Below are positions 1 through 26,793 of a stretch of 26,793 nt of DNA, one piece after another. Below the pieces are notes generated by a model. The model did not search any database and was not told the origin of the DNA. It saw nothing but the letters and a program-made list of their open reading frames with translations. A program made the translations under genes and the position numbers. The DNA is from a virus: IMG/VR virus record IMGVR_UViG_3300021440_000102, positions 1 through 26,793 of that record. One strand, 5' to 3'. The first letter of the stretch is position 1. Each line of letters starts with the position of its first letter.

Positions 1-1855
1 TTTTTGCGTAAGTAGGAAGGAAGCGAACATCAGCATCAGCGTTTGCAGGAGTACGAAGGCCGCGCGAATTGAGCATCTGAAGATAATCTTCATTTGCTTT
101 TTGCCATGCGAACATATCCTTTTCAGGAATAGTTAGCGTGGTTCCTTCAGTCCAGCCGTGCTTGACATTCGTGATCTTAGAGATTGCTTCAGTGCCGAAT
201 TCAGTTTCAACCTTACCTTTGTAAACGGTTTTGAGAAGAAGTTGTTCAGTCGCTTCTTTCTTCAGTGCGATGATTTGATCCTGAAGTTCTTTAACTGAAG
301 AGAATCCATCCTTGAGAACAGATCCCTTGTCATCAACAAGTTTAATACTCAGAGTGCGATCCTTAAGAGCTCGCTCAAGAACTGGAAGATCATACTGATT
401 AATAGCAGTTCCAGGCTTAATCTCTTTCATCACCTGATCAGCCCAGATATATCGAGCTTCAGCATCAAGATGAGAATTCTTTCCTGTCATAGAAAGAACA
501 GACCAATTCTGGCCAGAACGGAATCCACGTTCCTTCACAGCAGAAAGAACAGCACTCTTCAATCCTCCAGATGCTCCTAAGGTATCTGCAAGATTCTTAA
601 TTACCGGCTCGTCGGAGAATACAGTTCCAGCTTCTTCACCCGTCAGCTTGAGAAAAGATTGAGAGACAGTGTCATCAATCGGCTTTCCGTCTTTCACTGC
701 CTTGGTTGCAGCGGCTTCGAGTTTAGAAACTTTCGAGAGGGAAGTAATCTCGTCTGCGCCTAAAAGATTTTTCAGAGCAGTATCAGGATCAAGACCAACA
801 TGCGCATCAGCTAACATGTTTCCTAATTCAGTGTTTCCTTTTCCAACAAGCTCATGGAAAGCGGAACGAATGTCATTGTCAATGCGACGAAGCTTATCAG
901 TATGGGCAGTAGCAATAGACTCAAAATTCTCTCCTAACGGGGAATCTGCACCATAAGCTTCGAACTTTTTGATTGCGTCTGCTTTGTCTTCAGTGAAGAG
1001 GATAATTCTTTCTGCAGGAGAAGTTCCTTCTTCAGTAAGAGTACGAGCTGAAAACGGTTTAACTTCACGTTCAATACCTGCGACGGCTCGTTTAATCTTT
1101 CCGAGAGAGGAAGCGGCAGAAAATGCTCCTCCAATAATTCCTTGAAACGCCCCACCGATAGCAATATTTTTTGCAATGTCCCAGCCATCTTGTTTCTCCA
1201 AAATAGGACTCTTAAACATAGTTGCTTGAACAGCAGTCTCGAAAGCAATGCCTTCAAGAGTATTCTGCCAAACACCAGATGCAAGAGCTTTAATGCCAGC
1301 TTGATTAATCGCAGAGAAAGTTGCTTGAGAGTTTGCAATATCTCGTGCGGCCGTGGCAATGTATCTTTCTGTCTGAGGAATCAAAAGTCCCGTTGCACGA
1401 GAAAGATTCTCACCTAACAGTCCGGTACGAGAAGCTGCTTTAAGCGCAGTCTGTCCAGCATTCAGAACCTTGATTCCACCGAGACCTGGAAGTAACGAAC
1501 CTGCAATGAATCCAACAAGATCGGCTCCTTCTTGATTCTGCTCATAATATGAACCCAGATCAGAATCAATAGAAGAGATCCATTCACGGGTGTCGTTAGT
1601 TTCTGCTTCGGCGCCGAACCAATTCGAAACTGCCACACCTGAATTGTAGAAAGAGTTTGCACCAGAAAGCATTCCAGTAGCAATCATCTTTCCACCATTG
1701 GCAAACTTCTCTCCCCAAGTTTCAGGTTCGAGCCAAGATCCTCCACGAGTATTTCCAAGATTATGATTATCCGCAGCAAGCAGATAAGTAGGAACCTCTG
1801 AAGTAGAAGGATACTGTGGATTTCCAGTTTCGTCTTCGGTGAAAAAGTTCGGCAT
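1..1855 (-). CDS. Large internal virion (ejection) protein, C-terminus beyond the window
   Basis: An open frame on the minus strand starts with ATG at 1855 (MPNFFTEDETGNPQYP...) and stays open for 618 codons to the left edge, so only the N-terminal part is visible. No lysozyme, transglycosylase or polymerase motif was recognised. The visible part is mixed helical sequence with a hydrophobic Gly/Ala-rich stretch near residues 115-135. It is the last of three large genes after the tail nozzle, the place that T7-type phages use for the large core and ejection proteins (gp14-gp15-gp16 order). I infer an internal virion protein injected with the DNA; this rests on position and size, not a motif. 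The start lies 9 bases after the stop of the 555-aa gene, so the two are probably cotranscribed. Confidence 0.75.
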   Translation of the reverse strand, partial: MPNFFTEDETGNPQYPSTSEVPTYLLAADNHNLGNTRGGSWLEPETWGEKFANGGKMIATGMLSGANSFYNSGVAVSNWFGAEAETNDTREWISSIDSDLGSYYEQNQEGADLVGFIAGSLLPGLGGIKVLNAGQTALKAASRTGLLGENLSRATGLLIPQTERYIATAARDIANSQATFSAINQAGIKALASGVWQNTLEGIAFETAVQATMFKSPILEKQDGWDIAKNIAIGGAFQGIIGGAFSAASSLGKIKRAVAGIEREVKPFSARTLTEEGTSPAERIILFTEDKADAIKKFEAYGADSPLGENFESIATAHTDKLRRIDNDIRSAFHELVGKGNTELGNMLADAHVGLDPDTALKNLLGADEITSLSKVSKLEAAATKAVKDGKPIDDTVSQSFLKLTGEEAGTVFSDEPVIKNLADTLGASGGLKSAVLSAVKERGFRSGQNWSVLSMTGKNSHLDAEARYIWADQVMKEIKPGTAINQYDLPVLERALKDRTLSIKLVDDKGSVLKDGFSSVKELQDQIIALKKEATEQLLLKTVYKGKVETEFGTEAISKITNVKHGWTEGTTLTIPEKDMFAWQKANEDYLQMLNSRGLRTPANADADVRFLPTYAK

Positions 1856-1864
1856 ATTGTTTCC

Positions 1865-3532
1865 TTAGCGAGACATAAAGCCTTGCGTGAAAGGAGAAAC
1901 TGTGTTAGATAGATACTTATTGAATGCCCGTCCCAATTGATCACCGCGAGTCATATCAATGACTTCAGAAGCTCCAAAGGTAGCATTAGGATTTGTATCC
2001 ACTTTCACATTATAAGAATAAATCGGAGCAAATCCAAGAGAAGGTAATTGACGAGCAGCAATATTTGCACTCTGCCCCACATGATAGATCGTATTGATTT
2101 CTAGTGCCTCAGGATAAGAAATCTTTTTGTCCCTTAATGCCTGAGCAGTCAATGCAAACACTTGATTCGGATCTTCCAAAGAAGCTCCAGCAGCTAAGGC
2201 AGGTGCAAGTACTTTCTGGACAACAGGAAGATTTGCTACAACAGGAGAATTAGCCACTAACGTTTTAACATTCGGAATCGCAAAGACATTAGAAGGATCA
2301 TCAAACTTCACATTCTTTGCTTGTGCAGCAAGAAGTTCTTTTGCACGAGCATTGATTGCTTCTGCAACTGCGGCCTTATTCTTCCCTCCTTCAAGTTTCG
2401 GATTTGTTTGAAGAGTCGCAGCAACATCCTGAAGAGCTTGATCAAGAAGTTTTTTTACAGGTTCCTGTGCAGGAGATAATTTCACAGGCATAGTTTGCAG
2501 AATCTCAACTGCACGAGCAGGAGAAGTTGCAAGTACACGAGTATTTCCAGAAGGATCAATTGCAAGAGATTGATCACCAATCATGTAATCTTCTTGGAAC
2601 TGTTTACCTGCAGGAGAATTAGACTTCAGAAGTTGTAGAATGCCATTTGCTTTTGCAGATCCATAAGGAATGGGAACATAAGATTCTCCCATGCGAGCAC
2701 GGCCACCAGCATTGAGCTTATCAATCAGATATTTATCAGCATCCTCACCTTTCTCTTTCTCCAGCTTCTTCCAATTAAACTCTTGACGAGAAAGTTCCAG
2801 ATGAGCAAGAGAGATCTCAACTTGTTGCTGCTGCTTCTCTGCACCAAAAGCAGAATAACGAGCATTAAGAATCTCTTTATCCCCATTCATTGCGGCTTTG
2901 ATAGATTCCGCATTGTAAACAAGTCCTTTAAGCCTCTCCTCATTTGCCTTAATCGCCGCTTCAGAAGCAAGTTTATCCGCAGAAGCTTTGACAGAAGCCT
3001 GAGTGATAGGAGCAAACAAAGCTCCTTGAGTAACCATTGCTGATTGAGTCGCTTGATTCAGCACATTCATATCATCCAATGCAATCTTCTCTCCCATAGA
3101 AGCTGCATTGAATTTGGCAATGTCATCATTGATCGTGAACTTATTCAGAAGCCAGCCAAGAGGATCATCAAATAATCCAACAGATTGTTTTTCCTGAATG
3201 GTTTTATAAAGCTCCGATTTAGTAGCTCGTTGAGTCAGAGCTTCCTGAGAAAGAGAAGTAATGAGTTCAGTTTGTTGAGTGATATCAGTGCCCAAAGCAT
3301 TTGCAGCTTTTGCTTTGGCAGCCTGCACATTAAGTTCTGCATTTTGTTTTGCAGAGTCAATAATGATTGCAGAGTCACCAATAGTTTTATATAGATCCGC
3401 AGATGCATTTGCAATGGCCGCACCCTTAGCATCTACTGCCTGAAGATTTGCAGTAGTTTGACCAACTTGTTGAATATACTCAGATGTATTGGATAGCAAA
3501 GATGCAACATCTACACCTTGGGGATTAGCCAT
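1865..3532 (-). CDS. Internal virion protein, coiled-coil rich (555 aa)
   Basis: Start chosen at ATG 3532 (MANPQGVDVASLL), with GGGAGA seven bases upstream; an in-frame start 13 codons earlier lies inside the upstream gene and has no better ribosome site. The start overlaps the end of the 391-aa gene by 8 bases. The protein is rich in Ala, Gln, Lys and Glu. The first 110 residues and residues about 170-270 look like long amphipathic helices, interrupted by a GLFDDPLGWLLNKF segment (about residues 122-135) of a kind I associate with phage ejection proteins. The C-terminal half is Ala/Pro-rich. No enzyme motif was seen. By position and composition I infer a core or ejection protein, analogous in place to T7 gp15; there is no direct sequence proof. 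Confidence 0.75.
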   Translation of the reverse strand: MANPQGVDVASLLSNTSEYIQQVGQTTANLQAVDAKGAAIANASADLYKTIGDSAIIIDSAKQNAELNVQAAKAKAANALGTDITQQTELITSLSQEALTQRATKSELYKTIQEKQSVGLFDDPLGWLLNKFTINDDIAKFNAASMGEKIALDDMNVLNQATQSAMVTQGALFAPITQASVKASADKLASEAAIKANEERLKGLVYNAESIKAAMNGDKEILNARYSAFGAEKQQQQVEISLAHLELSRQEFNWKKLEKEKGEDADKYLIDKLNAGGRARMGESYVPIPYGSAKANGILQLLKSNSPAGKQFQEDYMIGDQSLAIDPSGNTRVLATSPARAVEILQTMPVKLSPAQEPVKKLLDQALQDVAATLQTNPKLEGGKNKAAVAEAINARAKELLAAQAKNVKFDDPSNVFAIPNVKTLVANSPVVANLPVVQKVLAPALAAGASLEDPNQVFALTAQALRDKKISYPEALEINTIYHVGQSANIAARQLPSLGFAPIYSYNVKVDTNPNATFGASEVIDMTRGDQLGRAFNKYLSNTVSPFTQGFMSR

Positions 3533-4700
3533 AAAGAGTCTCCCAATCTTGACGACCAACCTTATGACCAATCATTCCACAAATCGGTTCACCAAGAGCA
3601 ACACTTAACCAACCCCAGATTCGCGGCTTACCGAGTAAATACTCACAGCGGGATTTTGCAAGATAAGCAAAGACGCTGGATAAGAATCGGGACGTACGGA
3701 GTTTGCGGGTAAGAGGAACTGCCCAGAAATGATAGCCGTTGATAACTTCTTTTGGTAACGTAAGTGCTCTCTTACCCGAAGCCGCGTAGAGTTCATCAGA
3801 AAGTTTACCTTGTTTGTTAAGTTCAGTGCAAATAACCCAACCAACAACTGCTGCAAGCTCAGGTAATGCTTCTAAGAAAGATGCTCCTTCAGCAACTCCT
3901 GCAGCTCCTGCAGCAGCGGATCCAATCTCAGTAGCACCAACTAATTCAGCTCCAGCAGTAGCGGCTCCAGCAGCAGAAACATCATAACCTAAAGATCCAA
4001 CAAATGCTGCTAAAGGATCAGCAGTTGCATTTGCAGCAGCTAAAAGATCCCCAACTTCAGTCGCACCAACTAAAGCACCAGTAGCATCAACTGCTCCGCT
4101 AACTCCTGCTAATCCAGCTCCAGTTCCTAAAGCTCCTTTAACTCCTGCACCAGCGCCAGGACTCCAACCTTGGGAAGTAATAAGAGCTCCGAGAGGATCA
4201 GCAGTGGAGTTTGCTTCAACAAAAGCAGAAAGAGGAATGGAAGTGGAGCCCATTAAAGTTTCTCCAAGAGCAGAAGCATTAGCAGAGACAGTTTGTCCTA
4301 AAGGAGAAGAAGCAACTTTCTTTCCTCCAGCAGTGATAAGCTTTCCTGCACCTAAAGAGGTGAGAAGAGAAAGGATATTTCCCCCAGAAATCTGAGGAGG
4401 CGAGGTAGTTTTAGTAGTCGTTCCAGCTTTAGTTTTTGCAACTTCCCCAGCAGTGCGAGTAATTAAATCATTTGTAAGTTGTTGATTAACCGTGGAATTA
4501 TATAATCCAGCACTCTTTTGTCCACCTGCTACGGCAGCCAAACCTTGGGATCCGCCAAGAATCTGTTGAATAAGAGCATTAACTCCTTCATCAGAAATAT
4601 TGGAAGAAGTGGTGGTGGTAGAAGATTTTCCCTTCACCATACCAAGAAGACTGGTAAGAGTGGAAAGAGAATTATCTTGAGGAAGTTGTTCGCCGGCCAT
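3525..4700 (-). CDS. Internal virion protein with Ala/Gly repeats and conserved C-terminal domain (391 aa)
   Basis: The N-terminal part has a segment (SAGLYNSTVNQQLTNDL, residues about 63-79) often seen in podophage proteins beside the ejection genes. The middle (about 130-285) is very Ala/Gly/Thr-rich and has an internal repeat: AN(S/A)TADPL occurs at residues about 163 and 223, exactly 60 residues apart, and LVGATE(V/I)G at about 210 and 253. The C-terminal 100 residues are different in character: a CTELNKQGKLSDELY segment, then GYHFWAVPL and many Arg, Trp and Cys, like a compact globular domain. The gene lies first in the run of three internal virion proteins, matching the place of T7 gp14. 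The role in DNA ejection is inferred. Stop and next start overlap (ATGGCTAA). Confidence 0.72.
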   Translation of the reverse strand: MAGEQLPQDNSLSTLTSLLGMVKGKSSTTTTSSNISDEGVNALIQQILGGSQGLAAVAGGQKSAGLYNSTVNQQLTNDLITRTAGEVAKTKAGTTTKTTSPPQISGGNILSLLTSLGAGKLITAGGKKVASSPLGQTVSANASALGETLMGSTSIPLSAFVEANSTADPLGALITSQGWSPGAGAGVKGALGTGAGLAGVSGAVDATGALVGATEVGDLLAAANATADPLAAFVGSLGYDVSAAGAATAGAELVGATEIGSAAAGAAGVAEGASFLEALPELAAVVGWVICTELNKQGKLSDELYAASGKRALTLPKEVINGYHFWAVPLTRKLRTSRFLSSVFAYLAKSRCEYLLGKPRIWGWLSVALGEPICGMIGHKVGRQDWETLYG

Positions 4701-4722
4701 GGTATTCCTTTCAACGAATCTA

Positions 4723-5070
4723 TTACTTAGCGATCTGAGAAATGATAAAGCCCTTGGAGGAGAAGAATTGAGCTAATGCCCATACACATCCTGCCAATGC
4801 CCAAGCTCCCATTCCTCGATTAATCCATCTTTCTACTTTTTTATCTAACTCATCAAATGCTTTCTGAAGAACAGCAAGACGAGTTTCAAGATCTTTTTGC
4901 GCAGTTGTTTGATTAGACTGTCGCTCTTCGATAAGAATTAATCGATTAAGAGCTTTAACTAATTTATCAACCTTGCCTTCGAGCCTCAAAAAATCATTCT
5001 TTTCTACAAAAGATCTATCATCATCCAACGACATAGGAGTCGATTCCTCTTCAAAATCTGTGTCAGACAT
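4723..5070 (-). CDS. Small membrane protein, coiled coil plus one C-terminal membrane segment (115 aa), possible holin-like
   Basis: The first 25 residues are acidic. Residues about 27-83 form a heptad-rich helix (FLRLEGKVDKLVKALNRL onward), followed by one hydrophobic segment GMGAWALAGCVWALAQFF (86-103) and a short basic end. This plan, soluble coiled coil then one C-terminal membrane helix, is that of haemolysin XhlA-type proteins and of some phage accessory holins or spanin-like proteins. No endolysin gene is seen next to it, so a lysis role is only a suggestion. An alternative is a membrane-associated virion or ejection component, given that it sits between the tail genes and the internal virion genes. 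Reading frame and membrane segment are clear; function is not. Confidence 0.68.
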   Translation of the reverse strand: MSDTDFEEESTPMSLDDDRSFVEKNDFLRLEGKVDKLVKALNRLILIEERQSNQTTAQKDLETRLAVLQKAFDELDKKVERWINRGMGAWALAGCVWALAQFFSSKGFIISQIAK

Positions 5071-5142
5071 GATGATTTCGCAATATTGGAATGTTAGTAT
5101 GATAAGACAGGGGTGATCTATTTGTATAGTGGGGCTATCAGA

Positions 5143-5727
5143 TCAAGGAACAACTGCCCAGTTTAACGTAGGCATAAACCACATATTGTTTGCATCAAGA
5201 CCAAATCCAACAGGTTGTTGAATATTTCCAGAAGTTGCTGGAGCCACAGAAGTAATCAATCCACTTGTGGTAGCAAGATAATAAGTAACTCCAGCAGTTA
5301 AGCCAGCATTATATGGATGCACTCCTGCAAGAATAAACTCTCCATAGTTTCCTGCAAGCACTCCACCAACTACAGAACAGTATGCTCTGCAAGGTTTAGT
5401 TGTATCTGTGGCATTTGCTTTACGAGCAGAACGCACTCCTGCAACATCATAGATTTGAACATACTGTCCAAGAGATAGATCTTCAGTTGCCTGAGCATAT
5501 ACCTTGGAAATGTTTTGAAGCCGTGCAAATTGGGAAGCTGTGGTTTGATTCCAATATGCAGGATCTTCCGAGAGCGCGCCCGTATAAGTATCTAAAGCGG
5601 ACTGAAGAATCTTGAGGGCATTTCTAATACGAAAAAATTCCTGATAAATCTCAGGATATTTTTGTTGAGGAATCTCAGGTTGAACTGAGAGACCGAGATT
5701 GGTAGAGAACTGATTAGGAAGAGCCAT
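5143..5727 (-). CDS. Virion structural protein, fibre or appendage-like (194 aa)
   Basis: Begins MALPNQFSTNLGLSV at ATG 5727, two bases after the stop of the nozzle gene, with AAGAACTA upstream, the same leader used by several late genes here. Residues about 15-85 look helical (PEIYQEFFRIRNALKILQ). The C-terminal half is beta-rich, with Gly/Ala/Thr-rich strands ending in TAGVTYYLATTSGLIT and QPVGFGLDANNMWFMP, a pattern common in phage fibre, base or decoration proteins. It sits among tail genes, so a tail appendage or fibre-attachment protein is likely. The exact role is not known. Confidence 0.72.
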   Translation of the reverse strand: MALPNQFSTNLGLSVQPEIPQQKYPEIYQEFFRIRNALKILQSALDTYTGALSEDPAYWNQTTASQFARLQNISKVYAQATEDLSLGQYVQIYDVAGVRSARKANATDTTKPCRAYCSVVGGVLAGNYGEFILAGVHPYNAGLTAGVTYYLATTSGLITSVAPATSGNIQQPVGFGLDANNMWFMPTLNWAVVP

Positions 5728-5729
5728 GA

Positions 5730-7256
5730 TTAGTTCTTACCGTGAATGTGAAATGTAAGAACAAGAGAAACTAAAGAGAACGCTCCTCGAAACACAAGAG
5801 AGTGATTCTTACCCACTGCGCTGCATCCATAGCGACGATATAGATTATTGTTTGCTAAAGGAACTGGAACTGATTTAGTTGTATTCTTTCCGTCTAATGC
5901 AGAGAGAACAAGCACAGTTGGATTGTATCCAATAATAAAGTTCTCACATTCAATTTCATCGAGCTGAAGAAGACGTTGACGAATGAATTGATACTTTCCT
6001 AAGCAAATCACTCCGTTGGAAGAAATTGAATTTACAGAAAAATCCACCACCTGAATGGTTCCATCTTTGCCTAAGAACGCAATTGATTGGCGCGGAATTT
6101 CAATTAAAACCGGAGAATAAAGTTGATACTCAAAACACGCAACATGCTCAATGCGTAACTTTCCCCAACGCTTGTCTGTCAAGTCATACACAAGTGCATG
6201 AGTGAGAGAAAACATTCCATATGAAATAACTAAGTAGCGATCAGAAATCATCGCCACTCGTTTCATCATTGTTGCACTGAGCGGAGTGGAATAAAAAGTA
6301 TCTGTACTCTCGTCGTAATCTTCAAAGAGTTTGCCAGAAATAAAGTCCGTGGCTTCTGGAAGAATCGTCTGAGTTTGAGTGGTTGAAATTAACTGAAGGC
6401 CAGAAGTTGTGTAAGCATAATGATTGCCAGTGTTGGCATCATAAGTCACGTTGTTCAGGGAAGTTAATCCTCCAGATGCAACAATTTCCCGGAAGTTAAA
6501 AGGAAAACGAGTATTTCCAGAAAAGGCCGCCACAACAGCATTAGCTGTAGTATAAACAATGAAACCCTGAATGTGTGCAACACAAGCAACAATTGTACCC
6601 CGTGCAGATTCAACAGCTCCACCGCCGGCTCCTGTAACTAAGGAAGGAGTAAAATCTGTCGGATCAATAGTAGATGACCAAGCAACAGAAGATAAAGTCC
6701 AAGCGATTAGATAGCCTGCACTGTAAGTAATTCCAAGAATATCTACGATCGAAAGTCCTGTAAGAGTTACAGAGACTAGAAGTCCAGTGCCGAAGTCGTA
6801 TTTCCAACAACCTTTCTTGGAAGAGAAGATGTAGGTAACTCCGGATACATATGCAAAAGTAATGTCAGAAGAAAGCATGTCTTGCAGAAAGATCCAAGTC
6901 TCTCCTACAAGTTTGTACATGTTTCCATTTGTGTCGTAACAAAGATAAATTGAGTTTCCAGCTCCGTCACGCACAAGAAAAATATCTTTTGCTACTCTTG
7001 CGGTTCCTCCAAGAATCAAAGTTCCTGCATTGACAGAAGTATATCCAACAGATTGGAATCCCTGTTGGTGAGGCATTACATTATGACAATAGAAAATCTG
7101 AGGAATGCCAATGTCTCGATCAGCGTCTTCTGAAGATGCAAGATCCCGAGAAAATGTATTGTCATACTGAGGAACAATTACAGTTCGTCCCCAATTTTGA
7201 GAGAGGAACGGAAACGATTTTGCAGAAAGGTTAGCACGATAGACTACTTGAGACAT
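5730..7256 (-). CDS. Tail nozzle / tail tubular protein B-like (508 aa)
   Basis: Starts MSQVVYRANLSAKSFPFLSQ with GAAAGAACTA just upstream of the ATG. The protein is beta-rich throughout, with many short strands, Tyr/Thr/Ser and Gly turns (for example YSAGYLIAWTLSSVAWS, NHYAYTTSGLQLIS), as expected for a beta-propeller-like nozzle of the T7 gp12 or P22 gp10 kind. An HxVMPHQQGF segment near residue 60 resembles the start of podophage tail proteins that contact the adaptor. In gene order it follows the adaptor and tailspike, which fits a short-tail nozzle. The assignment comes from length, composition and position; no exact family signature can be shown by eye. Confidence 0.72.
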   Translation of the reverse strand: MSQVVYRANLSAKSFPFLSQNWGRTVIVPQYDNTFSRDLASSEDADRDIGIPQIFYCHNVMPHQQGFQSVGYTSVNAGTLILGGTARVAKDIFLVRDGAGNSIYLCYDTNGNMYKLVGETWIFLQDMLSSDITFAYVSGVTYIFSSKKGCWKYDFGTGLLVSVTLTGLSIVDILGITYSAGYLIAWTLSSVAWSSTIDPTDFTPSLVTGAGGGAVESARGTIVACVAHIQGFIVYTTANAVVAAFSGNTRFPFNFREIVASGGLTSLNNVTYDANTGNHYAYTTSGLQLISTTQTQTILPEATDFISGKLFEDYDESTDTFYSTPLSATMMKRVAMISDRYLVISYGMFSLTHALVYDLTDKRWGKLRIEHVACFEYQLYSPVLIEIPRQSIAFLGKDGTIQVVDFSVNSISSNGVICLGKYQFIRQRLLQLDEIECENFIIGYNPTVLVLSALDGKNTTKSVPVPLANNNLYRRYGCSAVGKNHSLVFRGAFSLVSLVLTFHIHGKN

Positions 7257-7270
7257 AGTAGTTCTTTCGG

Positions 7271-9019
7271 TTAGTTCGGAACATCTACCGTAGTACGATT
7301 ACGTTCGATCCAGTTTCCACCAATCCATTTGAATGTAATGCTACGATTGAATCCAGTGGCAGGATTAGTCCAAGCAGATAGTTTAAAGATTGCATTAAAA
7401 GTAGCTGCTCCCATGGCTCCCCCAGAAATATTTCTAAAGGTAAGCGTGAGCTCTTGAGTTAAATTTGCTCCAGGAGTATTTAAAGGAGCATTGATTGTAA
7501 AGGCAGCTCCATTATTAGCAGAGATTAGATAATGATTTGCAAGTGCTGCATCTGGTGTCATGCTTGCAGAATATGCAAGAGTTAGCGCAGATTCTTGCGT
7601 TGCTGCTTTATGAAGGGTTCGTTGTTTCTCATCCCAACGAATTGCTTCCGCTAAAGAGCCTCCATCAATAAGAGTAGAGATTCCAACTCCACCTCCTGCA
7701 ACTCCTTGCAGAAACATTCTCAAACGACCAACAGCTAAACGAGCTGCTTCTGCGTAACCAGTAATAGTTAGAATTGCGCCTGCATTTGCATTGACAAGGT
7801 TGAGTTCATTTAGAATAGTTTGACGTGAAATGTTCACATCATACTGAAGAATGAAGTTGCCCCCTGCATTGCCAGAAAGATCTTCCCAAGTGGGTCCACC
7901 AAACCAGCTTCCCAAAACAACACAAGAAGTACAACCAAGCTGAAGTTTGCCATTTCCTCCAGCATTCCCTTCTAAGTCTCCACCGACTGCAACAACACCA
8001 CGGCTATTGCCAGTAATGTTAAAACCAATTCCAATACAATTCTGAACAACAGAGCCTACAAAAGTATTCCAAGCTCCGTTGTCGTGTTGAATGCCATTAC
8101 CAAGACAATTTAGAATATCTGCTTGATGACAAATTCCTCCGCAAGCATCATTAGATCCAGTAGGATCATTTACATGTAAGCCATGACGACCTGCATTGTA
8201 TACTCCAATGAAGCCAATTCGCCAAAGATTAGTGTTGAAAGATCCTGCATCAGCGCTTAAACGAAGCCCATCTTGTCCTGCATTTGTGATGACAATAGTC
8301 GGAGCTCTCCAACGAGATCCAGTAACTTGAACTCCATCACCAGTAGTTCCGCCAGCGGAATCATATTGAATTCCATCGGTGCCAGAAGAATCTCCTGCGA
8401 ATAAGAATCCAGGACCACCACTGAAAGACTTAAGGAAACAAGATGCACTACGATTAGCTGCAATGCTACTTGAATCTAATCCACCTGCTCCAATGAGATA
8501 AACATCTAAAGGAATAGTGATTGTGGAAGTATGTTTATATACGCCAGGAGGAACATAAACATTCTTCTTACTTAGAGCAGCCGCATTAATTGCAGCATTG
8601 ATTGCAGCAGTGTCATCTGTAACTCCATCACCTTTTGCGCTGTAAGGAGGAGCTTTAAGATTAATGAGGCCGTCTGCAAGAGATTGTGCAAGACTGTATC
8701 CAGAGCCTAAAGTTACAGAACCTGAAGTTACTGCAGTGAGATTAGTTTGAGGAAATCCGATTACATCAACAATATCCCCTACAGTAGCAGGAACAAGAAG
8801 AGTGAATGAAGTAGAAGATGTTTCAGTAAAGTCTCGAGAAATAGACTTTTTCTCTCCATTCACAAAGACAAGAAGAGAGTTAGTTCCCACTACATAGGAG
8901 AAACCTGTGAGATTAAAGAGAGTTTGTCCTCCAGTGGCAACAAAAGTTTGAGGGACTAAAGTCCCATTAACATTTACGTTGACATTAGAATTGCCGGTTC
9001 CAAATAAGGAGGCAGTCAT
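7271..9019 (-). CDS. Tailspike with pectate-lyase-like beta-helix (582 aa)
   Basis: The first 95 residues form a virion-binding type module (QTFVATGGQTLFNLTGF, then SLLVFVNGEKK and GDIVDVIGF), seen at the start of many podophage spikes. A linker follows, then the hallmark AKGDGVTDDTAAINAAINAA at about 128-147, typical of the pectate-lyase-3/right-handed beta-helix superfamily. Residues about 150-420 show short Gly/Asn/Asp-rich repeating strands ending in a C-terminal region rich in Thr and Ala. Such spikes usually bind and often cleave surface polysaccharide (O-antigen or capsule) and set the host range. Which residues are catalytic cannot be told. AGGA lies in the last codons of the upstream adaptor gene. 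Confidence 0.87.
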   Translation of the reverse strand: MTASLFGTGNSNVNVNVNGTLVPQTFVATGGQTLFNLTGFSYVVGTNSLLVFVNGEKKSISRDFTETSSTSFTLLVPATVGDIVDVIGFPQTNLTAVTSGSVTLGSGYSLAQSLADGLINLKAPPYSAKGDGVTDDTAAINAAINAAALSKKNVYVPPGVYKHTSTITIPLDVYLIGAGGLDSSSIAANRSASCFLKSFSGGPGFLFAGDSSGTDGIQYDSAGGTTGDGVQVTGSRWRAPTIVITNAGQDGLRLSADAGSFNTNLWRIGFIGVYNAGRHGLHVNDPTGSNDACGGICHQADILNCLGNGIQHDNGAWNTFVGSVVQNCIGIGFNITGNSRGVVAVGGDLEGNAGGNGKLQLGCTSCVVLGSWFGGPTWEDLSGNAGGNFILQYDVNISRQTILNELNLVNANAGAILTITGYAEAARLAVGRLRMFLQGVAGGGVGISTLIDGGSLAEAIRWDEKQRTLHKAATQESALTLAYSASMTPDAALANHYLISANNGAAFTINAPLNTPGANLTQELTLTFRNISGGAMGAATFNAIFKLSAWTNPATGFNRSITFKWIGGNWIERNRTTVDVPN

Positions 9020-9021
9020 AT

Positions 9022-9612
9022 TTAATATCCTACGCCAAGAATGTTAGATGCTTTAAGGAGAAGCATTTGTTCTCCAACTAATCCTCGATATGCAGCAGCT
9101 TCTTCATCTTTTCCAATCGTTTTGAAAACTGTAGCTGCTGCATCGAAAATAATTGCGTAAGGATGATCTAATGCAATCCAAGAATCATACGTGTCTTTAT
9201 TGATATCTGGTTGGAGATAACAACCAAAGAGATAGTATTGTTCTTGAGTTGCGGAATTGATCTGGATGTAGGCGCCCGCAAGATAAAAAACATCCTGCTT
9301 CTGAATCTTAAATCGATCCAAAACTTCTTCGGGCTGGATAAGATCTAAAAATTTGCCCGGAGTTCCAGAAGTGTTATCATACTTACGCAAGTATTTAATA
9401 GCACGCCAGCGAGGAAGAAGAGCTCGATAATCTAAATTCTGAACAAATTCAGAAGTGGAGAATACGATTCCACTCTCAAAGATATCCTTGAAATAGAAAT
9501 CGGATTGATGAGCTTTAAGAGTAGCAGATTTGACTGCCGACTCAGTCTCTGCTACTTTGTCAGGACGCTGAGTAATTGTGTAGACTTCAGCGCACAGTTC
9601 GGAGAAGTTCAT
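9022..9612 (-). CDS. Head-tail adaptor / tail tubular protein A-like (196 aa)
   Basis: MNFSELCAEVYTITQRPDK followed by helices, then FESGIVFSTSEFVQNLDYRALLPRWR and a C-terminal helical stretch (IIFDAAATVFKTIGKDEEAAAYRGL) match the build of the T7 gp11 / P22 gp4-type adaptor: an alpha-helical protein of about 200 residues that docks under the portal and holds the nozzle. Its start touches the stop of the lipoprotein gene (TAAATG). Downstream are the tailspike and nozzle, as expected for a short tail. I am fairly sure of the class; the exact family name would need a profile search. Confidence 0.75.
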   Translation of the reverse strand: MNFSELCAEVYTITQRPDKVAETESAVKSATLKAHQSDFYFKDIFESGIVFSTSEFVQNLDYRALLPRWRAIKYLRKYDNTSGTPGKFLDLIQPEEVLDRFKIQKQDVFYLAGAYIQINSATQEQYYLFGCYLQPDINKDTYDSWIALDHPYAIIFDAAATVFKTIGKDEEAAAYRGLVGEQMLLLKASNILGVGY

Positions 9613-9819
9613 TTATTTCACCAGGACAGGAGTGGAAGTAGGGCAGCCTTTATCTGCATCAGGAAGTTCATCAAGAAGATTAAACAGCCCAGCAAATTTC
9701 GACATTACATAAGCTTTGCCATCTAAACAAACAACTCGCTTAGAAGCAGTGAGTCCAGGAAGAGAGGCACACCCTGCAAGAAAAGCGACTAAAGTCACTG
9801 AGGCTAAAAAGAATTTCAT
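9613..9819 (-). CDS. Small lipoprotein in the structural operon (68 aa)
   Basis: MKFFLASVTLVAFLAGC is a clear signal peptide of type II with the lipobox LAGC, so Cys17 should be lipidated. The residue after it is Ala, which in enterobacteria permits sorting to the outer membrane. The mature part is about 51 residues with two more cysteines (about 31 and 59) that could form a disulfide. It overlaps the upstream gene by 4 bases (ATGA) and abuts the adaptor gene, so it is translated with virion proteins. It might be an outer-membrane spanin-like protein (no partner was recognised), a superinfection-exclusion lipoprotein, or a protein that blocks re-adsorption to the phage's own receptor. Function is unknown. 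Confidence 0.75.
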   Translation of the reverse strand: MKFFLASVTLVAFLAGCASLPGLTASKRVVCLDGKAYVMSKFAGLFNLLDELPDADKGCPTSTPVLVK

Positions 9820-10235
9820 TTCTTTGCTCCAGTAAGATTGGCAAGACGAGCAGCAAGTTGAACGCCAGAACCACCTAATGCGGCAGGAGCAACATCAATC
9901 GTAGAGGCAGGCTTAACTGCATCTTGAGAAGAAGTCCCACGATCATTGGAAGGATCATTTGCTTGAGCAGAAGCAGCCTGCATTTCCGCAAGAATTTCTG
10001 CGCGCATCTTAGCTTTCAAAGCATTCATCGGATCTAACATTTCCGACTCAACTTTCAGCTCTGCAGGATCTTTATAGATGTGCGGATGGCCCTGAGCAAT
10101 TTCATAATCAAGAGCAGCAATTTCCCAATCAACATTCGTATGATAACGACCTTGTTGAAAAATTGCAGGCTTGCCATTACCGAAAATGAAATTCACATTC
10201 GGGATGGTGGATTTGTAAATGTGGAGAGTGGTCAT
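9816..10235 (-). CDS. Conserved head-region protein of unknown function (139 aa)
   Basis: Starts MTTLHIYKSTIPNVNFIFGN. The first 60 residues, with FGNGKPAIFQQGRYHT and a following helix DWEIAALDYEIAQGHPHIY, look like a small domain found next to capsid genes in many phages. Residues about 66-95 form an Ala/Glu/Met-rich helix (MNALKAKMRAEILAEMQAA), and the last 45 residues are a flexible Ala/Ser/Pro tail. The ATG is preceded by a CCCTAGGAACTCAATT leader. It is separated from the upstream 71-aa gene by a 76-base spacer with a long inverted repeat. A head-completion or minor capsid role is possible but not shown. Confidence 0.68.
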   Translation of the reverse strand: MTTLHIYKSTIPNVNFIFGNGKPAIFQQGRYHTNVDWEIAALDYEIAQGHPHIYKDPAELKVESEMLDPMNALKAKMRAEILAEMQAASAQANDPSNDRGTSSQDAVKPASTIDVAPAALGGSGVQLAARLANLTGAKK

Positions 10236-10248
10236 AATGAATTGAGTT

Positions 10249-10305
10249 CCTAGGGTTAAAGTAGAAGTTTTTGAAAGAAACCCCTACCAGAAAAACTTCC
10301 CTAGG
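10249..10305 (-). repeat. Nested inverted repeat between two head genes
   Basis: The inner arms GAAGTTTTT (10264-10272) and AAAAACTTC (10291-10299) are perfect 9-bp complements around an 18-base loop. Outside them the sequence CCTAGG occurs at both ends (10249-10254 and 10300-10305). Neither strand shows a U-run directly after the stem, so it is not a classical terminator. It lies after the 71-aa gene stop and before the 139-aa gene start on the minus-strand message. It may be an RNA processing or stability hairpin that sets expression of the capsid gene set apart from the tail genes. Confidence 0.55.
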
Positions 10306-10311
10306 AGGATT

Positions 10312-10527
10312 CTAGCCCGTCACAAGTTTAATTGCTTGCCCATACGAACCTAGCTGAGCAGCCATTCCACCAGTTAAACGAGTAGCAGCTTGTGCAGACA
10401 TTGTCACCTGATTATTGCCATCAGGAGTCAAAACCTGTGTACCACCTGCGGAACGAATGCTGATCGAAGAGATATAACCTTCGTCAGTGGGTTGCATGCC
10501 GACAGGATTTAGTTGAATCACTGCCAT
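10312..10527 (-). CDS. Small head-region protein, unknown (71 aa)
   Basis: MAVIQLNPVGMQPTDEGYIS, starting one base after the stop of the 66-aa gene, with AAGGAG and a short spacer before the ATG. The sequence is beta-like in the first half (ISSISIRSAGGTQVLTPDG) and helix-like in the second (AQAATRLTGGMAAQLGSYGQA). No family was recognised. Its place just after the major capsid gene, in a tight row, suggests a virion or assembly role. The stop is followed by a large inverted repeat. Confidence 0.65.
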   Translation of the reverse strand: MAVIQLNPVGMQPTDEGYISSISIRSAGGTQVLTPDGNNQVTMSAQAATRLTGGMAAQLGSYGQAIKLVTG

Positions 10528-10528
10528 T

Positions 10529-10729
10529 TTATAACTCCTTCGGTTTCAAAGGAATTTCAACAACCTTAAATGAACGACTCGAAGTTAAATAAGGTTGCAC
10601 ACATTGCCCAGGCTGAAGCTCAATCTCTTGAGCAACAGTTTCTGGACCATCCCCATATTGGTCAATCACCTGGACTTTTGCTCCAAATGATTGACCTTGA
10701 GGAACTGCAATAGTTACCATCAAGGTCAT
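10529..10729 (-). CDS. Small head-region protein, unknown (66 aa)
   Basis: Begins MTLMVTIAVPQGQSFGAKVQ with GGAGAACTAAAG ahead of the ATG. It is a short, beta-rich protein (VTIAVPQGQSF, FKVVEIPLKPKEL) with no membrane segment. It lies 15 bases after the major capsid stop. Small beta proteins in this place can be capsid decoration or stabilising proteins, but nothing specific is visible. A second in-frame ATG lies at codon 4, so the true start could be either. Confidence 0.62.
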   Translation of the reverse strand: MTLMVTIAVPQGQSFGAKVQVIDQYGDGPETVAQEIELQPGQCVQPYLTSSRSFKVVEIPLKPKEL

Positions 10730-10744
10730 CTTTAGTTCTCCTGA

Positions 10745-11977
10745 TTAACCAGCCGCAGCAGCAGTAAGGTTAAACACAACCGAATTCGCCGGAGGATTCT
10801 TAACCACGCAAGTGAGTTCCGTAGTCAGAGTACCACCAACAGCATCGATACCATTGTCAACAACATCCATATCCCCTGCTTCCGGAAGATTGAATTCCTT
10901 ATTTTGGGTTTTACGATCACCAAGATATGCAAGACGGAAAGTCGAAAGATCTACACCAACAGCCATTTTAGACCACGAGGAATTCGAATTGAAGAGCGGA
11001 TGCTCAATCATTCGGAAAGTTCCACGAGCAGTCTTGAACGTGTTGAATTGCAGACCATACGAAGTTTGGCCATCAACAATTTGGTACGTACCATTCAGGC
11101 GACCAATGTTATTGATCACTCGTTTGGCAGCACCACCAACAAACAGAACTCGTTCATTAGCAACTTTCGGATCAGTTGCTTGGTTAAAGCAAGGATCCAG
11201 GAAACCTTCGAGCTGAGTATAGTTCGTCGTTGCGCCAGCAGTATTGACGTTAGTTGCAGCGTAGTACGAAGGATAATAAGCCAGGTTGGAAACAATATTG
11301 ATCAAACCATCCGCAGTACGGAACGGTTGACCATTACGGCTACCTTGAGACTTTTGCCCAAAGAAGAGCATCTTTTCAATGTCGGCAGCATGGAAAGCTG
11401 CACAATCTTGACGAGATTCAGCAACGTTGGTTTCGCCAGCAATCATCATCGTAGCACGAACGCTATCCGAGATTGCCCAGGTATTACGAAAGATTTGCGT
11501 GAAGTTGGTAACACGCACCGGGTTGATAATCAGCGATTGCGGACGAACCGAAGATTCTTCAAATGCATTGCCAACTTGGAACAGATTAACAGAAGCTGCA
11601 ATTGCTGCCGCTGCAACAGTGCCAACACCACGCTGAACAGAAACTTGTGTACCAGAAAGAACGCTATTGATAAGAATGTTCTCACCAGTCGTATCAACAC
11701 GCATTAACATTCCAGGGAGAACATTAGTGGTGGACGTGACAGTGAAAGTCGTATCAGCAGCAGTTTGGCCAGCAGCCGAAACAGTAAGTTGCGGAAAGAG
11801 CATGGTTTTCGTGAAGAATCCATGTTCAGTTTGAACTGCGGTATCCGAAGGAATCATCGAAGTCATACCAAATAACGGAGCGGTACCGTTAGGCATGAGT
11901 CGAGTAATCATTCCAGCAAACGACTTCTTTGCCAGATCTTGCGTGAGTTGACCGCTATTGAAAATACCAACCGACAT
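10745..11977 (-). CDS. Major capsid protein, SU10/DUF5309 type (410 aa)
   Basis: MSVGIFNSGQLTQDLAKKSF with an N-terminal helix, then TAPLFGMTSMIPSDTAVQ and a long beta/alpha body with AFEESSVRPQSLIINPVRVTNFTQIFRNTW, features of the phage major capsid family named after phage SU10 (DUF5309), which has the HK97 fold. Length fits. Residues about 78-135 (LPGMLMRVDTTGENILIN to AASVNLFQVG) look like an inserted beta-rich module similar to one in the neighbouring 226-aa protein. The ATG follows AAGGAACTATC. Gene order portal, scaffold, decoration-like, capsid supports it. It forms the procapsid shell around scaffold. Confidence 0.9.
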   Translation of the reverse strand: MSVGIFNSGQLTQDLAKKSFAGMITRLMPNGTAPLFGMTSMIPSDTAVQTEHGFFTKTMLFPQLTVSAAGQTAADTTFTVTSTTNVLPGMLMRVDTTGENILINSVLSGTQVSVQRGVGTVAAAAIAASVNLFQVGNAFEESSVRPQSLIINPVRVTNFTQIFRNTWAISDSVRATMMIAGETNVAESRQDCAAFHAADIEKMLFFGQKSQGSRNGQPFRTADGLINIVSNLAYYPSYYAATNVNTAGATTNYTQLEGFLDPCFNQATDPKVANERVLFVGGAAKRVINNIGRLNGTYQIVDGQTSYGLQFNTFKTARGTFRMIEHPLFNSNSSWSKMAVGVDLSTFRLAYLGDRKTQNKEFNLPEAGDMDVVDNGIDAVGGTLTTELTCVVKNPPANSVVFNLTAAAAG

Positions 11978-12018
11978 GATAGTTCCTTAAAAAAGATTAG
12001 TAAGATTAAGAGAGGAGA

Positions 12019-12699
12019 TTAGATTCCATCAACCACAATGACAGGGGAGAAAGTCACAACAGAACCAATTGCAGTTGCATTGGCATTGCCAGACATAGTG
12101 ACAGTACCTGCAGCAATGTTGATCGATTGAATCGTAGTACCTTGAAGACCAAGAACTGCGTTGGTAACAATCATGCCAGGAGAAAGAGTGACAAGCTGAG
12201 CTTGCGTAAGCCCAGAAAGAACTGCAGTGGCATTAGTGGAATTAACTGCAAAAGTTTGTGCCGGAGTTCCATTCGCAATCGTAATCAAATAATCACGAGT
12301 CGACGATGCGGCAGTAACGCCACGGTTAACAGTAACTCCAGTGTTTGCAGTTGCCGAAAGAGTCACAGCATTCGCAGTCGAAGCAATGACACGGAACCGG
12401 AAAGAAGTTCCATTCGGAATTGCAGTATAAGTCGGAGTGCCTGCTGGAAGCGAAGCATTCTGATTATAGCCAAACTGCGGAGCAAGAGATGCAACAATAT
12501 TAGCAGCACTATCCAGAGTGAGTGCGACTGCAGTGGCACCACTGGAAAGATACATTCCAAGACCAAGCAATGCACCTGTGAGAGTAACTGCAGTACCAGC
12601 ATTGGCTGCAGGAACTGCTTCCATAGTTGCAACTAAATCACCTGCAAACAAATTCCGCGACATTCCTTGCGGATCAAAGACTTGAGGACGCGTAAGCAT
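12019..12699 (-). CDS. Probable capsid decoration protein (226 aa)
   Basis: The start is ATG 12699 (MLTRPQVFDPQGMSRNLFAG), because AGGAGC lies six bases upstream; an in-frame start 10 codons earlier has no such site. The first 25 residues are like the N-terminus of capsid-associated proteins. The rest is Ala/Thr/Val/Gly-rich beta sequence with two possible domains, about 30-155 and 160-226. The last domain has LSPGMIVTNAVLG, then TTIQSI, GTVTMSG and VVTF, a beta module also seen in the major capsid protein. Being between scaffold and capsid genes supports a decoration or stabilising role (inference). Confidence 0.72.
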   Translation of the reverse strand: MLTRPQVFDPQGMSRNLFAGDLVATMEAVPAANAGTAVTLTGALLGLGMYLSSGATAVALTLDSAANIVASLAPQFGYNQNASLPAGTPTYTAIPNGTSFRFRVIASTANAVTLSATANTGVTVNRGVTAASSTRDYLITIANGTPAQTFAVNSTNATAVLSGLTQAQLVTLSPGMIVTNAVLGLQGTTIQSINIAAGTVTMSGNANATAIGSVVTFSPVIVVDGI

Positions 12700-12725
12700 T
12701 ATAGCTCCTATAAATAAAAGGTTAA

Positions 12726-13493
12726 TCAATTCTCAAGAAAGCTAGACCAATCTTCGACTTTCTTCGCTGCCTGAGAACCTTTGGGTTCAGCAGGTTTAGG
12801 AGCAAACACAGTTCCTAATTGCGAGAAATAGTCAGTAACCTGTTGTTGAATTTCTGCAGAAGATGCATTCGGATTCTTGCGAACCAGTTGCTCTTGCAAA
12901 GCACCAACTAAAGGCTGAATAGCAGGATTGGAAAGGAGGGGATTTGAGGCAAGAAGACTTTCGTTTGCAGAAAATTTCTTTACCATCGTGGGGAGTTTGG
13001 CGTCGTATTGTTCCTGTGCTCTGTTCAATGCTTGCTCAACAATTTTGGCTGTGGCAACTGCAGATTGACCGTACACAGTTTGTGCGACGTTATTGATACC
13101 TTCTTGGAAAGCTTTGATTGCTGATTCACCACCTGCTGCAATTGCTGCTAACTGCTCTTGGGTAATACCTTGAGTGAAGTTAACTTTCTTTGCAGATTCC
13201 ATCACCTTTGCAGGATCAAGACCAGCGAATAAACTAGCGGGCGCTTCTCCATTAGGATTGGGAGCAGTTTCCCAGATCTTATCGAACTGCGCTAGTGGGG
13301 TCGCATTGCTGTTTCCAGGCACTCCACCTTTGTTCGGATCTTCCTGTTGAGCAGGAACAGCTCCATTTGGCGCAGTTCCAGGAGTTCCACCTTGAGTTCC
13401 AGGAGCAGGTTGATTCGTATTCGTATTTCCCGGAGCAGGTTGCTGAGCAGGAGTAGATTGCGGGCCACCAAAAAGAGATTGCATCCAAGACAT
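12726..13493 (-). CDS. Head scaffolding protein (255 aa)
   Basis: MSWMQSLFGGPQSTPAQQ leads into a long Pro/Gly/Asn/Gln low-complexity stretch to about residue 60, then mostly helical, Ala/Gln/Glu-rich sequence (for example QALNRAQEQYDAKLP, EQLVRKNPNASSAEIQQQV) and ends with VEDWSSFLEN. A disordered start, helical middle and short distinct C-terminal segment are typical of phage scaffolds, where the C-terminus binds capsid. Position between portal and capsid is the usual one. The ATG is preceded by CCCCTAGGAAAAACAATC, similar to the leader of the 139-aa gene. The family was not matched directly, but the call is likely. Confidence 0.78.
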   Translation of the reverse strand: MSWMQSLFGGPQSTPAQQPAPGNTNTNQPAPGTQGGTPGTAPNGAVPAQQEDPNKGGVPGNSNATPLAQFDKIWETAPNPNGEAPASLFAGLDPAKVMESAKKVNFTQGITQEQLAAIAAGGESAIKAFQEGINNVAQTVYGQSAVATAKIVEQALNRAQEQYDAKLPTMVKKFSANESLLASNPLLSNPAIQPLVGALQEQLVRKNPNASSAEIQQQVTDYFSQLGTVFAPKPAEPKGSQAAKKVEDWSSFLEN

Positions 13494-13511
13494 GATTGTT
13501 TTTCCTAGGGG

Positions 13512-13790
13512 TTAAGTAAGAGAGGCAAGACGTTGAAGAGTCTTCTCTGCAGCATCCGAAGAATCAATTAGATTCCGATAGATGGAGAGTTGACCAGTGA
13601 GGAAGGAATGTTGTTGAGCAAAATCAACCGGATTTTGTGGATCATAAGTGAGCGTAAGTTGTTGCTCTGCAATGATTGCCATTTCCGATTGAATGCGGCA
13701 TTTTTGCAGATGATTCAAGATCGATGCATTTAACAACTCCTCTTCAGTAAATTCATAAGAAGTGAAAGTGGACGGCTTAAGCACTGGCAT
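13512..13790 (-). CDS. Small helical protein between portal and scaffold (92 aa)
   Basis: The start is set at ATG 13790 (MPVLKPSTFTSYEFTEEELL), with CAGGATAA upstream; a longer version reaching 13835 would use an upstream start inside the portal gene and lacks a better site. The start overlaps the portal stop by 14 bases. The protein is strongly helical (EEELLNASILNHLQKCRIQSE), with FLTGQLSIYRNLIDSSDAAEKTL toward the end. No membrane segment or known motif is visible. Small helical genes here are sometimes assembly chaperones or head-closure helpers; this is an inference from place only. Confidence 0.68.
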   Translation of the reverse strand: MPVLKPSTFTSYEFTEEELLNASILNHLQKCRIQSEMAIIAEQQLTLTYDPQNPVDFAQQHSFLTGQLSIYRNLIDSSDAAEKTLQRLASLT

Positions 13791-15792
13791 TTTGGTTATC
13801 CTGAGTGGAAGATTGACCCGACGGAGATTGCACATTTAATTGTGCAGGCTGATAACCATACTGTTCAGGAGTAGGTTGGGGAGGGAACTTAGAAGGATCG
13901 ATACCTTCTTTCATTTGTTTGCCAAGTTCCAGAACAGTAGTTTGCCAGACAGAAAGAGCTTGCTCGTATGCAAGTTGCTGAGGAGATTTCTCGAAAGGAG
14001 TGAGGTCTACATTTCGAGTCTTCATGAGATACGAGAATGCAGGAGAAAGATTATATCCAGCTCCCAATTGAGGAGAGGCTGTGAGAGTTTGAAGAGCAAC
14101 TGCAAATTCATCAGCGGAGATTACCTTGTCCGTAGGAGTCAGACCGTCGGAGATTTTGAAAGTTGCAAAAGATTTCCGAAGAGCGACCGGATCAATCTTG
14201 ACAATCTCTTTACGAGAAGGAGAAAAGATTTGAGTGCCGGCTTGATATTGAAGAGTGTTAATTTTAATCATCTCCTTTGCAGGAGTGAAAAATTGAGCTT
14301 CCAACATCATTGCAGTTGTTTGATCTCTTCCGTTAGCATTTGCCATGACGGTTGAGAATTCGTGAAGAGTTTTATTCCCCTTTACAAACTGACCTTGGCG
14401 AGCTTGATTTTGACCATTTGCAGTATTTGCCATTTGGAGAACTTGAGGAAGTTCCTGGAAAGCAACAGCAGATTGATCATCACGAAAAGGAATGGGAAAA
14501 TATGCGTCCGAAGGTTTCATTCCATAAGCGGCCGGACGCATAGGAATCTTAGCAGTCGGGGAATCATTGTTGATGTGGATTTCTGAGATGAGGAGAGGAT
14601 TATAAATGCCTCGATCAGAAATTGCACGACGGCGAGCTGCCATTGCAGAGTTCACAAGAGCAGAAGAAATTTCTTGGAAAGGTTTTGCATTAGCTGCGAG
14701 AGATTTAGTTTGATATCCCAAACCGTCTTCATTCGGTTGCATGAAAAGGGTTGGGAGATTATTATGAGCATTAGTCTGGCGCTCTGCATAAATGAGCACC
14801 TGATGATTAATAATGATCAGTTTCCAAACTTGGGGAGTATTTGCAGAAGGAACGCGAAGACGGAAATCTTGCGGAATGATACGAGCATAGAGTGTCGTAA
14901 CTTCGTAAAGATTTTTATACATCATTTCGCCAGGAGGACGATCTAACATTCCTGCCCAACTCATCCAATCGGTGGATCTTTTCGGATCCTTTTGCATGAG
15001 CGCATCAGGATTGATTAGAGGGAGATAATAAGATTCAATCCCTCCAGTTCCTCCGATGGTTGCGGATCCCATTCCTGATTCGAATGCTGCCTTGATGTTC
15101 GACACCATTTTATCAGGAAGTTCATTAATGAATTTCTTTAGGTGCACACGAGACATAAGTTCAGTGTGACCGCAGAATTCACCATCTTTGTAAACTTGGG
15201 TAGGATGATAACGACAGTCCCAGAAAGTATTATAAGGATCCCAACGTTTGATGCAATTGCCGTTCCAGATTACTTCTTTGGGACGCCCCTCAGTTCCAAA
15301 AGATACGTCAGTTTCAATTGCTGCCGTGACCTCACGATGCCAATTAACTTCACAAACTGAGAGGTTATATTTGAATGCATCACGAAATGCAATCATTAAT
15401 TGTTGAACCCAACCTCCACGGATAGAATTTTCTTCAACAATTGTTTGATATTGAATGGCTGCATTCTCATCATTTGGGCCGGCCACCCAACCAAAGATTG
15501 GATTACCTGTTAGGAAAACAGAAGCTTGGTAAGTTACAGCAGCCTCAACTTGAGGCATGACGACTGGAACAATTACGTTCTGAAACTTTGTGGAATCTCC
15601 GTAACGATTTGCAAGTTTGGCGCGCTGATGATCTGATGTGTAATCTGTTTCTCGAATGTACGCAAGATCGATCTGTCGCATCTGTTCTCGAACATTCCAT
15701 TGCTGATTCAGCATTCCATAGGATTGTCGAGAGAATTGAACTAAAGCTGCTTGCGAAGCTTCAGGAATGATCATTGGAGTTGCGGAGGCCAT
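13777..15792 (-). CDS. Portal protein (671 aa)
   Basis: The second large gene after the large terminase, 671 residues, beginning MASATPMIIPEASQAALVQF. The start of the body (QIDLAYIRETDYTSDHQR, then VIVPVVMPQVEAAVTYQASV) and a middle with FRDAFKYNLSVCEVNWHRE and WDPYNTFWDCRYHP are characteristic of podophage portal proteins. It has a long helical C-terminal part and a Gln/Pro/Ser-rich tail. It forms the ring at the unique vertex through which DNA is packed by terminase and to which the adaptor docks. TAGGAAATAAACCAAT lies before the ATG. Well supported by size, order and motifs. Confidence 0.87.
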   Translation of the reverse strand: MASATPMIIPEASQAALVQFSRQSYGMLNQQWNVREQMRQIDLAYIRETDYTSDHQRAKLANRYGDSTKFQNVIVPVVMPQVEAAVTYQASVFLTGNPIFGWVAGPNDENAAIQYQTIVEENSIRGGWVQQLMIAFRDAFKYNLSVCEVNWHREVTAAIETDVSFGTEGRPKEVIWNGNCIKRWDPYNTFWDCRYHPTQVYKDGEFCGHTELMSRVHLKKFINELPDKMVSNIKAAFESGMGSATIGGTGGIESYYLPLINPDALMQKDPKRSTDWMSWAGMLDRPPGEMMYKNLYEVTTLYARIIPQDFRLRVPSANTPQVWKLIIINHQVLIYAERQTNAHNNLPTLFMQPNEDGLGYQTKSLAANAKPFQEISSALVNSAMAARRRAISDRGIYNPLLISEIHINNDSPTAKIPMRPAAYGMKPSDAYFPIPFRDDQSAVAFQELPQVLQMANTANGQNQARQGQFVKGNKTLHEFSTVMANANGRDQTTAMMLEAQFFTPAKEMIKINTLQYQAGTQIFSPSRKEIVKIDPVALRKSFATFKISDGLTPTDKVISADEFAVALQTLTASPQLGAGYNLSPAFSYLMKTRNVDLTPFEKSPQQLAYEQALSVWQTTVLELGKQMKEGIDPSKFPPQPTPEQYGYQPAQLNVQSPSGQSSTQDNQNASA

Positions 15793-15805
15793 ATTGGTTT
15801 ATTTC

Positions 15806-17350
15806 CTAAAAAGGAGAGTTTTGAGAGGTTTCATAGATTCGTAGAGCTCCATGAGATTGTTCTTCGATGATTGTTCCTGCGAGGAGAAGATGCCCATAGA
15901 GTTCGATAACTTTTGGAGCATAGGTTAAACAATCGAGGAGTCCGTCAGTATTGTCCCTTTTGAGGGGATTGAACTGAGTAATTTGTAGATTAACCGCCGC
16001 TGTGCAGTCTGGATGAACAAAAATCTCTCCAGCGAGGAGCTGTTTAAACATTGATAAAATTCGAGAGTTTTTGGAGAAAGATCCAGAGTACACTTCAACT
16101 GCTTCAATTCCAATAATTCCTTGTTGAAGACAGATGAACCTAAACCAATAACCAAGTGTGTACTGGTATGCATTTGATTCAATCGCAATGAGGCGACAGT
16201 TTCGACGCAGCGCAATCTTAAGGGATTGGGTGATTGTGTCACCTGGAGACAGGCGATCTTCGATTAACTCTTTACAAACTGGATAACCATCATAGACTTC
16301 AAAATACATGATCGAGACTGCATCTGATCCGGGTTTGTCAGTTGCAGGATCAATGATAATAAAGTTGCCCTGATGGATTTCATTTTCTTGGATCCTATAG
16401 GGAGGGAGTTTAGAAAGATCTACAAGATTATTTACTGAGGCGTTCTCATCGTTTAGGACTTCTGCATAAAAAACTTCTGGGCGCCCCATCGATAAATCAT
16501 TCTCGAATTCTTTAAGGAGCTGAGAAAGAGGTTGGAGTTCTTCCCATAAAGATTCTCCTGAAGCTAAGATTCCACCTGCAATAAATTTAGTCCAGGTGGG
16601 ATTATGCTTGAGCTTGCGAAGAAGAGAATGCTTGGTTGGATACATATTTGCAATGAAAACAAAAAGACACCCATGAGGGCTCTTTGCTTTCATTGCAGTA
16701 CCTACCATCCAAGTTTCAATATTCTTGGATACGGTTTCGGAATCTGCTTCTTCACGAGTTTGAATGTCATCAAAGATGATGATATCTGGTCGCTCGTTTT
16801 CTAATGTGATTCCTCGAATATCTGATTGGGCACCAGCGGCCATCAGAATAATATTCCTGCCTCGGAATCCAAAGCGCTTCAAATCTTGTCGGTCTGTCTC
16901 AACTCCTAACTTCCAGTTTCCAAACACTGCGAGAATATTTCTCTCGGAGAGCATGGAAGTTATGTCTGTGAGAATATTATTTGCTTTGGTCTGGGTTCCA
17001 CAGATGATGAGAATAAATTTTTTCTTTGTGAAGAAAATGCAATATGCTACGAAAATTTTGATGAGCATTGTCTTCCCAAAACCACGAGGAAGACCGATTG
17101 CGAGTTGAGAGAAATCACGAATCTTATGGACATAAGATAAGAGCCAGGTCCAGATTGCTTTGAAGACCGCTGGGAAGAGATATTTGAAAACTGTTGGCAT
17201 GAGGAGAGCCGCCAAGAAATCCAAAGATTCCTTAGCAAGATTCTCTACCTCATCTGCATTGAAATTAGCCTCAGTATATTCTTCCTCAACAGGAATTTCC
17301 TGGGGAGGAGTAGAATCTGAGAGCTCTAATTTCTTTTCCCAATCAGTCAT
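15806..17350 (-). CDS. terL: Terminase large subunit, ATPase and nuclease (514 aa)
   Basis: This is the packaging motor and headful or end-cutting nuclease. The ATPase domain has Walker A GLPRGFGKT (residues 86-94) and Walker B DIIIFDD (189-195), followed by a helical segment with a FIANMYPTKHSLLRKL coupling-type region (232-247). The nuclease domain (about 328-485) has the RNase-H-like acids: IIIDPA (Asp334), IAIES (Glu391) and GLLDCL (Asp473). Length is in the usual range for the family. The start overlaps the preceding 55-aa gene by 4 bases (ATGA). It works with the small subunit upstream and the portal downstream. The call is secure. Confidence 0.95.
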   Translation of the reverse strand: MTDWEKKLELSDSTPPQEIPVEEEYTEANFNADEVENLAKESLDFLAALLMPTVFKYLFPAVFKAIWTWLLSYVHKIRDFSQLAIGLPRGFGKTMLIKIFVAYCIFFTKKKFILIICGTQTKANNILTDITSMLSERNILAVFGNWKLGVETDRQDLKRFGFRGRNIILMAAGAQSDIRGITLENERPDIIIFDDIQTREEADSETVSKNIETWMVGTAMKAKSPHGCLFVFIANMYPTKHSLLRKLKHNPTWTKFIAGGILASGESLWEELQPLSQLLKEFENDLSMGRPEVFYAEVLNDENASVNNLVDLSKLPPYRIQENEIHQGNFIIIDPATDKPGSDAVSIMYFEVYDGYPVCKELIEDRLSPGDTITQSLKIALRRNCRLIAIESNAYQYTLGYWFRFICLQQGIIGIEAVEVYSGSFSKNSRILSMFKQLLAGEIFVHPDCTAAVNLQITQFNPLKRDNTDGLLDCLTYAPKVIELYGHLLLAGTIIEEQSHGALRIYETSQNSPF

Positions 17351-17514
17351 TTAATTGGTCGCTTGGCAAGTAAGAGCTGAATACGAAGAAGTTGCTCTTT
17401 GGCGGCGGCTTTATTCTTCTCAATGAGAGCAGAATTTCCGGCAAAGAGTTGAGAAGATTCTTGAGCTTTTTTGGAAGCTTCAAGGAGAAGGGATAAGGGA
17501 GGCGGTTTGGACAT
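17347..17514 (-). CDS. Tiny gene between terminase subunits (55 aa)
   Basis: Start chosen at ATG 17514 (MSKPPPLSLLLEASKKAQES), because CAGGAG lies six bases upstream; a longer version from a TTG at 17598 has no ribosome site and would overlap terS much more. It overlaps the end of the small-terminase gene by 35 bases in another frame and the start of terL by 4 bases (ATGA), so it should be translationally coupled. The product is an amphipathic helix of about 45 residues rich in Lys, Ala and Leu. No family was recognised. It may be a packaging accessory; the tight nesting argues that it is real. Confidence 0.6.
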   Translation of the reverse strand: MSKPPPLSLLLEASKKAQESSQLFAGNSALIEKNKAAAKEQLLRIQLLLAKRPIK

Positions 17515-18055
17515 TTTGAGCTCCTGGAGAGTTTTCAAGAAGAGTAGATTTAGACTTTGCAAGAAGTCCGGCCATAGATCCTGATTGTACTGTGACAAGA
17601 TCCTGATTTCCGGCGCGAATTACTTGATTGTTTGAATTGAGTTCGAGTGCACGTTCAGCTGAAAAATTTTGAATAATTTGTACAGGCATGATAAGAGGGA
17701 TAACAGTTCGCTGACCTTGAATTGTTTCTGGAGCGGATGCACCACGACGTTTTGCTCCGTTGATAATTGCGATTGCTTTGAGAACCTCGAAAGGTTTGAT
17801 CATGAATGGAATCATATCAGCTAGTTTTTCTAGCAACATGTCTTCCATCTTATCGTATTTTAAGTCTCGTTCGTTATGTGCTGAAAGATTTTTAAAGCGC
17901 AGTTCTGCTACTTTTGCGGAGATTTCAGGATCTGAAATGAGTTGGGAAATTCGGGATGCAGTTACTCCGACCGCCGAAGCAACCATTTCTGGTGCAACTC
18001 CTTGCCCAAGAAGAGAAATTGCACGATCTTCTGTGGAGGTGGTGGTGGAGGTCAT
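17480..18055 (-). CDS. terS: Terminase small subunit-like, HTH DNA-binding protein (191 aa)
   Basis: First gene of the late block, directly before terL. A helix-turn-helix is visible at about residues 15-45 (VAPEMVASAVGVTASRISQ), in the way small terminase subunits recognise the packaging site. Then come a helical region (KYDKMEDMLLEKLADMIP, about 65-85) for oligomerisation and a flexible Gln/Ser/Asn-rich C-terminus. The start MTSTTTSTEDRAISLLGQGV at 18055 follows AGGAATCTCAGG. It would bind phage DNA and hand it to TerL; the packaging site is not identified. Called from HTH, size and place. Confidence 0.8.
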   Translation of the reverse strand: MTSTTTSTEDRAISLLGQGVAPEMVASAVGVTASRISQLISDPEISAKVAELRFKNLSAHNERDLKYDKMEDMLLEKLADMIPFMIKPFEVLKAIAIINGAKRRGASAPETIQGQRTVIPLIMPVQIIQNFSAERALELNSNNQVIRAGNQDLVTVQSGSMAGLLAKSKSTLLENSPGAQNVQTASLIPSP

Positions 18056-18287
18056 CCTGAGATTCCTAAAAGATTTCTTGATGTTCCTAGTATAGAAGAG
18101 GAAGAAGTGAAGAGCATGTGGGGACAGGTGATTTGAAAAAATTTAGGAAAATTTGTGAGGTGAAATAGGATGGCAGCCAACGAAAAACCCAAAAAAGGTC
18201 CATCCCCCTCCCATGTAAGTAAGTACTAACTAACTTAGATACAGGGGAGAAAGTGAATGCTCACTATGATTGGAGGATGGATGAGAA

Positions 18288-18305
18288 AGTTAGTGGGGGC
18301 TAACT
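18288..18305. repeat. Hairpin AGTTAG-TGGGGG-CTAACT
   Basis: A perfect 6-bp inverted repeat around a 6-base loop. Seven of its bases (AAGTTAG, 18287-18293) can also pair with CTAACTT at 18230-18236, so two alternative folds are possible in a leader RNA. On the minus strand this would lie in the untranslated leader of the terminase message. Confidence 0.45.
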
Positions 18306-18333
18306 AACGTGAGTTCGGATGAGCAGGGGCGAG

Positions 18334-18378
18334 TTATCCACAAGTTATACACTAGCAAGTTTGATGCCATGTGGATAA
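18334..18378. other. Cluster of DnaA boxes, candidate replication origin element
   Basis: TTATCCACA (18334-18342) and TGTGGATAA (18370-18378) are two perfect 9-mers of the DnaA-box consensus TTATnCACA in opposite orientation. They are the core of an 11-bp inverted repeat (AGTTATCCACA at 18332-18342, TGTGGATAACT at 18370-18380). TTATACACT at 18345-18353 matches 8 of 9. Host DnaA could bind here. Because the boxes also flank the late-facing sigma-54-like promoter, they could equally regulate transcription. No strongly AT-rich unwinding element is obvious beside them. Confidence 0.6.
18354..18369 (-). promoter_or_regulatory. Sigma-54-like promoter facing the late genes
   Basis: On the minus strand the sequence reads TGGCAT-CAAAC-TTGCT, matching the sigma-54 -24/-12 consensus TGGCAC-N5-TTGCW at all fixed positions but one (T for the last C of TGGCAC), with exact spacing. 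A start near 18343 would feed the terminase message. It lies between two DnaA boxes. The match is weaker than its plus-strand partner. Confidence 0.45.
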
Positions 18379-18386
18379 CTAGGGAA

Positions 18387-18446
18387 AGTGACGAGAATTG
18401 TCAGGAAGTGACGGATTTGGGAAGAGAGTGACGAGAATGGTCAGTG
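18387..18446. repeat. Three 20-bp-spaced repeats, activator sites or origin iterons
   Basis: AGTGACG begins at 18387, 18407 and 18427, an exact 20-bp period, about two helical turns. The outer two units match over 18 bases with one difference (AGTGACGAGAATTGTCAG and AGTGACGAGAATGGTCAG) and each has the dyad TGAC-N7-GTCA (18389-18403, 18429-18443). The middle copy keeps only the first 8 bases, and a degenerate fourth may lie near 18449. They are centred about 115 bp upstream of the predicted plus-strand sigma-54 start, where enhancer-binding activators normally bind. They could also be iterons for a replication initiator. Confidence 0.7.
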
Positions 18447-18502
18447 TATGTAACGAATTGTGAGGGAAATTTCGGATGGTGGAAAATTGGGGGATTTTTA
18501 GG

Positions 18503-18519
18503 TTGGCACACCGATTGCT
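18503..18519 (+). promoter_or_regulatory. Sigma-54 (-24/-12) promoter facing the early genes
   Basis: TTGGCACACCGATTGCT matches the sigma-54 consensus YTGGCAC-N5-TTGCW in every fixed position and in spacing. The predicted start is near 18530, upstream of the 43-aa gene. As a sigma-70 promoter it would be poor: TTGGCA followed by TAGTAT has only 12 bp spacing. Such promoters need an ATP-driven activator bound upstream, and the 20-bp repeats are in the right place. Activity is inferred. Confidence 0.65.
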
Positions 18520-18568
18520 CTAGTATTAGTGCGGGTTGCCCGTGGATGCTAAAGAAAGTGAGAAGAGA

Positions 18569-18700
18569 ATGGACTACAGGTTTTTGGATTGTGTGAGAGA
18601 GAACATTCAGGTTTTCGGTCTTCATTGGACTGTGCGCTACTATTCCAAGCGACTGAATCAATGGGAGCTCCGATTCTGGCTGACTCAGGCGATCAAGTGA
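18569..18700 (+). CDS. Small early protein, unknown (43 aa)
   Basis: A short frame from ATG 18569 to TGA 18700, first gene after the sigma-54-like promoter. It starts MDYRFLDCVRENIQVFGLHW and continues with YYSKRLNQWELRFWLTQAIK: rich in aromatic and basic residues with three Trp, unlike a random frame. GAGAAGAG lies just before the ATG, a fair ribosome site. A GTG start at 18542 would add nine residues but sits very near the predicted transcription start. The next gene's ribosome site overlaps this stop, which suggests coupling. Function unknown; first-expressed phage genes often act on the host. Confidence 0.55.
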   Translation: MDYRFLDCVRENIQVFGLHWTVRYYSKRLNQWELRFWLTQAIK

Positions 18701-18707
18701 GGACAAG

Positions 18708-18878
18708 ATGATTCAACCAATAGAACTCAGAATCGAGCATAACATTCGCTCCTACGTGGTTCGCGCAGTCTTCGGATTGATGCACACCGAAATGTTTCCT
18801 CAAACATTCGCATCATTCAAGCAAGCAAACGACTGGTGCAAGGAAAACTATCCGAATGTTCCTAGGATTCGTGGCTAG
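18708..18878 (+). CDS. Small early protein, unknown (56 aa)
   Basis: ATG 18708 to TAG 18878, with GTGAGGA (overlapping the stop of the 43-aa gene) as ribosome site. It starts MIQPIELRIEHNIRSYVVRA and ends in KENYPNVPRIRG. The middle has FASFKQANDWCKENY, which resembles the short amphipathic pattern of many small phage proteins of about 60 residues that begin with a beta strand and end with a helix. No known family. The pair of small genes and the 220-aa gene form a short operon ended by the hairpin at 19631-19655. Confidence 0.62.
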   Translation: MIQPIELRIEHNIRSYVVRAVFGLMHTEMFPQTFASFKQANDWCKENYPNVPRIRG

Positions 18879-18886
18879 GAAACTTT

Positions 18887-18912
18887 ATATGCATTCTTAA
18901 TCGAGTGCATAT
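18887..18912. repeat. Inverted repeat ATATGCA / TGCATAT before the 220-aa gene
   Basis: Perfect 7-bp arms at 18887-18893 and 18906-18912 with a 12-base spacer. It lies in the gap between the 56-aa and 220-aa genes, 40 bases before the start codon. It could be an operator or a leader hairpin; there is no U-run for a terminator. Confidence 0.4.
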
Positions 18913-18952
18913 GAGGCAATCCCGCCTAACTTGGTATTCAGGAGATTCTATT

Positions 18953-19615
18953 ATGTCCGTCATTTCCAATCGCCATCAGGTCAATAAGTTCGTTGCTGGC
19001 AAGTCTCAACCCCTTGCAAATCAACGTCTCGCAAAGGTTGGTTATAAGGCGGGGAAAAAGACTGAGAAGAAATTTGATTCTATTTGTGTCAGTGTCCCGG
19101 AACTTGATCCGAAAGAGGTGATCACTGACTTCACTCCTTGGTTTCCGCATCTCAAGACTCTGATGGAGAATGCACAAGATGGGATCATCAAGAGTCTGTA
19201 CGAATCCTCGAATGGTCAACTGACCACGGTAGGCGATGATGAGATTGGATATTCCAGTATCCTTGCATATCTGGAAGCTGAAGCGAATGGCGGACGAATG
19301 ACCAAAGAATTCCTCGTTGCATGGTTCAATCAGGAATTGCAAGACAATCTCACTGTTGTGATTGCGGAAAAATTGGGATTCGAGGAACTGAATGAAGAGC
19401 AAGAGAAGACGGTAAGTAAGCATGTCAATGCATACAGGGATTTGATCTCTTCCCTTGCTGGTGGAAAAACTCTCCTGCAAGAGAATCAAGTGAAGAGTCT
19501 GCAAAAGGTTCTGGAACTCACGAGTAATGAGGATGATGAGACTGTGAAGAAGCTGAATCTCCGACTCGAAAACATGCTGAAGAAGGAAAAGATTGAAGAT
19601 TTGCTGGAACTCTGA
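18953..19615 (+). CDS. Hypothetical early protein with C-terminal DLLEL (220 aa)
   Basis: Start at ATG 18953 (MSVISNRHQVNKFVAGKSQP), because CAGGAGATTCTATT sits before it; an in-frame start 16 codons earlier lies in the inverted repeat and has no such site. The first 40 residues are basic (KVGYKAGKKTEKK). The middle is helical with PWFPHLKTLMENAQDGIIK and RMTKEFLVAWFNQELQDN. The last 60 residues look like a coiled helix rich in Lys/Glu ending KIEDLLEL. No enzyme motif was recognised. The basic start and acidic end could suit a DNA- or protein-binding factor. Its C-terminal DLLEL also ends the SprT-like protein 1.1 kb downstream. Confidence 0.8.
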   Translation: MSVISNRHQVNKFVAGKSQPLANQRLAKVGYKAGKKTEKKFDSICVSVPELDPKEVITDFTPWFPHLKTLMENAQDGIIKSLYESSNGQLTTVGDDEIGYSSILAYLEAEANGGRMTKEFLVAWFNQELQDNLTVVIAEKLGFEELNEEQEKTVSKHVNAYRDLISSLAGGKTLLQENQVKSLQKVLELTSNEDDETVKKLNLRLENMLKKEKIEDLLEL

Positions 19616-19630
19616 TACGCAGAGGATTGT

Positions 19631-19655
19631 TAGAGCCTCACTAGTTGGGGCTTTA
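19631..19655 (+). terminator. Probable Rho-independent terminator after the 220-aa gene
   Basis: A 10-bp stem (TAGAGCCTCA pairing with TTGGGGCTTTA, G-U pairs included) with loop CTAGT begins 16 bases after the stop codon. The stem is GC-rich in its core and is followed by TAGAATCTTTT, a weak U-tract. It would end the first plus-strand operon, perhaps incompletely. Confidence 0.5.
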
Positions 19656-19850
19656 TAGAATCTTTTGAGAATTTCCTAACTAGACCACTAGACCACCAGA
19701 CCATTGGACCCACCTTACCTCTCTCCCGAGCACACTCTATAACTCACCTACACCTATAATCTGTCTTATCTCCTATTATTCATTCTCTCCCCCTATTTCT
19801 ACTTAAATTTTTGTGTGGGGGCAGAAAATATACCGGAGTGAAGGATAGAA

Positions 19851-19879
19851 TGGATATTATCCCTTCGGGATGGATATTA
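19851..19879. repeat. Direct repeats TGGATATTA around an ATCCC-TTC-GGGAT hairpin
   Basis: TGGATATTA at 19851-19859 and 19871-19879 are identical, 20 bp apart. Between and partly overlapping them is a 5-bp inverted repeat (ATCCC, GGGAT). GGATAGA also occurs on both sides (about 19843 and 19882). They lie just upstream of the promoter at 19908 and may be regulator binding sites. Confidence 0.4.
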
Positions 19880-19907
19880 GAGGATAGATTAGATCATAGG
19901 GGTGAGC

Positions 19908-19935
19908 TTGACAGAGGGTGAGAGGGTGTGATAGT
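19908..19935 (+). promoter_or_regulatory. Sigma-70-like promoter for the second early operon
   Basis: A perfect TTGACA (19908-19913) is followed after 16 bp by GATAGT (19930-19935), a 4-of-6 match to TATAAT. A start near 19942 would be about 47 bases before the 86-aa gene. The -10 lies in the right arm of the inverted repeat, suggesting control by whatever binds it. Confidence 0.5.
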
Positions 19936-19988
19936 CTGACAGTCTAGCAGTCTAGTTAGAGAATTTCTAAATCTTTTAGGAGAATGAA

Positions 19989-20249
19989 ATGTCCACTGCA
20001 TCAAAAGTTATCAATGGTGTTTCTTGCATCTCATCTGATTGGCAGAATGTTATCAGGAGTTCACGAACTATTGCCAATCCTTATAATGAGATGATCCAAG
20101 CAATTCTTCATCATCCTCTCAAAGATTTTGTCTCGATTGCTTGGATCTTTTCGTATCATTATCAACTCGCAAAACAAACCAAGGACTTGAATATTGCGAC
20201 GGATGTTGCACTGTTTGAGACTCTCGAAGCTTTGAATAAGTTGTTCTGA
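19989..20249 (+). CDS. Hypothetical early protein (86 aa)
   Basis: MSTASKVINGVSCISSDWQN at ATG 19989, after TTTTAGGAGAATGAA; another ATG five bases earlier is in a different frame and short. Mostly helical, with MIQAILHHPLKDFVSIAWIF and FETLEALNKLF at the end. No membrane segment long enough and no known motif. It is the first gene of the second plus-strand operon and is followed after 8 bases by the SprT-like protease, so the two may act together. Unknown function. Confidence 0.72.
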   Translation: MSTASKVINGVSCISSDWQNVIRSSRTIANPYNEMIQAILHHPLKDFVSIAWIFSYHYQLAKQTKDLNIATDVALFETLEALNKLF

Positions 20250-20257
20250 GGATTATC

Positions 20258-20716
20258 ATGTCCGATTCTAATGATCCTCTTGAATTAGGTATTTCATCAG
20301 TACCTAAATTCATCCCTTCAATGATCTCTAAAGATCATATGGGAAAGATCTTCCAAGATGTGCCGGAAGAGGTTAAGAAGTGGGCAAGAGATTTGAGGGA
20401 TCATCAAGGATGGAGAATTTATTCAGTTAAGCAAACCCGTGGAAGATGTTATCCTAGAGAAAAAGTGATAACAATTCCAGTATGGGCAATTGAGAGAAAA
20501 GATATTACCTTCAAAATCTGGTATATCTCTCACGAACTTGCTCATGCATACGAGGGTTGTTTAGATTCTCATGGCCCAAGATTCATGGAATGGTTGAAAA
20601 GGATCTGTCCTGCGAATTGTATTGAGCATGAGCTAGGATATAAACCTAGAAATGCGGCCGCCGCAGGAATAGGAGAAAAGAAAAAGAATAAATGGGACGA
20701 TCTGCTCGAACTTTAA
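20258..20716 (+). CDS. SprT-like zinc metalloprotease (152 aa)
   Basis: Residues 92-96 are the zinc-binding HELAH with the catalytic Glu93, and a third ligand follows in SHGPRFMEWL (His105), the layout of SprT/WLM-type metallopeptidases. Upstream, VITIPVWAIERKDITFKIWY provides the beta strand usual before the active helix. No zinc ribbon of Cys pairs is seen after the domain, so it is a minimal form. Cellular relatives (Spartan, Wss1) cut proteins crosslinked to DNA; phage copies are mostly uncharacterised. The protein ends KNKWDDLLEL, sharing DLLEL with the 220-aa protein. The domain call is secure, the substrate unknown. Confidence 0.85.
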   Translation: MSDSNDPLELGISSVPKFIPSMISKDHMGKIFQDVPEEVKKWARDLRDHQGWRIYSVKQTRGRCYPREKVITIPVWAIERKDITFKIWYISHELAHAYEGCLDSHGPRFMEWLKRICPANCIEHELGYKPRNAAAAGIGEKKKNKWDDLLEL

Positions 20717-20720
20717 TTCA

Positions 20721-20738
20721 CACACTCACACTCACACT
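20721..20738 (+). repeat. Three CACACT units in a leader
   Basis: CACACT is repeated three times exactly between the SprT-like gene and the 67-aa gene, just before TAGGAG. It probably varies in length between isolates and could tune translation of the next gene by changing leader spacing. Confidence 0.6.
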
Positions 20739-20754
20739 CACATAGGAGAACGAA

Positions 20755-20958
20755 ATGCCATCATGGGCAAAACTTGAAAAAAGATTGATTACAGAATTCA
20801 AAGATGGATGCATTTATCGAACCAAAGTTGTAGCTTATGAATGGTTTGATAGTTCAAAACAACCTCCATTATACACAATCATACGAGAAGAGGATGGAAA
20901 ACAATATCAATGGTGTAGTACAACAGATTATGCATTCGGCGCGACAAAACCTGCATAA
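20755..20958 (+). CDS. Hypothetical small protein (67 aa)
   Basis: MPSWAKLEKRLITEFKDGCI at ATG 20755 with TAGGAGAACGAA before it. The pattern is of a small beta barrel or ferredoxin-like fold with aromatic residues (YEWFDSSKQPPLYTIIREE, then KQYQWCSTTDYAFG). No family recognised. It lies in the string of small early genes with similar ribosome sites. Confidence 0.68.
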   Translation: MPSWAKLEKRLITEFKDGCIYRTKVVAYEWFDSSKQPPLYTIIREEDGKQYQWCSTTDYAFGATKPA

Positions 20959-20982
20959 GTAATCCACATAGGAGATTCTATC

Positions 20983-21036
20983 GTGGTCATCGACATCATT
21001 CCTCGTCACACTGATTCTTCCATCTATCAGGAGTAA
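20983..21036 (+). CDS. Possible tiny peptide upstream of the 69-aa gene (17 aa)
   Basis: A GTG at 20983 with AGGAGATTCTATC before it, the same leader as several true starts here, opens an 18-codon frame (VVIDIIPRHTDSSIYQE, first residue read as Met) that ends at TAA 21036. Its stop overlaps the ribosome site (CAGGAG) of the next gene, which would couple translation. It could be a leader peptide or just an unused frame. Confidence 0.35.
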   Translation: MVIDIIPRHTDSSIYQE

Positions 21037-21041
21037 TTTCC

Positions 21042-21251
21042 ATGTATGAAATTCGCGCAAACGAAGCACAACTCAAGAAACTTGAAGGAACTCGGCACGA
21101 GTTTCTTTTCTTCAACTATCCTTGGAAATCTCATGCTATAAACATGGTCGCTCTTTCCTTTCCAGAAAATCAATTCAAAGAAGCAAAGGAAGTTTTCGTG
21201 ACTCTTGAAATGTGTCGAATCACGGTATTCAAATCTTGGCCGAATGAATAA
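21042..21251 (+). CDS. Hypothetical small protein (69 aa)
   Basis: MYEIRANEAQLKKLEGTRHE at ATG 21042, after CAGGAGTAATTTCC. Helical start, then FLFFNYPWKSHAINMVALSF and FVTLEMCRITVFKSWPNE, alternating like beta strands. No known motif. It is followed by a 105-base leader with strong hairpins before the next gene. Confidence 0.66.
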   Translation: MYEIRANEAQLKKLEGTRHEFLFFNYPWKSHAINMVALSFPENQFKEAKEVFVTLEMCRITVFKSWPNE

Positions 21252-21272
21252 AAACAACAAAGAACTATAATT

Positions 21273-21338
21273 ACATTCCATCGGGAATTCATTCTTTCAG
21301 AGTGAGTTCCCTTTGGAATGTGTTTAATTCTAAACACA
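21273..21338 (+). promoter_or_regulatory. Structured leader with two mutually exclusive hairpins
   Basis: A long hairpin runs 21273-21321: ACATTCCA pairs with TGGAATGT, then GGGAATTCA with TGAGTTCCC, with one small internal loop. A second perfect hairpin, TGTGTTTA-ATTC-TAAACACA (21319-21338), uses the last three bases of the first, so both cannot be complete at once. Immediately after is the ribosome site CTGGAG of the 123-aa gene, and GATTCCC (21339-21345) could pair back with GGGAAT (21283-21288). This is the architecture of a translational or attenuation switch; no ligand class was recognised. Confidence 0.5.
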
Positions 21339-21356
21339 GATTCCCTGGAGATTCTA

Positions 21357-21728
21357 GTGGCTAAACAATATCGTCCATATCTCACACTGGAAGCACTAAA
21401 AATCCTCTCTTCCTCCACTAAACAAGCTGCTCCAACTCAGCTCGATCTCATTCGTTATTTAGATAAATACATTTCAGACATTGAACATGGACTGAGAAAA
21501 GAAAACAATGTCCTCGCTCCAACTCTTTCTCAAAAACTCGAACTCGAAGATTCAGTTCCTCCTCCTGCAAATCCTGCAATTCTCTTTGCAGTCTGGCAAT
21601 CTAACGGAACTCTTACAGTTGCTGAAATGGAGCTCGTAAATAAATATCGATATGAAAATGATAAAATGACTCCTCAAGAAGAACATGATTATGAATCAAA
21701 TCAAGGCGTAACTTGGAAGAACTATTAA
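21357..21728 (+). CDS. Hypothetical protein (123 aa)
   Basis: GTG at 21357 is preferred (MAKQYRPYLTLEALKILSSS), because CTGGAGATTCTA sits directly before it, the leader found at other starts here; an ATG 13 codons earlier lies inside the hairpins and has no ribosome site. The protein is helical in the first 60 residues (QLDLIRYLDKYISDIEHGLR), has a Pro-rich middle (EDSVPPPANPAI) and a C-terminal part with VAEMELVNKYRYENDKMTPQ. No family recognised. Expression is likely controlled by the structured leader. Confidence 0.65.
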   Translation: MAKQYRPYLTLEALKILSSSTKQAAPTQLDLIRYLDKYISDIEHGLRKENNVLAPTLSQKLELEDSVPPPANPAILFAVWQSNGTLTVAEMELVNKYRYENDKMTPQEEHDYESNQGVTWKNY

Positions 21729-21765
21729 TTTCTCAACCTCTCAAGTCATCAGGAGAATCAACATC

Positions 21766-22044
21766 ATGTCTTTCGCATCCCTTTTTGCTACTCGTCCTCT
21801 TTCCATCAAAGAAATCTCCAGCGCAATCGAAGCAAATAAACGTCAACTTTTAGAGTGGCAACTCAATCTTGCAGCAGTTCAAAATAACATCAACCAAAAG
21901 GAAGAGCAGATTAAAATTCTTCAACAGTGGGCACAAGAGATTGAAGATGAGGCAAAACCAAAGATTACTTCTCTTCATCCTCAAGGAATTTCTCCTCTCT
22001 TTGATGCATTTAATCTCATTTCTAATCCTGAAGAAAGGAACTAA
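21766..22044 (+). CDS. Hypothetical coiled-coil protein (92 aa)
   Basis: MSFASLFATRPLSIKEISSA at ATG 21766, after CAGGAGAATCAACATC. Residues about 15-65 are a long helix with regular hydrophobic spacing and many Gln/Glu/Lys (LLEWQLNLAAVQNNINQK), probably a dimeric coiled coil, then a short tail with Pro and Asn. No catalytic motif. Next start is 3 bases after its stop. Confidence 0.68.
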   Translation: MSFASLFATRPLSIKEISSAIEANKRQLLEWQLNLAAVQNNINQKEEQIKILQQWAQEIEDEAKPKITSLHPQGISPLFDAFNLISNPEERN

Positions 22045-22047
22045 ATC

Positions 22048-22257
22048 ATGTTCTCCACTCCAATCTTTCTTTCTGTGTGTGATGAGCAAGGAAATAGAAT
22101 TTCTGAGTCTTCAAATTTCACCGGATATCTACCCCACAAAGGAGACGTTTTCTTTGTAAACGATATTCTCTATCGAGTGGCTGATAGATTCGTACCAATA
22201 GATGAATCAGTGATAACTCTATATGTTTCTCCTGTAAAAGGCCAGAAAATTTCTTAG
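22048..22257 (+). CDS. Hypothetical small protein (69 aa)
   Basis: MFSTPIFLSVCDEQGNRISE at ATG 22048, with AAGGAACTAAATC before it, overlapping the end of the upstream gene. Mostly beta-like (GYLPHKGDVFFVNDILYRVA, then VITLYVSPVKG). It looks like a small beta-barrel domain. No known motif or function. Confidence 0.66.
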   Translation: MFSTPIFLSVCDEQGNRISESSNFTGYLPHKGDVFFVNDILYRVADRFVPIDESVITLYVSPVKGQKIS

Positions 22258-22274
22258 TCTCACAAGGTGATTCC

Positions 22275-22514
22275 ATGAAAGCATTCAGAGTTTTCCAAGA
22301 CAACAAGCGTTGCAACGAGTATGCAATAAAAGGTTGGACTAAAGATACTTTTGCAACTTTAGAAGAGGCACAAGCATTTGCAGTTCATTGGTGTTATCCT
22401 TGTTATATCAAAGACTACAAAGAATGGCCACATCCTACAAAACTAAACGAACCAATTGATATGTCCACACACGAATTTTCTATTATGATGGAAATTCGAC
22501 AGATTGAAGAATAA
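22275..22514 (+). CDS. Hypothetical small protein (79 aa)
   Basis: MKAFRVFQDNKRCNEYAIKG at ATG 22275, with AAGGTGATTCC before it. Three Cys (about 13, 40, 43; the last two as CYPC) and several Trp are present. CYPC resembles one half of a metal or redox motif, but the partner pair is missing. Ends with EFSIMMEIRQIEE. Function unknown. Confidence 0.66.
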   Translation: MKAFRVFQDNKRCNEYAIKGWTKDTFATLEEAQAFAVHWCYPCYIKDYKEWPHPTKLNEPIDMSTHEFSIMMEIRQIEE

Positions 22515-22543
22515 TCTTTCTTATATCCAAGGTGATTCTAATC

Positions 22544-23548
22544 ATGAAGATTCTATGCGCCTATTCCTCCCTCACAATCTCCTGTGATCATTTTCCAGGA
22601 TTCCTTTCCTCACGTGAAGCGTGTCATCCAATCTTTCATGCTCCACAAAAGAAACTTCTCTCCTATCTAGGTAAGTGGGCAGGATCTGAACTTACTCCAG
22701 TAGATTCTTATCTTCTCTTTCTCTCAATGCTTCGCTCCACTGACCTAGTAGAATTCCGAGTACCTGCAACTCTCACAGATAAAACTCATTCAATCGTTGC
22801 TCAAAACATGGAGATGCTTGCAAAAACCATTTCCAAAATGAACACGATTCAGAATCCTTCTGTAATCTTTCCTCGTGTTGCAATCACCCCGGACACAAAA
22901 GATCTTTCCAATGTCTCCTATTGGATTGACTCTTGGAAACAAACCTATCAAGACTTCCTAGATGGACATATCTCTGCTCACGATTCCCGAAAACTTATTC
23001 TTCGAGAATCTGCACTCGAACGTCTAATCAAGAATCCTCATAAACCTCTCTCATCCTATGCTTCTCAAATTGCAGATTGGGCAGCACTAGCAGGAGACTT
23101 CCCCACATTCTCTCTCAAATCCCCATTCAATGGAGAATCAATCTATTGTTCTGATTACTGGAAACAGATCATAACCAAATGTGCTCACGAAGAGCAACTC
23201 TTTTCAATCCCTCGTAATGATCTGATCGAACTCCTAGAGCATTGTGAAACCAATGTACCAATCGGATCAATCTTTTCCAACGCTCTCTTCAAGATCCTTC
23301 GACACGCTCTAGATCGTCAGAAGAATTTCCTAGGTCTGGGTGATTTGGATATTAAGAAATCAACCTATCAAATCCTCACATCCACAGACTCAGTTGAAGA
23401 TGGAAATATTCGAGCAATTCTCCAAGTATCTCCAGATCATCCCCCTAAGCCAGAAGAATATCCCACAAAATTCGCATACATGAAAGCAAAGATGCGATAT
23501 GACATGGCAAAGAAATATGGAACTCTTGAGCAAAAGGAAGGAGAATAA
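22544..23548 (+). CDS. Large conserved-looking early protein, unknown (334 aa)
   Basis: Start at ATG 22544 (MKILCAYSSLTISCDHFPGF), after AAGGTGATTCTAATC; a GTG four codons earlier lies inside that site. Helical for most of its length (QNMEMLAKTISKMN, DSRKLILRESALERLIK), with conserved-looking features such as WADWAALAGDF-like sequence near residue 185 (ADWAALAGDFPTF). The end is Pro/Lys/Tyr-rich (EEYPTKFAYMKAKMRYDMAK). No nucleotide-binding, nuclease or HTH motif could be seen. It is the second longest gene of this block and lies before a set of three coupled genes, so it may take part in DNA replication, but this is only context. Confidence 0.8.
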   Translation: MKILCAYSSLTISCDHFPGFLSSREACHPIFHAPQKKLLSYLGKWAGSELTPVDSYLLFLSMLRSTDLVEFRVPATLTDKTHSIVAQNMEMLAKTISKMNTIQNPSVIFPRVAITPDTKDLSNVSYWIDSWKQTYQDFLDGHISAHDSRKLILRESALERLIKNPHKPLSSYASQIADWAALAGDFPTFSLKSPFNGESIYCSDYWKQIITKCAHEEQLFSIPRNDLIELLEHCETNVPIGSIFSNALFKILRHALDRQKNFLGLGDLDIKKSTYQILTSTDSVEDGNIRAILQVSPDHPPKPEEYPTKFAYMKAKMRYDMAKKYGTLEQKEGE

Positions 23549-23549
23549 A

Positions 23550-23771
23550 ATGCCTGGAATATATACATATGTAAAAGGTTCTACAACTCTTTGGGAAGCT
23601 ATGCGTAGACCTGTGCTTCTTCAAACTCACTGGGAGTTTGTTTCAGCTGTAGACAAAGAATTCCATCGTGTACAAAAGAAACAATTCTTTGCTTGGAATT
23701 ACGGAAACTACAAAGCAACTCTCACTAAACATGATTTTGATTCTATGTATATGATGGGAGGTGAATTGTGA
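23550..23771 (+). CDS. Hypothetical small protein (73 aa)
   Basis: Start at ATG 23550 (MPGIYTYVKGSTTLWEAMRR), one base after the previous stop, because AAGGAGAATAAA lies before it; an ATG 17 codons earlier is inside the previous gene. Aromatic-rich (FFAWNYGNYKATLTKHDFDS, YMMGGEL). No family. It overlaps the next gene by 4 bases (GTGA). Confidence 0.7.
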   Translation: MPGIYTYVKGSTTLWEAMRRPVLLQTHWEFVSAVDKEFHRVQKKQFFAWNYGNYKATLTKHDFDSMYMMGGEL

Positions 23772-24094
23772 GTCTACCTCTTTCCTACACTCTCACAAAC
23801 TCTTTCCATCTTCCCGCAAATCACATAAAAGTTTGTGATAAATACTACATTCTCTACTGGCAATCTCGTTTTGTCTTCGCATCCATGCTCAATGGACCAA
23901 GAATTGAACGCGAAGGAATTGGATATGAACCTATTCTTCTCGATGGACTCTCACAAGATTACCTAATGAATTATCCTGATGCACGAGTAAGATGTTCATT
24001 CAGGAGACTAAGGGGAAAAGTGGGTGGATATGTTCTCGTGCAAAAAATTCCTTCTCTAAACGGTGTTGACACTTCTTTTGGAGATTTAACCTAA
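23768..24094 (+). CDS. Hypothetical protein, GTG start (108 aa)
   Basis: GTG at 23768 with GGGAGGTG just before it and a GTGA overlap with the previous stop: the start is well supported. The protein begins MSLPLSYTLTNSFHLPANHI and is beta-rich in the first half (YYILYWQSRFVFASML), with a basic patch RVRCSFRRLRGKVGG near the end, which could contact nucleic acid. Unknown function. Stop and next start are adjacent (TAAATG). Confidence 0.72.
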   Translation: MSLPLSYTLTNSFHLPANHIKVCDKYYILYWQSRFVFASMLNGPRIEREGIGYEPILLDGLSQDYLMNYPDARVRCSFRRLRGKVGGYVLVQKIPSLNGVDTSFGDLT

Positions 24095-24661
24095 ATGAAC
24101 ATCTTCTTCCTTGACCCAAATCCTAAAATTGCAGCATCAATGCATTGTGACCAACATCTGCATAAGATGATTCTTGAATCTGCTCAGATGTTATCCACTG
24201 CAGCTCGTTTCTACGCTCCTTGGAGAAAGAAATGGGATGATGTATATAAACCTACACATCTAAACCATCCTTGCAATCTTTGGCTACAGAAAGATATTGA
24301 GAATGTACTCTGGCTAACCAATCTCTGTTCTCATCTCAACTCTATTCGCATGTCTTTAGGTTCAGAAGAACATGCCTCAATGAAAGTAATTGAGATTGCA
24401 TCAACTCTTATCGAAGCCGTAAACTTTTTTAAGCCAGTGGATTTTGATGAAGTTACTCCAATCTTCTGCGGCCCTCTCCAAATCAAATTCCGCCCTGATC
24501 TTTCCATTCCTCAGAAATATCAAGAATACTATAAATACAAGTATCGTGAGTGGCTTGACACGCCTAACCGCATGAGTTATAAAGGTCGTCCTCTCCCACA
24601 TTTTCTTCATCAATTCGCAGGAAACATTGATCATGACGCAACCTCCACAAAATATTTCTAA
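24095..24661 (+). CDS. Widespread phage family with conserved His/Cys, possible DNA-repair-like (188 aa)
   Basis: MNIFFLDPNPKIAASMHCDQ with HLHKMILESAQMLSTA right after, then HLNHPCNLWLQ (55-65) and a late YYKYKYREW: this set of motifs occurs in a family found in many phages. I recall some members being annotated as pyrimidine-dimer glycosylase-like, but I cannot confirm that. Conserved His17, Cys18, Asp19, His21, His58 and Cys60 could form a metal or active site. The stop overlaps the helicase start by 29 bases, so the two are translationally linked, which fits nucleic-acid work. Function is provisional. Confidence 0.75.
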   Translation: MNIFFLDPNPKIAASMHCDQHLHKMILESAQMLSTAARFYAPWRKKWDDVYKPTHLNHPCNLWLQKDIENVLWLTNLCSHLNSIRMSLGSEEHASMKVIEIASTLIEAVNFFKPVDFDEVTPIFCGPLQIKFRPDLSIPQKYQEYYKYKYREWLDTPNRMSYKGRPLPHFLHQFAGNIDHDATSTKYF

Positions 24662-26324
24662 CCCTAAACTTGCTGCTCTTCTTGCTAAGATTCGAGAAAC
24701 TCGACGAGTCGAATCGGAGCTTCTGCACTCTCGTAAACCAGAACTTATCATTGAAGAATCCACTCCCATCAAAGAAGATTCCTCCCATATCCTAGACAAG
24801 TACGGCAATCTAATCACCCTGAATTCCAAGCAACTTTCTTTTGTTAATCTTGCCGGCAAGGAAGGTAAATCTGCCGTACTCATTGGAGCAGCAGGTACTG
24901 GTAAAACAACCACTCAACGAGCAGTTTGTGAAACCCTTATTCAAAGCGGTCATGCTGGAATTCTTGATGCGCAAGATCATAAGCATCTAATCTCCGGTAC
25001 TCCTGGAATTGTAATTTGTGCATACACTCGTCGCGCAGTTGCAAATATCAAACGTAATCTTCCCAAAGATCTTCAAGCCAATGCAATCACAATCCACAAA
25101 CTTCTAGAATACCAACCTGTCTATTACACAGTAATGGATGAGAATTCTGGAGAAGAGAAAACCAAGATGGTATTTGAAGCTCGTCGTAATACTTCTAATC
25201 CTCTTCCCCCTTCCATTAAATGTATCATCTTTGAAGAATCATCCATGCTTGGAACTGATCTTCATCAGGAGGTTATCGATGCTTGTCCGCATTCGCCTCA
25301 AATCATTTACCTTGGTGATATTCAGCAATTACCACCTGTTTTTGGGCCTGCCATTCTCGGGTTTAAACTTCTTGAACTCTCGGTTATCGAACTCACGGAA
25401 GTATATCGTCAAGCATTGGAATCTCCAATTATTTCGCTTGCACATAGAATTCTATCAGGTAAAAGTCTCAAAGACTCTGAATTCCCTCAATGGAAATTCC
25501 CAGGCAAATTAACAATCCATCCCTGGAAAAAGAAGATCGACTCTCTCAATGCTCTAAACACAGCAGGACAATTCTTCACCGCAGCCTTCGATAAAAAGAT
25601 CTACATTCCAGAAGAAGATATCATTCTCCTTCCCTTCAACAAATCTTTCGGAACAATCGAACTAAACAATATCATCGCAAATCACCTTGCTAAATCTCGA
25701 GACACTGAAGTCTATCAAGTAATTGCAGGATTCAATAAGCATCATTTCTCGGTAGGCGATAAGATTTTATTTGATAAGGAAGATGCAACGATTCTCAAGA
25801 TCGAAACCAATCCTGCATACTTTGGCGCCCAGCCTAAATATCATTCCAAAACTCTGGATTATTGGGGCCATGATTCTGATCCGAAATATCGGGAACTTAC
25901 AGCAGATGGAGATGTAGATTTCATTCTCTCTCAAACAGCAATGGCTGCAAATTCAGAGGATAGAGTTCGACAATCTTCCCACATCATTACTGTGAGAATG
26001 AATGATTCTGACGCGGAGGTTAAACTTGATAAAGCTTCAGATATCAATACTCTATTGCTTGGTTACGCACTTACCGTTCATAAAAGTCAAGGTTCAGAAT
26101 GGAGAAAAGTATTCTTTGTATGTCATCAGTCACATGCCACAATGCTACAACGAGAGCTATTGTATACCGCTGTTACGCGGGCTAGAGAAGAACTTTACAT
26201 CATTTGCGAGCCTGAGACATTCGTTAAGGGAATTGAAAGCCAACGGGTTAAAGGTAACACGCTTGCAGAAAAAGCAGAGTTCTTCAAAGGGAAACTGAAA
26301 GCTGAAACTGAACTTGAAGGTTGA
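24633..26324 (+). CDS. RecD/Dda-like SF1B DNA helicase (563 aa)
   Basis: ATG 24633 is chosen (MTQPPQNISNPKLAALLAKI), with CAGGAAAC before it; a TTG two codons upstream is less likely. Motif I GAAGTGKT (85-92), a motif Ib-like ITIHKLL (152-158), motif II IIFEESSML (198-206, Glu201), motif III GDIQQLPPV (228-236), motif V LTVHKSQGSEW (about 480-490) and motif VI YTAVTRARE (about 511-519) form the full helicase set of superfamily 1B, like T4 Dda and RecD2, which move 5' to 3'. The N-terminal 60 residues are a non-conserved extension. It would unwind DNA in early replication or recombination. The call is secure; the direction is from the family. Confidence 0.92.
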   Translation: MTQPPQNISNPKLAALLAKIRETRRVESELLHSRKPELIIEESTPIKEDSSHILDKYGNLITLNSKQLSFVNLAGKEGKSAVLIGAAGTGKTTTQRAVCETLIQSGHAGILDAQDHKHLISGTPGIVICAYTRRAVANIKRNLPKDLQANAITIHKLLEYQPVYYTVMDENSGEEKTKMVFEARRNTSNPLPPSIKCIIFEESSMLGTDLHQEVIDACPHSPQIIYLGDIQQLPPVFGPAILGFKLLELSVIELTEVYRQALESPIISLAHRILSGKSLKDSEFPQWKFPGKLTIHPWKKKIDSLNALNTAGQFFTAAFDKKIYIPEEDIILLPFNKSFGTIELNNIIANHLAKSRDTEVYQVIAGFNKHHFSVGDKILFDKEDATILKIETNPAYFGAQPKYHSKTLDYWGHDSDPKYRELTADGDVDFILSQTAMAANSEDRVRQSSHIITVRMNDSDAEVKLDKASDINTLLLGYALTVHKSQGSEWRKVFFVCHQSHATMLQRELLYTAVTRAREELYIICEPETFVKGIESQRVKGNTLAEKAEFFKGKLKAETELEG

Positions 26325-26335
26325 AAGGAATCAAC

Positions 26336-26581
26336 ATGCTAATTCATACTCCTCACTCTGAGTGTCCTTTTGTCATCAAACTTTCTGACATTAAAGAAGG
26401 AACTGTATTCCAGATAGCAGATGATCAGTTCTTCTACATGAAAACGGACGTTACTAAACATGAAGTCTTGTTAAATATAGTCTCTGCTGTAGATCTTTCT
26501 ACTGGCCAAAGAACATCTTTTGTTGAAAATAGGCTCTGTCGTCCTCTAACTGCTGCGATTCTCTTTCCATTCGGAGCATAG
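26336..26581 (+). CDS. Hypothetical small protein (81 aa)
   Basis: ATG 26336 (MLIHTPHSECPFVIKLSDIK), with GAAAGGAATCAAC before it; an in-frame TTG five codons earlier overlaps the helicase stop and has no better site. Beta-rich (EGTVFQIADDQFFYMKTDV), ending VENRLCRPLTAAILFPFGA. It looks like a small single-domain protein; no family recognised. Last gene before a strong promoter. Confidence 0.68.
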   Translation: MLIHTPHSECPFVIKLSDIKEGTVFQIADDQFFYMKTDVTKHEVLLNIVSAVDLSTGQRTSFVENRLCRPLTAAILFPFGA

Positions 26582-26605
26582 AAATCTTTCCTCAGGTGGG
26601 GGCAC

Positions 26606-26634
26606 TTGACAACCAACCCCCCTTCCTATATCAT
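26606..26634 (+). promoter_or_regulatory. Strong sigma-70 promoter before the right-edge gene
   Basis: TTGACA (26606-26611), 17 bp, then TATCAT (26629-26634, 5 of 6 to TATAAT). A start near 26641 gives a leader of about 93 bases with a GGAAAC...GTTTCC hairpin (26650-26672). It is the best sigma-70 match seen in the window, with optimal spacing. Confidence 0.75.
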
Positions 26635-26733
26635 CCCTTTACCGGCTCAGGAAACGCCGTCCTAAAGTTTCCAGTCTCTCTAATCTTTCTTTCTCAACCC
26701 TGGGTAACCAATCCCAATTTCTTAGGATCTAAA

Positions 26734-26793
26734 ATGACTGACCAAAACACCGCAAACACCGCCGTTGCTGCTGATACAATTACTCCGAATTCG
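26734..26793 (+). CDS. Partial gene at right edge (first 20 codons)
   Basis: ATG 26734 with TTAGGATCTAAA before it; the first 20 residues, MTDQNTANTAVAADTITPNS, are visible and the frame is open to the edge. The start is Thr/Ala/Asn-rich and looks disordered. Its own strong promoter suggests an abundant early or middle protein, for example a single-strand binding protein or a DNA polymerase accessory, but this cannot be decided here. Confidence 0.6.
   Translation, partial: MTDQNTANTAVAADTITPNS

Follow-up and report, generated by a model that had tools for sequence, protein, structure and literature searches.

Development of the Pseudomonas aeruginosa phage YuA (Yuavirus), a known precedent for a sigma-54-dependent phage, was reported to be strictly dependent on host sigma-54 (PMC5053324). 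As at the locus described here, -24/-12 promoters are found in YuA, where the genome record lists them as active; those of YuA, however, lie within structural genes and all on one strand, and neither a divergent early/late pair nor an enhancer of the pilA type has been described for this phage. The sigma-54 dependence of YuA could also reflect the loss of pili in rpoN mutants. In bacteria, PilR and sigma-54 activate the pilin gene pilA, and PilR becomes hyperactive upon pilin depletion (PMC6058289). Like the phage locus, bacterial pilA promoters controlled by PilS-PilR and sigma-54 contain TGAC-N7-GTCA palindromes, often in tandem at 20-22 bp, which are located 45-75 bp before a TGGCAYR-N4-TTGCW element. 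Published sigma-54 enhancers are usually found about 70-150 bp upstream (PMC3844500).

The DNA analyzed here, in the following called the window, is a virus fragment of 26.8 kb (26,793 nucleotides, IMG/VR record IMGVR_UViG_3300021440_000102). Based on TerL and the capsid protein, it is a distant relative of the Fredfastierviridae phages PaMx41, PaP2 and 119X, of Polaromonas phage Tiera and of Aeromonas phage P5. It shares with them the gene order, 33-38% identity in TerL and 37-39% identity in the major capsid protein, whereas their equivalent intergenic region lacks a sigma-54 site. When membership in the Fredfastierviridae was checked, the homology was limited to distant similarity of TerL and the major capsid protein, and the switch region had no DNA match. 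The link to a host via genome contigs consisted of two MAG contigs and was weak, with doubtful binning. A leftward block starts with a gene in the small-terminase position and includes the genes for TerL, the portal protein and the major capsid protein; small ORFs and genes for an SprT-like protein and a Dda-like helicase make up the rightward block. The switch region lies between the small-terminase start at 18055 (minus strand) and the first rightward ORF at 18569 (plus strand), with further rightward ORFs following it (Table 1). Profile searches with the first large early protein gave no family match, and an early gene product used as a single-sequence query for relatives returned zero matches. 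The C-terminal peptide DLLEL is common to this protein and the SprT-like protein (20258-20716), and most relatives of the former have a similar C-terminal ending; perhaps it is a common partner-binding tail.

Table 1. Positions of sequence features in the switch region of the window and of dense site arrays in unrelated phage contigs (numbered within each contig).
Feature	Position	Strand	Sequence	Remarks
First late gene, small-terminase position	17480-18055	-		
Perfect DnaA box	18334-18342	+	TTATCCACA
Near-perfect DnaA box	18345-18353	+	TTATACACT	abuts late-facing site
Late-facing sigma-54-type -24/-12 element	18354-18369	-	TGGCATCAAACTTGCT	predicted start ~18343
Perfect DnaA box	18370-18378	-	TTATCCACA	abuts late-facing site
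Enhancer-like palindrome 1	18389-18403		TGACGAGAATTGTCA	centre ~-134 of early start, ~-53 of late start
Degenerate enhancer-like unit	18409-18423			TGAC half only; in 20-bp register with palindromes 1 and 2
Enhancer-like palindrome 2	18429-18443		TGACGAGAATGGTCA	centre ~-94 of early start, ~-93 of late start
Further degenerate unit	18450-18464		GTAACGAATTGTGAG	weak
Early-facing sigma-54-type -24/-12 element	18504-18519	+	TGGCACACCGATTGCT	GG 18505-18506, GC 18517-18518; predicted start ~18530
First small early ORF	18569-18700	+	GAGAAGAGA (RBS-like)	43 aa; ~40 nt past predicted early start
Second small early ORF	18708-18878	+		56 aa
First large early gene	18953-19615	+		220 aa; in nearly all relatives
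Dense array, L134 (G032)	2376-2555
Dense array, L135 (G027)	1656-1885
Dense array, L136 (G036)	1412-1879
Dense array, L137 (G024)	1474-1657

TGGCAY-N5-TTGCW occurs without mismatch just twice in the window, and both sites are located in the switch region. They point away from each other, and in each of them the GG at -24 and the GC at -12 are separated by ten bases. The initial annotation had proposed this divergent sigma-54-type pair in one intergenic region, and both its positions and its placement proved correct; however, the motif it had counted as ten bases (TGGCAC plus TTGCT) has 11 fixed bases, and the chance expectation is therefore below the figure it gave. When up to two mismatches were allowed, 42 matches were present in the window compared to about 27 expected from shuffles, 40 of the 42 carrying one or two mismatches. 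Agreement with sigma-54 promoters extended to positions outside the selection, namely the extended consensus YTGGCAYR-N4-TTGCW and an AT-rich melting region. Used as a positive control, phage YuA showed, over 50 kb of its sequence, no match to TGGCAY-N5-TTGCW with at most one mismatch at its annotated -24/-12 promoters.

A wide search yielded 80 TerL relatives, which were reduced to 50 non-redundant loci for the site counts; shuffled words served as control for site and motif counts. The early-facing site was present at the same place as an exact match in 17 of the 50 loci (shuffled words 0.00) and with at most one mismatch in 25 (control 0.78). The signal was restricted to the 5-base spacer, which accounted for 25 loci compared to 0-5 for other spacers. 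Upstream of TerL, 54 sites with at most one mismatch, nearly all early-facing, were counted vs. five for the reversed pattern. Columns that had not been used for selection also fitted the sigma-54 consensus, with Y before TGG in 23 of 26 sites, R after TGGCAY in all 26, and AT-rich sequence downstream. An unbiased gapped-word search returned TGGC-N8-TGCT among its top signals, together with the conserved block preceding the terminase gene. The scan of the phage and its relatives envisaged in the initial annotation thus recovered an early-facing site that about half of the relatives retain with unchanged position, spacing and orientation despite otherwise diverged intergenic DNA, but the other half lacks it; its distribution on the TerL tree is patchy and needs at least 10-14 changes. 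In L066, a near-consensus sigma-70 promoter (TTGTCA-16-TATAAT) was found about 1074 bp upstream of TerL in place of the sigma-54 site of its relatives, which suggests promoter exchange.

Several other motifs are present in this intergenic region. The intergenic stretch best conserved across the lineage, located at 18118-18211 of the window just before the small-terminase gene, consists of a G-run, CCTTTTTT and then CCTAT...CTAAA.TTTTT and is possibly a cos or pac site. A TetR-operator-like palindrome (TTAGTNAGTACTNACTAA) occurs at 18216-18233 of the window and in L057, L067, L068, L098 and L103; in total, 11 of the 62 loci contain it, compared to 0-1 in the control. A Fur-box-like palindrome (AATGAGAATCATTCTCATT) was found in 29 of the 62 TerL-relative loci, e.g., L120, L083 and L096, compared to a median of 1 and a maximum of 9 for shuffled words, and was not found in the window.

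Sigma-54 control of both gene blocks, as claimed initially, is well supported for the early side, where a conserved site fits the consensus and has palindromes at enhancer distance, and less so for the late side. The exact late-facing site occurs in three of the 50 loci (the window, L002/L003 and L060), which still exceeds the 0.03 expected by chance. The divergent pair recurs in L002 and L003 (TerL 81%), the closest relatives whose intergenic DNA has diverged, with both sites reading TGGCAC-N5-TTGCT. It is possible, though less likely than not, that the late-facing site does not function as a promoter and that only the early promoter depends on sigma-54. The rarity of the site is consistent with this alternative, as are the palindromes located downstream of it in L003 and L060 and the DnaA boxes flanking it in the window, whereas three exact sites against the chance level argue for a function.

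Between its two sigma-54-type sites, the window contains repeats of the palindrome TGAC-N7-GTCA, with two good copies 40 bp apart and a degenerate unit in the middle. These palindromes and the perfect DnaA boxes had been missed in the initial annotation. With respect to the predicted early start, the palindromes of the window lie at the distance of published sigma-54 enhancers, and all 28 palindromes of the lineage lie between -160 and -40, with centres at -157 to -43 and zero copies farther upstream within 400 bp. Exact palindromes were confined to loci bearing the sigma-54 site (12/25 vs. 0/25, p = 4e-5). Some relatives carry NtrC-like boxes in place of the palindrome, as in NtrC-sigma-54 promoters of the glnA type; these are two TGCACTAATTTGGTGCA boxes at -185/-216 in L054 and boxes at -141/-181 in L058, L059 and L067. 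The activator thus appears to differ across the lineage. The window contains no NtrC box (TGCAC-N7-GTGCA) within one mismatch, while this box was found in L054 and L067.

A sigma-54 activator (PF00158) above the cut-off was found neither in the window nor in the relatives searched, which included several of 42-46 kb, so that the activator would have to be supplied by the host. Two weak sub-threshold matches to PF00158 occurred in the records of L006 and L007, both without a sigma-54 site. For a T7-type RNA polymerase, 15 relatives gave no match in what is a weak test, since the control gave no signal either.

The phage-derived layout of palindrome and sigma-54 site was run against 369 genomes of one class and, as a looser pattern, against 398 genomes of the phylum, two samples that overlap in part and whose genomes are not established hosts of this phage. 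The layout matched three times in the first set and eight times in the second, the reversed pattern not at all. All three matches of the first set and six of the eight in the second, nine of 11 in total, are immediately followed by a gene with the type IV pilin signature GFTLIELMIVVAIIGILAA. The other two look like chance matches, one being inside a coding region and the other GC-rich. Enhancer and sigma-54 layout are thus common to the phage and to host pilin promoters. The phage locus differs from bacterial pilA in that early genes rather than a pilin gene are located behind the promoter, and in that the enhancer is common to a divergent second promoter. In one bacterial genome (L159), the layout precedes a non-pilin gene, and the enhancer may therefore serve further genes.

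Since PilR acts with sigma-54 at pilA, it is the best candidate for the activator at the palindromes of the window. The published hallmarks of PilR sites are GTCT elements (PMC6058289), with which the phage half-site is compatible, nothing beyond. Nutrition or stress as the input of the switch, which the initial annotation had put forward, is not suggested by the window, because its enhancer matches the one that precedes type IV pilin genes in hosts and NtrC boxes occur in a few relatives only; the likely input would be pilus regulation.

From these comparisons, we propose that the early promoter of this phage, and apparently of many relatives, probably imitates a host pilA promoter and is under the control of sigma-54 and PilR from the host. 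Host RNA polymerase containing sigma-54 would bind to the early-facing element. This sigma-54 promoter of the early operon would be opened by an enhancer-binding protein of the host that occupies the tandem TGAC-N7-GTCA palindromes (18389-18443); the most likely candidate is PilR, from the PilS-PilR system. In the window and a few relatives, a second, divergent sigma-54 site may let this enhancer act on the late operon as well. For phage early genes, one would expect the strongest constitutive host promoters. An activator-dependent early promoter is demanding for a lytic phage, and this is a point against the reading with sigma-54 and PilR.

A sigma-54 promoter served by another enhancer-binding protein, such as NtrC or an unknown one, with nothing but a common half-site behind the likeness to pilA, appears unlikely. 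It would account for the NtrC-type boxes in L054, L058, L059 and L067 (NtrC consensus, PMC4987338), for the palindrome layout before a non-pilin gene in L159, and for the fact that GlrR half-sites are also TGTC/GACA, with different spacing, but it fits poorly with the lack of an NtrC box in the window and with the predominance of pilin genes among the layout matches.

Even less probable is that the palindromes are sites for a phage repressor or a replication initiator at an origin with DnaA boxes, the sigma-54 sites being weakly used. Two perfect DnaA boxes and repeats spaced by 20 bp do resemble an origin, and a peak of the cumulative GC skew lies no more than about 2.5 kb away; however, DnaA boxes are present in just 5-6 of the 62 loci, the palindromes co-occur with the sigma-54 site at a fixed distance from it, and host pilin promoters have the same pair of elements. 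Clusters of perfect DnaA boxes were observed in the same intergenic region of the window (18334-18378), L058/L059, L067 (six boxes) and L112 (five boxes).

Chance, or sigma-70 promoters with TTGGCA as -35 region, can be given hardly any weight: TTGGCA is similar to a -35 box, and some relatives without the site, e.g., L066, show sigma-70-like promoters there, but the window has none near 18100-18600, the exact GG-N10-GC conserved with a variable N5 fits sigma-70 poorly, and spacing and missing -10 boxes rule out the sigma-70 reading of TTGGCA.

A scan of IMG/VR for divergent pairs identified 29 contigs belonging to several unrelated phage lineages, compared to none for the reversed pattern. 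In one group (L027/L034), two TGAC-N7-GTCA palindromes are located between the two sites. Unrelated phage contigs also contained dense arrays, in which six to nine exact TGGCAY-N5-TTGCW sites in both orientations lie in one region and frequently form convergent pairs separated by 2-8 nt. Such arrays are hard to explain as simple promoters and might be a sigma-54 decoy or sites of another protein.

Mimicry of pilA and PilR control by a phage appears to be new; in the open literature, with most subscription papers outside this scope, we found no description of early phage genes under a promoter with the architecture of a pilin promoter. If the early switch is a copy of the pilus switch, phage development would be tied to pilus production by the host. 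As PilR is hyperactive when pilin is depleted, a phage engaging pili could, speculatively, switch on its own early promoter. An extension that we consider possible but doubtful is that pilus engagement itself is sensed: binding to type IV pili would lower membrane pilin, PilS would activate PilR and the pilA-like early promoter would be turned on, confining infection to cells with active pili, while relatives would swap the enhancer (PilR, NtrC) according to their host. The repeated occurrence in this lineage of an activator-dependent sigma-54 promoter of the pilin type suggests that infection is gated on a single host-surface regulator. Should the pilus serve as the receptor too, its display and the expression of viral genes would be under one switch, and a host turning PilR off would block both. 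The layout represents a sequence signature by which such phages may be found in metagenomes and piliated hosts predicted for them.
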